A stretch of DNA of 64,000 bases from Enterocytospora artemiae (lineage: Eukaryota > Microsporidia), in NCBI GenBank assembly GCA_038659295.1, contig JASNGC010000003.1, positions 248,001 to 312,000 of the forward strand, given 5' to 3'. A program made the translations under genes and the position numbers. Shown piece after piece: positions 1 through 64,000 of the stretch (position 1 is its first letter; every line of letters begins with the position of its first letter). The notes below the pieces were generated by a model. The model saw only the letters and a list, made by a program, of their open reading frames with translations, made no database searches and was not told the DNA's origin.

Positions 1-1894
1 ATTTGTAGCCGTATACCAATTTTTGATGGAGACCACCCTGACAGAACTTGTCTTTGGCTTGTGGAGCCATTTCAAAAGTAACAATATTTTCAATGACTCG
101 GCTTCTTTCCTTTACATTACAAAATAAATCATCCTCAATAACTCCCCTCCCCACAACCAACTTCTCCTTCGAGCGATAGCCTACTGTGGCTGAATCTCCT
201 CCTACAGTGAACCCCATACTACAAATGGGCTCCAACTTCTCAAATAAATCTGGGTGGTTGCACACCTTCTTCAGATGCATCACAATATTCTCATAGTCCA
301 TTTTGGATTGAATGATTTCATCATAAAGTAAAAGCTGTCTGTTACTCAGCTCACATTCAATTATAACTATCTCCTTTGCCCCAATTTCATCCTTAATGTC
401 ATCCTTGTGTCTGCGTAGCATAAATGGCTTCAGGATTGTATGTAGTTTACTGATCTGCTGCTCATCAATATAATTTTCTCTAGAAAACCACTCCGAAAAT
501 TCATTCAAGCTATCAAAAAGTGTGGGCATAATAAAGTGCAGCAATGCCCACAACTCAGTCATCGTGTTCTGAATCGGTGTTCCAGTCAACAACAACCTAT
601 TCCTTGTCTTGAAACTCAAAAGGCTTTTCCACCTTAGTGAGGAATTACTTTTTATGGCCTGTGCCTCATCCAAAATCATATACTGAAACTTCATCTTCTT
701 CAATATATTTTCATCTCCAATTGCAATTTGATAACTGGTAACTATCACATTCGCACTTTTGAACTCCTTTCTCAGCTCTTTTCTTTCTGAAACCGACCCC
801 CAGTAACTCACTACCTTAAATTCCGGAATAAACTTCTCAAATTCATTTACCCAGTTGTGTAAGGTAGAGGCTGGGGTTACAATGATAAATGGTCCATCAA
901 TGCCGTGCGACTCATAAAGATATCCCAAAAAAGCAATAGATTGAATGGTTTTACCCAAGCCCATATCGTCGGCCAGAATACCATTAATCCCCTGGTTATA
1001 TAAGCTAATGAGCCAGTTCACACCTTTAAGTTGGTAGTCTCGGAGCGAGGCCTTTAAAATAGTAGGCTGGGAAACCTCCCTATGCACATAAACGTCGCTG
1101 CCAATTCCTGTTTCATGTCCAGTATCGGCGCCGGATTGATGGCCTGATTTATCAAATTCTTTAGCTATTTCCATTTGTTTCCTGGCTGCCTCAATTCCCT
1201 CTTTCATGCCTTCCAAGTCCTCATTATTACATTTTCTATTCAGGAAATAACTAGCAAATGACTCTGTTTGGTTCAGTAAATAGTTGAATTTCCTTCTCTG
1301 CCGATTTTCTTCATCAATCTCCTTCAATCTCTTCTTGTTCAAAATCGCCTTCTTTTCTTCATTCTTTATCTTTTCAGCTTTACTTTTTATTGATTTCTTC
1401 AAAAATATTGACAGCTCTTTATGAATTCTCTTCGATTTCAAAACGGGATTTATCTTACTTGTCTTCCCCAGGCTTCTTTTGACTTCTCTAGCACAAAGAA
1501 TAGATATTTTCTTGTTTTGGTTCAAAATATTTGAGTAGTTCGAGGTATGGATCCTATAGGCAGAACCAAAAGACTTACAAATAGAAGTTAAAATGTCTGA
1601 GACAGAGGGGACAGTCTCGGAAAAGATACTCTTGCCATTGGACGTACTTTTATCTACACAGGTATTGTGAGGTAACTCACGTCTTGCTAATGAGGTCTTG
1701 CCCATCATGTCTGCATTCCCAAACTCCTTCCCCTTCTCTCTTCTAATTTTCTCCATAAATATTTCTATTTGATTATTTGTGAAGTTGCGAGTCGGTTTTT
1801 TTGACAATACTTTCCAAGTTTTACAAAATTCCGGCATACTTTGTCCTAAGTCAGAATAAATCTTTTGCAACTGCTTCAATTCGGATTCCTTCAT
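1..1894 (-). CDS. INO80: INO80 chromatin-remodelling ATPase (C-terminal part beyond left edge)
   Basis: Snf2-family ATPase of the INO80 nucleosome remodeler, acting in the nucleus. The 631 visible codons hold an N-terminal region, a DBINO-like segment ending in RRKFNYLLNQTESFASYF, then the Snf2 N-terminal ATPase lobe. Walker A DDMGLGKT is at about residues 309-316 and the DEAQ box is at 409-412. HLKKVCNHPDLFE lies near the visible end. The second helicase lobe lies outside the window, so the gene is cut by the edge and not necessarily broken. The start is an ATG directly preceded by CCCC. The DBINO segment separates it from ISWI or Swr1; the family call is firm and the orthology likely. Confidence 0.88.
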   Translation of the reverse strand, partial: MKESELKQLQKIYSDLGQSMPEFCKTWKVLSKKPTRNFTNNQIEIFMEKIRREKGKEFGNADMMGKTSLARRELPHNTCVDKSTSNGKSIFSETVPSVSDILTSICKSFGSAYRIHTSNYSNILNQNKKISILCAREVKRSLGKTSKINPVLKSKRIHKELSIFLKKSIKSKAEKIKNEEKKAILNKKRLKEIDEENRQRRKFNYLLNQTESFASYFLNRKCNNEDLEGMKEGIEAARKQMEIAKEFDKSGHQSGADTGHETGIGSDVYVHREVSQPTILKASLRDYQLKGVNWLISLYNQGINGILADDMGLGKTIQSIAFLGYLYESHGIDGPFIIVTPASTLHNWVNEFEKFIPEFKVVSYWGSVSERKELRKEFKSANVIVTSYQIAIGDENILKKMKFQYMILDEAQAIKSNSSLRWKSLLSFKTRNRLLLTGTPIQNTMTELWALLHFIMPTLFDSLNEFSEWFSRENYIDEQQISKLHTILKPFMLRRHKDDIKDEIGAKEIVIIECELSNRQLLLYDEIIQSKMDYENIVMHLKKVCNHPDLFEKLEPICSMGFTVGGDSATVGYRSKEKLVVGRGVIEDDLFCNVKERSRVIENIVTFEMAPQAKDKFCQGGLHQKLVYGYK

Positions 1895-2193
1895 GGGGTT
1901 GCAGCAGAAAAATTATTTAGTAGCTAGAATTCGAAGTTTTATAGGGATAAAATGGATGAAAACATTGGTTTAATACAAATATGAGCTAGGTTTATTGAAG
2001 CCAAATTAATGAAACACACAAGTTAGATGGTTTTTTGGATCAATAATATCTGCCTGAGGATATCTCAGCATTTATTAAAACATGCATGATTAGTGTATTT
2101 GCTCCACAATCATTTGGGCTATTTTGTTTGTTTATTCCCTAAAACATCAATGAAACATTAAAAAATATATTAGTTGCTTCGATAACATTTTTA
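1895..2193. other. Divergent intergenic spacer
   Basis: About 300 bases separate the diverging INO80 gene and the secreted-protein gene. It must hold both promoters. The CCCC of the INO80 start is at its left edge; I see no such run next to the right-hand start, no RNA gene and no repeat. Confidence 0.5.
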
Positions 2194-4221
2194 ATGAAGA
2201 TATTGGCTGGCTTTGTTCTGCAAGATTTTATTTTTTACACAGTTTCTGCGTATGGAAGGATAGTCATTGTTGATGATATTGGATTAGATAAGAAAACTAA
2301 TGGTTTAGTAAAAAGAAATATCGAAAATAACTATAATAGTGATCAAGTCGATCTAGTCAACGGAGATAGTTTTGTGGATAATATAAAGGCTGCATCTGCA
2401 GCCAAGCCCGGTAGTAATCTTATAAAATTGAACAAGCCCATAAAGCTCAGTAATTCGATAAAACCAAGCAGTGCTACAGGATTAAAAACAGGGAACAGCC
2501 ATAGGTTTGATGGAGCACAGCCATTGCAAGGCAAAGAAGGGAGTCTGATAAAGGTTAAGGGCATTAGGGATAACATAGCCAATGATAAATTAATGGGAAA
2601 CATAAGAAATATATTAAAAGGAATTGAGCCACAGAATAAGGCTCTAGAACAAACAGATACTGATGGGAAGAACATATTGTCAAGTTCTACAAGTGTAGAT
2701 AATAGCAAGCAAAATGTGGGTGGTAGTAGAAATGGTGATAATGGCATACAAGATGGAGATAGTGGTAAAAGAAATAATAATGGAGGCGGTAGTGAAAGAA
2801 AGGAAAATGATCTTGAGGAAGAAAATAATCAAAACCAGAAAAAAGATGATACTTTTGATGACAAGGATTCTAAAGCAGAAAAAAGGCATCACAAAAGGGG
2901 AAAGCATGAGATTAGTAGTGATTCGAGCAGTGATGAAAGCAGTGAGTATTATAGAAAAAAGTTTGATAGAAATAAACACAGAAAGCATCATAATCGGAAA
3001 AGAAGTTCTGAAAAAAACGGGAAAAAGGACAATCATGAGGCCACAGAAAGCGAGGTGAGTGATAGCTATAGGAATAGTGAAGAGACTGCCAAGGAAGGTC
3101 CTTTACACCACTCAAAAAAAGATATAGAGATAGGAAAATCATTTAGAGAAAAACCAAATCTATATGATCTATTCCATCAAAATAGTGGCACAGCTGATGG
3201 AGCCAAGGAGGACAGTGAATCCAATGGTGGATTGTGGGCTAAAGCCAATGAGAATATGGTTGAAAATAGTACCAAGGACTCTTTTAGGGACAATCATAAT
3301 GCTAAGGATGGTTTAGAGAATGATAAAGAGGTAACTTTACCCTCTGGTGATCTGGGGAACTCTCAAGGTGGATTGGTAAATCAAAACAATTATAGCCCAA
3401 AGATTGATCCAATACCATTGTTTATAAAGAGTTCTACAGATCCTCAGAATACTCATAGATTTAATGTCCACTTATCATTGGATAAAAACTATGGGTTCCC
3501 ATCAAAAAGTGGCCTTGATAAAGATAATACCCCCTCAGCCCAAGAAAACGACCTCTTGAGTAATCTTACTCGTGCAACACCCATTTCTAGCAATAACTTT
3601 CTGGATATTCATAATCACGATATTTTGCATGCTGATGATGCCAGACAAAAATATCTGAAGTTGAAAATAGAAGAATCCAAAATGAGCAACTTGGAGTTGA
3701 AGGAGAAATCAGACAGGCTTCTAAGTTTACAGAATGCTATTGTGGAAAAGATTGAAAAACTAAATATTAAAAAAACCTTGATCAAAAATCAATTGGGTCA
3801 ACTAAGATCGAAAATAGGTAACCTGGAAAGAGCTGCAGAAACAAGTATAAAAACAAAAAACGAAACCAACAGTAAAATAAAAATCAGCGAAAATGAAAAG
3901 TCACATCTATTTAAAAAATTGAACGAGGAACAGAATAAGTTAAACTACCTAATCGATCAAACAAATTTATTAAATAAGCAAATTAGTAGGTATGAATTGG
4001 AGAAAAAGGAGGATGCAAATGAGCTGTGTCTGAATGAAAACAAACTGAAGGAATACAATATCCTGTATGAACAACTACAAAAAGATAGTGTCTTGGTCAA
4101 AAATAGAATGGAGGATATTGAAAAGAAACTGAGAAAAGAAGAAGCTATACAGAGTAGACTTGAAATAGAAAGTGGAGACATTGAAGACAATGGACATCTA
4201 CCGTTATTTGTAAGGTACTAG
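2194..4221 (+). CDS. Secreted, highly charged coiled-coil protein of unknown function
   Basis: I do not recognise this 675-residue protein. A hydrophobic N-terminus (about residues 1-20, MKILAGFVLQDFIFYTVSAY) looks like a signal peptide. Residues about 30-480 are low-complexity and rich in Asn, Asp, Lys, Ser and Gly, including a Lys/His/Ser/Glu tract around residues 230-290. Residues about 480-665 form a long heptad-like Lys/Glu/Leu coiled coil. No cysteine pattern or catalytic motif is seen. Unlike most genes here, it has no CCC/GGG run beside its ATG. A polar-tube, spore-wall or host-exposed structural role is possible for a secreted protein of this composition in a microsporidian, but that is inference. 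Confidence 0.75.
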   Translation: MKILAGFVLQDFIFYTVSAYGRIVIVDDIGLDKKTNGLVKRNIENNYNSDQVDLVNGDSFVDNIKAASAAKPGSNLIKLNKPIKLSNSIKPSSATGLKTGNSHRFDGAQPLQGKEGSLIKVKGIRDNIANDKLMGNIRNILKGIEPQNKALEQTDTDGKNILSSSTSVDNSKQNVGGSRNGDNGIQDGDSGKRNNNGGGSERKENDLEEENNQNQKKDDTFDDKDSKAEKRHHKRGKHEISSDSSSDESSEYYRKKFDRNKHRKHHNRKRSSEKNGKKDNHEATESEVSDSYRNSEETAKEGPLHHSKKDIEIGKSFREKPNLYDLFHQNSGTADGAKEDSESNGGLWAKANENMVENSTKDSFRDNHNAKDGLENDKEVTLPSGDLGNSQGGLVNQNNYSPKIDPIPLFIKSSTDPQNTHRFNVHLSLDKNYGFPSKSGLDKDNTPSAQENDLLSNLTRATPISSNNFLDIHNHDILHADDARQKYLKLKIEESKMSNLELKEKSDRLLSLQNAIVEKIEKLNIKKTLIKNQLGQLRSKIGNLERAAETSIKTKNETNSKIKISENEKSHLFKKLNEEQNKLNYLIDQTNLLNKQISRYELEKKEDANELCLNENKLKEYNILYEQLQKDSVLVKNRMEDIEKKLRKEEAIQSRLEIESGDIEDNGHLPLFVRY

Positions 4222-4582
4222 TTAAAGACATGCACAATTGATTTTTTATTAAATGCCATCAGCAAAATATTCTATCCGATGTATCTAAATAATATCTGGT
4301 TAGTGTTTATTAGTGATGCTCCAATGCTATTTAAATAACTAAGCAATTAAAGCTACTTTATATTGTATAGTATATTTCCTTTGGAGCAGCTTTCTAAAAG
4401 AGTAACTTATTGAACACTAAAATATCTTATTATCACATGGAAATAACAAAGGTAGCATACATACCTTTAGTTGATGATTTCACGAAAAATTTGAAGATTT
4501 TGCTGAAAATGGAGGCAGCGTTGCAGATATTTTAATGTTTTCTTAAACAGCTATTGATTCTTAGTTGCAAGTGATATGCCAT
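4222..4582. other. Convergent intergenic spacer, nothing recognised
   Basis: This AT-rich spacer lies between two converging genes. It contains AATAAA-like sequences suitable for 3' end formation and a loose TGATGAT...CTGA pair near 4476-4510 that is too closely spaced for a convincing C/D snoRNA. No coding region is supported. Confidence 0.4.
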
Positions 4583-7500
4583 TCAAAACTTTATTAACTT
4601 ACTGAAATCGGGCTTTTCAATCCTGGGAATAGCAGGGTCGTATTCTCTTTCATACTCCCAAATTTTGTCAATCTCCGAAACGATCAAATCTTTTGTACTA
4701 TTGTATATTTCATTATACATCTTGGAGTACTCTTTCATTTCAAACGTCTCAAATATAATGAATATTTCTATGGTATTATCTCTCCACTCAATCAGCTTTT
4801 CACCGAGGATTCTTATTTGATTCTGAACATATTCATTTTCAAACTGTCCACCTGGTCTATCCTTACTTAGGGGATTCTTGGAGCTTTTAGAAGAATATGA
4901 AAGGGTAGTTTGGCTCTGGTCAATCCCAGCCATCTCCATCCTCTCTCTAACCGAATAGATTCGATCTCTATTTTCTATAAATGCCTCTCTGATGTCATTG
5001 ATGACCACAATATCGTTTCGGAAGTATTCGATTGATATATTCCTGATAGACTCCAGGAAGGACTCTTTGGTGTCCAAATTACTCTCATTTAAGTAGATGT
5101 CTATAGCATTTACCAAATGTTTGCCTTCGAGATAGCTTTCCAAAGCCTTTTCTGGATTATTCAGATAAATTTGATATATTTGCCCCACAGAATTGTAATC
5201 TTTTATGAGTAAAAGCCTGTCAATGGTGTCGTAATAGAAATCTGGAAGTTTTCTAAATATGCCACCACCCGTATTTGTGGGTTTGTGAATATCTCTATCG
5301 TTTAAATCGAAAGTGGTACTGGTATGACCAGTTTGAAGATCATCACCTTCATTAAGCTTAAATGCTTGCCTCCAAAATAGGTTTTCATCAGCAATCTCAA
5401 ATGCCATTTGTAGATTGGCCCCCAAAATATATAGATAGTGTGATTTTAATAAATCTGGTTCACATTGAGCAACCAATTCATATAAATTCACTCCAAATGT
5501 ATTGAATCTGGAATACATCAACAAATCATTGGATAGGGAATACTTCCTAGTATAGTCTATCAGATCTATGGCCTCCAAAACATCATTTCCAGACAGGTAA
5601 ATCTGCTTAGATTCGTTATCGCATATGGCTCTTTCTGACCTATTTCGAACTTTTGTGTGGCAATACTGCTTAATTTTTAGGAACAGTGACTCAGATCTCA
5701 TTTCCAAATAATCATAAATAGAATCCTTACTATTCAAATGGGATACAATGGAACTATAATCTCTTTGACATGATTTAAAGGCCAATTCTATTTTTAATCG
5801 ATCCAAGGTTCGGATGGCTCCATTTAGTATTTCATCCTGAGAAGTATTTGATAGTAAGCATTTCATCATCGATGTATAATCATCAATAAAAAATACCAAA
5901 TCCAGACGTTTTAATCTTTTGAAAAGATATACCAACACTTTAACATTGCTCCTCTTAAGCAATTTAAAAGTAATATTCAAAATATCACAAATATTCTTAC
6001 ATGGAACATTGTTTGTCTCGGGCAACACATCAGAATTGAGCCTATTTCCACCAAAAACACTGTTCACATAGTGCTGATCAAATATCATACTTTGGCTGTC
6101 ATCAACATACCCTGCATTCAATAAATGCTCCAAATTTTCAGTTAAAACGTAAGGTGTAGTACTACTCAAGGTTATTCTACTAAGTGAGTCTGTCAGGGGA
6201 TTTAACTCACCAGGTGATTCTTCTGATTTACGGATTTTATTATTACCGACAAACTCCTCCCTAATATCAACTCCGTCTACTTTGTAGATACTTTGCGGAT
6301 CAAAAATTCTTTTCATTCGAGCGATGAAATCAAATTCAAACAATATATCACCAGTTATGTCAAATTGTTCCAGTAAAGAAATGATTTGGTCATCTTTAAA
6401 CCTTGATATTATTGTTAGATCTATCCTGTCAGAACTGAAAAATATGCTATAATCGACATGATTTATATCGCATAGATGTGCTGCATCCGAAATTCTGTTG
6501 TTTTTAATATATTCAAGAATTATACTCCTTGAAAAGAGTTTGTTAGTGGTAGTTTCCAAGGAACCGAAACGGGTTTGTGAAATGATTTTGTTTCCAACAA
6601 CACTCAGAATAGACATTCCATCATCACAGAAATAGTTACATAGAGGAAGTAAGTTGGTGGATTTTGGTGCATTACATCTGTCAGTATCATGCAGTTCTCG
6701 ACCAAGAGAATCCATTATACTTTGCTTAATTTCAGTGTCGACGATTTCTAGATCTTTGTTGGCATCAAATCTTTGATCATCATTATTCTCCTTAAATCCA
6801 CATATTATCAACAAGTTTTTAGTGTTGTAAATTACATATTCTCCATACAATAAAAAAGATAAAGCGTTTTCGTATTCTATCTTTTTTTTAGTTAGCATGT
6901 CATAAATAGTTAAAACTGATTGATTCAGAAGTCCTAGAAAACGATCATTAATTTGTATATCAAACTGTGCTTTCAGATCAAACTTCATTGCCAACAGATT
7001 ATTACCCAAATATACTTTCCCAGAGCTATATAAAGTCACTGTTGAAAGTTTGAATGTTTTTATAGATACGATGGGCTCTTCAGACAGGTTATTTATGGTT
7101 TTAGGCACACTGCCAGTTTCCAAATCTACAATCTTGTTTTCATAAGTCCTACCAATCAAAGCATCACGGTGTATAAAAAGATCGCATACATATGCATTTC
7201 TTAGTGTATGATCAATTTCAAATAGCCTTGCCAGCACCAAATCACTATCGTTAACTATTAAATACTTATAGATAAATCTTCGACTTTTGATAAAAACCCC
7301 ACCATCAAATTCTAAAAAAGAGTCAACCTGATTTTCAAAAGTGAGCTTTTTATAATAAAAAGGTGGTGGGATCAGGGATTTGTGAAAGTTCGTGTAATAT
7401 AGATTATTTCCATCAATGACAAACTTTGATGATGAAAATTTATAAATATATATCTTCATCAGATTTGTGTCAGACCTCAAAATTATCGAATTACCTTCAA

Positions 7501-8398
7501 TTTTTAGGAGTCTATATTGTAAAGTATTCATTTCAGGAGTGTTGGAGCATTGAGAAATATCGAATTGTAGCTTTTTGTACCATTTAAAGTTTGAAAGGTG
7601 CCAAACTGTCATTTCATTGGTCAAGCTGTTAATACAACAAAGTAACTCAACTTCACCAATAGTAATGATTTCTAATCCATCACACTGAAAATATATGGGT
7701 TCTCCATGTTCCAAGCCATTTGGCTCGTAAAAATAAATCCCACTAGTTTTTGCCAAGGCAAACTTGTTATATTTGTAGATGAATGCAACATCTGCAATAC
7801 GCTCAGCTTTGCCACTCTGAATGGCTGTGTGCTCAACCTCTGTGGATTCATTAGCACTACCTATGCAGGAAATTTTCTCTAAATTTATATTGTATATTGT
7901 TACAGAATCCTCAGTTACTATCGAGAATATTTCATCACCCCACCTAATTTTGCAGGGTTTTTCAATACTAATTGGTGCTGATCTGATCATTTCAAAATAT
8001 GCATTAAAAAGAATAATCTCCACCTCTGTCAAAACTATTATTTTGTCCTCTTTCCACGAAATATCCAAAACCTTTTCGATAATTTGGCCGATATTTTCGA
8101 CGGACTTTAGAAACTTGTTAATTCTGAAAAGGGAAAGATGGCTTTTGCAGCCTTCATGATCCTCTTCTCCAATGAATAAAAAATCATAATCCAAATTGGC
8201 GAAGTATTTCGTACGAAATGGCAAATTTATCGACTCACAGCTATGTGAACACCTATCCCCGTTGGCAAAACTACCATTCTCAGTGGAATTATCCATGGTA
8301 AACTTCAAAACCCTTCCTTCTACAGTGGCATCATTGTCATAAAAAAAGTCCCTTTCAAAAGATGAGGATTCAACCGTTTTTATCTGAAAATTCTCCAT
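4583..8398 (-). CDS. ELP1: Elongator complex subunit 1 (Elp1/IKI3)
   Basis: This is the scaffold of Elongator, which modifies wobble uridines of tRNAs. The length of 1271 residues fits the usual Elp1 size of about 1300. The N-terminal half alternates short beta-strand stretches as expected for two WD40 propellers. It carries the Elp1 hallmark FYEPNGLEHGE, with the Asn at residue 227, and the C-terminal half is helical and TPR-like. The start ATG follows CCCAG. The rest of the sequence is strongly diverged, so the call rests mainly on the hallmark, length and architecture. Confidence 0.7.
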   Translation of the reverse strand: MENFQIKTVESSSFERDFFYDNDATVEGRVLKFTMDNSTENGSFANGDRCSHSCESINLPFRTKYFANLDYDFLFIGEEDHEGCKSHLSLFRINKFLKSVENIGQIIEKVLDISWKEDKIIVLTEVEIILFNAYFEMIRSAPISIEKPCKIRWGDEIFSIVTEDSVTIYNINLEKISCIGSANESTEVEHTAIQSGKAERIADVAFIYKYNKFALAKTSGIYFYEPNGLEHGEPIYFQCDGLEIITIGEVELLCCINSLTNEMTVWHLSNFKWYKKLQFDISQCSNTPEMNTLQYRLLKIEGNSIILRSDTNLMKIYIYKFSSSKFVIDGNNLYYTNFHKSLIPPPFYYKKLTFENQVDSFLEFDGGVFIKSRRFIYKYLIVNDSDLVLARLFEIDHTLRNAYVCDLFIHRDALIGRTYENKIVDLETGSVPKTINNLSEEPIVSIKTFKLSTVTLYSSGKVYLGNNLLAMKFDLKAQFDIQINDRFLGLLNQSVLTIYDMLTKKKIEYENALSFLLYGEYVIYNTKNLLIICGFKENNDDQRFDANKDLEIVDTEIKQSIMDSLGRELHDTDRCNAPKSTNLLPLCNYFCDDGMSILSVVGNKIISQTRFGSLETTTNKLFSRSIILEYIKNNRISDAAHLCDINHVDYSIFFSSDRIDLTIISRFKDDQIISLLEQFDITGDILFEFDFIARMKRIFDPQSIYKVDGVDIREEFVGNNKIRKSEESPGELNPLTDSLSRITLSSTTPYVLTENLEHLLNAGYVDDSQSMIFDQHYVNSVFGGNRLNSDVLPETNNVPCKNICDILNITFKLLKRSNVKVLVYLFKRLKRLDLVFFIDDYTSMMKCLLSNTSQDEILNGAIRTLDRLKIELAFKSCQRDYSSIVSHLNSKDSIYDYLEMRSESLFLKIKQYCHTKVRNRSERAICDNESKQIYLSGNDVLEAIDLIDYTRKYSLSNDLLMYSRFNTFGVNLYELVAQCEPDLLKSHYLYILGANLQMAFEIADENLFWRQAFKLNEGDDLQTGHTSTTFDLNDRDIHKPTNTGGGIFRKLPDFYYDTIDRLLLIKDYNSVGQIYQIYLNNPEKALESYLEGKHLVNAIDIYLNESNLDTKESFLESIRNISIEYFRNDIVVINDIREAFIENRDRIYSVRERMEMAGIDQSQTTLSYSSKSSKNPLSKDRPGGQFENEYVQNQIRILGEKLIEWRDNTIEIFIIFETFEMKEYSKMYNEIYNSTKDLIVSEIDKIWEYEREYDPAIPRIEKPDFSKLIKF

Positions 8399-8665
8399 CT
8401 GGGATGGTTTGTAAAATTTTTATCTAAAGTTTTGGAAAATCAGCCTAATAAGGGATTCCATGCACATCACTTCGGTTGTGTCTTTTAAAGACCCATATGA
8501 AGAACTATACTACAAGTTTTATAGACGTGACAAATTGTCTTTTGGGTATCCTTAATTTAGGTGTTGTAGTGGAGACTATCTGTTATTTTTGTTAGCAAGG
8601 TAAGAATTTGTTCTAGCAATTTATTATAAAATAGTCCAAATATAAAGAACCGGGTTGCTTTGGCG

Positions 8666-9469
8666 TTAAACCTTATTTAAAAGATAGAATGTAGTGTTAT
8701 CAATCCAGCTATAGACTTTAATATACATTGAATGCATAAAATAGAATGTTAGCAATACATATACAATCTTATCGAGTGTGAATCCAAACTCACATATTCT
8801 CCAGAGTGTGAAAATATAGTTGAATGAGGACAAGGCTTCTTTCTCAATATATAGTTTGTATATGGATAAGGTAACAGTGACATATATCATTGATGAGAAA
8901 TTAAATATTGTCTGGCCAAAATGATAGTTTGTTATAAGGTTACGAAACCAGTTGCAAACAAATGCATTATTAAAGTATCTAGCACATACCTGAGACTCAA
9001 AATCTGCTGATGGAAATGTATATTTAGGTTCAGTATCCTCATATTTCACAAAAGTGGGTTGATATTTGATTCCCGAAGCAATTTTTTCTACAAAACTATC
9101 TCTAGACCCATACTCTATGTTGATTATCTCTGGCTGCACCAGATCATCAATAACAACCTTAAATGCCCTAATTACAATGTTTACCAAGAAGCTGGATGCA
9201 ATGAACGTTACTAGAATAAATAGGGTTGTAAGAAAACATAATGCAGAACCCTCAAGTTGTTTTTCCCCATCGACGGTATACTTGCCGGTACACTGCTCAC
9301 AGAATTTCACCTGTATGAGTCTTTTCCCTTTAAATCTCCAATACTGTAGACAATTTTTGTGAACGTACTTGACACTACCCTTACAGTCACATGGGCTTAT
9401 CAATTCATGGGTATCGGAAAATGGATCTGCATCACAATAGCATATCCGGCAGAACCTTTCGTCTTCCAT
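8666..9469 (-). CDS. RING-CH (MARCH-type) membrane E3 ubiquitin ligase
   Basis: The protein has 267 residues and an N-terminal RING-CH zinc finger with the exact C4HC3 order: Cys7, Cys10, Cys27, Cys29, His37, Cys40, Cys57, Cys60, and Trp44 after Cys40. Such domains recruit E2 enzymes and ubiquitinate membrane proteins. Hydrophobic segments at about 76-103, 185-205 and 232-258 suggest several membrane passes. It is much shorter than Doa10/Ssm4, so it is better seen as a MARCH-like ligase of the ER or endosomal membranes. The nearest CCC is about 20 bases before the ATG. Substrates cannot be inferred. Confidence 0.85.
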   Translation of the reverse strand: MEDERFCRICYCDADPFSDTHELISPCDCKGSVKYVHKNCLQYWRFKGKRLIQVKFCEQCTGKYTVDGEKQLEGSALCFLTTLFILVTFIASSFLVNIVIRAFKVVIDDLVQPEIINIEYGSRDSFVEKIASGIKYQPTFVKYEDTEPKYTFPSADFESQVCARYFNNAFVCNWFRNLITNYHFGQTIFNFSSMIYVTVTLSIYKLYIEKEALSSFNYIFTLWRICEFGFTLDKIVYVLLTFYFMHSMYIKVYSWIDNTTFYLLNKV

Positions 9470-9800
9470 AAAGGAGATATAACTTGGGTATTAGAAGTAG
9501 AGCTAACCAATAGACAAGAAAAGGAGAAAGATCTTACACAAAAACTAACAATAATTACACTAAAATGTTTGCTTTCTTGGCACAATGAACAACAAATGCA
9601 CAATGCTTCCTTCCAGCTGGTCTCTACTCAAAATGGCAGAATTAGACAAAAATCTCTTTCCGTGGCTTCTGAGCGCTTTTTGATTATGGGCAAAGTAAAA
9701 AAAATATTTAATGGAAATTTTTTACAAAAGGAAGCTATTGAGAAAAGAGACCAGTGTGATAACCGATATCAATAGAAGCAACAAACAATACCATGTGATT
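9470..9800. other. Spacer between U2 snRNA and RING-CH gene
   Basis: These bases hold the promoter of the leftward RING-CH gene and the 3' flank of the leftward U2 gene. A plus-strand open frame runs in from the RING-CH antisense side to 9775, but its composition and lack of a start signal do not support a gene. Confidence 0.4.
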
Positions 9801-10007
9801 GGTTGTGTTGTCTCAGGTAACAAAACTGTTATTAAAATTTGTTGTCTACACAACCTCCGCATCATTCCACAGGACTATGCAAGCAATCATCTCCGTGGAC
9901 GAATCAGGCAATCCAACATTGTTTATTCTCTTGCGAGAAATTGTCGGCTTCTACACCGACAAATACAGATACTACACTTGATCAAAGCTTTCGCTCAGAG
10001 AAGTGAG
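9801..10007 (-). ncRNA. U2: U2 spliceosomal snRNA
   Basis: The minus strand carries the invariant branch-point recognition sequence GTGTAGTATCTGT (complement of 9965-9977), preceded by GATCAAGT exactly as in canonical U2. The 5' end, near CACTTCTCTGAGCG, matches the CGCTTCTCGGCC start of other U2 RNAs, and a GAAA-capped stem I follows. Downstream are a perfect 7-bp hairpin (TTGTCGG/CCGACAA), a GCAA-capped hairpin (TTCTC/GAGAA) and a terminal stem closed by GGTTGTGT/ACACAACC. U2 pairs with the intron branch site. The 5' end is uncertain by a few bases and the 3' end is set by the terminal stem. I could not place the Sm site with confidence. Confidence 0.9.
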
Positions 10008-10161
10008 GGGAAAAAAACAAAAAATTAAAAGCAGCCCACAGGCACAATCCTAATGCTTCTTGCAGCCCCGACTGGACGATTTAATTTAATCAAGAGGATG
10101 TGGATAAATCATAGTGCCGAAAACAGCATGTTTCAAATAACCATTAGCTGTGAATTAATCT

Positions 10162-10710
10162 CTAGTTTGTTTTTCTACATCCTGGGCAAATCCAGTTTCC
10201 TCGTGGTGTTGAGTTTAAACCAATGCATCTAAAATGGTACCATCCAATTTCGCACTCTACATTATCGCAACAGATCATTGATCCACTAGCAACATCATCA
10301 CATATACAATATCGCATAGAATAGTGGGCATCCTGGGACTGTGTTTTATTATCCGATGTATTGAGCTTTATAACCATTTTGTAACCTGTTGAACTTTCTT
10401 TCAGCTGAATTGTATTTCCAGACATCTCGTTAAGTCTGTCGAAATATTCTATGTGCTTCTCTATGGCTCTTTTGAATGCCTCCAGCACTTCCTTTTTTTT
10501 TTCTTGACACTCATTCAGTCTTTTCTCGATTATCTTAACTTTATTTTCATCAAACTTCGGCAGATTTCTAAGTGTCTTTTCAAGCTTCCTGTAATATTTC
10601 TTTTGTAATTTCTCGATACGATTTGTCTGCCGCTTAAAATAAAACGATTCCATAGGAAACTGCTGGATTGTCAGAATAATATTGTCGTATATATCCGAGG
10701 GATTAAACAT
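10162..10710 (-). CDS. ING-family PHD-finger chromatin protein
   Basis: The 182-residue protein has a helical N-terminal ING region (about 1-110) and a C-terminal PHD finger (about 133-178). The finger reads CICDDVASGSMICCDNVEC then GWYHFRCIGL and WICPGC, with C4HC3 spacing. ING proteins (yeast Yng1, Yng2, Pho23) read H3K4 methylation and belong to histone acetyltransferase or deacetylase complexes; which complex cannot be told here. The start follows CCCC by six bases. The protein is somewhat shorter than fungal relatives, without the long linker. Confidence 0.87.
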   Translation of the reverse strand: MFNPSDIYDNIILTIQQFPMESFYFKRQTNRIEKLQKKYYRKLEKTLRNLPKFDENKVKIIEKRLNECQEKKKEVLEAFKRAIEKHIEYFDRLNEMSGNTIQLKESSTGYKMVIKLNTSDNKTQSQDAHYSMRYCICDDVASGSMICCDNVECEIGWYHFRCIGLNSTPRGNWICPGCRKTN

Positions 10711-10860
10711 GTGAGTGGGGACAGGAAAACCAAAAAATTTAAAGTGTAGAATAATTAAAGATAGTGTGTGTATTCTTAAGCCATTAATTTGTTGTCACTT
10801 TCTTCTTCACAAATGTCGACAATTTTATTCAAAAAATGGATAATTGTCTTGCCAATTTTG

Positions 10861-10863
10861 CCC
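10861..10863 (+). promoter_or_regulatory. CCC start-proximal motif of RPT6
   Basis: A CCC run lies six bases before the ATG, preceded by CAATTTTG. It matches the microsporidian CCC/GGG signal associated with transcription and translation starts. Confidence 0.6.
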
Positions 10864-10869
10864 TAGATT

Positions 10870-12045
10870 ATGTCAGAGTTCTTTGCAAAATACTTCCAAA
10901 ATAACAAAGATATTTTGAAATCGCAAATTCCGGACATTAGAAACAGAATAAGAAAGCTTGAGGATGAACGAGAATCGTTAGTTTCTCAGGTGGCTATTTT
11001 GAGGGAGGAAATCTCTGTTGTGTCGGATTCAAGCTCGAATGTTGGTGTTGTTAGCAGTAAGATGGGAAACAGACAATGCTTGGTGAAGTGCAATCCTGAT
11101 GGCAAATACATTGTGAATGTAGAGCCTGAGGTGGATTACAATGCACTCAAGCCAGGAACCCGTGTGGCCTTACGCTCGGACAACAGTGATATCCATAGAA
11201 TTTTGCCCACAAAGGTTGATCCGATTGTGTCACTAATGATGGTGGAGAAGGTTCCTGAATCAACATATTCTATGATTGGTGGGTTGAAGGAGCAGATAAA
11301 AGAGATAAGAGAGGTCATAGAGCTGCCTATCAAGCATCCTGAGCTGTTTGAAAACTTGGGGATTGCCCAGCCGAAGGGGGTTTTGCTTTATGGACCTCCA
11401 GGAACAGGAAAAACCCTACTGGCTAGAGCTGTAGCCCATCACACAAAATGCAAGTTCATTCGTGTTTCTGGCTCTGAACTTGTACAGAAGTATATTGGTG
11501 AGGGCTCCAGACTCGTTAGAGAGCTATTTGTAATGGCGAGGGAGCATGCCCCATCCATAATTTTCATGGATGAAATAGATTCGATTGGCTCTACCAGATC
11601 AGAGAGTGGGAAGGGCGGAGACTCAGAAGTTCAAAGAACAATGCTGGAGCTATTGAATCAACTGGATGGGTTTGAGTCCCACAAAAACATCAAGGTTATT
11701 ATGGCAACAAACAGAATAGACATTCTTGATCCGGCGCTGTTGAGGACAGGAAGAATTGATAGAAAGATAGAATTCCCAAATCCCAAGGGTGATGCAAGGT
11801 TGGAGATTTTAAAAATACATTCTAGAAAGATGAATCTGACCAAGGGCATCGACTTGAAGGTAATAGGGGAAATGCTTGTGGGCAGCTCTGGGGCAGAGGT
11901 CAGGGCTGTTTGTACAGAAGCTGGAATGTTTGCCCTGAGAGAAAATAGAGTACATGTTACCAAAGAAGATTTTGAAATGGCGGTGTCAAAGGTTATGAAA
12001 AGGAGTGGTGATGCAGATGAATCAATGAGAAAATTACTTAAATAA
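10870..12045 (+). CDS. RPT6: 26S proteasome ATPase subunit Rpt6
   Basis: This is one of the six AAA+ ATPases of the proteasome base, which unfolds substrates. The 391 residues hold an N-terminal coiled coil, an OB segment, and an AAA domain with Walker A GPPGTGKT at 175-182, Walker B IIFMDEID and the downstream arginine-finger region. The segment [20 protein letters not shown] and the linker before it match the Rpt6/Sug1/PSMC5 subfamily rather than its paralogues. The start follows GCCCTAGATT. Length is close to the family norm of about 400. Confidence 0.95.
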
Positions 12046-12108
12046 ATGGGAATTAAACATTTTGAATGCGAGGTGTAATCTTTTAGGGCCAACATTAATT
12101 CATTGCTT

Positions 12109-12906
12109 TTACAGTGAATTGTACAGTTCTTTGATAATGTTCCAAGGAAATGAGTATTCTACAGACTTTATTTCTTCAATCACTTCATATTCAAAACTAT
12201 CGTATTTGATTTCCTCGTCCCTCTTTACAATATATACCTTCTCAACCTCGTTTTTCAAGAAGGTACTTGTCATGACAAGTTGATCATTCCGGCACACACA
12301 ATATTTCTTGCTATCTATCACCACAACCTCCCCACTAAGAAAGCAAATGTCTATTTTCTCCATAATCGAAAGATATTTGAGAGCTCCCATCTGATACGTA
12401 AAGCCCTCTGCCACGTTGGTGGAATATAGGTTCTGTGTAAAATTAGAATATATGTTCATGTTGATGGCTGATGGCTCAATTATAAAGTAGAAGATACGCC
12501 ATTCCGTACTGTCAAAATCTAAGAATCTAGGGTTATCAAGGTATTTTATCATATATCCACAAGAAAGCATAATATTGCATGGTTTACCACTAAAACACTC
12601 CAAAATTTTATAAATCCTCGCTTTTATATGTCTATTTACCGGTGATTTATGCAGTGATAGATTGGTTTGGGGTTTGGATGGTGATGATTGCGATTTAGTT
12701 GAGACTGTCTTTTTAGACTTAGCCAAATCAGCATCTCTGTCCCTTCTTTGATTTAATCGATGCTCCAAATCTTCGAATACTCTGTCATTTTCTGGTGTGT
12801 CCTTATTAACTAAAATACTGATATTAGGCTTTTTTTTAATGTCTGTTTTCATGTCCCCAGACACTTTAGAATGACCACTTTTTTCTTTTACTCCAAATCC
12901 CAACAT
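12109..12906 (-). CDS. Hypothetical protein with charged N-terminus
   Basis: I do not recognise this 265-residue protein. Residues 1-90 are Lys/Ser/Asp-rich and probably disordered. Residues about 95-260 look folded, with mixed strands and helices and several cysteines (KPCNIMLSCGYM, KIDICFLSG, KKYCVCRND) but no clear zinc motif. No signal peptide or membrane segment is seen. The start ATG follows CCCA, which supports expression. It converges with RPT6, leaving only about 60 bases between them. Confidence 0.7.
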   Translation of the reverse strand: MLGFGVKEKSGHSKVSGDMKTDIKKKPNISILVNKDTPENDRVFEDLEHRLNQRRDRDADLAKSKKTVSTKSQSSPSKPQTNLSLHKSPVNRHIKARIYKILECFSGKPCNIMLSCGYMIKYLDNPRFLDFDSTEWRIFYFIIEPSAINMNIYSNFTQNLYSTNVAEGFTYQMGALKYLSIMEKIDICFLSGEVVVIDSKKYCVCRNDQLVMTSTFLKNEVEKVYIVKRDEEIKYDSFEYEVIEEIKSVEYSFPWNIIKELYNSL

Positions 12907-13155
12907 TGGGAATCATTAACCCAAACAATTTCCCATCTTGCTCCTTAACCATCATAAATTGTAGGAGCAGGGATCATCAGAATAAGGAGACAAATTGTTA
13001 GAGTGTAAGAATTGGAATTTAGAGTAAAACAGACAAGCTTTATACTGTATTATACTGTGTTCAGGTCATTACGTGGTATCTCAAAGCAGATAGTTGTCAA
13101 AAAACCATATTCCCTCCAAAATACAAACTAATTCTTCCTGAAGTGAACCATACAC

Positions 13156-13467
13156 ATGATGAAGAAGCCGGCTGACTCACATTTTTTCAGCCAGCCAACG
13201 GAAACTGAGATCGTAATGCGCAAGCCAGTTGTTGTAAGAAGACGAATAAGAACATCACTGGAACAAAGTAGTTTATCTCAGAAATCTTTTGAATATTGTG
13301 AAATAGGAGCCACACCAAGAAGATCTGCGATTCTAATGTCGCCATCGTCAAAGATTGAAATCTGTGGAAGCCCTGCAGCACAGAAATATTTTTCAATAAG
13401 AAAGTTAGATTTCGGAAACAGCTCAAAATCATACTCTTCTGCAAAGAAATTGAACTTTTTTAAATAA
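13156..13467 (+). CDS. Small basic Ser/Pro-rich protein, possible cell-cycle regulator
   Basis: The 103 residues are basic and probably disordered. They contain proline-directed sites (TPRR, MSPSS, GSPAA) and three matches to the cyclin-docking pattern (Arg/Lys-x-Leu then a hydrophobic): RKLDF, KKLNF and, more loosely, RRIRTSL. That mix recalls CDK substrates or inhibitors, but the pattern is short and may be chance. A competing antisense frame of about 78 codons (ending at 13278 on the minus strand) also looks protein-like, and this gene has no adjacent CCC motif, so its reality is uncertain. Confidence 0.45.
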   Translation: MMKKPADSHFFSQPTETEIVMRKPVVVRRRIRTSLEQSSLSQKSFEYCEIGATPRRSAILMSPSSKIEICGSPAAQKYFSIRKLDFGNSSKSYSSAKKLNFFK

Positions 13468-13642
13468 TGCTTTATATAATAAATAGTACGATTAAGGTCT
13501 TGCAGATCATTCATTTTCAAATGTTCATCGGTATTAATCCGACTTGGGGCAGAGATGTTATGTTGGATATGCTAGTAATGGGAAGAACTTGTCCATCCAT
13601 CCGTTTTAATGTTGGAAAAACGCCTCAGCCTTAGAAAATAAT

Positions 13643-15058
13643 TTATTTCTTCTTACTCTTATCGGTGACTTCTATTACTTGGATTTTCATTATTTCCTGA
13701 GGTGCAGAGCGACCACTCTTACCTCCAATATTCATGTCAGGTTTTGTACTATCCTTGAACTTCATCAGTATTCTTGCATTTGATTCGTAAATTTTGTTCA
13801 TTTGTGATATCAAACTCTTAATTTTACTGTTGTTTTCTAGCAAAATTAGTGAATCTTCCTTCTTAAGTATTTCATCCTTGGTTTTTTCAGTCGACCTCAG
13901 GAGAAGCTCAGAAATCGAAGGTGATAGCTTGGTTGTGGAAGGTTTAATATCCATAGCCTGAACAATCTCAGTCTCCACATTATCCTTAGTATTCTTTTTA
14001 TCATTAGAATTCGATTTATGAGGTTCCAGGGCCTTTGCATTTCTATCAACAATATTCTTTGGTTCTTTAGCAACAGGATCACTACTGGATTTCAAATCAG
14101 TTCCATGAAATTCTAGAGCCCTGACATTGTCTTCTAAAATGTTCTTCGTTTGCTGTCCATTTTTGGATTTATTGCTCTGTAGAGGCATTAACTTGTTAAG
14201 TTCTGATTGTTTCTTCCTTGAAGAGTCTTTTTTAGATAGGCTTTCAGTCGGGAAATTTTCCTTGGAGGGCCCGTCTGCCGTAGATTTATCTGTAAATGCC
14301 TGGTTCAAGGATGGATTTTGTGGAGAATCTACAACAGTCGGATTTTCATCTACAATTTTCAGATCCGAAAAATTCTCATCCAGCATCTTCTCCATTTCCA
14401 TGCTTACCACCCTATCACTGTCAATGTCTAAGGACTCATGTATGGCTTTTTTATTCCCTGGTTCAATTTGTGACAGTTTCCCACTACCCTTACTCACATT
14501 TGGTTTTGATCTATCAGATATTCTGGATCCCTCATGGATCCTTTTATGTTTTAACATATTGTTTGATTTTCTCGAATTTCTTAATTTTATTGTGTCTTTG
14601 AAGAATTTCTTATTCTTTTCTAGTCCATTATCTCCTCCAAATCCTTTTATCTTTGGAGCTTCTCCAAGAGATTCCTGAAATATGCCACTTTTCTTCAGTC
14701 CCATATTCGTCTCATCTGTTTCTGACTCATTGCTGGAGTCTTTTCGACCGCTTTCAATTAAATGTCTTAGAAGATGTTCACTCGGCTGTGGAAATCCTTC
14801 AACTTCTTCATTAACTTCCTCCTTCAAACCACCAGTACTTTTGATTAAATTTTTTCTCTTTCGGTCTTTCAATGTTTTTGTTTTGTAGTCCTCGCCATCT
14901 TTGATTAAATCTCCAACTACAAGTGGAGAATCTAGGCTTGACCTTAGTTCTTTTCTATTGGATATATTTGATTCCTCCAAAGCCTGTGAGGACGACAATG
15001 TGTCCGAATGTGCACTACAAATGATTGAATAACAAGGAAACAGAGCTGTTAGGAACAT
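13643..15058 (-). CDS. Secreted Lys/Ser/Asp-rich protein of unknown function
   Basis: I do not recognise this 471-residue protein. The N-terminus MFLTALFPCYSIICSAHS is a plausible signal peptide, and the rest is almost entirely hydrophilic and probably disordered. Two related segments, near residues 308-325 and 330-350, share an EDNVRALEFH/DRNAKALEPH-like unit, suggesting a degenerate internal duplication. The last third is more helical. There is no CCC/GGG run at its ATG, a feature shared with the secreted protein at 2194. Secretion is inferred only from the N-terminus. Confidence 0.7.
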   Translation of the reverse strand: MFLTALFPCYSIICSAHSDTLSSSQALEESNISNRKELRSSLDSPLVVGDLIKDGEDYKTKTLKDRKRKNLIKSTGGLKEEVNEEVEGFPQPSEHLLRHLIESGRKDSSNESETDETNMGLKKSGIFQESLGEAPKIKGFGGDNGLEKNKKFFKDTIKLRNSRKSNNMLKHKRIHEGSRISDRSKPNVSKGSGKLSQIEPGNKKAIHESLDIDSDRVVSMEMEKMLDENFSDLKIVDENPTVVDSPQNPSLNQAFTDKSTADGPSKENFPTESLSKKDSSRKKQSELNKLMPLQSNKSKNGQQTKNILEDNVRALEFHGTDLKSSSDPVAKEPKNIVDRNAKALEPHKSNSNDKKNTKDNVETEIVQAMDIKPSTTKLSPSISELLLRSTEKTKDEILKKEDSLILLENNSKIKSLISQMNKIYESNARILMKFKDSTKPDMNIGGKSGRSAPQEIMKIQVIEVTDKSKKK

Positions 15059-15476
15059 ATTGTTTACTTCATGAAGAGTATTTAAGATGAACGAGCAGGT
15101 TTCAAGATTGTTATGTTTTACATTGAAACAAAAATGAGTTGTAAAAAAGAAGATTAAGATTCTAAAATCATTATTTATATAGCTCAGAAAACAACGTTCT
15201 ATTTGCTTGCTCTATTTCAAGAATCTTTTGTATTTCCCAAACAGTTAAAATATCTCAATGTAAATATTGGCCATTGGAGACTCTGCCTATAAGTAATTTA
15301 TTTTCCATAGTACTCATATCATTTGTAATGGGTACGATCAAAGACAAATTGTAAATTTTGGTTCTTCTATACAACACCACATCTTCTGAAGATTTTCAAA
15401 AAGCTTGTTTCACAAATCCTATCCATCAGTTGTAACCCCACATACATTCAATACAAATATAATTCCTAAACACTCT
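15059..15476. other. Intergenic spacer, nothing recognised
   Basis: This is about 420 AT-rich bases between the 5' end of the secreted-protein gene and the 3' end of the valyl-tRNA synthetase gene. I see no open frame, tRNA or snRNA signature. Confidence 0.4.
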
Positions 15477-18400
15477 TTATTCTTTCACTCTGTATTCTAT
15501 TTCTCCTTGTTTTTGATACTCCTCCACATCACTTCTTCTTTCTAAAAACAGTTTGACTTTCTCTTCTTTCTTTAGTAGATTTCTGATAATGTCTATAGAT
15601 AGTCCATTGTCTACAAAGAATATCTCTAAAGTCCCATCCTTCAGCAATGTACACTTGCTTCTAATTGTTTTAACCATGGCCAAAGTATCCTGGAAGTCAT
15701 TTTTTAAAGTATCGGTACACTCAGCATCTAAGGTAGATTTGTCAGTATCCGTTCGACTTTCCAGAATAACCATAGGATAGTTGCGTATAATCTCGCCTTC
15801 AAGCTTGTGATGAATTTCTTCAGTGATAAAAGGCATGAAGGGATTCAGCATCCTTATAATGGAGATGAAAGAATAGTATAATACAGCATTGTCCAAAGAA
15901 ATCGCCGTGTTAGAATCCACAAATGTATTCCTGTCCAATTCATTACTATTATGCAGCTTTATTACTTCTATAAAATTATCACAAAAATCATTCAGAAATA
16001 GTTTGTAGATAGACTGGGTTGCAGACATGAAGTCGTAAGTTTCTATAAACCTATGCTGCTCTTGTATGGTTTGATTTACTCTCTGGATAATCCATTTGTG
16101 ACATTCTGCCAAGTTGGCAATGTTATCAGAAATAAAATTGGACACACTTGTATAACACTCATTACTGCCATAAATGCATTTGTAAGTCCCACCGATAGGC
16201 TGGCATAATACCCTGTTGCATACAAACTTGTAAGCATTATATATCTTATTACACAATCTGCTATTTCCCGATACTCTCAAGATATCCAGATTGATGTCTC
16301 TGGCTCCGTTAGTATAGTTCAGAAGGGTAAATCTAAGTGCATCTGCCCCACACTTAGGAATTCCATTGGGATAGTCAGCATTAATAGACTCCTTGGCCCT
16401 AACCATTTCATTCCTGCTCACATTTATGGAAATGTTGTTCACCAACTGCTCATTACTAACTCCGTCTATTACAAATATCGGATCTATGACATTTCCTAAA
16501 GACTTGCTCATTTTACGACCATGAGCATCTCTGACTATTCCATGAAGCAGAATTGTATCAAATGGTCTAGAATCCAACAGCTCATATGAAAGCATAACCA
16601 TTCTAGCAACCCAGAAGAAAAGTATGTCCGATCCTGTTTCCAGCATAGAGTTTGGGAAATATTTGTTCGACCAATTGGAATAATCACATAGACCCCCATT
16701 GTTAGTACACTCTCCATCTTCCTTCGTTTGATCCCATCCCCATCCTAATGTCGAAAATGGCCACAATCCGCTAGAGAACCATGTGTCCAATACATCCTCA
16801 TCTTGATATATTTCTGTCACACCGTGTTTACTGGCGATGCCCAAGGCCTTTTCATAGGTTTCTGCAACTATCCACTTCTTATCACCATGTGGGCCATCGT
16901 AATAGTAATATGCTGGTATTCTATGCCCCCACCATAGTTGTCTACTTAGACACCAATCTCTTATATTCTCTAGCCATCTATAGTAAACTGCTTTCGACTC
17001 TTCTGGGAACAACTTTATATCCCCACTCCTAACTCCTTCTATAGCCTTCTTGGCCATTCCCTTACAATCACACCACCATTGTTCTTTTATTGTAGGTTCT
17101 ATAATATCATTAGATCTGGAGCAAAATGGCAGGATTTGATCATATGGGGAAATTTTAACAATGGAAGGATGGGAAGATAACAGCAAACGACAATCAAATC
17201 TCTTCAAGCCTACGAAATGTGACAAGTATTTAGATCTGCCACGTTCATCACCTACATTTAATATCCTGCCATCTATTCTATTCTCTAAATCGAAAACCTG
17301 AATCGTGTCTAGCTTGTATTTTTTACCCAATTTATAATCTACCCCATCATGTGCTGGCGTAATCTTAAGAATTCCAGTTCCAAAAGACAAACCTGCCTGG
17401 GAATCGCGAATCACCGGAATGATTTTGAATGTAACTGGATTGATGGCACACAATCTGGTGACGTCTGAAATATCAACACGATCCTCACCAATATTTCCAC
17501 CATCCTTATTGACCTTATACTTATTCTTTTTTTCCATTTTTAACAATCCATTCATGTCCATCTGCAAATTTTCAGTATCCCGAACGCTAGTGGATGGAAT
17601 TTCCATATCCGGAACCATCTTTTCTCGAAATATTCGTTCAATATCATTGAATCGATTATCCTCTGGATTTATACAAATGGCTGAATCTCCAAAAATAGTT
17701 TCTGGGCGAGTTGTCCCAATAATTACGAAAGGCAATTGAGTATAGACTTTTTCGCTAATATTCCTGAGAATAGAGTCATAAACACCACTAGTGTTCCTAT
17801 CATCCAACCTAATCCCACGGACTATTTCATCAATTTCTGTTTGGTATTTCTGCATATCATTTTCTCTAATAAAATAGTACTTCACATAATACATCTGTCC
17901 AAATGTGTATTCAGAGTTATCTACCTTTATTCTGCTGTTTGCCTTGACCTCTTTGAAATCAACTTCCAGATCAGACAATGTTGTCTTAAGGGCTGCTGAG
18001 TAGTTCACAAGCTTATTTTCCCTATAGATAAGATTACGGTTGTAAAGTGTTACAAATGCCAAATTGACAGACTTGGTTACCTTCGGATCAAGCGTAAACA
18101 TCTTCTTAGAATAATCCAAAGAAGTCCCCATCCTATCAAACTGATTTATAATATTGATGGAATATCTATTTGACCACTCAAACGCAGATTTCAAGAATGA
18201 TTCTCTATCTATTACCTTGGAATTAGAAACCAAAGTATTGTTCTCTTCAACAGTTGCACCCTTATTCTCGCTACCGTTTGCATTACTATTACTACTGTTA
18301 TCACCATACACATTTCTTTTATTCATCATATTCTTCATCACTACGGACTGTGTAGCTATTCCCGCATGATCCAATCCAGGTAGATATAGAACATCCTTTC

Positions 18401-18758
18401 CCACAAGTCTGTTATATCTGATAAGTGAATCCTCTATGGCAATCATCATGGCATGTCCAATATGTAGAGAACCAGTAATGTTTGGAGGGGGAATAACCAT
18501 GCTGAAAATCGCTTTTTTATCTGTACAGTTACTCTTGTCGTACACTCCAGATAAAAAAGTATTGTTTTCTTTCCAGTATGCAATCCATTTTTTCTCCACT
18601 TCCGATGGATCGTATCCCCCTAAGCTCTTAGGAACCTTAGGTATGGACTTTTTAGAAGCAATGTTTAGTTGCTTCTTGGCTAACTTGGCCAGTTTTTCTG
18701 CTTTTTTCTCTGCTTTTAGGCGCAACTTCTCTTCTTTTGATGCTATAGAGTTGCTCAT
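15477..18758 (-). CDS. VAS1: Valyl-tRNA synthetase (class I)
   Basis: The enzyme charges tRNA-Val. The 1093 residues hold a Lys/Ala-rich N-terminal extension (1-40), the HIGH motif in PPPNITGSLHIGHA (His99-His102), a large editing domain with TTRPETIFGD, the KMSKS motif at 749-753 in GRKMSKSLGNVIDP, and a C-terminal anticodon-binding domain. All key motifs are intact and length fits eukaryotic ValRS. No mitochondrial targeting peptide is evident, consistent with a cytosolic enzyme. The start follows ACCCTTAGT. Confidence 0.97.
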   Translation of the reverse strand: MSNSIASKEEKLRLKAEKKAEKLAKLAKKQLNIASKKSIPKVPKSLGGYDPSEVEKKWIAYWKENNTFLSGVYDKSNCTDKKAIFSMVIPPPNITGSLHIGHAMMIAIEDSLIRYNRLVGKDVLYLPGLDHAGIATQSVVMKNMMNKRNVYGDNSSNSNANGSENKGATVEENNTLVSNSKVIDRESFLKSAFEWSNRYSINIINQFDRMGTSLDYSKKMFTLDPKVTKSVNLAFVTLYNRNLIYRENKLVNYSAALKTTLSDLEVDFKEVKANSRIKVDNSEYTFGQMYYVKYYFIRENDMQKYQTEIDEIVRGIRLDDRNTSGVYDSILRNISEKVYTQLPFVIIGTTRPETIFGDSAICINPEDNRFNDIERIFREKMVPDMEIPSTSVRDTENLQMDMNGLLKMEKKNKYKVNKDGGNIGEDRVDISDVTRLCAINPVTFKIIPVIRDSQAGLSFGTGILKITPAHDGVDYKLGKKYKLDTIQVFDLENRIDGRILNVGDERGRSKYLSHFVGLKRFDCRLLLSSHPSIVKISPYDQILPFCSRSNDIIEPTIKEQWWCDCKGMAKKAIEGVRSGDIKLFPEESKAVYYRWLENIRDWCLSRQLWWGHRIPAYYYYDGPHGDKKWIVAETYEKALGIASKHGVTEIYQDEDVLDTWFSSGLWPFSTLGWGWDQTKEDGECTNNGGLCDYSNWSNKYFPNSMLETGSDILFFWVARMVMLSYELLDSRPFDTILLHGIVRDAHGRKMSKSLGNVIDPIFVIDGVSNEQLVNNISINVSRNEMVRAKESINADYPNGIPKCGADALRFTLLNYTNGARDINLDILRVSGNSRLCNKIYNAYKFVCNRVLCQPIGGTYKCIYGSNECYTSVSNFISDNIANLAECHKWIIQRVNQTIQEQHRFIETYDFMSATQSIYKLFLNDFCDNFIEVIKLHNSNELDRNTFVDSNTAISLDNAVLYYSFISIIRMLNPFMPFITEEIHHKLEGEIIRNYPMVILESRTDTDKSTLDAECTDTLKNDFQDTLAMVKTIRSKCTLLKDGTLEIFFVDNGLSIDIIRNLLKKEEKVKLFLERRSDVEEYQKQGEIEYRVKE

Positions 18759-19015
18759 ACTAAGGGTTCAGGAAATTTTTGCAAAAATATTAACCAGAAC
18801 TTTCAAATCTCTGCTACAACAGAGAGATATGCTACTGGAAAGAGAGTACCTTATCACAACTTTGGATGCTGTAGTCAAATCCAATCTTCCATCTCGACCT
18901 TAAATGGGTTTCCACCAAATTCTTTGTGTATAAGATACCTTTTCTATCATCTAATGCAATAACAAAGGAGATTTTGAAACTCCTTAAAATAAATCTTTTA
19001 TAACTGATCTTACCC

Positions 19016-21403
19016 ATGTCTTATCAAGCAAGTGGTAACGATAATCAAATCAAAGAAAATGGGGGTGATACTAATGATTTGGAACATCATTTGTCAAAAA
19101 TTGATTTAAGCTTTCAAATTCCACCCCTGATAACAATTCCTGCAGATGTCTGGTGGAATCCACGTATAGTAAAAAGCATAGATCTCTCCAGAAATAATAT
19201 TGTGAACTTGCCATCTAAAATCAAATCGTTTGCTTACTTAGAACATTTAAATTTAGGGTTTAATAAAATCAAATCAATTCCCCTCGAACTTTCGGAACTA
19301 TCTAATTTGAGAGTACTTGAACTACAATCTAACCAGTTGACTGCTATTACACCATCGCTTTCAAAGCTACAGAACCTCCAAACATTGAATGTTGCCAATA
19401 ACAAAATTAGAGCTATGGAAAACAACACCGTTCCGTTTTCTAGACTAGAACACCTCAATTTTAGCCACAATCAGCTCTCTGCTTTGTCCAACGACATTTT
19501 TAACTCTAGATTGACACATTTGTGTATTTCCATAGATAGTAGGAATACTTTTCCTAAAAATATCCGAAATATTAGTACGTTGGAGTCTTTGTCAATTGTT
19601 GATTGTAAGATTTCGGACATACCCGAAGATATCGGCCAATTGAGAAATCTAAAGGCATTAGATCTATCAGGAAGCTCTCTCAACGGCATTCCAGATTCAA
19701 TCTGCAATCTTAGCAGCCTTGAGTCGCTGAATCTAAGCAAAAATCAACTTTTGAGTATTCCAGAGGATATTTGTAAATTACACAAACTGATTAGTTTGAA
19801 CCTGAGAAAAAATCGTTTGGTTGGCTTGCCAAGTGGACTTGGAGATCTGAAAAACTTACACGAATTACTCCTAGACACAAATCAACTGACCTCTATACCA
19901 AACACGCTCTTTCGAGTAAGTGGTTTACTGTATTTGCAGCTCGATTTTAATAACTTAAAATATATACCCCGCAAAATTGGACAGATTAATAATTTGAAAA
20001 GTTTATCTGCATGTAGCAACCAGTTAACATATGTTCATAGGGAAATTGGGAAGCTAACAGATCTGAATAGTTTAAGGTTGGATAGGAATTTGCTGACAAG
20101 TATTCCTGAAGAGATAGGGCAATTGGAGCAACTAACCTGTCTTTCAGTTAGACACAATCAATTGAGTAAAATTCCAAGCACAATAGGTAAGCTAAACCAG
20201 TTAATCAACCTGTCCTTCAGTAACAACAAGTTGACCAATATACCGGATGAAATTGGCCAGTTGGGTAATCTACGCGAACTGTACCTGAAGGGCAATCAAC
20301 TGACTTCACTACCTAGAAAAATTGCAGACTTGAGAGGTAGTTTAGTTCTGCTGAATTTAATTGACAATCCAATATCTGAGTATGGAGAAGGTGAGCTATT
20401 GGGATGGAGACAACTTAGAGAAATATTTGGAGATAGGGTTGTTTTGGATGTAGACTGCTGTACTGATGGCATTAAGCGGATATCCGAAGAAGAAGTTTAT
20501 GAGAGGTTATCAACACTACCCATCCACTGGAATTTGGATAGCCTAAAAACCATCAAATTGAGTCCTGTCCCAAAGTCAAAGCTAAGATTCCAGGAGATCC
20601 AGGATCTTTTATATGACGCTTGTAACAAAGTTGAGTTGTACGAACTATTTCCAGACCACAACCATGAGCTACTACACACATATCTTCAAACGATTTACAA
20701 AGTGGATATAGATGCCTTCAAATGGTGGAGAATGTACGATCACTCTGTCGATATTGCAAAGGATCTATTGGAAGCAATACTTGTAAAGATGGTTGAAAAG
20801 TTGAAGGAAAACCCATCAAAGGAGATTGTTGAGGAACTCCAGTCTTATTTGTCTGTAATTGACATGGGTTTACATTCTTGTCCAGACGGCCAATTGGCAG
20901 CTTTTAATTCTGTATATGGATTGCTATATCATAATAAAGAAACAGATCAGTTCCAAGAGTTTATCTACAACAATGTGGCATCACTAAAGAACTATATTTT
21001 TGAACTAACAGTGACACCTTTCTATGCTGGACAGAATGTTCATGTTCTGAGCCATTGGAAATACAAATTAAGGGACAAGCTAGGGTTGAATGTGGATTTT
21101 GAGCCACGAATGGGTACCTTTGGCCAGGATCCATTCTATGACAGTGATGGGAATGCTCTCCAGGCATTTTTCAATAAATTCACTCCTGGATATGTGATTG
21201 ATAAAATCCAAGAGTTGATTAATGAGAATAAGATGATGTTTGGAGAGGCCGGAAGCTTTTTGATGAGTAGATTTAGTGATGAAGAGGTGATTAAATGCTT
21301 TAATAGTTCTTCCAAGGATGCGTTTGACCCTGTTACAATTAAAAAAAACGGGGTGGAGCAAGTTTTGATCGAAATGAATATTCTAAAGAGGAAGGACCCT
21401 TAG
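19016..21403 (+). CDS. Leucine-rich-repeat protein with C-terminal NEL-like domain
   Basis: The 795-residue protein has about 18 leucine-rich repeats of 23 residues between about residues 35 and 465 (pattern LxxLxxLxLxxNxLxxIPxxI), then a helical C-terminal domain (about 480-795). That domain contains a Cys-Pro-Asp at 622-624 (HSCPDGQLAAFN) and, about 50 residues later, NVHVLSHWKYKLRDKLGL from Asn674. Bacterial IpaH/SspH ligases combine LRRs with a NEL domain whose catalytic cysteine sits in a CxD motif followed by an E-V-x-L...L-x-L element. The resemblance is suggestive only: the usual Arg after CxD is Gly here. No signal peptide is seen. The CCC directly precedes the ATG. Confidence 0.8.
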   Translation: MSYQASGNDNQIKENGGDTNDLEHHLSKIDLSFQIPPLITIPADVWWNPRIVKSIDLSRNNIVNLPSKIKSFAYLEHLNLGFNKIKSIPLELSELSNLRVLELQSNQLTAITPSLSKLQNLQTLNVANNKIRAMENNTVPFSRLEHLNFSHNQLSALSNDIFNSRLTHLCISIDSRNTFPKNIRNISTLESLSIVDCKISDIPEDIGQLRNLKALDLSGSSLNGIPDSICNLSSLESLNLSKNQLLSIPEDICKLHKLISLNLRKNRLVGLPSGLGDLKNLHELLLDTNQLTSIPNTLFRVSGLLYLQLDFNNLKYIPRKIGQINNLKSLSACSNQLTYVHREIGKLTDLNSLRLDRNLLTSIPEEIGQLEQLTCLSVRHNQLSKIPSTIGKLNQLINLSFSNNKLTNIPDEIGQLGNLRELYLKGNQLTSLPRKIADLRGSLVLLNLIDNPISEYGEGELLGWRQLREIFGDRVVLDVDCCTDGIKRISEEEVYERLSTLPIHWNLDSLKTIKLSPVPKSKLRFQEIQDLLYDACNKVELYELFPDHNHELLHTYLQTIYKVDIDAFKWWRMYDHSVDIAKDLLEAILVKMVEKLKENPSKEIVEELQSYLSVIDMGLHSCPDGQLAAFNSVYGLLYHNKETDQFQEFIYNNVASLKNYIFELTVTPFYAGQNVHVLSHWKYKLRDKLGLNVDFEPRMGTFGQDPFYDSDGNALQAFFNKFTPGYVIDKIQELINENKMMFGEAGSFLMSRFSDEEVIKCFNSSSKDAFDPVTIKKNGVEQVLIEMNILKRKDP

Positions 21404-21746
21404 ATGCTAACGACCAATAAATACTGGTACATTCAAAGATAGAGAGAATGCCCCAGCTATATCGGGCTCTGCCCCACTCTCCTAAAAATTTAATATATTA
21501 CATCTAATCTCTATAGAGAATTATACTCATCTCATTAAGAGGATCTTATCCAGAATCCTAGAGGCATAAAATACTAATTAGTAAATGACATGATTATTGC
21601 GAGATTTAAAGGTATTATTAACTAATTGTCCCATAGTAGGGCAATATATCGAACCTAAGCATCTCCTGCTTAAAGATTTAAAAACAGTTTTTAGGGCCAT
21701 AGTTACTCACATTTTCAACATGAATTGTACAGGTGTGTATAATATT
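21404..21746. other. Convergent spacer with a GC-rich hairpin
   Basis: Between the converging LRR and Pom33-like genes lies an AT-rich spacer with one compact GC-rich inverted repeat at about 21444-21481. On the minus strand GAGAGTG can pair with CATTCTC and encloses GGGC/GCCC. It could be a structured RNA or a 3' end element; it has no A/B box and no snRNA signature. Nothing else is recognised. Confidence 0.4.
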
Positions 21747-22508
21747 TTATTCTTTCTTTGTTTTCTCTTTATATTCTATTTCATTAAATTTGGAGACAAT
21801 ATTCTTTAATTTTCCATAGTAAAATTGAACCTCCTTTGGGCCACTCTGTATTAGCTTATCTAATTTTTCTACAATCTCCTTGACGACATTTGTCATTTGC
21901 TGATCCTTGATATATTGCTGCCTAACAATAAGGACGCACATCACAAACACAACCAGGCCTGTTTTATAGACCAGTAGGCCACTTATGGCTACGTTGAGAA
22001 CCTCTGCATATATGGCTACCCGGCCAAGATAGGCCCTGTGCTCTGCAATACATAAGCAAGTGTTATAAACATATTGGTTGTATAAAAGGGGTATGTGTTT
22101 GCAGCTGTTGCTACCGATTATGCTATTATTCGCTGCCTGTCTGATTATTCGGTTCTGTTCATTTTTCATATTCCTGTTTTCATTTATCACATAGGCACAA
22201 ACATGGTACAAGCTCAAAAGATAGAATGGAAACAGATACACGTTGCTTGGGAAGATGCAGAAGAATATAAAGGCCATCAAGTTGGGATTATTTATAACGG
22301 AGTTTTTCTTTGTAAATGATTCAAATAAAGTCACAAAATAAGCACAAAGCAGAACAACGCAATTTATGACATTAGGTAGATGAATATAAGGAATTCTGGA
22401 AATAACACTCAGGATTCCCAGAGAGTAGTTTACTAGGAAAATGGAGTTTAAATAAAACCACAGAAGCTTGCGATTATTAATTAAACAGCGAGAAGAATTA
22501 GTGGACAT
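21747..22508 (-). CDS. Pom33/TMEM33-like membrane protein
   Basis: The 253-residue protein has about five hydrophobic segments (roughly 15-35, 45-65, 75-105 including FPFYLLSLYHVCAYV, 160-190, with a charged tail after 200). The FP-x-LLSLYH-type segment, the segment order and the C-terminal QYIKDQQMTNVVKEIVEKLD region resemble Pom33/Per33/TMEM33, which bend membranes at nuclear pores and in tubular ER. The match is by pattern only. The start is CCC ATG. It could alternatively be another multi-pass ER protein. Confidence 0.55.
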   Translation of the reverse strand: MSTNSSRCLINNRKLLWFYLNSIFLVNYSLGILSVISRIPYIHLPNVINCVVLLCAYFVTLFESFTKKNSVINNPNLMAFIFFCIFPSNVYLFPFYLLSLYHVCAYVINENRNMKNEQNRIIRQAANNSIIGSNSCKHIPLLYNQYVYNTCLCIAEHRAYLGRVAIYAEVLNVAISGLLVYKTGLVVFVMCVLIVRQQYIKDQQMTNVVKEIVEKLDKLIQSGPKEVQFYYGKLKNIVSKFNEIEYKEKTKKE

Positions 22509-22720
22509 GGGTTAAAAAACATTAAAAATAAAATAAAATTCTTGGTGTGACCGGCCATTCTCCTGGGTTCCAATGGTTTTCTATCCCCATTCAGCTGCCC
22601 TACGGCAAACACTGCAGATTGGAGTTTATAGGCCCCCTGTTGCAGCTCGATGATTGATAAATACTGATTAAAGTGATATCGATTACGAAAATCCAAAAAG
22701 TTACGTAATTGTTAATTTAT

Positions 22721-23080
22721 TCATAGAGAACTAAAGTCTATCTTGGTCTGTGGCGCTTCTTCATTCACTTCCGCGCTCAACAACGTATCGTTAATATATC
22801 CCCCCTCCTTTAGTGTCTTTATTTCGTCATCGGTATATTTCAGTTCAATATCACAAAATTTACTATTTCCCTCTCTCAGGGAACATAATACAATATCCTT
22901 TTCCTGCATCCACACTCTCTTTATCATAGACCCACGGATAGAAGCTATTCTGGTCAGCGTATCAGAGCAGTACACTTTAAATTTATTGTGCCCCAAGCTC
23001 TGTAAAATAATACCGTAAACACTTTCGTCATCAGCCTTTAGCAATGTTCTGTTCAGATGTCTGCTAACTTTCTTACCCAT
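22721..23080 (-). CDS. TIF11: Translation initiation factor eIF1A
   Basis: eIF1A binds the 40S A site and promotes scanning and start selection. The 119 residues contain the S1/OB core, including GHNKFKVYCSDTLTRIASIRG, VWMQEKDIVLCSLRE and LKYTDDEIKTLKEGG, which align with eIF1A in order. The N-terminal tail is short and lacks most of the usual Lys/Arg/Gly-rich stretch, and the acidic C-terminal tail is reduced. A CCCC run lies just upstream of the ATG. Confidence 0.85.
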   Translation of the reverse strand: MGKKVSRHLNRTLLKADDESVYGIILQSLGHNKFKVYCSDTLTRIASIRGSMIKRVWMQEKDIVLCSLREGNSKFCDIELKYTDDEIKTLKEGGYINDTLLSAEVNEEAPQTKIDFSSL

Positions 23081-23362
23081 AGATATAGGGGCTTTGCAAA
23101 ATTCAAAAATCTAGAAGATATCTCTAAAATATTATAATAGAACTGCACAGCATTATATTCTTGTTGTTTGGGAAAGCTTTCTCATTTCCCCTCTGATTAG
23201 CATGGATACTATTCGCCTAGTAATTCACATGCAACAACCGGAAATTCGAATTGTTGTTGTGCTTACCAATTAAAATTTGCCGCTGCTTAAAATAAAAATT
23301 AGAAATAACTACACCGCCAGCTGTGTACCATATTTCCTGAACTGCACTTTCTTCAAGTATAT

Positions 23363-24619
23363 TTAATCATTTTGTGTTATTAATTCATACAAAGCTGCCT
23401 GTACCTCCAAGTCTTCATAATACTTGGTTTTTATTCCCACAATGTCTTTCTCTAGTATTATCTTTCTGCTGATCACACTCTTAGGGTTTCTGATATATCT
23501 CTTCAATTTATCTATCTTCTCATCGATTTTCTTCTCTCCAATTCTATTTCCCTCTATCTTCTTTTCTAAGGCGAGCACATCATTTGGATATAGAATAGGC
23601 ATCTGGAATACATCATCATCCTCAAATTCAAAGTCATAGATGACACATGAATTATCCCCCTTATTAGAAATCACAGTAGTCTCGTCTATCTTTACTATAC
23701 AATATCCAATAGGCGCTATAAAATCCTCCAATATTTCACCAATGTCATTAAAATCAAAGCTGTCCACTCCAAAAACATCAAATATGGTGGGTGTGGTGTG
23801 ATCTGATATCGAGCTATCTGTCATATGGTAGGCTTGCTCCTTACCGCCATGTCTTATTTTTTCGCTTGGCTTTCTCCTCACATCCCCAGTTGTGTGATCC
23901 ATCAACCCCCTTTCGTTTACATGCTTGTAGACCGCTTTAATGATGTTTGGTTTGCTTTCTGAAAATATTTCCAAAATATCCCTTAGATCCTGATTTAATC
24001 TATAGATCTGCCTAGAATTCTTGGGCTTGAAAAACATGGTTAACTGGTCCGAAGATGAGATTGAGAATTCGGCAACGAATGCTTCTGCACCAGAATCCGC
24101 AGTCCACTCTACAATGTTTGTGGATGAAGTCGTTGAACACACATCCTCTATTGAAGAATTGTTAAAGTTTGAGGTTTCTGAATTCACCCCCATCACTGAA
24201 TTTTCCAGCTCCTCATCAACACTGATCATCCCTGTGTTCACTCCAACACAGAATCTTTTAATAACTTCCCAAAAGTTCGTTGGATCTGGTTTCAATTCAC
24301 CTGTACTGTCACTGAGAACCCTTGTAAATACCTTAACAGTTGCAATCATTGTAGAGGGCCCCAGGGCCCCATCATCTGGTGTGTCTGCATTGCTTGATTC
24401 ATTATTACCGGCATTCTCCATCTTCCGCTCAATACAGTCATTGGCTTTATACGATGTTTCTACATAAAATCGGATGATCTTCTTACACTTGATTCTCTTC
24501 AAATGTTCCGCTTCTATCAACAATCTACTTTCCAATGCCATCCTGTCGATGGTTTTGTCTAGAGCACTCAGTTGAGAATCTAGTGAGTCGCAATCTCGGA
24601 GAGAATTGTTGGCAGGCAT
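23363..24619 (-). CDS. SWIB-domain chromatin-remodeler subunit (SMARCD/Rsc6/Swp73-like)
   Basis: The 418-residue protein resembles the BAF60/Rsc6/Swp73 subunit of SWI/SNF-type remodelers. The SWIB segment (about residues 225-330) contains LRDILEIFSESKPNIIKAVY then VNERGLMD. The acidic strand region CVIYDFEFEDDDVFQMP and a C-terminal coiled coil follow in the order seen in SMARCD proteins. The longest frame starts at a TTG and overlaps MLH1, so I start at the ATG at 24619, preceded by CCCTCCAAAA. It is head to head with MLH1, 54 bases apart. Confidence 0.75.
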   Translation of the reverse strand: MPANNSLRDCDSLDSQLSALDKTIDRMALESRLLIEAEHLKRIKCKKIIRFYVETSYKANDCIERKMENAGNNESSNADTPDDGALGPSTMIATVKVFTRVLSDSTGELKPDPTNFWEVIKRFCVGVNTGMISVDEELENSVMGVNSETSNFNNSSIEDVCSTTSSTNIVEWTADSGAEAFVAEFSISSSDQLTMFFKPKNSRQIYRLNQDLRDILEIFSESKPNIIKAVYKHVNERGLMDHTTGDVRRKPSEKIRHGGKEQAYHMTDSSISDHTTPTIFDVFGVDSFDFNDIGEILEDFIAPIGYCIVKIDETTVISNKGDNSCVIYDFEFEDDDVFQMPILYPNDVLALEKKIEGNRIGEKKIDEKIDKLKRYIRNPKSVISRKIILEKDIVGIKTKYYEDLEVQAALYELITQND

Positions 24620-24673
24620 TTTTGGAGGGCTAAAAGTTTTAAGCATAATATACGTCAAAGCAACTACCCCCGG
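24620..24673. promoter_or_regulatory. Compact bidirectional promoter region
   Basis: Only 54 bases separate the diverging ATGs of the SMARCD-like gene and MLH1. It contains a GGAGGG (CCCTCC on the minus strand) near the left start and a CCCCC next to the right start. Both promoters must fit here or reach into the neighbouring coding sequences. Confidence 0.6.
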
Positions 24674-26503
24674 ATGCAAGCAATCAAAAAGCTGCCAAGC
24701 TCTGTGATTTCCCAGATTTCTGCTGGGGAAGTTGTAAGCTCTATTGTTAATATTCTCAAGGAGGTTATAGAGAATTCCATAGATGCAAATGCCACCAAAA
24801 TTATTGTTGAGGTTGATTTGACAAAAGCCTACAACATAACTGTTTCCGACAATGGAGACGGGGTTGATGACGCAGACCTTGAGCTACTTTGTGAGAATAA
24901 TTGCACAAGTAAGTTGTTTAGAATTAATGATTTAAAGAATAAAAATAGAACTATTATCAGGAATCAACAGAATTCTGGAGGTACCAACTGTAGAGTTTCG
25001 AATGCCAGTCCTGGTAGTTTTGTTGGATCTACTAACCGAATAAATGAAGAATCTACTTTTGGATTCAGGGGTGAAGCACTCTATTCCATTAGTCAAGTTT
25101 CAAAAATAATAGTCAATACCAAAAGAAGAGGTGGCAGTGGCGGGAAAACATCCAAAGTTAATGTTGACACCGATGCTATTAATGATATTCTACTCTGTTC
25201 CAACCCCATGAGATCACTATCGGTAGGTACAGAAGATGACAGATGCTCTTTGGGTACTCAGGCTATATATAATAACTCCTCCTTGTTTTCGACCAAAAAA
25301 ATCCCAATGGATAACTTTGGAACCACCTTGTTCATAAATGATATTTTCTACAACAATAAGATTAGGAGAAAGAAATGTGTGATAAAGTTAATAGAGCTGA
25401 CTAAGGCGTACAATATACTATACAATGCTATTGAAATGTTTGTGGATGGGAAGAAAGTAGTTGATCGGGTGCGACCAGTAATTGAAGAAATACCCCTAGG
25501 ATATTTGAGAAGCCAATGGTTCGATAGGAATATTCAAGGTATCTTTGATATTAAAAGCAATATTATTGTAATAAAGGATGATAAGAGTGATGCCACCGAG
25601 AATGAGAGCAATACTACTACTCCATCCACGGATGGTCAATATGTTGAAAACAGCAGTTCTTTCTATATCTTTATTGAGCAGTATTCAAAAAAAGATCTAT
25701 TCTTTTGCTTTGTAAATGGTAGATTTGTGGAAGATGAATCACTAAGAAAGCAAATCAAAAAACTCTTCAGGGAAAGCAATCTGTTTATATTTCTGGTAAT
25801 TAATTCTGATCAGGTCGATGTGAATATTCATCCTGGAAAAATGAAGGTGATCATTGGAGATGGTAGTGTAAAGGAGGATATTATCAGAAAGATAAAGGAA
25901 AGAGTTAATTGTAGGTATTTGTGTGAAGATCTTAATAGAAAGTGTGATGATCAGCCACTGGTTTGTGATTATTTGGTTTCTACAAAAAATCTTCCGGGAT
26001 ATACCCAGCCATATAGCAAGATTTATTCTGATCCAAAAATACAATCCATAGAATCTACCATAAGAAATTTCACGAGATCGATGAAATGCAAGAAACCACC
26101 AATTCCTGAAGCGGACGGTATTATTAATGGTCCACAAGAAGGGGTAAATGCGCTATTGAATAACTCTGATGATATAGCCTTGGATATAGAAAAAGTGTCC
26201 TTGGACAATACTCCTGGTTTGGATAACATACTTGTTCAAAGTCTTGTGTATGTTGGAGCATACGAAACAATTTCCGAAGAAAAATGTGGCCCTAAAAAAA
26301 ATATTTTGGTTCAGGCAGACTCATCTCTGTTATCAATCGATCAGGATATTCTGTTACAGAATTGTAAAGGCTTCGAGTGGGCTGAGATAGATTGTAGTAA
26401 TTTTAATTCCATTAAAAAGCTGATTTCGGACGAATTTTTTATTCAGAATTCAAAAAGTATGGTAGATTTAAGGGAACTATATAAGAAATTTCACAGATGT
26501 TGA
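24674..26503 (+). CDS. MLH1: DNA mismatch-repair protein MLH1
   Basis: This MutL-family ATPase licenses strand excision after mismatch recognition. The 609 residues show the GHKL motifs: ISAGEVV, KEVIENSIDA (Glu30, Asn34), DNGDG (59-63) and FGFRGEAL. The C-terminus ends in FHRC, the counterpart of the FERC end that is diagnostic of MLH1, while Pms1 subunits end differently. Odd features are an extra stretch of roughly 40 residues between DNGDG and GFRGEAL and a short C-terminal domain. The start follows CCCCCGG. Confidence 0.88.
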   Translation: MQAIKKLPSSVISQISAGEVVSSIVNILKEVIENSIDANATKIIVEVDLTKAYNITVSDNGDGVDDADLELLCENNCTSKLFRINDLKNKNRTIIRNQQNSGGTNCRVSNASPGSFVGSTNRINEESTFGFRGEALYSISQVSKIIVNTKRRGGSGGKTSKVNVDTDAINDILLCSNPMRSLSVGTEDDRCSLGTQAIYNNSSLFSTKKIPMDNFGTTLFINDIFYNNKIRRKKCVIKLIELTKAYNILYNAIEMFVDGKKVVDRVRPVIEEIPLGYLRSQWFDRNIQGIFDIKSNIIVIKDDKSDATENESNTTTPSTDGQYVENSSSFYIFIEQYSKKDLFFCFVNGRFVEDESLRKQIKKLFRESNLFIFLVINSDQVDVNIHPGKMKVIIGDGSVKEDIIRKIKERVNCRYLCEDLNRKCDDQPLVCDYLVSTKNLPGYTQPYSKIYSDPKIQSIESTIRNFTRSMKCKKPPIPEADGIINGPQEGVNALLNNSDDIALDIEKVSLDNTPGLDNILVQSLVYVGAYETISEEKCGPKKNILVQADSSLLSIDQDILLQNCKGFEWAEIDCSNFNSIKKLISDEFFIQNSKSMVDLRELYKKFHRC

Positions 26504-26744
26504 GAGGGAGAAAACTACTAGCACACATTCCATATAAAATGAATAAAATAACTCTTCCATGAGACTCAGTATTTTGAATATTGCCACATAACCTCCATGG
26601 TTCAAGAAATCTGTTCAGCCGATATTTCTATTACAAATCATATATCAACCAGTACAATAAATTGACAGTAATACAGAATGTTATTGGCCCAACCGTTTTT
26701 GATTCCAAGAACTGATATTGCCTTCCTTAATTTGAAACCCCACA

Positions 26745-27386
26745 ATGGCCAATTTCACTCGTAATTTTTTTATAATTGGTGGTCACCACGATGTGAAGCA
26801 GTTTCAAGACATTAATAACAAGCTCCATTGCAGAACAAAAGATACACTGACTACCAATACAAACGACAAGGCCACAGACAATACAGATTCTCGATGGTGC
26901 AAAATCAAATATAATTTGTACTCCAATACATTACTTTTACAATGCATCGATGATAACTCCATTCATTCCATTGGAAAGGTGTATGAAACAGTTCCTTTGT
27001 CTTTCATCGATCTTCTAGATCATATTCCTGAATCAAATCCACAAAATATCAGGTGGATAAAAATGGATTTAGCCGAAAAATACTGTAAAGAGCATTATTT
27101 ACTTTATAAAAAAGAATATATTCAGGAAGGAAATGGTAAATCTGCCTTTGACGATTTAAGTCAAGATGCAAACAAAATAAACAATACAGATGGGGTTTCT
27201 CTTGTTGCACGTTTATCGTTGGATGATACTGCGGATCTTCTGCACTACAAGCAAGCAATTCTCCTGGATCATCCGAGATTGAACTACGATAATTTTCAAT
27301 TGAACCTACCCAAATTTATTGTAGATTATTTGAATAACTATGATGAATTTGATTGTGAGCTAAATAACAAAGCTGGTAAAATATAG
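26745..27386 (+). CDS. Hypothetical protein, possibly truncated by frameshift
   Basis: I do not recognise this 213-residue soluble protein. A basic N-terminus (MANFTRNFFIIGGHHD) is followed by a mixed-fold region and a C-terminal Asp/Asn-rich helix. It has no signal peptide. The start follows CCCCACA, supporting a real gene. It stops at TAG while the next frame stays open from 27364 to 27558 with protein-like sequence, so the true C-terminus may be longer through a frameshift, sequence error or unrecognised intron. Confidence 0.65.
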   Translation: MANFTRNFFIIGGHHDVKQFQDINNKLHCRTKDTLTTNTNDKATDNTDSRWCKIKYNLYSNTLLLQCIDDNSIHSIGKVYETVPLSFIDLLDHIPESNPQNIRWIKMDLAEKYCKEHYLLYKKEYIQEGNGKSAFDDLSQDANKINNTDGVSLVARLSLDDTADLLHYKQAILLDHPRLNYDNFQLNLPKFIVDYLNNYDEFDCELNNKAGKI

Positions 27387-27423
27387 GAGAAGTAAATGCA
27401 AAAAGAATCAAGAACAAAAAGGC

Positions 27424-27558
27424 ATGGAGTATGAACTTCATAAAGATGCTTTCATGGCCGAGAAGTATGACAAAATAATCGAAGATAGAATTAAATCTTG
27501 CAACATCATCAGTGAGCAGGAAAAGCATGAATTGTTAAATTATATCTTTAAACACTAA
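27424..27558 (+). other. Short open frame, possible C-terminal continuation of previous gene
   Basis: An ATG at 27424 opens a 44-codon charged helical frame (MEYELHKDAFMAEKYDKIIE and on). The same frame is open from 27364, overlapping the end of the preceding gene in another frame. There is no CCC start signal. It may be the displaced C-terminus of that gene or a small independent peptide. Confidence 0.35.
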
Positions 27559-27849
27559 TTCCATAAATATTAAGGTGGCATCAGTAGAGTTTTGATTAAT
27601 CAAAGTATGTAAGATGTGATAAAATAAGGAGTACTGCCTAGTGGATGATTAATTGAAGATCATTTGATTTCATAAGTAATTCATTTTAAACTACAACTCA
27701 CAGAAAACCCATTCAACAGCACAGACAGATCTTTTTGCTATCAGATATTATACCCCTCGTAATCAATCACCTTATACTCCTCAAAACATAGTACAATTCA
27801 CAGATATTCCATAGTTTCTTAATTCTTTCTGTGTTTTTGTCCCCTCTAA

Positions 27850-30672
27850 ATGTCTTCTAATTTACGAAGTGCAGCATCGTTGATTTTTCAGCTAGATTCA
27901 GCAAGCAGCGATCTTACAGAGTCTCAGCTGGAGTATATTGTGAACAATTCAAACCCCCACATCATTTCATATTTGCTATCCTTTGATTTTTCAGATTTAC
28001 CTATTAATTCTATTGTAACAAGTACGGTTGTCTTAATAGAAGCTGATGTCTCGATGGCCAATCTGCAGTATTTTCAGTATTCAGAAGTATACAATAGCAA
28101 ATATTGTGAGACATTATGCAGGAAAAGTAGGGGGATATTTTATAATGTATTGTACAGAGCCGTTTATAGGCAGGATTTTTCCAAGATAGACCTACTTGCT
28201 AGAAATGTAATTTCAAATGCCAAACTTGATAATAAAGCCACTCAGGTGAACAGTAGCAGCAATGTCTTCGATATTCCAGATTTTCCAATTGACGATGAAT
28301 TGCTACAAAATATTTTTGGATTACATCGTTGTCGCATTGGAGTGAAAAGCGATATGGACCACTTTATTGCTGCTATGCTAGATCAAGACATAGATATAAC
28401 TAAGGTGGTGGCTGAAAACATCAAACTAACCTCCAGTATCAGTGAGGATTCTTCCGATAAGTCAAAGCCAAAAGTTGTACATAGCCCCAAGCACTTTAAC
28501 TACATGTTCTTTTTAGAAATTGAATTTGATAGACCACATAACCAGAAACTATTTCCTTTGCTCAGGTCTTTACTTTCTTCTGTAAAATCAAATCACTTTC
28601 AAAAACTAGTAGAGAATATTATCCATCAGGATTTGTGTAAGATATATTTTAAAAAACAGGAAAATGCAGGAATAGCATTTGTGGAAAACTTGTTGCATAT
28701 TTGCAACAGATTCCTTATTGAGGTTTTGGAAAAGAAGGATATTGTTCAAAAAATTGGCAAAAACAAGTTTCCGACATTTTTGTATTTGAAAATGATTCGG
28801 GTGTATCAGGCCTACAAGAATCTGATAGGCAGGGAAGAAGGAACTAGCACACACGAGAACAGAATTGATATTAGACAGTATATCGATTTTGTAATAAAGG
28901 TTATGCACTATAATAGGAAAAGAATATTCAGTAAGATAACAGACAGAATTTGTGAGGATAGCAGTGCATCAAACCATGATGATTCAAATACGTTCTGTGA
29001 CGGGGAAAACTCGGCAGAGGACGGTTGTTGTTCACTTCTCCTAGATGATGATGGGTTGTCGACGTTATTTGATTATATACACAACAATAGGTTTATGACA
29101 CAGGAGTTTCTCGAAATTATTCCATACTTCTTTTATTATAAAAATACTCACAAAACAGATCTGTTAAGAATTATGAGGATTTATCGAATTCATGACAAGG
29201 TAATAAAACTAAGTGAAAATAAAAGAAGAAATTCAAAAGACACAGCCACGCCCGTAATGATAAATGTTAAAAATCCAAAATCTCCCATTAAGAACCCATT
29301 TCTTCTGGAGCTGCTTAAAATGTGTGGAGATAGGTCTGACGAAGCTATATTTGAAAATAGACTACTAATTATCTATTGCATCAGAGATATACCCCTATCG
29401 GTCTGCCCAGAATCTCTAAGAATGGTGAATTTTCTTGTTGCAGATTTTGAGAAGGCATTCTACATGGGAAACAAGCTGATAAGTGAAATAGAGGAGTTGA
29501 GAGATGCTTTTAAACAACATAAATCAAATATAAATAAATATGTTGGTGAAATCGCTTACAACTGTGCAGAAAACAGCCCAATCTACAACGATATTGATGA
29601 GTCCGAGTTTCCTTACAAGGTGGTTATTAGGGTATCCAAATTTAATGATCAGGAATTGCAGGCATTCTACAGAGTCAACAAGATGAGTGACCGAGTAATT
29701 ACGGAGTTCTCGAACTATGTATATCTCTATAGGCGTAGTGTGGCCATGGATGGTGGTAAAGTAACACACTCCAATAATGAGAGCAACATCAGATCTTCTT
29801 GTACATGTGAAAATCCCCTAGTATGTTTTACTGCTTTACTACGCTCACAGGACACAATACAATCCAGAGTCAAGTCTTTAAAAATGTACTCAGATGTCTT
29901 TTTGGAGTATTATGATGGAATTTGTGCAATTTTGAAGAACAGTCGAAAACTATTTCTTAATAGAAATGTGTTCAACAAGCTAAGTGGCATATTAAACAGT
30001 GTTCTAAAAGAAATGATAAGCAGAAAAGGATCTAGGAGAGGAAATATTGACACTGCTGAGCATCCCATAAACACTCCTTCTACCTATCCTCAATATGGCA
30101 CTTCCAATTCCTGTGGACACTCATTTAGATTTGATTTTAATATATCACTGATTCCGTCAGAAAGCGAAAGGAGTGTCATTTTTGTCAAAATGTCTCTTTT
30201 GTACAAAACTTTGGAATTAATTTGTAGATTCGAAAACCATGCTAAATATTTGTCGATAAAAACAAATTATTTGAAGGAATCCATGGATATAATCAGGAAA
30301 AAGAGATATTCTAACATGGCCAGCAATTCCAAAGTCAGTCCAAATGCAAGCTTTACCCCAATGAATGCTACTAATGTAAATGTTCTTTTTAAAACCATCG
30401 GCAATATATGCGCTATTATTGACAGCAATGCAGACACCCACTATGATGATGATGTTCCAGATGAGTTTTTGGATCCTCTCACATGTGTTCTGATGGCCAA
30501 GCCTGTAATACTGAAGACCTCAAATCAGACAATTGACCTGTCGACATTTAAGCAAATTATGCTAAATGATCAAACTGACCCATTTAATAGAATGATTTTG
30601 ACCGAGGATAGTTGGGAAAGAAATGAAGAATTAGAAAAAAGAATACAAGAGTATATTAGTAAGCTTAGTTAG
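27850..30672 (+). CDS. UFD2: Ubiquitin conjugation factor E4 (Ufd2/UBE4), U-box E3
   Basis: Ufd2 extends ubiquitin chains on substrates delivered by Cdc48. The 940-residue protein has a long helical Ufd2 core and a C-terminal U-box (about 868-935): PDEFLDPLTCVLMAKPVIL, then QTIDLSTFKQIMLNDQTDPF and NRM. These align directly with the U-box of fungal Ufd2. The start ATG follows CCCCTCTAA. Length is near yeast Ufd2 (961). The U-box is intact while the core is diverged. Confidence 0.92.
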   Translation: MSSNLRSAASLIFQLDSASSDLTESQLEYIVNNSNPHIISYLLSFDFSDLPINSIVTSTVVLIEADVSMANLQYFQYSEVYNSKYCETLCRKSRGIFYNVLYRAVYRQDFSKIDLLARNVISNAKLDNKATQVNSSSNVFDIPDFPIDDELLQNIFGLHRCRIGVKSDMDHFIAAMLDQDIDITKVVAENIKLTSSISEDSSDKSKPKVVHSPKHFNYMFFLEIEFDRPHNQKLFPLLRSLLSSVKSNHFQKLVENIIHQDLCKIYFKKQENAGIAFVENLLHICNRFLIEVLEKKDIVQKIGKNKFPTFLYLKMIRVYQAYKNLIGREEGTSTHENRIDIRQYIDFVIKVMHYNRKRIFSKITDRICEDSSASNHDDSNTFCDGENSAEDGCCSLLLDDDGLSTLFDYIHNNRFMTQEFLEIIPYFFYYKNTHKTDLLRIMRIYRIHDKVIKLSENKRRNSKDTATPVMINVKNPKSPIKNPFLLELLKMCGDRSDEAIFENRLLIIYCIRDIPLSVCPESLRMVNFLVADFEKAFYMGNKLISEIEELRDAFKQHKSNINKYVGEIAYNCAENSPIYNDIDESEFPYKVVIRVSKFNDQELQAFYRVNKMSDRVITEFSNYVYLYRRSVAMDGGKVTHSNNESNIRSSCTCENPLVCFTALLRSQDTIQSRVKSLKMYSDVFLEYYDGICAILKNSRKLFLNRNVFNKLSGILNSVLKEMISRKGSRRGNIDTAEHPINTPSTYPQYGTSNSCGHSFRFDFNISLIPSESERSVIFVKMSLLYKTLELICRFENHAKYLSIKTNYLKESMDIIRKKRYSNMASNSKVSPNASFTPMNATNVNVLFKTIGNICAIIDSNADTHYDDDVPDEFLDPLTCVLMAKPVILKTSNQTIDLSTFKQIMLNDQTDPFNRMILTEDSWERNEELEKRIQEYISKLS

Positions 30673-31109
30673 TGCCAAATCAATAAAACTATACCATAAG
30701 GTTTTATATGATTTTTTGTATTTAAAATAGGTTCGTTGTTCTCTGTAAAGGTCTGTGAAATGTTAAGTATTCAACAAAATGGTTTGGTTTTGCAGTGATC
30801 TCTTGGATGAGGTAGTTGTACTATCTCCTGTCAATGAAACTTTAATCAAATCTCAATGTTATCCAGAATATTGATTAACATAGCCATGTATTATTAAATT
30901 CATGAACACAAACTAGCCGCCCTGTGCAAACACGAATATCATTGAAGGAATTGTTACATGCTATTCATCAGGTAACTTACCATTATTAAATAGTATATGC
31001 CCAATCTCAGCCACCATTGACAACTCAACCATGTATAATACGAGTTATTCTTATGGGACTGCCACAATATCCTTATTTGTTATTTTTAGTTAAATCAAAA
31101 TTTTAGCCC
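30673..31109. other. Intergenic spacer, nothing recognised
   Basis: About 440 AT-rich bases lie between two tandem genes. The CCC of the GYF-like gene is at the right end. No open frame or RNA signature is supported. Confidence 0.4.
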
Positions 31110-32048
31110 ATGGATTTTACCAAGGAACTTTCAAACATGCAGAAGCCAAAGGATATTTGTGATTCTTTCCTTTTTGGTTCGCAGCATCCGCTTTTTATGC
31201 AAAATATCGACCAGTACGTGCTATCTCAGCTTCAAAACAAAAAGATTTTCTGCAATTCAAGAAAGAAGTTTACTAAGAGTACAGGTATGTCGGACAGTGA
31301 CTTACAGAGGCCTGTGAATTCGGAGGCTAAGGATACATGCACAAAAATACCAACCGTCAGTTGGTTTGTAAAAAGAAGAGGCAGAGGTATTACAGACATT
31401 GGCCATGGCGATTCCAGTGTTATTAAGAGCACTAATATCCCCAGAGCCAACGAATTGGAAACTGGTTATGCTAGTATCATTCATATCGATTCAGAATTTG
31501 GCTCTAACTGTGATGGGAAAGATACAAATGAATATAAGTTTATTACTTCCAGTGATTTTACTCTGGAGGGTCCCTTTGCCACCAAGGAAATATTTCAGTT
31601 AGTTAATTCTGGTGCATTGGAGGGCACCTACATTCGTAGAGAATTTGACAAAGGATTCGTTTCTTTTGACAAAATTACCAGGGAACTCCCCGATTTTATT
31701 TATTCCGAAAAGATTAACAAGTACTTCGTTGAAAATCAGATTATTCCTGCAGGTGACCGCCCATGTTGTCATGAGACAATGCGTGGAAGAGAGAGCAGAG
31801 TAGCAAATTTCCTTAAGAACAAGAATATCAATGCAACTGTTGAGTTCCTGATCAAATCAATAAAAGGACAGAGTATGTTTAAGGCACTAAAGACAGTTTC
31901 TGGGATAACGCTATTGGGAGAAGAAGATAACAAAGTACTAATAAATCTTATTATTAAAGAAACAGATTATCAAATATTGAGTGATGTGGACAAAGATGGT
32001 TTTAAAGCAGAGTATTCAACAAAAAAAGGCAGACGGTGCAAGAAGTGA
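31110..32048 (+). CDS. GYF-like domain protein
   Basis: The 312-residue protein has a central segment, FTLEGPFATKEIFQLVNSGA then YIRREFDKGFVSFDKI (about residues 150-195), that follows the GYF-domain layout (GPF, helix, Val/Ile-Arg-Arg, Phe-Val-x-Leu/Phe). The name-giving Gly-Tyr-Phe after the helix is replaced. GYF domains bind proline-rich ligands in splicing and translational-repression factors (CD2BP2/Lin1, Smy2/GIGYF). The N-terminal 100 residues are basic and disordered; the C-terminal 100 are helical and unrecognised. The start is CCC ATG. Confidence 0.55.
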   Translation: MDFTKELSNMQKPKDICDSFLFGSQHPLFMQNIDQYVLSQLQNKKIFCNSRKKFTKSTGMSDSDLQRPVNSEAKDTCTKIPTVSWFVKRRGRGITDIGHGDSSVIKSTNIPRANELETGYASIIHIDSEFGSNCDGKDTNEYKFITSSDFTLEGPFATKEIFQLVNSGALEGTYIRREFDKGFVSFDKITRELPDFIYSEKINKYFVENQIIPAGDRPCCHETMRGRESRVANFLKNKNINATVEFLIKSIKGQSMFKALKTVSGITLLGEEDNKVLINLIIKETDYQILSDVDKDGFKAEYSTKKGRRCKK

Positions 32049-32337
32049 TTGAATAAACAGCTATATAAACTAATGTGTTTTTCCTGGATCGTACTTATTC
32101 ACTCACTGTGGGTATTATCCAACTTTATTGTATGTTGATTAGGGTTGTATGTCTCTCGTCCAAGCAACGATATGAGATTCTATCCTCTAAATGTTCTTTT
32201 CTTCCTTGAATTATTATACAGCAATGGTGCTCATAAACAACTAATTGATAATCACCATGTTGCATAGCATAAATACCTAGAATGCTTTGATGACTCTATA
32301 CAAAACCATTTGGTATTCTGGCTGACAATTTTTTATT

Positions 32338-33057
32338 TTAAAAACCATTTATTTCTTTCAGAATTTCGTCGATCATTCCATCTATTGGGCCATTTTGAAT
32401 GAATATCATATTTTCATCAATACCTTTGTAAATTCGATAGACCATCCTTTGGAATTCTAAATCGTCATGAGCCTCCTCCCCAAATCCTTGGCGCTGGCTA
32501 CAGATTTCTGGAGGGACATCTAAAAAAAAAGTATAATCAGGCATGGGTAGGTTGGAGTCCATTTTCTTACACTCCGAGTAATTTAATCCTTTTGCAGTAG
32601 AATATACCGCCCCACTAATCCAGTATCTATCACATACAATTGGTGTGGTCTCTAGAGTCTTTATGATAAAATCTGCCTTTTCGTATCTATTTTTACTGAA
32701 CAGAGATTGCATCTCTTCATTTCTCCTCAGAATGTATTCGTTCAGATATGATTTATGAGAACTCAAACTGTCTCCGGTAGTATCATTTTGTTTTGTGGTT
32801 TGAATACCATCATATCCAGTATTTTCACCATCTATACTAGCCATTTGCTCATGATCTCGGGACACATCTGTTTGATCATTTTGGTGACTTTTATCCAAAT
32901 CACTCTTCTTCAAAAAATTATTTATTTCCCTTCCAGTTTTTGAGCTTCTATCAGGAAATGAAATGTATTGTGCTTTCAGAATCTCAGCCAATTTCCTAGA
33001 AATCGTACTCTTTCCGGAATTGTCAATCCCCTCGAGAACGATAAATGGTTTTGCCAT
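32338..33057 (-). CDS. CDC8: Thymidylate kinase (dTMP kinase)
   Basis: The enzyme phosphorylates dTMP to dTDP. The 239 residues contain the P-loop GIDNSGKST (residues 10-18) in FIVLEGIDNSGKST, the motif CDRYWISGAVYS that binds dTMP, and DYTFFLDVPPE. A Gln/Asp/Ser-rich insertion of about 50 residues between the P-loop region and the DRY motif is unusual for the family. I start at the ATG preceded by GCAGCCCATTTTC; the longer frame would add 16 residues from a non-ATG codon. Confidence 0.93.
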   Translation of the reverse strand: MAKPFIVLEGIDNSGKSTISRKLAEILKAQYISFPDRSSKTGREINNFLKKSDLDKSHQNDQTDVSRDHEQMASIDGENTGYDGIQTTKQNDTTGDSLSSHKSYLNEYILRRNEEMQSLFSKNRYEKADFIIKTLETTPIVCDRYWISGAVYSTAKGLNYSECKKMDSNLPMPDYTFFLDVPPEICSQRQGFGEEAHDDLEFQRMVYRIYKGIDENMIFIQNGPIDGMIDEILKEINGF

Positions 33058-33390
33058 GAAAATGGGCTGCAAAAAATTTATAAATGAGAGATAATTCAGG
33101 GTCAAAGTGGATTAAATTCATTTTAAACCACACTGACATCTGCAGAATGCTTTTAATCCAAACTATACAATTTTTTATTAAAATAACATCCAAATTAGCT
33201 GAGGAATTTAAGGACGCATAATAAATCGGCATTAATACAAGGAAAATATTTCAATAATAATCAAATCCCCAGTATTAGACCTTGAAGTGCTTATGAACAT
33301 GAATTGGTGTGTTTTCAACTTAATTTTGTTATTACATATCCATGTACATCTATCAATCCATATTATAGCTCCTCTACTTCTCCAGGATAC
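33058..33390. other. Intergenic spacer, nothing recognised
   Basis: This spacer lies between the 5' end of dTMP kinase and the 3' end of a small leftward gene. It is AT-rich, and beyond the dTMP kinase start motif nothing is identified. Confidence 0.4.
33064..33066 (-). promoter_or_regulatory. CCC start-proximal motif of dTMP kinase
   Basis: On the minus strand AAATTTTTTGCAGCCC lies seven bases before the ATG. The AAATTTTT plus GCAGCCC combination recurs upstream of other genes in this window and decides the start here. Confidence 0.6.
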
Positions 33391-33621
33391 TTACCAATCC
33401 ATTGTTTTTCTCCTGCTAATTCCCTTTTTTATCACTGAATAAATCTTGGAGTCATCCGAGAGAACTTCTTTATCAAACTTGACAGACCCATGAGCTAATA
33501 GTGTGCCATATCGAAAAAACAAGTCTGACTCATCATAAATATCCTCGATTCCCTCCTTTACACCAATCTTTACAAAATGCGAGGCCTCATTATCAGAACG
33601 CTTATTGTCCTTAGGGCTCAT
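33391..33621 (-). CDS. Small hypothetical protein
   Basis: This is a 76-residue acidic-to-basic protein that I do not recognise, without signal peptide or membrane segment. The middle (DLFFRYGTLLAHGSVKFDKE) looks folded and the C-terminus is basic. I start at the ATG that follows CCCATCAA; the longer frame upstream adds six residues. The start motif and the open frame are the main evidence for a real gene. Confidence 0.5.
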   Translation of the reverse strand: MSPKDNKRSDNEASHFVKIGVKEGIEDIYDESDLFFRYGTLLAHGSVKFDKEVLSDDSKIYSVIKKGISRRKTMDW

Positions 33622-34049
33622 TTGATGGGTTAAATACATTTCAGCAGTTAATGATCAAACTATTCAAAAAACTTAAATGGATGAACAATTAATTGTTAAA
33701 TGACTGAATAATTCTTATTCGTTTATGTACTATACGAATGCCACTTACAAGCTTGGTCCGTTTAATAAATAAGCAACATATCTCTTACCAATGAATATAT
33801 TACTACTTGATTTCGTTTTAGTGTTGACATTCTTCATTATACATCACTAGGTGTGAAATATTTAAAATAAAGTTGAAATCCACACCATTTCCCAAAACAT
33901 TATTCTTTGGCTGGACATTCCCAACAGCTTTCTATTTTATTTACTGAGTTTTTTCACTTCTAACATGTTGTTGCATTCTTGATCAGAAGAAGTGGATCCA
34001 ATACCTTGCAAAAACCTCAAAATTACACAAACTCCAATTAATATTTTAT
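33622..34049. other. Intergenic spacer, nothing recognised
   Basis: This is about 430 AT-rich bases. It holds no supported open frame, tRNA or snRNA. Confidence 0.4.
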
Positions 34050-35129
34050 TCACCTTACATTTATACTAGGTCTCTTATATATTTCAGATCTCTTTTCACC
34101 TATCTTCCAAAACTTCAAAGATTCATCAGCACCAAGACTAACAACAGTAATCTGATCTGGACTAACTGCTGTATGAAGAACTCTTGACTCATGGGTCCCA
34201 AAGTTTTTGAGTAGAGACATACTCGAACATTTCCACAATTTCAATGAATTTTCTTGAAATCCATGGCTTGTAACTAATTCTCTATAATTAGAAAGAAAAT
34301 GCATAGTACATACCTGGCTCGAGGTTTCAATTGTTTTCAGCGGCGTTTGATTGAAAATATCCCAAAACTTTATTGTTTTATCCTTAGAACCACCCCCAGT
34401 GCACAGCGTATTGCTCTTCCAGCTACACCAATCCATTGCCTTAACAGCAGACGAATGCCCCTTAAGAGTCCTACACATTGGATATCCTAGCTTCCAAATC
34501 TTTACACTGTTGTCATTGCTTCCACTTGCTAAATACTCGTTGGTGGGACTCCACTTCATCCCACAGATCTCCTCAGAATGTCCGATAAAGGTTGTTGGAC
34601 AATTCATTCTAAAATCAATATTACAGATTCTCCCATCCTTCCCCCCGGAGCTCAAAATTCTATCATTAAACGACATTGCACATATTCTCTTCTCATGCAA
34701 CTTTCTATTTTCGATAAATCTACCACTGGCAAAGTCAAATATCTTCAGGATACCTGCTGAATCGCCAATGGCCAACCTACCGTCCTGGCCTTTGATGCAA
34801 GATATATATGAGCCGTTGTCTGCTTGCGAGTTTTGATTGCAGTTATACACCTCATTAACATCTCCAGAATCGGTGTTGAAGGAATAGACGGTATCCTTGA
34901 GGGAAATCCCAATCAGGCTGTTGCTCCAGTCCAAAAGATTCAGATAGTAGTCATCGATGATCCCAGGCGCATCCAATATCTTGTAAGGTGCGGTGGGAAT
35001 ATATCTCATCTCAACCCTTTTTGACCTTTCCACCACTGGCGGCATAGGAATGGCAGAGATATTCAAACTATCCCTCCTGCTTGAGGAGTTCTCAAAATTT
35101 TTAAGTATTGTCGAAATATCCAAGTCCAT
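34050..35129 (-). CDS. CDC20: Cdc20/Fizzy-family activator of the anaphase-promoting complex
   Basis: The 359-residue WD40 protein activates the APC/C ubiquitin ligase and selects mitotic substrates. The conserved Cdc20-family lead-in (YKILDAPGI then DDYYLNLLDWS), seven WD repeats including SGSNDNSVKIWKL and VSLGADESLKFWKI, and a C-terminal Val-Arg (cf. the Ile-Arg tail) fit the family. The region before the propeller is only about 50 residues, and the C-box (usually DRFIP or DRYIP) appears as MRYIP at most. No KEN box is seen. CCC directly precedes the ATG. Cdc20 versus Cdh1 cannot be settled. Confidence 0.85.
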   Translation of the reverse strand: MDLDISTILKNFENSSSRRDSLNISAIPMPPVVERSKRVEMRYIPTAPYKILDAPGIIDDYYLNLLDWSNSLIGISLKDTVYSFNTDSGDVNEVYNCNQNSQADNGSYISCIKGQDGRLAIGDSAGILKIFDFASGRFIENRKLHEKRICAMSFNDRILSSGGKDGRICNIDFRMNCPTTFIGHSEEICGMKWSPTNEYLASGSNDNSVKIWKLGYPMCRTLKGHSSAVKAMDWCSWKSNTLCTGGGSKDKTIKFWDIFNQTPLKTIETSSQVCTMHFLSNYRELVTSHGFQENSLKLWKCSSMSLLKNFGTHESRVLHTAVSPDQITVVSLGADESLKFWKIGEKRSEIYKRPSINVR

Positions 35130-35907
35130 GGGTTGTAATTTTATGTGTTTTCAGAAATTTTATTTTTTTCAAAAATATATATTTCAGAAATATATTGTTT
35201 ATTTTTTAAAATAAATACAAAAGTCAATAAGGATCAAAAGGTAAAGAAGTAAATGGTCCCATTCACGTAGAGTTTGGCCATTCTTATGGTGTGGAGAAGT
35301 GAATTGATCAGGTACAAACAAATTAAACAACATAGTTTGAGCATATTAAAAAATCAATAACTAATATTTATTGGTGAATGAACAACACTTCTGAAGTAAA
35401 TGGCCATGATTTGTAAGTGGGTTCAACACCAGGCTTATGTGCTGGAGTTATAGAAAATACAATACTGGACAAGTGTGTTATGAAATTAAAGAGTGCAACC
35501 CTTATATCAGAAATATTTTGTTGGTATTTAGACCTTTTTGATCATAAATTCGCTTAAGAGGATGGAGTTGTACTCATTGAAGAACAATGCCCGAATGGTC
35601 ATTGTTTGTTGTTCATCTCTCCAGTCTCACTGATGTATGTGAATTAAAATATTGAGGCCTTATGGCTAATTCCATCCAAATGATTCATAGATGTATTAAC
35701 CAATGTAAACACCACAGAAAATATTTATTTGGAAAAGATATTTACTTCCATAAGCTGTAGATCATAAAGTTGTAATGCATATCCAAACAGCATTATTGAG
35801 GATTTGCCTAAGTTAATATTTACTATACCAACCCTGATTTGAGCTTTCAATCGGTTATTGAGTCATAGATGACCACTAAAATTTCTAAACACATGCGCAA
35901 CCCCCCT
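35130..35907. other. Longest gene-free stretch (about 780 bases)
   Basis: This divergent spacer separates CDC20 and the longin-like gene. A minor plus-strand ATG at 35869 lies within the upstream part of that gene's frame. GGGTTCAACACC near 35419 mimics a tRNA B box but lacks an A box or stems. I found no snRNA, snoRNA or protein gene here. Confidence 0.4.
35901..35906 (+). promoter_or_regulatory. CCCCCC start-proximal motif
   Basis: Six cytosines followed by T and ATG mark the start of the small gene at 35908 and argue against the ATG 39 bases upstream. Confidence 0.6.
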
Positions 35908-36225
35908 ATGAACTCATTTTCAATCTTCAAAAACTCCTCAATAATATATTCATCTAATCAAATCAATCCACTCTTTTACAATGTCGCAGCTGCTTCTATT
36001 TCTATTGCCAATTTAAATTACAAAGACACAGTCAGATCAATTAAAATTGGCGATGTATTCATCAATATCTTCCAAAAAGATGAGTTTGTTATCATAAAAA
36101 TTGGTCCAGTAGAAGAAAATCTATCCGAAATATTCGATTATTTTCTGGAAATGGGAATTCTGGAAGACAAAGAATCCATAGATGAATATTTTAATAATTT
36201 CTTAAACAAGACTTCGCCCATGTAA
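35908..36225 (+). CDS. Small longin-like protein
   Basis: The 105-residue protein begins with a strand-turn-strand (MNSFSIFKNSSIIYSS), then alternates strands (DTVRSIKIGDVFINIFQKDE, FVIIKIGPV) and ends in helices. That order resembles longin folds such as those at the N-terminus of SRP receptor alpha or in trafficking adaptors. No motif confirms a particular family. I start at the ATG after CCCCCCT. The function is unknown and the fold call is by pattern only. Confidence 0.5.
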   Translation: MNSFSIFKNSSIIYSSNQINPLFYNVAAASISIANLNYKDTVRSIKIGDVFINIFQKDEFVIIKIGPVEENLSEIFDYFLEMGILEDKESIDEYFNNFLNKTSPM

Positions 36226-36291
36226 ACTAATAAATTTATCAAAATCCTATTTACACCAAAAATACCGCTGGATTAGTATCTCACACATATT

Positions 36292-38301
36292 CTAGTCTAT
36301 GCATTCTAGATACACATCTATGTTTGGATGGTTTCTGCCCCTCAAAATGTCATAAATTATCTGTTCTATTATGCCTCTTATACCATCCGTTTTTCTCAAT
36401 CGAATCAAGTAGTCCAACTTTTCGAATGTCCTCAAATCATTCAGCTTTGCAATTCTGAGCTTTTTGTACCGACTGAGCAGAACACATCGCCCCAAGGAAA
36501 CACTTCCCTTAACACCATCACAGCCATCAACCAACTGTGGATTTATAATCTTGTTTAGCATATAGTATTCTCTCTCTACAAACTTCTGCTGTGTTGTAAA
36601 GAAGAGTGTTAGGTTGTAATTTATGGCCTCTCTCACCGTCAACCCTTTTAAAGGCACCAGGTCATAAAAATAAGATGATGATCTAAGTGTTTCTATTGCA
36701 AAATTAGCATTCAGAGTCAAATTGAGCAAATCAGGACGACTATGGCATGTACCACTGTCTACAACGTCAATGTCCCTATCTAAAACTATCAGAACCTTCA
36801 GTTCCATTGAGTTCTTCAATCTTGATTTTAAATATTTCTGAAAAATAAAGGTTTCGATTCTCAGCATTAAGTATCCACGGATAGCTTGTTCAAGGGATTT
36901 AATCCTAAAGAAACTGTGAAATCTTGCCTGTCTCATTTCCTGACTGTGGTACATTGACGTACTACTGCTTGTAATGTTGTTCTTTGGCTTACCCCGCACT
37001 AACTTATCACTTTTGATGTTATTATTTGGTATGATGGGCAATGGATGCAAGTGAGATGCAGTCTCCTGATTCTGCCTAACAAAATTATCGAACCTGTACC
37101 TTAAATATGCTGATGCTGTTTTCAAAAAGGTATGATAATCGACATTTCCACGATATATAAAAAAACGTGCTAGAGAATAACACTTTGGTGTTATCTTTTC
37201 TACATCTTTACTCTGTGTGTTTTTTATTCTAAAGTCTGCATATTTCTCCACATCCGGTAAATTCCTATTCAAATCTCGAGAATCAATTACACTTTCTTGA
37301 GATTTGTTTGCTGATGTTGTTCCCGATGTGGTTGACTTTTCTTCGATTATTTCATAGTAATACGATTCCAACACGTCAGTAATATCGAAACCGACGATGC
37401 TGGTCAAATTTGATAAATTAATCTTCTCATTCAAACTGTTTTTTAATGCATTCATAGTCCTTCTCTTATACGGCTCTATCCAAAACAAGGAAATGAAATA
37501 TGCCATGCCATCCAGATTAGGTTTAAAAAATGTGTTGGATTGATAGTCTCGTGCCAGTTTTAAACATTGCTTGATATAACCATGGTAAAGTGGTCCGCCT
37601 TCTTCCACATGGCGACTTTTGCCAATCAGCTCATAGTAATCAAATACATCGGGATTATCTAGGTTACACAAAATATAGTACCCTGAAAATTCGTCAAAGT
37701 TTTCATGCAAAGTATTCTTCTCAGAATATGCGTTCTTGAGTGTGGCAATGGTCTTTTTCAGCTGCTCCATAACAGAATGTGGATCGTATTCTACAGGATA
37801 CAGCCTATACATGGCTACAATATAGAATCTGACTATCTTTTCTAATAATTTGATTCTGCGCTGATAAATATTCTGGAAAAGGTTTTCTTGACTTATAATT
37901 TCCAAGTCTAGCTTAATAGCTCTGATTCTATTATCGATGAATCTATAGGCATCAACCTCCTGCTTTGTAGTCTCCTCTGAAAATTCACAGATATTCATTA
38001 GATATTCAAAGCACCTCTCTAAAACAGAGATAGATCGTACATCTTCAATGTCTTCATGCCGTCTCCCCGCTATGCTCCTGTAATATTTTTTAACTAATTT
38101 TTCGTTCTCAAATTTAGACACATCTTTACTTAGTATCCTGGTCATTTGCTCGATAACTGGACAAAATTCTGTGCAGTAGAGACCTATAATTTCAGAGGCA
38201 TCCATAACCTCGGATTCCTTCGTTCTTCTATCTTCTCTTATTCTTAAAAGATTGTTCAATTCCTTTTCAATTTGTTCTGGAGTTAAGTTCCTAAGCATCA
38301 T
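36292..38301 (-). CDS. SAC3: Sac3/GANP-family mRNA export factor
   Basis: The 669-residue protein carries the SAC3/GANP signature in order: CPVIEQM, LVKKYYRSIAGRR, EDVRSISVLERCFEYL, FIDNRIRAIKLDLEI, then a long helical PCI-like region. Sac3 scaffolds TREX-2, which links transcription to mRNA export at the nuclear pore. I start at the first of two adjacent ATGs following AACCCATT; upstream extension has no ATG support. It is shorter than yeast Sac3 (1301), lacking an obvious Cdc31-binding C-terminal tail, so a Thp3-like paralogue is an alternative. Confidence 0.82.
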   Translation of the reverse strand: MMLRNLTPEQIEKELNNLLRIREDRRTKESEVMDASEIIGLYCTEFCPVIEQMTRILSKDVSKFENEKLVKKYYRSIAGRRHEDIEDVRSISVLERCFEYLMNICEFSEETTKQEVDAYRFIDNRIRAIKLDLEIISQENLFQNIYQRRIKLLEKIVRFYIVAMYRLYPVEYDPHSVMEQLKKTIATLKNAYSEKNTLHENFDEFSGYYILCNLDNPDVFDYYELIGKSRHVEEGGPLYHGYIKQCLKLARDYQSNTFFKPNLDGMAYFISLFWIEPYKRRTMNALKNSLNEKINLSNLTSIVGFDITDVLESYYYEIIEEKSTTSGTTSANKSQESVIDSRDLNRNLPDVEKYADFRIKNTQSKDVEKITPKCYSLARFFIYRGNVDYHTFLKTASAYLRYRFDNFVRQNQETASHLHPLPIIPNNNIKSDKLVRGKPKNNITSSSTSMYHSQEMRQARFHSFFRIKSLEQAIRGYLMLRIETFIFQKYLKSRLKNSMELKVLIVLDRDIDVVDSGTCHSRPDLLNLTLNANFAIETLRSSSYFYDLVPLKGLTVREAINYNLTLFFTTQQKFVEREYYMLNKIINPQLVDGCDGVKGSVSLGRCVLLSRYKKLRIAKLNDLRTFEKLDYLIRLRKTDGIRGIIEQIIYDILRGRNHPNIDVYLECID

Positions 38302-38838
38302 AATGGGTTGTTTGTGCGGTTTCCTAAATTGTAAACCACCTTCAAGTAGGTACTGATGAAATATCAATAAATACTTGGCTCTACTCCTCTACCAATACTA
38401 ACTCTTTTACCGTTTTTCCCAGAATATCCTCTTCCTTAAAAGTAGGCTCCTTTAGTATGATAAACATAATCTATCTCCGAAGTTTGTCGTAGGGATTCAC
38501 CGTCAAGGCATCAATTAAATTTGATAATCCTTGTATAGCGCTTATTATAGCTAAAAATATGGCAATGATAGTTTAGATACCACAATAACAATTCAAACTA
38601 GGCGGTTTACTTGCCAGTCTACAAAATCACTTTTTAGAATGGTTTCTTGATTAACAGAAATAGTATATTGAAAAACTACTTTCTTTGTGAAATATTCCAT
38701 AAATGACTAATTATATGGTTGAAAAGACCAACTCCATGGAGAAACAAGTATTAGCTTCGTTCATTTCCAATGCTCTGAAATAGACTAATTAATTTCTTGG
38801 ATATATGAAAAATAACACAAAAATATTTTCCGATACCC
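38302..38838. other. Divergent intergenic spacer, nothing recognised
   Basis: About 540 bases separate SAC3 and the repeat-containing secreted protein. The CCC at 38836-38838 belongs to the right-hand start. No RNA gene or open frame is supported. Confidence 0.4.
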
Positions 38839-40530
38839 ATGAAGCTTTCGTTTTCAAAATCAATGGTGTTTTTAATGATATCATTGTGTTGTGGACAGGA
38901 TGAATATGCAATAGTGAAGAACTATAGAACACTCCCTCTGGTGTTTACAAATGAGATAGCTTGTAAAGAAAGCTATAACTCGGCTTGTGATTACAGAAAA
39001 ATGGGAGTACTAATAACCAAATCTAAGCTTAATAGCCAGGGCCTTGGCCAAATTAGGGGCGAGTGTCTGCCTTCTGGTTTGAAGATAGGAATGGTGGAAT
39101 TTATAACTCCAAGGAAGACAGATATTTATTCTCTACCAGATAAAGTAGAAATTTGTCCTGATTGTCTTCAATCCTTTGGGCTATATGAAAATATTCTCAA
39201 AAATCGTTACAGGTTGAGTATGGACAAGGTCATTGGCATAGGATCATCCAATGTGTTTTCCAAGGATGTAGGTCTGATGGTTGATGTGGTAAACTGCTAC
39301 ATATATTCTAATGACAATGGGGAGTTAATGTTTTTGCGAGAATCTACCTCCAAAGATACATATATTGTGGGATTTAGGGGACAATCGGTTGTAGGATTTT
39401 CTCTTGATTTTTGTAAGATTAAGAGAATCGTAGATTTTAATCCTTTGTTGTCTATATTTAATATCAAGGAAATGCCTCAAGATGAGAGGAGGTTGTTAGA
39501 TGAATATAATGGCAATAGTGAGTATAATTCTCGAGAACGAATGGTATGGAGCTTAATTCCAACATTTGAGAAGTATGGAGATCAGAAAATTGTTCCAGAT
39601 AACAAGAACAGATTTGGGTTTTTTAATTCGTTTAAAATTCAAGATTTGTCTGATGAGAACAGTGAGGAGTCAAATGATAACAGGCAATATGCGGTTCAGG
39701 AAGATGGTTCTGTTTCAATAAAGACTTTTATATTTGAAGGTTGCCACAGTAGTATGGATGATTCTGAAGTCCTTGGATATTTAAGAGATGAAGAAGATGG
39801 TAGGAATTTTAGTCAGGACCTTATAGAAAAGCATGTTGATGGTAACGAAGCAGATGAAACCTCTATGTTGAATGAGAGCCATGAATTTAATGAGAGTTAT
39901 GTAGATAATGAAGAGATTTCAATGTTGGGTGAAAGCCATGAATTTAATGAGAGTTATGTAGATAATGAAGAGATTTCAATGTTGGGTGAAAGCCATGAAT
40001 CTGATGAGAATTTGGTAGATGAAGAGGCCTTATATGTGAATACCAATGTAGTCCGTGGATCGGATGAAATCTCTACCATCGATTTGAATAATGAGAGTAA
40101 AGAAAAGGTAGTGTATGCCAATGACAACAATATCTCAAACAAATATTTAGGTATGGGAAATTATATATTTAGAGGAAAGGTTTCCCATGCGCCCACTTTT
40201 GTTAAGGATGATGCCATCAAAGATGAAATCTTGGAGGATAACGAAAGTGGAGAGCTATCGATTCTTGATGAAAGCTTCGATAGTAATACAAGGGATGATA
40301 CAAGCCTCATGAAGGCAACGAAATGTGATGATGACAGTTTGGTTACAGATAACTCACCTGTCAAAGAAAAGGATTCTTCTACACCGTCATTTACCTATCT
40401 CACTACAAAAAATCTTTCGGTCATAGTGATTTCTGTTGGAGGTTTGTATTTTTGGATAAGAAAGCCTTTATCTAAAAAGCACCTCTCAGGTTTGATTAAT
40501 AAATTTTTTATTATAGATCTATTAGTCTAA
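38839..40530 (+). CDS. Secreted or surface protein with tandem repeats and C-terminal membrane segment
   Basis: I do not recognise this 563-residue protein. A signal peptide (about 1-19, MKLSFSKSMVFLMISLCCG) is followed by a cysteine-containing folded region (about 20-220; ACKESYNSACDYRK, ICPDCLQS). An acidic low-complexity region follows (about 250-500) with three tandem 19-residue repeats, and then a hydrophobic segment (about 525-540, LSVIVISVGGLYFWI) with a short basic tail. The layout fits a type I membrane or wall-anchored surface protein with the acidic repeats outside. CCC directly precedes the ATG. Confidence 0.75.
   Translation: MKLSFSKSMVFLMISLCCGQDEYAIVKNYRTLPLVFTNEIACKESYNSACDYRKMGVLITKSKLNSQGLGQIRGECLPSGLKIGMVEFITPRKTDIYSLPDKVEICPDCLQSFGLYENILKNRYRLSMDKVIGIGSSNVFSKDVGLMVDVVNCYIYSNDNGELMFLRESTSKDTYIVGFRGQSVVGFSLDFCKIKRIVDFNPLLSIFNIKEMPQDERRLLDEYNGNSEYNSRERMVWSLIPTFEKYGDQKIVPDNKNRFGFFNSFKIQDLSDENSEESNDNRQYAVQEDGSVSIKTFIFEGCHSSMDDSEVLGYLRDEEDGRNFSQDLIEKHVDGNEADETSMLNESHEFNESYVDNEEISMLGESHEFNESYVDNEEISMLGESHESDENLVDEEALYVNTNVVRGSDEISTIDLNNESKEKVVYANDNNISNKYLGMGNYIFRGKVSHAPTFVKDDAIKDEILEDNESGELSILDESFDSNTRDDTSLMKATKCDDDSLVTDNSPVKEKDSSTPSFTYLTTKNLSVIVISVGGLYFWIRKPLSKKHLSGLINKFFIIDLLV
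39865..40029 (+). repeat. 57-bp tandem repeat within a surface-protein gene
   Basis: There are two full units (39865-39921 and 39922-39978) and one shortened, diverged unit (39979-40029). Each unit begins ATGTTG and encodes MLGESHEFNESYVDNEEIS or a variant. The first two differ at only a few bases, so expansion looks recent. Confidence 0.9.
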
Positions 40531-40682
40531 ACATACAATAATAAAAGTATCCTTCAATATTAAACAAATTTATTTTATATTTTAAAACCTCCTAGGAGAG
40601 AAGTGGGGAAAACACGATGGTTGGGATTATTTTGAAAACACCAATCCATGAGGCCGTTCGTTCAGAAGGTTTAAAAAATTAT

Positions 40683-42104
40683 TTATTTCTTTTCGTTGGA
40701 GTATTCTGCATAGCTTTGACTACCCAGATACTTAGAAATAAATTCATAATTTTGTAAAAACCTTTCGGCATATTCAGGACTACCAAACTCTACAAATCCA
40801 TACCCCAAATTCTTCTTATTATCGCCCAGGGTAATATTAATGTTTTTTGCAATAAATCCGTTATTCTTCAAAATCATTCGCATCTTTGAAATATTAATAT
40901 CTTTGTTGATATGGGATATAAATAACCTGGTGCAATTCTTCTTCTCCTTCTTGATTCTTTCTATTCGGAGGAGTCTATTGTTCAGTTCAAATTCTCGATT
41001 TGTATCAATATTTGAAACAAAAGTAATCGTGCCCTTGCCAGTACAGTATCCCTTGGTGTTTTTTTCCAGACACACCTTTTCAACATCTCCGAAGCTACTA
41101 AAATACTCAAAAACAGATTCTTCCGTCTCCTTGTACCCAATACCGTTCACAACAATCTTGTTTTCCACATATGTCTTCTCCTTGAGACCCATCAATCTCA
41201 AATCGGAATTTAAATCGTCCATTTTACAATACTTCAGGATAAATGATTTCTTGTCAAAAATGATATTTTTGTAATATTTCGCCCTCTTAACTATATTCTT
41301 GTGATTCTTTGACAAAATAATCTTTAAATCCTTGACTTCATAGATACACTTTGGCGAAAACACCTGCTTTCTTGGAATACCGTTGTTAAATGAAATTGGT
41401 GTAACTTGAATCTTTGGTTCGAAGGTAACAACCTTCCTGGAAAATCGAATATTATTCTTAGACAAGCCACTGGCATTTTCAGTATCTAAAATGTGACTTT
41501 CCGAACTCACATTTTGAGAATCATTATTAGAAACTTGTAGAATCTCATCATCTCTGGCATTATCAAGTAAATGCTTTTTTGTGCTAAACTCTGGAACTTC
41601 CTTCAGGATGGATTTTGGGGCTATATCCACAGGGGATGAAGCCTCAGATTTTTCCTTTTGAGTCAAATCATTAAAATCTATGGAACCTCCATAAGAATGC
41701 GATATTTTGGTCTTGGTGATGAAACTATCATCATTTAATTTTGCTCTCTTGGGAGAACTTTTTTTCTTGAGATTTCCAAGACTACTGCTCTCGGTGCTAT
41801 GAAAAACCACAGATTGTTTTTGCTTTTTGCCAGACTCCCCTTTTGCATATGCTGTTTTCTTCCTGCACAGTTCAACACTTTGGTGATGTGTGTTCTTCTT
41901 ATTTTCTGATTTCCGATAAAACTCCTCACTCTGTATGCAAGAATCAACGGATTTATATGCCATTTGTTTGGCTTCCTTCGCTACACACGATGTGTTCTTT
42001 CCAAAATCCTTTGCTTTTGCTTTTTTCTGATGTATTGCACTGATATTTTCTTCTCCGTTTGATACTTTTACTTTTCTAGCCGTTTCTATTCTGTGATTTA
42101 GCAT
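40683..42104 (-). CDS. RRM RNA-binding protein (Nop12/RBM34-like)
   Basis: The 473-residue protein has a long Lys/Ser-rich basic N-terminal half and two C-terminal RNA-recognition motifs. The first (NKIVVNGIGYKETEESVFEY, then KGYCTGKGTITFV) spans about 325-400; the second (TRLFISHINKD, then LGYGFVEFGSPEYAE) spans about 405-465. Two RRMs after a basic tail resemble the nucleolar ribosome-biogenesis proteins Nop12/RBM34, but the assignment is tentative. The start follows CCCAAAG; the longer frame begins at a different codon upstream. Confidence 0.7.
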   Translation of the reverse strand: MLNHRIETARKVKVSNGEENISAIHQKKAKAKDFGKNTSCVAKEAKQMAYKSVDSCIQSEEFYRKSENKKNTHHQSVELCRKKTAYAKGESGKKQKQSVVFHSTESSSLGNLKKKSSPKRAKLNDDSFITKTKISHSYGGSIDFNDLTQKEKSEASSPVDIAPKSILKEVPEFSTKKHLLDNARDDEILQVSNNDSQNVSSESHILDTENASGLSKNNIRFSRKVVTFEPKIQVTPISFNNGIPRKQVFSPKCIYEVKDLKIILSKNHKNIVKRAKYYKNIIFDKKSFILKYCKMDDLNSDLRLMGLKEKTYVENKIVVNGIGYKETEESVFEYFSSFGDVEKVCLEKNTKGYCTGKGTITFVSNIDTNREFELNNRLLRIERIKKEKKNCTRLFISHINKDINISKMRMILKNNGFIAKNINITLGDNKKNLGYGFVEFGSPEYAERFLQNYEFISKYLGSQSYAEYSNEKK

Positions 42105-42593
42105 CTTTGGGATTAAAAAATAAAAAATTTGCCAAAATAAAAATAGAGAAGACATTGTCAATTGATTGTTTAGATATCATAATAGTACGAAAGTGGAAGA
42201 TATATTCTAGTACGTTTAGATGTAGCCATTGTGAATATGGTGATGTTTATCAAGTGTTATGTTCATAGTGTTATCAATTACTATATTCTCTGAAGTAGGA
42301 TAGTTATAGGAGTTTAATATACTTTATCGTTTAAAACACATGTAAGCATAGTATTTTCCTCAATTCTCATTTGAATTGTCACTATTTTAATGATCTAAAG
42401 CCTATTTAGGCGTATCTAGTTAAAATTTTGACACTCATCATAAGCCAAGGATATGTCACTTGCTACTGCACATATGCTGGTCTGTACAATCTTTATTATT
42501 TCCAATATAGAATTGCTCATCTACTTTTATCCTCCAAGTGTTCAAATACTTTTTGAAAAAATTTTACAAATTTATTTTTATATTTTTCACCCA
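42105..42593. other. Divergent intergenic spacer, nothing recognised
   Basis: About 490 AT-rich bases lie between the RRM gene and eL32. An open frame reaching into it from eL32 lacks an independent start signal. No RNA gene is identified. Confidence 0.4.
42590..42592 (+). promoter_or_regulatory. CCC start-proximal motif of eL32
   Basis: TTTTTATATTTTTCACCCA precedes the ATG. It fixes the eL32 start 141 bases inside the longest open frame. Confidence 0.65.
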
Positions 42594-43010
42594 ATGGATC
42601 TTCTTCCAAGCCCAACACCACTATTAACACTGAAGAAGGAGTTCAAGAAGAAACCGGCATTCAAGAGATATCACTCTGATAGATACATGAGAGTTAAGGA
42701 GTCATGGAGAAAGCCAAGAGGTATTGACTCGAGATGCCGAAAGAAATACAACGGAACGCCGGTGATGCCTAACAAGAGATTTATTAAGCCATCTATCGTC
42801 AGGGATGTCCTGCCAAATGGGTTTAGAGAGGTTGTTGTGTTTAATTTAAATGACCTTCGAGCCCTTAGTTCTCTGAACAGACGATTCGGTGCTACAGTGG
42901 CTCATTCTGTGGGTGCAAGGACAAGGGTTCAGCTGATAAACGAAGCCCGTCTTTTGGGAATAGTCGTGACCAATGAAAAAGCAAGATTGATGGAGGCAGT
43001 ACAGGAATAA
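42594..43010 (+). CDS. RPL32: 60S ribosomal protein eL32
   Basis: This structural protein of the large ribosomal subunit has 138 residues, the usual family length. Hallmarks include RYMRVKESWRKPRGIDSRCR, MPNKRFIKPSIVRDVLPNG and a C-terminal RTRVQLINEARLLGIVVTN. The start is fixed by the CCCA immediately before ATG and by the family length. No intron is seen, although ribosomal protein genes are the usual site of the few microsporidian introns. Confidence 0.95.
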   Translation: MDLLPSPTPLLTLKKEFKKKPAFKRYHSDRYMRVKESWRKPRGIDSRCRKKYNGTPVMPNKRFIKPSIVRDVLPNGFREVVVFNLNDLRALSSLNRRFGATVAHSVGARTRVQLINEARLLGIVVTNEKARLMEAVQE

Positions 43011-43235
43011 ATATTTAGTTTACCTTTTAATGTTTGATTGTGATATTTCCTATTATCTGCTTCCTGAGGGGCTAGTCTTTGCTTATATTTGTTTCTGTGC
43101 TGAACAAACTTATTTGTAGCAGAATATATCAGATTATTGTACAATATAAAATATGGATGGTAAAGAAGTACTTCCTTTAAAGTTTGAAAAGCTAGTTACA
43201 GATGAAATCAATAATACTAGGAAAATACTGCCAAT

Positions 43236-44012
43236 TTATTTGTCTCTTGCTAACAGTCCAAACATCAATCTTATAAACTCTTCCTTTTGGTAATTTTGAT
43301 TTAAGACCTCTAACTCAACTTCATAAGTTGTATTGGCTGATTTAACAACTTTAAAGTCAAAAACAAACTCTTTAAAGGTAAATGAGTGCTTCTCTCTTCT
43401 CCTTATCATTCTCGTCTTGAACAACTTCGGAGGCTCCACAGGAATTTCTCGGGCAATACTTATCCTGATGTCATAATCACTCAAGGGCAAATATACAGTG
43501 ATCATTTTTATTATAATCTTCTTCTCATATCTTGTCTTATCCCCCTCATCTATCTTTCTAACAGAATCACTCAACATCACACAGTCATTAGATGCAGACT
43601 TGTCAAATATCAAACATTCATCTGCATTGGGGCCAACATCCACCATATTTTTAATCAATGAATCCGCACTTTTGATGTCTTTTTCATTGGAAAGTCCCAT
43701 TGTCGGACCATCATCTGATTTCTTCTCTGAACAACCTGCTGGCTGTTTGGAGTGTCTTTCAAATTCTTGCTTAATTTTATTGTAATCGGATTCCAAAACT
43801 GTTGCATTGAATTCCCATTCATAAGGTAGTTTTTCAAAGATTATTGGATGGGATGAAAACAATCTAATTCTCTCATATGTCAGCTTACTATTAATTCTTC
43901 CCAATCGAGCCTCAACCTCAATATTCTCACCATCTTTAAAATCCAAAAATTCGCAGATCAAACTTTTTAAATTTTTATGAATAGCTGAGAAATCCTTGCT
44001 AGGAACAACCAT
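43236..44012 (-). CDS. CET1: mRNA 5'-triphosphatase (Cet1-type capping enzyme subunit)
   Basis: The enzyme removes the gamma phosphate of nascent mRNA as the first step of capping, using the metal-dependent tunnel fold of fungi and protozoa. The 258 residues contain motif A IEVEARLGRI (Glu32, Glu34), IRISIAREIPVE, the basic RMIRRREKHSF and the metal-binding YEVELEVL near the C-terminus. The start follows ACCCTTAAA. It is close to a minimal catalytic core compared with yeast Cet1 (549). Confidence 0.87.
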   Translation of the reverse strand: MVVPSKDFSAIHKNLKSLICEFLDFKDGENIEVEARLGRINSKLTYERIRLFSSHPIIFEKLPYEWEFNATVLESDYNKIKQEFERHSKQPAGCSEKKSDDGPTMGLSNEKDIKSADSLIKNMVDVGPNADECLIFDKSASNDCVMLSDSVRKIDEGDKTRYEKKIIIKMITVYLPLSDYDIRISIAREIPVEPPKLFKTRMIRRREKHSFTFKEFVFDFKVVKSANTTYEVELEVLNQNYQKEEFIRLMFGLLARDK

Positions 44013-44475
44013 TTTAAGGGTAGTGATCATTTAAAACACATATACTAGGAAATAATCATTGATTGGATATACACCAGCCAGAGATGCATAAGCTGGATTG
44101 TAATAGTCTGTTTTTCTTACTGTAATGCTCAATTATACCAAACACAGTAATAGATGACCAATCCCGAACAAAAAACTTGTCATATCTAAAAATATGCTTC
44201 ATTACAGTATGGATTTATCAAATAAAGATCTCTGCTTCGATTTTGTAATAAATATTGAATTGCCTATCAAGCTTCTCGGAAACTATAGCAGCAGTCATTT
44301 CACTGAAATGCATCATATTTTAATAAAGACAAGTTTGCAGTACGATATGTATTTGCTTTGATGGAGATGCAACCATTAACCAATAAGCTTTATTCCATAT
44401 ATCAAATTTTGATGATGTTTGAACTCCTTTGCAACACGTAAAAATGTGCTTTTATATATTTTCCAAACCCCCTTT
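44013..44475. other. Divergent intergenic spacer, nothing recognised
   Basis: About 460 bases lie between CET1 and the next gene, with CCCCC at 44468-44472 next to the right start. No RNA gene is recognised. Confidence 0.4.
44468..44472 (+). promoter_or_regulatory. CCCCC start-proximal motif
   Basis: CCCCCTTT ATG marks the likely start at 44476, rather than the frame opening 57 bases upstream. Confidence 0.6.
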
Positions 44476-45426
44476 ATGGTTAGGTCGATTGGGCAAAATT
44501 CCAGAGACCCCCTGCTGAAGGATCTGTTTGAAGTGGTTTTCAAGCTGAAACAATTTGTATCAGAGGGCGAAACAACTGCCAGTAAGGATGCTCGTATTCT
44601 ACAATATCTAGATGATATTATTTTCTTACTAAATACTCTTCAAATAAAGAACTACGACCATTTTGCAGAATTAGCGACTGGAAGCTCGAGTGGCAATGTT
44701 GCATGCCAAAAGGATATCCACTCACTTGACCGTATTTTAAATCATATCTTGGGGAACAAACCCAGTGTAGAACTGTTGGACAGGGTAGAATCTCTGCTAC
44801 CTCTTGTTAATGACTGCAGATTTCTGTATGACGGACTGATGGTATGTATGAACTCGACAGAATGTAAGTTGCCGGCTTTAATGCTGATATTCATATTGCA
44901 GTCCAGCTCGGATTTCCATTACCAAGGCTTCTATAATTCATTGATTGAGTCAATTGACACTGAATTTGTCGAGTCAGAGGGCTTTTTACTATTTTTGCTG
45001 CAGGTCGTTGAGAACATGTCGGGCAAAGAGAGGCTGGATTATCAGAAATCAGAAATTGGCATGGATTGCAATTATTCACAGAACAAGAATAACTTAAGAA
45101 GTCCAATGTTTGGAAGTATTGAGGAAAACGACAGGGGCTGGACAGTATTGGATATTATAATCACGAAGCTGGCATCAGCTGCAGTCAATTGCTCATCCCA
45201 CAGTTCGCTTCGAACTGTATATGTTATTTTGGTAATTATGAGAATGCATCCATCTCTGTTTAATCTTGCATCTGATTTGGATACATTACAGATTCTACAC
45301 TGCTCTTTCGGCTCAATAAGCAGTGTTGTGGAAAGAATATTTGCGGAGGCAAACAATCCTTCTATTAGACCAAAACGTATTTTTATAACTAATTTCACAT
45401 TTCCTGAACTATCAAGTCCCAGGTGA
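44476..45426 (+). CDS. Helical hypothetical protein
   Basis: I do not recognise this 316-residue, mostly helical protein. Leu-rich amphipathic helices (LFEVVFKLKQFV, LDRVESLLPLVND, LPALMLIFILQSS) suggest a HEAT- or ARM-like solenoid, but no repeat consensus is clear. It has no signal peptide. The C-terminus (KRIFITNFTFPELSSPR) departs from the helical pattern. The start is chosen by the CCCCCTTT motif. Confidence 0.65.
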   Translation: MVRSIGQNSRDPLLKDLFEVVFKLKQFVSEGETTASKDARILQYLDDIIFLLNTLQIKNYDHFAELATGSSSGNVACQKDIHSLDRILNHILGNKPSVELLDRVESLLPLVNDCRFLYDGLMVCMNSTECKLPALMLIFILQSSSDFHYQGFYNSLIESIDTEFVESEGFLLFLLQVVENMSGKERLDYQKSEIGMDCNYSQNKNNLRSPMFGSIEENDRGWTVLDIIITKLASAAVNCSSHSSLRTVYVILVIMRMHPSLFNLASDLDTLQILHCSFGSISSVVERIFAEANNPSIRPKRIFITNFTFPELSSPR

Positions 45427-45849
45427 TTTGCCAGGAACATATAAATTTGTGGCTTATAATCAATTTGATATATGTGTATAATAGGAAGCTGTTTCCTTAT
45501 TCAAATAAAATATTTAAGAGCAGGTTGTATTATGCCTATAATATACTATCTTGTTTGATAGCTCTGTGGGGAATAAGGCTGTTTAATCGTTTATTGGCGT
45601 GCTAGGTATTATTAACTTCCTCATAGCCGTATATCTTTCATATTATCGGTCTAAAATATTTTTGCCTTAAAGATCCACAAACTTTTGTAAACATAATTTA
45701 TAATGGGCTGTAATAAGCAAACCCATTCATAAACTAAACTCCAAACCACAGTGGTTACATGTTAAAGAAGATGTTATGCTTGCATCATACGTGGCTGAAT
45801 TGCACGTAAAAATAACCTTCACACCGCATTATCGTTTAATTGATTTTAT
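45427..45849. other. Convergent intergenic spacer, nothing recognised
   Basis: This is about 420 bases between converging genes. A few short open frames are present but carry no start motif, and no tRNA or snRNA signature was found. Confidence 0.4.
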
Positions 45850-46137
45850 TTAATGTTTTATTTCCTGTTGTTCCAATTCTCTGTCCTCCTCAGGCAAGCC
45901 AACTTCGTCTCTAAGAAGCCTGTCTCCCTCCTCAGTTACAAAATACCAAGCATGTTGCCAATTTCCATGCTTCTTTAGATATCCCTTGCTGGTGAGTGTC
46001 TTAAGCGCTTTGTGGACAAGGATGTTCTGAATGGATAAAGTCTCATGCATCCCCAGGGTATTGAATGGAATGACAATTCCTTTGTTCAGATGGAGAAATC
46101 TCTTGATAGTATACATTTCTGCAGATTGTACAAACAT
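45850..46137 (-). CDS. RPS10: 40S ribosomal protein eS10
   Basis: The protein belongs to the small subunit beak. The 95 residues show the S10/plectin fold: HLNKGIVIPFNTLGMHETLS, VHKALKTLTSKGYLKKHGNW then HAWYFVTEEGDRLLRDEVGLP. They match eS10 in order and spacing, and the family core is about 95-100 residues. The longest frame would add a hydrophobic 46-residue extension from a non-ATG codon; I reject it in favour of the ATG after GCCCTCATCT. Confidence 0.92.
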   Translation of the reverse strand: MFVQSAEMYTIKRFLHLNKGIVIPFNTLGMHETLSIQNILVHKALKTLTSKGYLKKHGNWQHAWYFVTEEGDRLLRDEVGLPEEDRELEQQEIKH

Positions 46138-46143
46138 AGATGA

Positions 46144-46146
46144 GGG
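46144..46146 (-). promoter_or_regulatory. CCC start-proximal motif of eS10
   Basis: On the minus strand AAATTTTTCACGCCC lies six bases before the ATG and fixes the eS10 start. Confidence 0.65.
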
Positions 46147-46411
46147 CGTGAAAAATTTTAAAAAAGAATGATAAAATGTAAAGTGCAAAAAATCTACAAT
46201 ATAAGTGAATATACAGCACATGGCCGTGTAGTAATTTGTATAATATTCATAGCATAGTAGTACGTCTATTTGCATACAATGCTAGATAAGAATATGGGCA
46301 TTCAAAATGCTTATTATCCATAGAAAGACCTATCAAAATATTTATAGCAACTATTCCCCATAACTGCAATGAGTACTGTGGGTTTTCAGTTTATTATTTT
46401 TCGACCCCCTC

Positions 46412-47368
46412 ATGATTTTCGAACTAGTTGACTTCTGTTTGAATGCCCTAAATGGCCCGTTTTACGAGTCTAGGGGAATTCTTAAGCTTTGCCACAATGA
46501 TCCAGGCAAAGTACAGATCTTTGCGACCATATTGGTTTCAACATACATCACCCTGATAGGAATTAACACATATGGTATTTCCTTTATTTTTCTACAAACA
46601 ATTATTTTATACAATCTACTGTATGGATTCACAGAATTTATACACAATCTTTTAAGAGAGACATCGAGAAAATATTTGAACTTCAATGCATCAAAAAACC
46701 ATCGTATTTATAATGGACCAACAGATAATGCCCGTATTGTAGCCTGCACCAACAATATTTCTATTTCCAGTCCATGTGATCGTGACCCTATGGATGGCAA
46801 GTTAAAAATTGGAGGCAGCCTGTTTTTTAACTTTGAAGTTATTGTTCATGCAATTGCGGCGCTTTTCTGTTCTCTAATTCTATATAAAATGTACAAACTA
46901 TCTAGGAACAGAAAGGTTGTAATGGTCGGGAGATTCATATATGCACTTACCACCGTCATAGCAAAAGCTATTCTGACAAAGATTATTGGTTCGAGTTTCA
47001 TGGATAAGGATAGACTGGATGCCTGCATAGCTATCTTCGATTTGATACTGACTAAAATTGCATTCAAACTGTGCCACCATATGATAAAAACACACGACAA
47101 AGTGTTCTCCATAGGCGTATTTGCATTTGGTGGAATATTTTATCTATTATATTTTAGTTATTCACTGTCGCTTCCATACACATATTTTTTTATTCCAAGG
47201 TATCTGCTGTTTGATCCAACTCTTATATTGAACGATTGGAATGTTATAAAATCCTATTTCATACTAGTAGTACTGATTGCCATTTCGTCCATCACACAAT
47301 ACTGGATGTATATTTTGATACAGCCTCGAGAGACAAGTTTCCATTTTTCTGAAAAAAGCAATCAATAA
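46412..47368 (+). CDS. Multi-pass membrane protein of unknown function
   Basis: The 318-residue protein has several hydrophobic segments: about 33-75 (two passes), 140-162, 170-195, 230-260 and 285-310. A hydrophilic loop near 85-135 contains a few cysteines. No transporter or enzyme motif is recognised. The start follows CCCCCTC. The topology suggests an ER or nuclear-envelope protein, but this is inference. Confidence 0.7.
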   Translation: MIFELVDFCLNALNGPFYESRGILKLCHNDPGKVQIFATILVSTYITLIGINTYGISFIFLQTIILYNLLYGFTEFIHNLLRETSRKYLNFNASKNHRIYNGPTDNARIVACTNNISISSPCDRDPMDGKLKIGGSLFFNFEVIVHAIAALFCSLILYKMYKLSRNRKVVMVGRFIYALTTVIAKAILTKIIGSSFMDKDRLDACIAIFDLILTKIAFKLCHHMIKTHDKVFSIGVFAFGGIFYLLYFSYSLSLPYTYFFIPRYLLFDPTLILNDWNVIKSYFILVVLIAISSITQYWMYILIQPRETSFHFSEKSNQ

Positions 47369-47567
47369 AACCCATATGTTCCTCCTCTATAAAGAACGGA
47401 CAGACAACCTCCATGATCTTACCCAATATTTGCCTCATCCCACATATTTGTCCAATCCAAAGATATTTCGTGGTTAAAAAGTATAGTTGAGATGATATTC
47501 AGAGATTAGTTTTGTTTGTGATGGAATGAAAGACCGCTTTGAAGTATTAATATTTCCAGGCAGCCAC

Positions 47568-47639
47568 GGGGAATTAGCTCAGTGGTAGAGCGTTTGCTTA
47601 GCATGTAAGAGGTCAGGGGTTCAATCCCCCTATTCTCCA
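47568..47639 (+). tRNA. tRNA-Ala (anticodon AGC)
   Basis: The full cloverleaf has acceptor GGGGAAT/ATTCTCC with the G3:U70 pair that identifies tRNA-Ala, a GCTC/GAGC D stem, loop TTAGCAT with anticodon AGC, a T arm AGGGG/CCCCT and discriminator A. The A box TAGCTCAGTGG and B box GGTTCAATCCC are present. There is no intron and CCA is not encoded. Two G-U pairs occur in the anticodon stem. Confidence 0.97.
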
Positions 47640-47644
47640 TTTTT
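47640..47644 (+). terminator. Oligo-T Pol III terminator of tRNA-Ala
   Basis: Five T residues directly follow the tRNA discriminator base, the usual RNA polymerase III stop. Confidence 0.8.
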
Positions 47645-47739
47645 GAGAGCTTTCCTTTCTTTTTGAATTGTGGAGACGTGGAATTGACCAAAAAACCCTT
47701 TTCCAAAACAATATAATAAAAATGTCTGCAATATCGAAT

Positions 47740-48189
47740 TTATATCTCGTTCATAATTATGCTCTGGTCAAACTCTGCAGGTTCATCATTATCTTCAAAT
47801 CTGATAGTCAGTTTCTTATCTATTGTTATGTCTGTCATGATATCTTTAAAATGGAGTACCCTCGTCAACTGCCCAGTGTGAGTGTAGATGAATATTCGGT
47901 TGAAATTGTCCCTCACTACCAAACTCCCATAAAAAATATCAAAATACTTTGGCATTCCTAGAATTCCGAAGATAAACTCAAGTAAATTATCACCTGTGTT
48001 TCTTTCCACCGATTCAACAACTTCGTCAATTTCAGAGACTCTCACTCTAAAGCAGTCCCCAAAGCTATCTAAAATAAAGTAGAACTCACCATCATCCACG
48101 ATTTTATAGATGTTTTTTCGCAACTTCTGGATGAACTTATTCTTATAAAACAAATTTTTATCATCGTCAATCACGAAATCAGAAGGCAT
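47740..48189 (-). CDS. Hypothetical beta-rich protein
   Basis: I do not recognise this 149-residue protein. It has many short strands (KIVDDGEFYFILDSFGDCFR, SLVVRDNFNRIFIYTHTGQL), compatible with a small beta-propeller fragment or beta-sandwich. It has no signal peptide. The start follows CACCCTTAAA. Its position just downstream of the tRNA on the opposite strand is ordinary. Confidence 0.6.
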   Translation of the reverse strand: MPSDFVIDDDKNLFYKNKFIQKLRKNIYKIVDDGEFYFILDSFGDCFRVRVSEIDEVVESVERNTGDNLLEFIFGILGMPKYFDIFYGSLVVRDNFNRIFIYTHTGQLTRVLHFKDIMTDITIDKKLTIRFEDNDEPAEFDQSIIMNEI

Positions 48190-48387
48190 TTTAAGGGTGA
48201 AGAATTATTAATACCAGAATAATGTTGACAGTGAAAATCGCAGGGAATTTATACATTAGTGGCCAGTGTTCAAGCCATATTTTCAGTCATTTTAGAGAAT
48301 ATGTTGGATAGAAAGCTAAAATCTGATACATCTGGATACATAAACTCAATATGATGGTGGGTATATCAGGTTCCAAGATTTGTTTAT

Positions 48388-49008
48388 TTAGTTCTCTGGA
48401 CTTACCTCAAACTTTATCTTTTCTAAATATTCTTTCAACTCCCCATTAGACAGAATAAACAGACTGAAGGGCTCTCCACAAACTGAAAACACAGATCTTT
48501 TGTGTTTTAACAAGAATATTTCCTCCTGCTTGACAGGAATTGATTTTAGTTCTTTTTTATCGATTTCTGGAAATGTGTGGCCAATCTCCTTCAATTGGGA
48601 CCCTGAAAGTTGTTGCATTTTTGAAATTATTGCATATCTTTGAAAAGTCAAATCTGCCTCATTGTACAGCTGCACCACATACTGCAAGGGCAGATTACAA
48701 ATCCTCTCACTGAAAAGAAGCCAAAGAGAGTCATGATGCATTATCTCACGGCCATCCAACTCGGGGATCCTTATAGCCTTTTTGGTACAAATATGTTGGC
48801 TGATATCACTGAATTTTGCAAATCCGATAATTCCCAAAACCGTATCATCGCTTTTGATGTACGATACTTTCTCTAATTTTTCAAAAAACCCAGAAAATTG
48901 CACAATATACTTACAATTTGATGAAATTAGATCAACTTCTTCAATATTTGGCTTGCCATTGACAATTTCTATGTCAAGTTCATCCGAAGAAAAAGAGGAA
49001 GAGGTCAT
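48388..49008 (-). CDS. BCP1/BCCIP-like protein
   Basis: The 206-residue protein resembles BCP1/BCCIP, a nuclear chaperone for ribosomal protein uL14 and an export factor. The segment LWLLFSERICNLPLQYVVQLYNEA (about 94-117) matches the family's LLxSERxxNxPPQxxxPLY pattern. It is followed by the RYAIISKMQQ segment and the C-terminal VCGEPFSLFIL strand. The acidic N-terminus is short. The start follows TTTACCCATAA. The call is by pattern. Confidence 0.6.
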   Translation of the reverse strand: MTSSSFSSDELDIEIVNGKPNIEEVDLISSNCKYIVQFSGFFEKLEKVSYIKSDDTVLGIIGFAKFSDISQHICTKKAIRIPELDGREIMHHDSLWLLFSERICNLPLQYVVQLYNEADLTFQRYAIISKMQQLSGSQLKEIGHTFPEIDKKELKSIPVKQEEIFLLKHKRSVFSVCGEPFSLFILSNGELKEYLEKIKFEVSPEN

Positions 49009-49344
49009 TTATGGGTAAATTATGCACAGGTTTAAATAAGGATGACGGGATCTGCACGATAATAGAAGACAGATTGTGCTGATTAAAACGTAAAAATAAT
49101 ATTTATTATTGAAGAGCACTACTGATACGTTGTTCATTATAATTTCTTTTGCCCACTTCAGCATTGTATCGAAACTACTCGATCACCTGTTCCTCTACAT
49201 GCCAAGCTCCAAGAATTGATAGGCATGCATGCAACCTTTTCGTTTGCACAGAATATGCCCTAGGACTGAGTTGCTATTCCAGCCCTTATCTCCTATATTT
49301 ATACAAATTTTTTATTTGTAAAATTTTTTGAAAAAATTGCCCTA
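49009..49344. other. Divergent intergenic spacer, nothing recognised
   Basis: This spacer is shared by the BCP1-like gene and uL13. It ends in repeated AAATTTTTT runs and CCC before the uL13 ATG. No RNA gene is recognised. Confidence 0.45.
49340..49342 (+). promoter_or_regulatory. CCC start-proximal motif of uL13
   Basis: AAAATTTTTTGAAAAAATTG, then CCCTA and ATG: a strong AAATTTTT plus CCC combination in front of a gene expected to be highly expressed. Confidence 0.7.
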
Positions 49345-49941
49345 ATGGATAATAAGCGAATTGTTGTGGATGCAACTGGCCATGTTGCAGGAAAGTTGGC
49401 TTCTGCTGTTGCTAAGAAGCTCTTAGAGGGATATTCTATTGCTGTGGTGGCAACCGAAAACTGTATTTTTACAGGACCTCTGCATCGTCATATTGGTAAG
49501 TACAAGGACTACAAGAACAAGAGATGTATTGTTAATCCGGCTAGGGGAGCGTTTCACTACAAGGAACCTTCTAAATATTTTATAAAACTTATGAGGAACA
49601 TGGTACCTCGTAAGACCAACCGAGGAGGATCTGCTCTTGCCAGACTTACTACGTTTGAGGCTATTCCTAAGCAGTTTGAGGGTGTTGAGAGAGTTATGTT
49701 CCCAGAGGCACTTCTGAGTATTACAGCTAATCCGGAGAGGAAGTTTTGTACGCTCGGACAGCTTTTAAGCAAGTTCGGGTGGAAGTACAGTGATCTTGCA
49801 AGGGATATCACAGCAAATCTGAGGAAGCGAGAAGAAGAGTCCGCAAAGATACAAGCAGAAAGAAATTCTAAAATTCAGGAATTTACTTCTACACTGGAGT
49901 TTAAGAATGAAGTTGCCAAAATTATGAACAATTACAATTAA
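49345..49941 (+). CDS. RPL16: 60S ribosomal protein uL13 (L13a/L16)
   Basis: The 198-residue large-subunit protein has IVVDATGHVAGKLASAVAKK, GPLHRHIGKYKDYKNKRC, GAFHYKEPSKYF, MVPRKTNRGGSALARL and a Lys/Glu-rich C-terminal helix. All hallmarks and the length fit eukaryotic uL13. CCCTA precedes the ATG. No intron is seen. Confidence 0.97.
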   Translation: MDNKRIVVDATGHVAGKLASAVAKKLLEGYSIAVVATENCIFTGPLHRHIGKYKDYKNKRCIVNPARGAFHYKEPSKYFIKLMRNMVPRKTNRGGSALARLTTFEAIPKQFEGVERVMFPEALLSITANPERKFCTLGQLLSKFGWKYSDLARDITANLRKREEESAKIQAERNSKIQEFTSTLEFKNEVAKIMNNYN

Positions 49942-50054
49942 TAAATTAATTTCATTTTTACACCAATGGTACTTCTGTGGCATCAGAACATTTCTAACAA
50001 TGGGAAGATAGTTTTGGTTGTAAGGAAGTGGAACCTTGTAGAAGTAGATTACAA

Positions 50055-51053
50055 TCAATTTATTACTTTGCAAAGAATTGGGCCATATGCTTCATTCTGT
50101 CTAACGTCTATCTCATTTTTTGTGGCCATTGTAAGAATTTCAAAAAACGCAGATGCTTTCAAATTTTGAGTGTGACCCTTAACAATCTCGTCAAAAGTAA
50201 ATTCTATATCCAACTCTTCCAGCTTGATTACAGACTGTGACTCGCTCTGAGTTGAAGAACAGTCATGCACAATACTATGGTTCATATTACCAAAATCAAA
50301 GCCTGCATCTATATTGTCACTACCTAAACTTGATAGTCTCTCCACCTCATTGTTTCTAGCCTCTAAAATCTCCTGCTTAATCATGTTTAGTATGTCCGGA
50401 TGGATAAATAATTCTTCCATGGACACAGCCGGGATGCATTGTGTGGGTTTCTGTAAAAGGCCGGTTGTTTGGCTTTGTAGCTTTCTAAACTCCGACATGC
50501 TCAATTCCGCAACTTTGTCCTCGATTATTTTACGTCTTTTAAAACTTTGATCTGGATTTATGGAATCAAATGGTATGCTTGAGTCACTAACCAGGGTACT
50601 TTCTCTTACCTGCTCGACCTCTGGTAGCACATCCACATGATCAATGCCCACATCTCCAAAGGACATCATAGGGCCTATTATATCGTCCTCTACCTCTAGA
50701 ACACTACTATTCAGCTCTGAAATTTCATCCTGGTGAATTGCTGATCTGGATTTCAAATTCTTCATTTCAACGCCTGAAGTTTTGAAATTTCTAGATTTTC
50801 CAGACATGGCATACAAAAAACGACGACAATCATCTATTATCCCCTTACATTGTCTCGACGATATCTTTGCTAATGACAATAGTATTATGGCCGCAGATCT
50901 GAACGAGATGTTCTTTTTGGAAACACTCAGGAGAATCTCAGAAACATTTACCTCATCAAGCCTAGCCTTGGAAACTCTCTTGCTTTGGTAAATTATCTTC
51001 CAGAGTATTGAAGATTCCCCAAGCTCTAATTCAACATCTAAAGGATTCGCCAT
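50055..51053 (-). CDS. Alpha-kleisin of cohesin (Scc1/Rad21 or Rec8)
   Basis: The kleisin bridges the SMC heads and closes the cohesin ring. The 332 residues show a compact N-terminal domain (about 12-70: SILWKIIYQSKRVSKARLDE, SAAIILLSLAKISSRQCKGI), a Ser/Glu-rich linker and a C-terminal winged-helix segment (SAFFEILTMATKNEIDV, then YGPILCKV). It is much shorter than yeast Scc1 (566). One separase-like ExxR (EQVR, near residue 145) lies in the linker. I start at the ATG after GGGGCCAA; Scc1 versus Rec8 is not resolvable. Confidence 0.82.
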   Translation of the reverse strand: MANPLDVELELGESSILWKIIYQSKRVSKARLDEVNVSEILLSVSKKNISFRSAAIILLSLAKISSRQCKGIIDDCRRFLYAMSGKSRNFKTSGVEMKNLKSRSAIHQDEISELNSSVLEVEDDIIGPMMSFGDVGIDHVDVLPEVEQVRESTLVSDSSIPFDSINPDQSFKRRKIIEDKVAELSMSEFRKLQSQTTGLLQKPTQCIPAVSMEELFIHPDILNMIKQEILEARNNEVERLSSLGSDNIDAGFDFGNMNHSIVHDCSSTQSESQSVIKLEELDIEFTFDEIVKGHTQNLKASAFFEILTMATKNEIDVRQNEAYGPILCKVIN

Positions 51054-51375
51054 TTGGCCCCTGCAAAAAAATGCAATAAACCAGATTTTTGGAGGGAAAA
51101 TCGTTGCCCAAAGATACTTAAAGAAAAATAACAGGTTTGCAATTTTATTCTTCATAACAGGACAGTCATGAAACCTCTAAGCATGAAAAGATTTATTCTG
51201 GGAAATCCCTGCAGTTTCCAATCAACTACTGTTAACTATGGCTTGATTAGAAAATACATGATTTAAAATACTGTTATCTCGACCTTTAGTCCTTACACCA
51301 TAAGCTATACTTATAGGTTCATGCCAGCCATAAATATTACAGCAATTTGTATATTCAAAATATCTTTAAATTATT
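51054..51375. other. Intergenic spacer, nothing recognised
   Basis: About 320 bases lie between the 5' end of the kleisin gene and the 3' end of the Pol I gene. The GGGG (minus strand) of the kleisin start is at 51058-51061. Nothing else is identified. Confidence 0.4.
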
Positions 51376-54300
51376 TTATTCCACTGTTGACATATCGTAG
51401 AGGATATCAAACAAACCTGTTCCATTACTAACTTCATTTCCCATCGTAATTGCAGCAGATGGATTTTTAAGGCAATCAGTTTGGTGAAAGAGCGTTGCGT
51501 TTTTTAGGTTTGTAAAGCAGCTTTCAAAGCTCATTCTCTGAAGGAACGAATTGTCCATAGTGAATGTTCCTCTGTTGAATGCCTTATACTCCCCATCCTT
51601 GGTCATATAGTCTGCCACAAGATATAGATGTCTAATATTTATACTAATGCCATACACATCAAAAACTGCCGCTACCTCCTTAACAATGGCGTCCCTAGCC
51701 GCCTCTATTCCAAAATATTTGTAAATAGCATATACATCATTTGATTTACTGTTATAAAAGTCAAGATGGTAAAGCAGATCAGCATTTCCACAGACAGATG
51801 TAAGCTCTCCAAAATTGGAGCCCTCGATTACGAGCGAGTCTCTATCTGCTCTAGCTCGTGTGTAGCCATTTACTTCTCTAACAACCAACTTATTGGCAAT
51901 CAGCTCTATAATAGGCAAGAGGAGTACTCGGAAGTCCGTAGAATAGTAGATATCCAACACAAATGTATCAAAACTCACTTTTCTTAGATTATCTAACTTG
52001 GCTTCCTCTTCCAGTACATCATCCACTTCTTCATCTTCAGGAATATCTGCCAAAAACCCCGATACATCATTGATATCATCCCTTGCTCTCTCCTCATCGT
52101 CGGTAGATTTTGCTTGGGCATTCTCCGAATCGTTATCTTCGTTATCACTACTATCGCTCCCATCTCCCTCCGCAGCTTTGAATGAAAAGGTTTTGAGTTC
52201 TGAAATCCCCACCTCTGAGGTTCTTTTCTTTATTTCTTTTCCTAGCTTTACCAAAAAGTTCATGTCGACAACTTTTGCACACTCATTGTGTAACTCTCGT
52301 AGCTTAAATGTAACAGCTATGTGTTTTTTGAATTCCCCCTTCCGAACAACAATCTGTTCTTCAACAGAAACCTTTTCCAGGCATTCTAAAAGAGTTATCT
52401 TCCTAAAAGCATTCTCCAAAGTTGCAAGAGTGCACAAAGTTTTCCCATCATTGTTTAAACTCTTAGAATGACCCAAGTCTACGTTTGAAGGGCATTCTTT
52501 TTTATTTATAGTTTCCCAGATGATTGGAACGATGATGATTGGGGTTTTGATTGACTTGCTTGCCACCAAAACTATTTCCCTTAACCTGGGAATCCCCAAT
52601 GTGACATTTTTTCCTCCAACTCCTGCCAAGTGAAAAGTATTCAAGGTCATTTGAGTGCTTGGTTCCCCAATAGACTGTGCTGCAATAACTCCTACAGAAT
52701 GTCCCGGATTGGCAAGAGAATCTATGTAGCGGTTTTTCATAAACAGCTTTAGATTAGCGTTTGATGTTGAATTGTCCAGCAGATCGAGATAATTCTGTGG
52801 CAATAAATTTTCATACTTTACCACTTCACTGGATCCGCTCGCAGTGCTAGCAATATATTGATCTATGCTATCGATACTTTCACCATAATGACTTTTATGT
52901 AGGAGTTCTTTTGCATTGTTTTCATAAAATGATATGTTTCTTAAATACTTGTCCTTTACACAGTCTATTCCATCATCTCCATATGAATACTGTATAATTC
53001 TGTTCTCATATCTGACTGTCCTATCATATTCTACAATAACCCCCTCCAAATGCTTTACTAAACATCTCTGTAGATATCCCGAATTTGCAGTTTTAACTGC
53101 AGTATCAATAAGTCCCTCTCTACCAGCCATACAATGAAAGTAGAATGTTGCGGGATTAATTCCAGTCAAAAATCGTTCGAAAATATATCCTCCAGCACCT
53201 GGAGATAAATCTGTTTGAAGGAAGCATGGTAATGTCTTCCCACTGATCATAAATGGAACTCTTCTACCCTCTAACTCCTGCTGACCCAAGCATAGACTAA
53301 TTTGACTCAAGTTCACCATTGAACCCTTGGCTCCACTCATTATGGTATTTACCATGTTGTTTCGGGGAAACGGCTTATAACAGCCATATTGCAAGAGCTC
53401 CACAGCCTCTGAAGTTACAGAATTCATATAGCTCCTCATGATCCCATCCAATTCTGCTGTGACTGAATCATCCAGATAGTTGAATGGAGAATATCCAATT
53501 CTGTTATCCGCTGTATAATTCGATTCAAAAAAACCACTGTTGTGCTGGGTAATAATGGATTCCTCATGTCCTTTCCGGAAGATTTCCGTTCTTGCCCTTT
53601 CTGAAGCTTCATCCATCAATAAATCATCGAAACGAATGGAAAATGACCTTAAAAACAAATACTCATTGACTATTCTACCGAAAATAGTCAGCAAATCATT
53701 GCATATAGAATACCCATATATTTCTCCACAGGAGTGAACTAAGGAAAAAGAAGATGTTCCCAAGCTTGCCTTATCTAGAACACCCGTAACCATTTCCCCA
53801 TTTAAAAATATTGTTTTGTTGTCTTCCGAAATATACTGTCCATCCTTTGATTTATAGCTAACCTTGGACCTCACCTCCAGGGAAATTTCTAATTTTAAGT
53901 TCTTCAAAACAGTCGTAACAATTTGCTTCCCAGAAAACAACTCCAATGGTGAACAAATACAGGGTTTCTCAAAACTGTACCTGGTAATACTAGTGATACC
54001 ACCGCAATGTTGCGATGAGCTACTATTACTGCCATTGTTTAAATAAAGCCCCAAACCAGCATGGACTAAGCCATAGTATTCCTCTCGTGTGTAGAATGAA
54101 TCTTTCATGGTCAGATTTGCCGCTGCTACAATGTGGTCTTGCACCAGCCCTCGAATTGGTTCTCCGGTTGAGGAAACGAAAAAATTAAAATCATTTAATG
54201 ACAGGTTGGCTATCTCGGCGATTGCATTATAATCTTGCGGAAAATGGATGTTCATCTCATCCCCATCAAAATCTGCGTTATATGGCTTGCAGTTTACATA

Positions 54301-55737
54301 ATGCAGTCGCAAAGTATTTTCGTTTTTTAATATCTTTACAGTGTGTCCCATCAAACTCGCTGCATGTAAGGTAGGCTGTCTATTCACCAATACAAAATCT
54401 CCGTCCACCAAATGCCGGTAAACCACTTTATTTTCCAAAAGAGTGTTGGCCAGTATTTGCCGGGTCTCTTCACTGGCAAACTTCAGACTAGTTAGCCCTT
54501 TTTGTGTTCTGACAAAATTGGCGCCAGGATATTCATCAGGCCCATTCAACACCATTAGCTTCAGCTTATCATGGTTAATCTGTGTTACTTTCTCTGGGAA
54601 TGTGAGGCATTTGGCAAACACCATGGGAATTCCAATTTCTCTTGTTCCAAGTCGAGGATCTGGAGAAATCACTGATCTGGCTGAATAATTTACACGTTTG
54701 CCCATAATGTTCTTCCGAAACAATCCTTCTTTCTTTTCTAAAATTTGTCTATGACCACAAGCATTGGCATTTTTTGTAGAGTCAAAGTATAAATTGACAA
54801 ATCCTTGTAAGTCGTTGTAAAATCTATAATCGTTTTCTACAAGGGTGGAGTATTGCAAAATTCGGGCAAACGAGGCATTTAGTGTATTTTCAAAAATTCT
54901 TTGGCCAACTCGCCTAGCTGGTCTAAATTTGTTTGGAGGAATTGCCATATATTCTATAAAAAACATCTCTGCATTGTCTGTGGAGAAGCAGTTGTACATA
55001 ATGGCCTTTTCATTTTGGAATAATTCTATCATATGGCTTTTTATTTCCATTCCAGTAAGAGAATAGATGGTACCATTGTCATCTGTTGTCAGCAATCTGC
55101 AATTCTGTCCCTTACTTAACTTCCTTGCCTTTACTTTGCACTTGGGACATTTTTGCTTTTTGACACAGTTTTTAATAAAGTTCCCAACTCTAGTAAAATG
55201 GATGGTCTCTTCAGAATGTATATCATTCACAATCCCCCAAGTACTAGCTGCACTGATGCTACTGCCTTTTTGTTTATCAAGAGCAATATGGCTATGTTCT
55301 CTATTGGACAACTCCATAATTTCTCCTAGCATTTCCATTGTTGTGTTTGTAATCCTTGGAATTCCTAGTTTGTTGGTCTGAATATCCGAAAAGAATTGAA
55401 TCTGTTCATCATTGGTACATTTCAATCTTTTGCAAAAAAAGCAACTACTCTTAAATAAGGCATACAGCGTATCGAAAAGCAATGGGTTTAAGACAGAATG
55501 AGATAGACGAATATGTCCGAAATGTCCAGGACAAAAAACTATATCCATTTCACATGTTTCACAGGTTTGGCCCATATCCAAAGGGCCTAAGCGCAAGTCA
55601 TATAGGCCATCCTTGACTGGATACCCATACATATCAAAGGATGTTGGAATGGTAATTTCACATACACTTAAATTAATTATTTCTTCCGAGGTATACAAGT
55701 CCAGCTTAATACTCTTTGGGCGAAATTCACTGCTCAT
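51376..55737 (-). CDS. RPA190: RNA polymerase I largest subunit (RPA1/A190)
   Basis: This catalytic subunit of the rRNA-transcribing polymerase has 1453 residues. The N-terminal clamp zinc site is CETCEMDIVFCPGHFGH (Cys59, Cys62, Cys69, His72). The active-site motif NADFDGDEM has its aspartates at 489, 491 and 493. The bridge and trigger regions are around PGHSVGVIAAQSIGEPSTQM. The start YTSEEIINLSVCEIT and an acidic Ser/Asp/Glu insertion at about 1175-1240, placed like the Pol I expander loop, identify Pol I rather than Pol II or III. The start follows CCCCATAAA; there is no CTD repeat. Confidence 0.95.
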   Translation of the reverse strand: MSSEFRPKSIKLDLYTSEEIINLSVCEITIPTSFDMYGYPVKDGLYDLRLGPLDMGQTCETCEMDIVFCPGHFGHIRLSHSVLNPLLFDTLYALFKSSCFFCKRLKCTNDEQIQFFSDIQTNKLGIPRITNTTMEMLGEIMELSNREHSHIALDKQKGSSISAASTWGIVNDIHSEETIHFTRVGNFIKNCVKKQKCPKCKVKARKLSKGQNCRLLTTDDNGTIYSLTGMEIKSHMIELFQNEKAIMYNCFSTDNAEMFFIEYMAIPPNKFRPARRVGQRIFENTLNASFARILQYSTLVENDYRFYNDLQGFVNLYFDSTKNANACGHRQILEKKEGLFRKNIMGKRVNYSARSVISPDPRLGTREIGIPMVFAKCLTFPEKVTQINHDKLKLMVLNGPDEYPGANFVRTQKGLTSLKFASEETRQILANTLLENKVVYRHLVDGDFVLVNRQPTLHAASLMGHTVKILKNENTLRLHYVNCKPYNADFDGDEMNIHFPQDYNAIAEIANLSLNDFNFFVSSTGEPIRGLVQDHIVAAANLTMKDSFYTREEYYGLVHAGLGLYLNNGSNSSSSQHCGGITSITRYSFEKPCICSPLELFSGKQIVTTVLKNLKLEISLEVRSKVSYKSKDGQYISEDNKTIFLNGEMVTGVLDKASLGTSSFSLVHSCGEIYGYSICNDLLTIFGRIVNEYLFLRSFSIRFDDLLMDEASERARTEIFRKGHEESIITQHNSGFFESNYTADNRIGYSPFNYLDDSVTAELDGIMRSYMNSVTSEAVELLQYGCYKPFPRNNMVNTIMSGAKGSMVNLSQISLCLGQQELEGRRVPFMISGKTLPCFLQTDLSPGAGGYIFERFLTGINPATFYFHCMAGREGLIDTAVKTANSGYLQRCLVKHLEGVIVEYDRTVRYENRIIQYSYGDDGIDCVKDKYLRNISFYENNAKELLHKSHYGESIDSIDQYIASTASGSSEVVKYENLLPQNYLDLLDNSTSNANLKLFMKNRYIDSLANPGHSVGVIAAQSIGEPSTQMTLNTFHLAGVGGKNVTLGIPRLREIVLVASKSIKTPIIIVPIIWETINKKECPSNVDLGHSKSLNNDGKTLCTLATLENAFRKITLLECLEKVSVEEQIVVRKGEFKKHIAVTFKLRELHNECAKVVDMNFLVKLGKEIKKRTSEVGISELKTFSFKAAEGDGSDSSDNEDNDSENAQAKSTDDEERARDDINDVSGFLADIPEDEEVDDVLEEEAKLDNLRKVSFDTFVLDIYYSTDFRVLLLPIIELIANKLVVREVNGYTRARADRDSLVIEGSNFGELTSVCGNADLLYHLDFYNSKSNDVYAIYKYFGIEAARDAIVKEVAAVFDVYGISINIRHLYLVADYMTKDGEYKAFNRGTFTMDNSFLQRMSFESCFTNLKNATLFHQTDCLKNPSAAITMGNEVSNGTGLFDILYDMSTVE

Positions 55738-55742
55738 TTTAT

Positions 55743-55746
55743 GGGG
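55743..55746 (-). promoter_or_regulatory. CCCC start-proximal motif of RPA190
   Basis: On the minus strand TATAAATTTTTGCTGCCCC lies five bases before the ATG, closely matching the dTMP kinase upstream sequence. Confidence 0.65.
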
Positions 55747-55905
55747 CAGCAAAAATTTATAAAATATTGATGAATGAATGGGAATATTTACAAAGAACAT
55801 TTACTGCAGTTGGTTTAATCTCCTATTCAGTCTAGATCACAATCCAAAACCAGTATCACAGAAGGGCAAATATCCACTGTAATTGAGACATTACTTTTGC
55901 TTTAT

Positions 55906-57870
55906 TTATAAAAATACAGTAGTTGTTACTACATCATCCGAAGCTCTGGTCGAATATATTGTGTTATAGACAGTACGTCTTCTTTTCTTACGGTTTTTAA
56001 GAGCTTTGTCTTTAGCCTCACGCTCTTTAGAATTGTAGTCCTCCTTTACATTGTGTTTATAGGTTTCCTTACCACTAGCAATGTCTGTCTCATATATTTT
56101 TTCCACATCATCACATGCACTGCCAATGCCCATATCAGGTCTTTGCCTTCTACAGTTCATCCTCACGATCTCATCATTATTCCTATTCTCATGAACGGTC
56201 CTGTATATCGTTCTTGGCGGAATTTGCTCCTTAACTGTTTTATATATCGTCTGTGTCTTCTTTTGCACATTACTGTCGATGGTGGTGATAGGCGGCTCTG
56301 GTAAAACTCTAGATATCACCGTGGTCGATTTTACTATCGTAGACACAGAAATATCCTTAGCACCTGTAGAAATGCATGTGGTTGTGAGTGGTGGTATACT
56401 AGTTGAGGTCTCTGTCACTGTAACAATTTCCTGCTTAGTGGTTACACTAATAGGTTTGGTACTATTTGTCAAAGTGGCAGTAATGGCTTCTGAGGGTATT
56501 TTACTCATAACTTCTGGTTTAGTTCTTTCAAGTGAACAGCTTGCTGTCACCGTTTTGCTTACAGTCACTACTTTTTCGGATGAGCTTAAAATATTCTGTC
56601 TGGCAGCGCTTTCCTGTCTTGGAACTTCGGTTTCTATTTTTACACCTTCTCCAGGCCTGGTAATTGTAACAGTTCTTTCCACTACCTTGGTTGCTGTTTT
56701 CTGTAGCTCTTCAGTGTATGTCACCACCTTGTAGTTCGTAATTGGCTTCGTCTTCACCACTGTAGTGGTAAATTCTCTGTAAAGCGTTAGTGGCTTCTCA
56801 ACAGTTTTTGTTTTTTCCACAAACCTTGTGAGGGTAATAGAAACCTCATGATTAGCAGAAAAGTCGAGAATCTTGCTGTCAGATCTATGGCTTTCATCAC
56901 TATCGCTACATGGCTTCTTCCTATTAGTATTGATATGTGATTTTCTAGATTCTTTAATATCTTTAATCAACTCCACTATTTCTTTCAAGTTTGGACTTTC
57001 AGAGGATGTTGGTATGAATTGTGAAGCTGTTATAGTCGATGCTTGGGTTGTAATGATAGGTGCTTGGGCTGTTATGGTTGATGTGCTCACAATATTGCAA
57101 TTTGCGGAAGAGGATCCGGCAGCAACTGATTTGTCATTGGAATTAACTAGCTGGATTGTTACTGTCTGTGGCTCTACAGGCTTAATATGGACGGTGGGTG
57201 CTATACTGTCGTTGACTTGGAATATTTCTTTAGGTGGTTCTATCTCCTTAATCGTCACCGTACGGGTTACTGTCTTATCCCTACTGCGTTTCCTTGTGTG
57301 GTAAATTGTCTCTGGTGAATTTGCCAGGTCAAATGTAGGATCCAACGTCCCGTTGTTGCAATTCTTACTGCTACTCAGCCCATTTTCAACTAGATCAAAC
57401 GATTTGGAGTTCTTCTTTTCTATAATATTCTTTATAAACTCCAACAACTCATGCTTGTTGCTCTTTTTACCATTACATTCTCTAAGACATTCTTCATTTT
57501 CGCAAATATCACACTCATTTTTATAGAAAAAGGCTCTACATTTTCCTAATTCACATTTTTTATCTTTTAAAATGGGATAGTTGAACGAATGTAGGAATTT
57601 TTCGTAGTTCTCCGTAGGATAATATGCACTTTCCAAGCAACTACCCTTGGGGATGGAAAACTGTTTACAACGCTCCTCTAGAGACAGATTTGTATTGGAG
57701 GTTAGAATGGTTAAAGGTAGCACCAGAACCATAAGATATCTTAATATCCCACCAATGTAAATATTATTCAATGTAGTTGAGTTGGTATTTGTAAGGGAAT
57801 ACATTGCCCGTCTTCGAACACCAGAGAACCAGTATATGTGTTGGATGGAAGAAAAATTGTCAAACATCAT
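55906..57870 (-). CDS. Thr/Val-rich cell-surface or secreted protein
   Basis: I do not recognise this protein of up to 654 residues. A hydrophobic segment (about 38-60, LRYLMVLVLPLTILTS) serves as a signal peptide or anchor. It is followed by a cysteine-rich domain (about 66-135: CKQF, GSCLES, CELGKC, CDICENEECLREC). A long Thr/Val-rich region follows (about 200-560) with repeated short units such as TVTRTVTIK, TYTEEL, TVTITR, TVTETST, and then a basic C-terminus (KNRKKRRR). Alternative starts are the ATGs at 57804 (GGGCA before it) and 57732 (which gives a standard signal peptide). A wall or adhesion role is inference. Confidence 0.7.
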   Translation of the reverse strand: MMFDNFSSIQHIYWFSGVRRRAMYSLTNTNSTTLNNIYIGGILRYLMVLVLPLTILTSNTNLSLEERCKQFSIPKGSCLESAYYPTENYEKFLHSFNYPILKDKKCELGKCRAFFYKNECDICENEECLRECNGKKSNKHELLEFIKNIIEKKNSKSFDLVENGLSSSKNCNNGTLDPTFDLANSPETIYHTRKRSRDKTVTRTVTIKEIEPPKEIFQVNDSIAPTVHIKPVEPQTVTIQLVNSNDKSVAAGSSSANCNIVSTSTITAQAPIITTQASTITASQFIPTSSESPNLKEIVELIKDIKESRKSHINTNRKKPCSDSDESHRSDSKILDFSANHEVSITLTRFVEKTKTVEKPLTLYREFTTTVVKTKPITNYKVVTYTEELQKTATKVVERTVTITRPGEGVKIETEVPRQESAARQNILSSSEKVVTVSKTVTASCSLERTKPEVMSKIPSEAITATLTNSTKPISVTTKQEIVTVTETSTSIPPLTTTCISTGAKDISVSTIVKSTTVISRVLPEPPITTIDSNVQKKTQTIYKTVKEQIPPRTIYRTVHENRNNDEIVRMNCRRQRPDMGIGSACDDVEKIYETDIASGKETYKHNVKEDYNSKEREAKDKALKNRKKRRRTVYNTIYSTRASDDVVTTTVFL

Positions 57871-58349
57871 GTTGTTTATCCCAAGGTGTGATTATTTATT
57901 AAACAGTTTCGACATGAAACAAATCTTAGTACAAAACAAAAACAATGGTTCAAATAATAAGGGTTTGAATATAAGCTATATATTAAGAAGGTTGGCTCCA
58001 TTATACATAGGATTCTTGCCTGTGAAATACAGAACCTGAACTTGTTGTTCTTTCAATATGGGAATATTTACTATTCCTCTCCAGCCATGAAGGAACAAAT
58101 ATTTCTGAACACTATATCCTCTCTATGTCAATATTCTTTAGTTTGTGTACAAATAAGAAAAGTTTTCAGGTCATCAACTCAGAACAGCTTTCGGATGTTA
58201 ACATGATTTTATTTTTCATACAACAAAGACCTTACTAGAATAACATAAAAATACTGAAATCCTATAACTGATAAATGTCTTACCTACTTACATTAGATGT
58301 TAATTACTCATTTGGCATTTCTCTTCTTCAAATTTTTGTGTACCCTCTC
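57871..58349. other. Divergent intergenic spacer, nothing recognised
   Basis: About 480 AT-rich bases precede the diverging neighbour, with CCC at 58343-58345. No RNA gene or supported open frame is found. Confidence 0.4.
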
Positions 58350-59657
58350 ATGAATAACGAGCATCCGGAAGATGGTGAAATTAGAGATGTTCCATTTCCA
58401 TTCTACAAATCGCACTATAAGTATTCATACTATCCCAACTCTTCTATTTTTATTGGAAAGAATTCACTTCCAAATTTTATGAATTATACCAGTGAGCAGA
58501 TGTGTGCCAAGTTGAAGAAAGAACTGAAGAGTGACTATCCTCTTCTTAATGAAAATATCTTAGAGGCCAGCAGGAATTTCTTTGAAAATAAGTTTTTGAA
58601 CATCACATCAGACAGTAGTAATATCCCCGAGAAATCCGAACGAGAAGGTAAGGATATTCCTGCACATAATGATTTGGATACCCAATTGTCTATTTCCCTG
58701 AACTCGGCATCACTCAATAAGGATTTAAATGAGCATGTGAATAGTGGCAGGGTGTATGATCCAGAAATAAATTTTGAACTGATTTCTGCAGAAATCAACC
58801 ATAAGGACATTGATTTTTCAAAGCCTACAAAGGATGGAAAGTTAAGGGCTAACTTTTTCCGAGATCAATTTTTTGATAAGAAGCACGACTACGAAAATAT
58901 TTATATTTTTGAGGACAAAACTATTGAAGAAATAGACAACAAACATGCATACATATTGTTGAGAGTAGTAGTGCAGACAAGAGAGCAAATTGGGAATAGC
59001 ATATCTTCTGGATATGAACCAACAATCAAATTCAAATATGAATTGGTGGATTCTTCAACCGAAGATATATCTTGTGTAGACGAACAGATTTCATCTTCAC
59101 CTGAGATGGGTAGAAAATCTCCATCAGCTAGTGGAGATAATGAGAACATTTCAAAAACGGAAAAGAGAAGCTCTAAATTTACAAAGTATATATTCCAGGA
59201 CATTTTCTATAACAATATACCCTTCTATGATTTTGTGGATTTGATTACAGAGGATGCCTTAAGATCATACAACTCCAGTGAAATAAGAAAGTATATTACG
59301 AAAAGTGAGAGCTTGGACAAAGGGTACTATAGTGTCTACAATAACTATCGTAAGGGAGAGAATTTGTTTATAATATTTTCTGGAACTACCTTTTTGTATG
59401 CAGGAAAAATTCGTCAGATTTGGAACAATTTAGAGACGGGAAAGAATACCAAACTGATCTACAACAAAAATGGAATAAAGCCATGGGAGTTTATATACCC
59501 ACATCAATTTGATTTGAAGTTTATTTCAGAATTAAGACTAGCAGAAGGGGAGTATATGATCAATAACAGGAACGTGTATAGAATAACAGAAAAAGGAGAA
59601 AAGATACCTTACAAGGATATAAATTACGATGGCTTTATAAATGCATATTCTGAATAA
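58350..59657 (+). CDS. Hypothetical soluble protein
   Basis: I do not recognise this 435-residue protein. It has no signal peptide once the start is set at the ATG after ACCCTCTC. It contains a first helical region, a Ser/Asp/Glu-rich linker near 265-300, and a C-terminal folded region ending in RLAEGEYMINNRNVYRITEK. No domain is identified. The longest frame would add 25 residues. Confidence 0.65.
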   Translation: MNNEHPEDGEIRDVPFPFYKSHYKYSYYPNSSIFIGKNSLPNFMNYTSEQMCAKLKKELKSDYPLLNENILEASRNFFENKFLNITSDSSNIPEKSEREGKDIPAHNDLDTQLSISLNSASLNKDLNEHVNSGRVYDPEINFELISAEINHKDIDFSKPTKDGKLRANFFRDQFFDKKHDYENIYIFEDKTIEEIDNKHAYILLRVVVQTREQIGNSISSGYEPTIKFKYELVDSSTEDISCVDEQISSSPEMGRKSPSASGDNENISKTEKRSSKFTKYIFQDIFYNNIPFYDFVDLITEDALRSYNSSEIRKYITKSESLDKGYYSVYNNYRKGENLFIIFSGTTFLYAGKIRQIWNNLETGKNTKLIYNKNGIKPWEFIYPHQFDLKFISELRLAEGEYMINNRNVYRITEKGEKIPYKDINYDGFINAYSE

Positions 59658-59831
59658 GTGGCTTTACTGAAGGATTGCACTGCTGGTTAATAAATAATGT
59701 GGCAGATAACAGAGCCTAACTATGTACGGATATATTTGTAAATTCTGTTTGAGTGCAGAACTATTATTCAAACTCATTTCCCTCTATAATTAGATCTTTG
59801 AAATAATTTGAAAATACAGAATAAAGAAAAC

Positions 59832-60128
59832 TTACTTCTTTCCTCTAAATACAGTAAATTTCTCTCCTTGGCATCCTAAGCATTTTCTTAACATTCCAAA
59901 TCCGTTTGGCCTCTTAATAAACTCTACTTCACTATTTTTCTTTACAACCAAGACTTGCTTACAAGTGTAGCATATTGTGTTCTTAACCTTCCCCAGCTTG
60001 ATTTGATACCTATCGGAAATTTCTAGGAATTCCTTGCATTTTCTTTCGGTAACATTCGTATTTTTCATTTTGGAGAGGAGTTCGTAGATAAAATCTAGAT
60101 GCAAGTTTGTTAGATAATTATTTCTCAT
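59832..60128 (-). CDS. RNase P/MRP zinc subunit (Rpr2/Rpp21-like)
   Basis: The 98-residue protein has two N-terminal helices, the segment ISDRYQIKLGKVKNTICYTC, a basic strand region, and LRKCLGCQGEKF. The CxxC plus CxxC zinc ribbon after two helices matches Rpr2/Rpp21/Snm1, which bind RNase P or MRP RNA in tRNA 5' processing or rRNA maturation. The start follows CCCCTCGCAGC. Whether it serves RNase P, MRP or both is unknown. Confidence 0.65.
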   Translation of the reverse strand: MRNNYLTNLHLDFIYELLSKMKNTNVTERKCKEFLEISDRYQIKLGKVKNTICYTCKQVLVVKKNSEVEFIKRPNGFGMLRKCLGCQGEKFTVFRGKK

Positions 60129-60276
60129 GCTGCGAGGGGTTGGTAAGTCGTCAAAATAGTACTGTGCTGCGAAGCGTCCATCATGTCACACATTTACAAC
60201 TGATTCCACATGTTTCACATTTGCCCAATAACATGTTTTCTTATTAATAAAATCTCATCTTGCTGTATTTGAAATT

Positions 60277-60573
60277 ATGAGTAGGGAAGAAAGGCATAGA
60301 AGTGTAGAGTGGACTTCTACCAAGCTGATTATAACGGTGATGCTATACATCTCAGGAATGGTCTGCATAGGACTAGGAATAAACCCAATTGTCACCGGTT
60401 TGGCTACCACTAAAGACTATGCAAATATTGGATTTGTTCTATTTATAATCTTCCTAATGGTTTCTGCATTTAAAATTAAAAGGAACAGGGACTTCTATGC
60501 ATGGGCATGTATATTCGGGCTGGCTATATACACAAATCTGATATTTATATTTTATGACGAGTTGTTCGTTTGA
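60277..60573 (+). CDS. Small three-pass membrane protein
   Basis: The 98-residue protein has three hydrophobic segments (about 17-40, 50-66 and 74-93), a charged N-terminus (MSREERHRSVEW) and the positive loop KIKRNRD between segments two and three. The general outline recalls small ER/Golgi proteins such as TMEM230, but no family is confirmed. It lacks an adjacent CCC/GGG motif, so the start is less secure. Confidence 0.6.
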   Translation: MSREERHRSVEWTSTKLIITVMLYISGMVCIGLGINPIVTGLATTKDYANIGFVLFIIFLMVSAFKIKRNRDFYAWACIFGLAIYTNLIFIFYDELFV

Positions 60574-60656
60574 GAGTGTTGGAAATAATGGCTGGAATAA
60601 ATTTATTTAATACATCATGCCTGATATTTTGGGTGCATTCTTTTTATCCTCTATAT

Positions 60657-61055
60657 TCATAATCGTAAATATGATGCCACATCCAATAAGTCCAACATTT
60701 CCTCATCGTTCACTACAAATTCTCCAATATTTTGTTTTTTCGTGTTAGACTTGTAATGCATGAACTCTACAATTCTTTTTAAAATCCTCGAATTTATGGG
60801 TAGATTAATAGTTCTAGTTTGGCTTTGTAAAAAAGGCATTGTTGGGTTTATAAATGTCCTTATAGTCTTGGAAAGCACAGCAATATCTTCATTGATTTCA
60901 AAGACTATTTTATCTGAGGAAATTAGTTTCACAATATTATCCATATCAGAATGATTGTTCGTTGTCTTATCCTCGGTAGTACGGGTTGTGGTGGACTTAG
61001 TTATATTCTGCGCAACAAATACTCCATTATTCAATGAATCTCTTTCATTACTCAT
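60657..61055 (-). CDS. ELC1: Elongin C (Skp1/BTB fold)
   Basis: The adaptor links substrate receptors to cullin ubiquitin ligases and forms complexes with elongin A. The 132 residues have a polar N-terminal extension of about 40, then the Skp1/BTB core: VKLISSDKIVFEINEDIAVL, TIRTFINPTMPF, INLPINSRILKRIVEFMHYK, and the C-terminal LLDVASYLRL. These follow elongin C order. There is no CCC motif at the ATG chosen; a longer reading would begin at a TTG codon. Confidence 0.82.
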   Translation of the reverse strand: MSNERDSLNNGVFVAQNITKSTTTRTTEDKTTNNHSDMDNIVKLISSDKIVFEINEDIAVLSKTIRTFINPTMPFLQSQTRTINLPINSRILKRIVEFMHYKSNTKKQNIGEFVVNDEEMLDLLDVASYLRL

Positions 61056-61502
61056 GTTGAAATACAAACTCGAAAATCTATAATTTGTGTTTTAAGTTTG
61101 TAAACAGTTTGAAACTTCGAAGCAAATAGAGATTGTACAATCCAGTTTTCTTAAAACCCATCCACATACAAGAAATCATATTGACTACCTAGTCTGTTAT
61201 TTCGGAATTTACCACATCATTAGACGTATCAGTTAATAAAATATATGTTCTGGTTCTATTAGCGTATTTAATATGTCCCAATCACACAAAGACCTATTAC
61301 AATGTATTGAATCAAACTATTTTGCCATTGATCTCATTTATTGATCAATAGATGGGAGATGATAAACACAAACATGGTATTGAGATCCACTACAGTAAAA
61401 TGTGTTTTACCATTTACTTTGAGGTTTTTAAATATTGAAAGTAGGCTTCTATAAAAATAAAATTCAATAATATTTTTTCTATAAATAATTTTTTGCGGCC
61501 CA
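61056..61502. other. Divergent intergenic spacer, nothing recognised
   Basis: About 450 AT-rich bases hold the promoters of ELC1 and the Dbp9-like gene, with CCC at the right end. Only short incidental hairpins (such as GTAAAA/TTTTAC near 61396) are visible. Confidence 0.4.
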
Positions 61503-62591
61503 ATGTTTATACAAAAACTAGAACTGGATTCTTGTCAGTCATACTTTACCAATGGAGAACTGAAGGAAGTTATAGACAGTTTAAGTTTGGATTTCAAGCA
61601 TATTCCAGTAATAACAGTATATAAAGATAAATGTACGCCAAAAAGTCAAGAAGGCACAAGCATAGAAGATGCCACTGAAATTACCGACATACCACCGGTA
61701 GGTAGTAATGCAGACAATAATGTTTTTTCATATGGAGCTGATGGGGCCATTTTTCTTACCGCACCCCAATATTTACAAATTTCAGAGAGATTTGACTGTA
61801 CCCACATTCTTGTCAACGAATTTGAATTATTTGAGGAGTTTGGGTATTCTTTTACAGATTTGGACAAGCCAATAATAATCTCTACGGTCGGAATGTCCAG
61901 ATCTATGATGAACGATATCAGGGAAAGATATATGGAAAGTAGACGACTAAGCAGATATCAAGACGAAACAGATGTAAAAGCAGATGACCATAGGATGTTA
62001 GAGGATGATGAATCCACAGTGAATATCCCAGAGGACGAGAGTTTTGATGGTGCTATGGAATCATTTGCCATAATAGAGGAGCCCAATAACGAGAACACTA
62101 TTGCGATTCCCTATCTTTTTAATCTTATCCCTTTGAGACTATTTTCGTTTAACATTCCAGCCTATAAAGATGAAGGATATTTTATTGTTTTTATTTTGAA
62201 CAAGTTGTTGAGTGGTTCCAAGCTCACAATTTTGACAAAAGAAGTTCAAAAAACCAAAATATTCTGTGAAGTCCTAAAAATAGAGGCTGAGATAATTGAG
62301 GAATTGGACTATGGAAAGATATATGAATGTTTAATAATAATGGGAAGGAATAACTGTCTTCACAAATGTAATATCACGAAAGATAACATTGGTGAAGGTG
62401 CAAATACCATTGCCGCAGATAGATTGTTCGTAGTTGGAAATGACACTCTTAATTTGGAAAGATTAACTATCAATATTGACGATATCGGGAAGTACAAATA
62501 CAGAATTACTGATCTGTTACACTCCATAAGCCCTGCAGTGGTAAAGGGAAGAAGGAAGTTTGACTATAGTAGGTTCAAGAATATAGAATAA
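61503..62591 (+). CDS. Degenerate Dbp9/DDX56-like protein lacking helicase motifs
   Basis: The 362-residue protein keeps the outline of the DEAD-box protein Dbp9/DDX56, a 60S ribosome assembly factor. It has a position equivalent to motif II reading VNEFELFEEFGYSF (residues 104-117, where VDEADLLFSFGFE is expected) and a following ISTVGMS in place of SAT. A RecA2-like segment (LSGSKLTILTKEVQKTKIF) and the Dbp9 C-terminal element, seen as DIGKYKYRITDLLHS, follow. No Walker A or DEAD is present, so ATPase activity is unlikely. The start follows GCGGCCCA. The family call is by pattern. Confidence 0.6.
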   Translation: MFIQKLELDSCQSYFTNGELKEVIDSLSLDFKHIPVITVYKDKCTPKSQEGTSIEDATEITDIPPVGSNADNNVFSYGADGAIFLTAPQYLQISERFDCTHILVNEFELFEEFGYSFTDLDKPIIISTVGMSRSMMNDIRERYMESRRLSRYQDETDVKADDHRMLEDDESTVNIPEDESFDGAMESFAIIEEPNNENTIAIPYLFNLIPLRLFSFNIPAYKDEGYFIVFILNKLLSGSKLTILTKEVQKTKIFCEVLKIEAEIIEELDYGKIYECLIIMGRNNCLHKCNITKDNIGEGANTIAADRLFVVGNDTLNLERLTINIDDIGKYKYRITDLLHSISPAVVKGRRKFDYSRFKNIE

Positions 62592-62781
62592 ATATTTATA
62601 AACATTAAATACTTAAATGTTTGTGTTCCCTGAACCATAGAAATAATTTCTAAGGATTTTAATAGACCAGTAGCTATTCGTTGGTTCAATTCAATGGATG
62701 AGTAGTGATAGTTTACTTGTTTGATGATTGTCCAGCATCCATTGGCACCATCTATCATTTTATATAAAGAATACTTTCCAG

Positions 62782-62784
62782 CCC
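62782..62784 (+). promoter_or_regulatory. CCC start-proximal motif of RPA43
   Basis: GCCCTTTTTTGAA precedes ATG at 62794; it favours this start over a frame opening 66 bases upstream. Confidence 0.5.
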
Positions 62785-62793
62785 TTTTTTGAA

Positions 62794-63210
62794 ATGAATT
62801 CCACAAACTCATCATTTTATGAAAAGAGTTTTGTCAGTGTTCAAGTAGAAATCAACATTGCCATTGCACCCAGCTCCATAAACGATCCATTTCAAAGTAT
62901 TATGGAAAGACTTTCTAAAATACTATTTAAATATTCGAAACTACTGAAAGGATTTCCTCTTTCATTCTCAATAAGCGGAATTCGGAATAAAGGACACATT
63001 CTATCAGATGGGCATGTGTTAGTAAATACCCTCGTTGAGTTTACAGTAATAAAGGTGTCTGACAATGACATAATCGAGGTGCACGATGGAATGTTTTTGG
63101 GATCAATCGAATGTAGGGAAAAGTGCAATGAACAAACTCCCAGCACGGGAAAGTTTATTATCTCAGGAATTGATGATGTTCACACCATAAATGTCGTAAA
63201 ACTACAGTGA
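62794..63210 (+). CDS. RPA43: RNA polymerase I subunit A43 (Rpa43)-like
   Basis: A43 forms the Pol I stalk with A14 and binds the initiation factor Rrn3. The 138 residues hold the tip domain (VQVEINIAIAPSSINDPFQS, then SKILFKYSKLLKGFPLSFSI) followed by an OB domain (HVLVNTLVEFTVIKVSDND, DGMFLGSI). The order fits Rpa43 better than the Pol II/III homologues Rpb7/Rpc25, but these are related and it is much shorter than yeast A43 (326). I start at the ATG after GCCCTTTTTTGAA. Confidence 0.65.
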   Translation: MNSTNSSFYEKSFVSVQVEINIAIAPSSINDPFQSIMERLSKILFKYSKLLKGFPLSFSISGIRNKGHILSDGHVLVNTLVEFTVIKVSDNDIIEVHDGMFLGSIECREKCNEQTPSTGKFIISGIDDVHTINVVKLQ

Positions 63211-63431
63211 ATTGAAAATGGCGATCACTTTCTAGATGGGTATTCTAGACCTTTGAGGTGTAATAAACGAATTCTAATATCTTCTATTAGCTGTCTACAA
63301 CTTGAAACAAACCTATTTATGCCATATGGGTGTTAAAATATTTCAGATGACATAATGGAATATTTTACAACAGTTCATATATTTACTACTGTCTCATTTA
63401 TTAATACCAGCCGTCTATTATCCCTTATAAC

Positions 63432-64000
63432 TTATACCTTCCTATACTGGGTCAGGACTGGGTAAATATTTTCAAATGCCTTAAAAATATCTTCTCTTTC
63501 CTTGGCTCCCGTCAATACTATCTTCCCACTGACAAATATCAACAAGACTATTTTGGGCTTTACCATCCTATAAATCAGCCCCGGAAACAACTCTGGTTCA
63601 TACGAACAGTAATTGGAGTGGGCATAGGCCAGCCCCTCCAGCTTTATGGAAAACTTCAAATCGCACGAGCTTACTATATTCTGCACTTTAAATTCGGTAA
63701 ACTGGGCATTGAATCCCAACTTATGGATTATCTTTGCATATCTCTGAGATGCCAGCTTCGAAGCCTTTTCCGACTTGGCTCCCGTAACTACCATCTTCCC
63801 CGAAGCAAAAATAAGGGCTGTTGTTTTAGGATCCCGAATTCTCATAATCACTGCCGCAAATCTCTTTGGATTATATTCCGCATTCCTAGCATGAAGTGCT
63901 ATACTCTTAAGATCCAATTTGCAATTTAGATTCACTGTAGCCACTACATTTTGCAGGATAGGAACTACTCCACTTCTTTGAGCAGCCGAAGTTTCTTCAA
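63432..64000 (-). CDS. SPT15: TATA-binding protein TBP (N-terminus beyond right edge)
   Basis: TBP is the general factor for all three nuclear polymerases. The saddle is complete: first repeat [20 protein letters not shown] then [20 protein letters not shown] and [20 protein letters not shown]; second repeat [20 protein letters not shown] then [18 protein letters not shown]. It reads on past the edge ([14 protein letters not shown]), so only the variable N-terminus is missing. No substitution in the conserved DNA-contacting stretches is evident. Confidence 0.97.

Follow-up and report, generated by a model that had tools for sequence, protein, structure and literature searches.

A leucine-rich repeat protein of a microsporidian genome with a conserved helical C-terminal domain that may resemble bacterial NEL ubiquitin ligases

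We describe a 795-residue protein, encoded in a 64,000-nucleotide stretch of microsporidian DNA (hereafter the window), in which an arm of leucine-rich repeats (LRRs) is followed by a conserved C-terminal domain (CTD). NEL ligases are ubiquitin-attaching enzymes injected into host cells by some bacteria, and our preferred reading, tentative and held at slightly less than an even chance, is that this cytosolic LRR protein carries a helical, cysteine-dependent transferase built like them. Support for this reading comes from the invariance of Cys622, Pro623 and Asp624 in six of six proteins, with Arg next in five, from a single invariant Cys, His and Glu each within residues 492-795, from the pairing of two motifs with those of NEL ligases, from a comparable order of helices, from NEL structures giving the longest Foldseek alignments among those listed, and from the seven E2-type frames (UQ_con) present in the genome.

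Gene and genomic context

The gene forms a single open frame (Table 1), of which nucleotides 20480-21403 correspond to residues 489-795 and the stop codon. Its GC content (0.371) and GC3 (0.376) lay inside the range of the 21 other tabulated ORFs (GC 0.336-0.405). A CCC, presumably a microsporidian start-proximal signal, stands directly 5' of the ATG in 5 of the 22 window ORFs chosen for the table.

Table 1. Features of the LRR and CTD gene (positions in the window)
Feature	Coordinates	Strand	Basis
CCC immediately 5' of the ATG	19013..19015	+	
Gene, 795-residue LRR + CTD protein	19016..21403	+	Open frame
LRR array with repeats of 23 residues (residues ~52-455)	19169..20380	+	Pfam and pattern; ends placed by eye
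CTD, predicted helical, residues 456-795	20381..21400	+	Alignment and AlphaFold2; not assigned to any Pfam or NCBIfam family
Trp571-Arg-Met573, invariant	20726..20734	+	Six proteins, likewise four representatives
Cys622-Pro-Asp-Gly625, putative CxD[R] site, in a modelled loop between two helices	20879..20890	+	
Q673-N-V-H676-V-L-S-H-W681, densest invariant run; opens the putative counterpart of the NEL DExEVxLxYQ helix	21032..21058	+	

The genome, whose contig C3 contains the window, amounts to 3.0 Mb in five contigs. The model RF02542 (SSU_rRNA_microsporidia) matched it at five loci (5 of 45 candidates scored), covering the full model, 1311 of 1311 positions, at about 1179 bits; as the same search also matched bacterial or archaeal SSU genes in 9 of 14 control prokaryote genomes, the genome is assigned to the microsporidia because RF02542 was the top model of its clan at the one SSU locus scanned. 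On each of contigs C1, C2, C3 and C4, an SSU rRNA gene is situated some 8-27 kb from the contig start, as if subtelomeric, and the fifth is at C1:783561.

Ten nearby ORFs were scanned with Pfam: three reached the cut-off (eIF1A, a mismatch-repair protein and a U-box protein), two stayed below it (SWIB and ELP1-like) and five had no match. The long neighbour at 15477-18758 was read by eye as a valyl-tRNA synthetase. The product of 27850-30672 (+) in the window has 940 residues and a U-box at its C-terminus (residues 869-938); it may be a Ufd2-like ubiquitin chain factor. A U2 spliceosomal RNA was matched at 9834-10007 (-) with 52 bits against a gathering score of 46, and this small genome therefore seems to keep splicing parts.

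The LRR arm

About 18 LRRs of 23 residues had been claimed in the original prediction, which is a fair count: a loose LRR pattern gave 17 starts, the gap between successive ones being exactly 23 residues in 12 of 16 cases, and the region matched Pfam LRR_8 at E 5.5e-41. NCBIfam rows obtained with the whole protein (XopAE, XopAC, XopL, SlrP, SspH2, internalins and others) were rejected, being far below their cut-offs and having their best stretches inside the LRRs. A search of the genome with the CTD gave one match only, and such a domain is absent, as judged by eye, from the other LRR frames (398, 445, 489 and 227 residues).

Two neighbouring LRR genes at about 643.8-646 kb of G000:C2 (L015, 892-2088 (-), 398 residues; L024, 1048-2385 (+), 445 residues) encode proteins with a CxxC...CxxH-like stretch C-terminal to the repeats, i.e. 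a separate LRR family with a possible zinc-binding tail. The 489-residue LRR protein of L016 (331-1800 (-)) carries a region that, by eye, resembles a CCR4-type nuclease domain.

Conservation of the C-terminal domain

Five relatives were found (P0001, P0002, P0003, P0005 and P0006), all composed of LRRs and CTD, P0001 and P0005 being fragments whose N-termini and starts are missing; with the window protein (P0004) they form the six-protein set used below. Three of them, found with the window protein as query, gave E values of 1.2e-42 to 6.1e-41. By identity they separate into P0001/P0003/P0005 (78-83 % mutual), P0002/P0006 (55 %) and the window copy, whose CTD is 33-35 % identical to those of the five others. 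P0002 starts about 70 residues ahead of the point matching the P0006 start, and its start may be mis-called.

Because five relatives share it and Cys622, Pro623 and Asp624 never vary, the CTD with its motif is, from the sequences compared, no chance pattern. Over residues 492-795, Cys622, His676 and Glu594 are the only Cys, His and Glu invariant in all six proteins, and Asp624 and Asp705 the only such Asp; 49 of 304 positions are invariant among four representatives (P0004, P0002, P0006 and P0003). The densest 12-residue runs (7 invariant positions against a mean of 2.0) start at 671-674, i.e. at the QNxHVLxxW motif, of which Q673-N-V-H-V-L678 covers 21032-21049; Q-N-x-H-V opens the second-motif helix in all six proteins.

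The original prediction had placed a Cys-Pro-Asp at 622-624 and a second motif about 50 residues further on, and had staked its case on the conservation of Cys622. All three points held: the site is present, its Cys is kept throughout, and the distance from Cys622 to Gln673 is 51 residues (50-52 over the six proteins). The Gly after CxD, earlier seen as a weakness, is real but confined to the window copy, the five other proteins having Arg and hence the NEL-like form CPDR. Five residues before the Cys, the window copy has Met where four of the five relatives have Glu.

Alone, the CTD matched no Pfam family, its best E in a sequence search of the PDB was 0.37, and a single NCBIfam row (E 0.12) was taken as chance; Pfam rows on the relatives (DED, E 0.037; MINION, 0.11; CesT, 0.056) were rejected likewise. 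Searching with the six-row alignment gave 48 pattern stretches in viral contigs and 34 in genome contigs, none being confirmed (confirmation by the window sequence only). The QNxHVLxxW pattern used directly gave 6 genome-contig and 70 viral-contig loci, and a stricter viral pattern none; six-frame stretches of at least 80 residues from these 76 loci (L033-L108) reached at best E 0.18 against the CTD profile, and none was accepted. These searches thus recovered neither CTD relatives nor the Terrestrivirus protein described below from the viral and genome contig collections.

Structure models

The CTD is mostly helix in two AlphaFold2 models, as had been supposed. In the P0005 model, the Cys lies between helices, preceded within the CTD by seven helices, of which four are longer (147-232) and three shorter, and followed by eight; in IpaH9.8, as described in the passage cited, helices 5-8 precede the Cys loop and helices 9-17 follow it (PMC7728815). 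The C-terminal E2-ubiquitin binding region of SspH1 is described in an excerpt as two long antiparallel helices (PMC12506513), and such helices are not evident in the CTD, where those modelled past the second motif in P0005 measure 11, 14, 12, 6 and 10 residues, with uneven confidence.

Foldseek was run with a model of window positions 20360-21400. IpaH3 (3cvr), IpaH (3ckd) and SspH1 (9h6w) aligned over 179-193 residues spanning the whole domain, the three longest alignments among the 45 rows listed, and NELs were within the 219 chains picked by Foldseek. An NEL chain scored E 10, and no PDB match reached E <= 0.001, which is not evidence of a new fold. The top match in either library was A0A3G4ZQ12, an uncharacterised protein of Terrestrivirus (E 2.5e-3, probability 1.00), resembling the predicted fold across nearly the full CTD (TM 0.40/0.40 over 391 columns); with 346 residues in all, it corresponds to about the CTD piece alone, at 15 % identity and an rmsd of 19.2 A. 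A weaker viral row was A0A481YUR3 of Marseillevirus LCMAC102 (E 1.6, probability 0.38). Fold searches with the second AlphaFold2 model listed LRR matches and are not a test of the CTD.

Comparison with NEL ligases

A C-x-D motif is given as a defining NEL feature in the passage cited (PMC9320238). C-P-D occurs in all six proteins, and all six have the layout of LRRs followed by a C-terminal domain (as far as the fragments P0001 and P0005 extend), the catalytic role of motif and domain being putative. The yardstick used here consisted of seven NELs, from rhizobia only. In the best profile-profile alignment with them, CPDR fell on CEDR, and the helices HVL..W..LRD.LG and EVYLAYQ..LRD.L were likewise paired, both unprompted, at scores that lack significance (E 0.15 and 0.12). 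Shuffled controls scored equally well or better in 6 of 100 cases (column) and 8 of 150 (block or reverse), and the plain reversed alignment gave 12.6 against 18.5 for the true one.

No row for Pfam NEL (PF14496; cut-off 24 bits) appeared at E <= 10 in any of the six proteins, nor any match in the genome, HMMER filters being applied; the positive control, the NEL protein of plasmid pNGR234a, scored 229.7 bits, and none of 14 control genomes matched. The second acidic site (D..EV), whose Asp we take to be Asp397 of IpaH9.8 in the D-x-x-E-V helix, is absent within 90 residues past the Cys in all six proteins and present in all seven rhizobial NELs; the register between this helix and that of the second motif rests on a weak alignment.

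The resemblance to NEL ligases originally proposed thus stands in part. Shared are an N-terminal LRR arm, a C-terminal helical domain, a Cys that never varies and sits in a C-x-D-[R] site flanked by two helices, a comparable succession of helices on either side of it, and a later helix with V-x-L..[YW]...LRD-x-L. The profile check and the second acidic site went against it, the CTD having Q..H where NELs have D..E, and the Cys-to-motif distance is 60-70 residues in the seven NELs against the shorter spacing here. NELs are bacterial, whereas this gene lies in a microsporidian genome.

Proposed mechanism and alternative explanations

In NEL ligases, ubiquitin moves from an E2 to the Cys of CxD and from there to a lysine on the substrate that the LRRs hold, and Asp339 and Asp397 matter in IpaH9.8, according to the passage cited (PMC9320238). 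By analogy, an E2 enzyme of the parasite itself would load Cys622 with ubiquitin as a thioester, the LRR arm would select the substrate, and Asp624 with His676, standing where NELs have acidic residues, may help to pass ubiquitin to lysine. The first part of the NEL site would be retained in Cys622 and Asp624, with Q673..H676 at the second acidic site, i.e. a Cys-His arrangement. In the window copy, Gly instead of Arg may weaken the enzyme.

A rival reading, which we hold doubtful, makes the CTD a helical Cys-His domain of another kind, shared with giant viruses and unrelated to NEL. Cys622 and His676 could then serve some other chemistry, on acyl groups or thiols, and the resemblance to NEL at CxDR would be due to convergence or chance. 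The Terrestrivirus protein outscored the NEL chain, an invariant Cys with an invariant His differs from the NEL Cys-Asp arrangement, and the sequence tests fail to separate NEL clearly from shuffles; yet the viral match does not reach E 0.001 either, superposes poorly and has low identity, it was NEL chains that gave the longest whole-domain alignments among the rows listed, and the NEL and giant-virus readings may be one. With the Arg after CxD lost, the window copy might have decayed into an LRR scaffold or binder, or been re-purposed, within an otherwise active family. Its CPDG against CPDR in five of five relatives and its Met before the Cys favour this, but the frame is open throughout its 795 codons and has lost neither the second motif nor the Cys, Asp and His, so that we regard such decay as improbable.

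The original prediction had offered a host-directed or a self-regulating ligase. Secretion would be compatible with NEL-like chemistry, bacterial LRR-NEL proteins work in the host, and LRR families with signal peptides are presented as candidate effectors of Spraguea lophii in the text cited (PMC3749934). We nevertheless consider a secreted effector ubiquitinating host proteins very unlikely, and the protein most likely acts within the parasite cell, because no signal peptide is evident in a crude hydropathy scan, made without a signal-peptide predictor and with the starts of P0001 and P0005 missing. The top 10-residue mean over the first 45 residues was 1.19 in P0004, 0.61 in P0006 and 1.14 in P0002 (start doubtful); P0003 peaked at 2.54, yet at residues 29-38.

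Significance

Expanded LRR families are described in microsporidia, i.e. Spraguea lophii, Vittaforma corneae and Trachipleistophora hominis, and in the passages cited 37 of 52 complete ones in S. lophii have a predicted signal peptide (PMC3749934, PMC3486916). By these descriptions, such families share LRRs with the window protein but are large and lineage-specific, whereas this protein is the single match in its genome, has a conserved CTD and lacks an evident signal peptide. None of the open-access matches listed (titles, abstract starts and passages, with most subscription journals and bioRxiv outside this scope) reported an NEL in a microsporidian; 'microsporidia' and 'NEL domain' met in a single open-access paper, which by the passage matched concerns effectors of Bordetella atropi (PMC12923130).

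A broader proposal, which we think rather unlikely, is that the NEL-type thioester ligase is not solely bacterial: microsporidia and other metagenome organisms would possess a native LRR-NEL-like enzyme whose active site is a Cys-His variant, giant viruses would have the catalytic domain alone, and the bacterial effectors could have these eukaryotic or viral forms as their sources or sisters. Should the CTD prove not to be an NEL, it would still be a conserved Cys-His domain that lacks annotation and may have a relative in a giant virus. A genuine resemblance would mean that a tool thought purely bacterial has a eukaryotic version. Found in a minimal eukaryote, an NEL-like enzyme would be relevant to the origin of the bacterial effectors and represent an unusual ubiquitin ligase for a very small eukaryotic genome.
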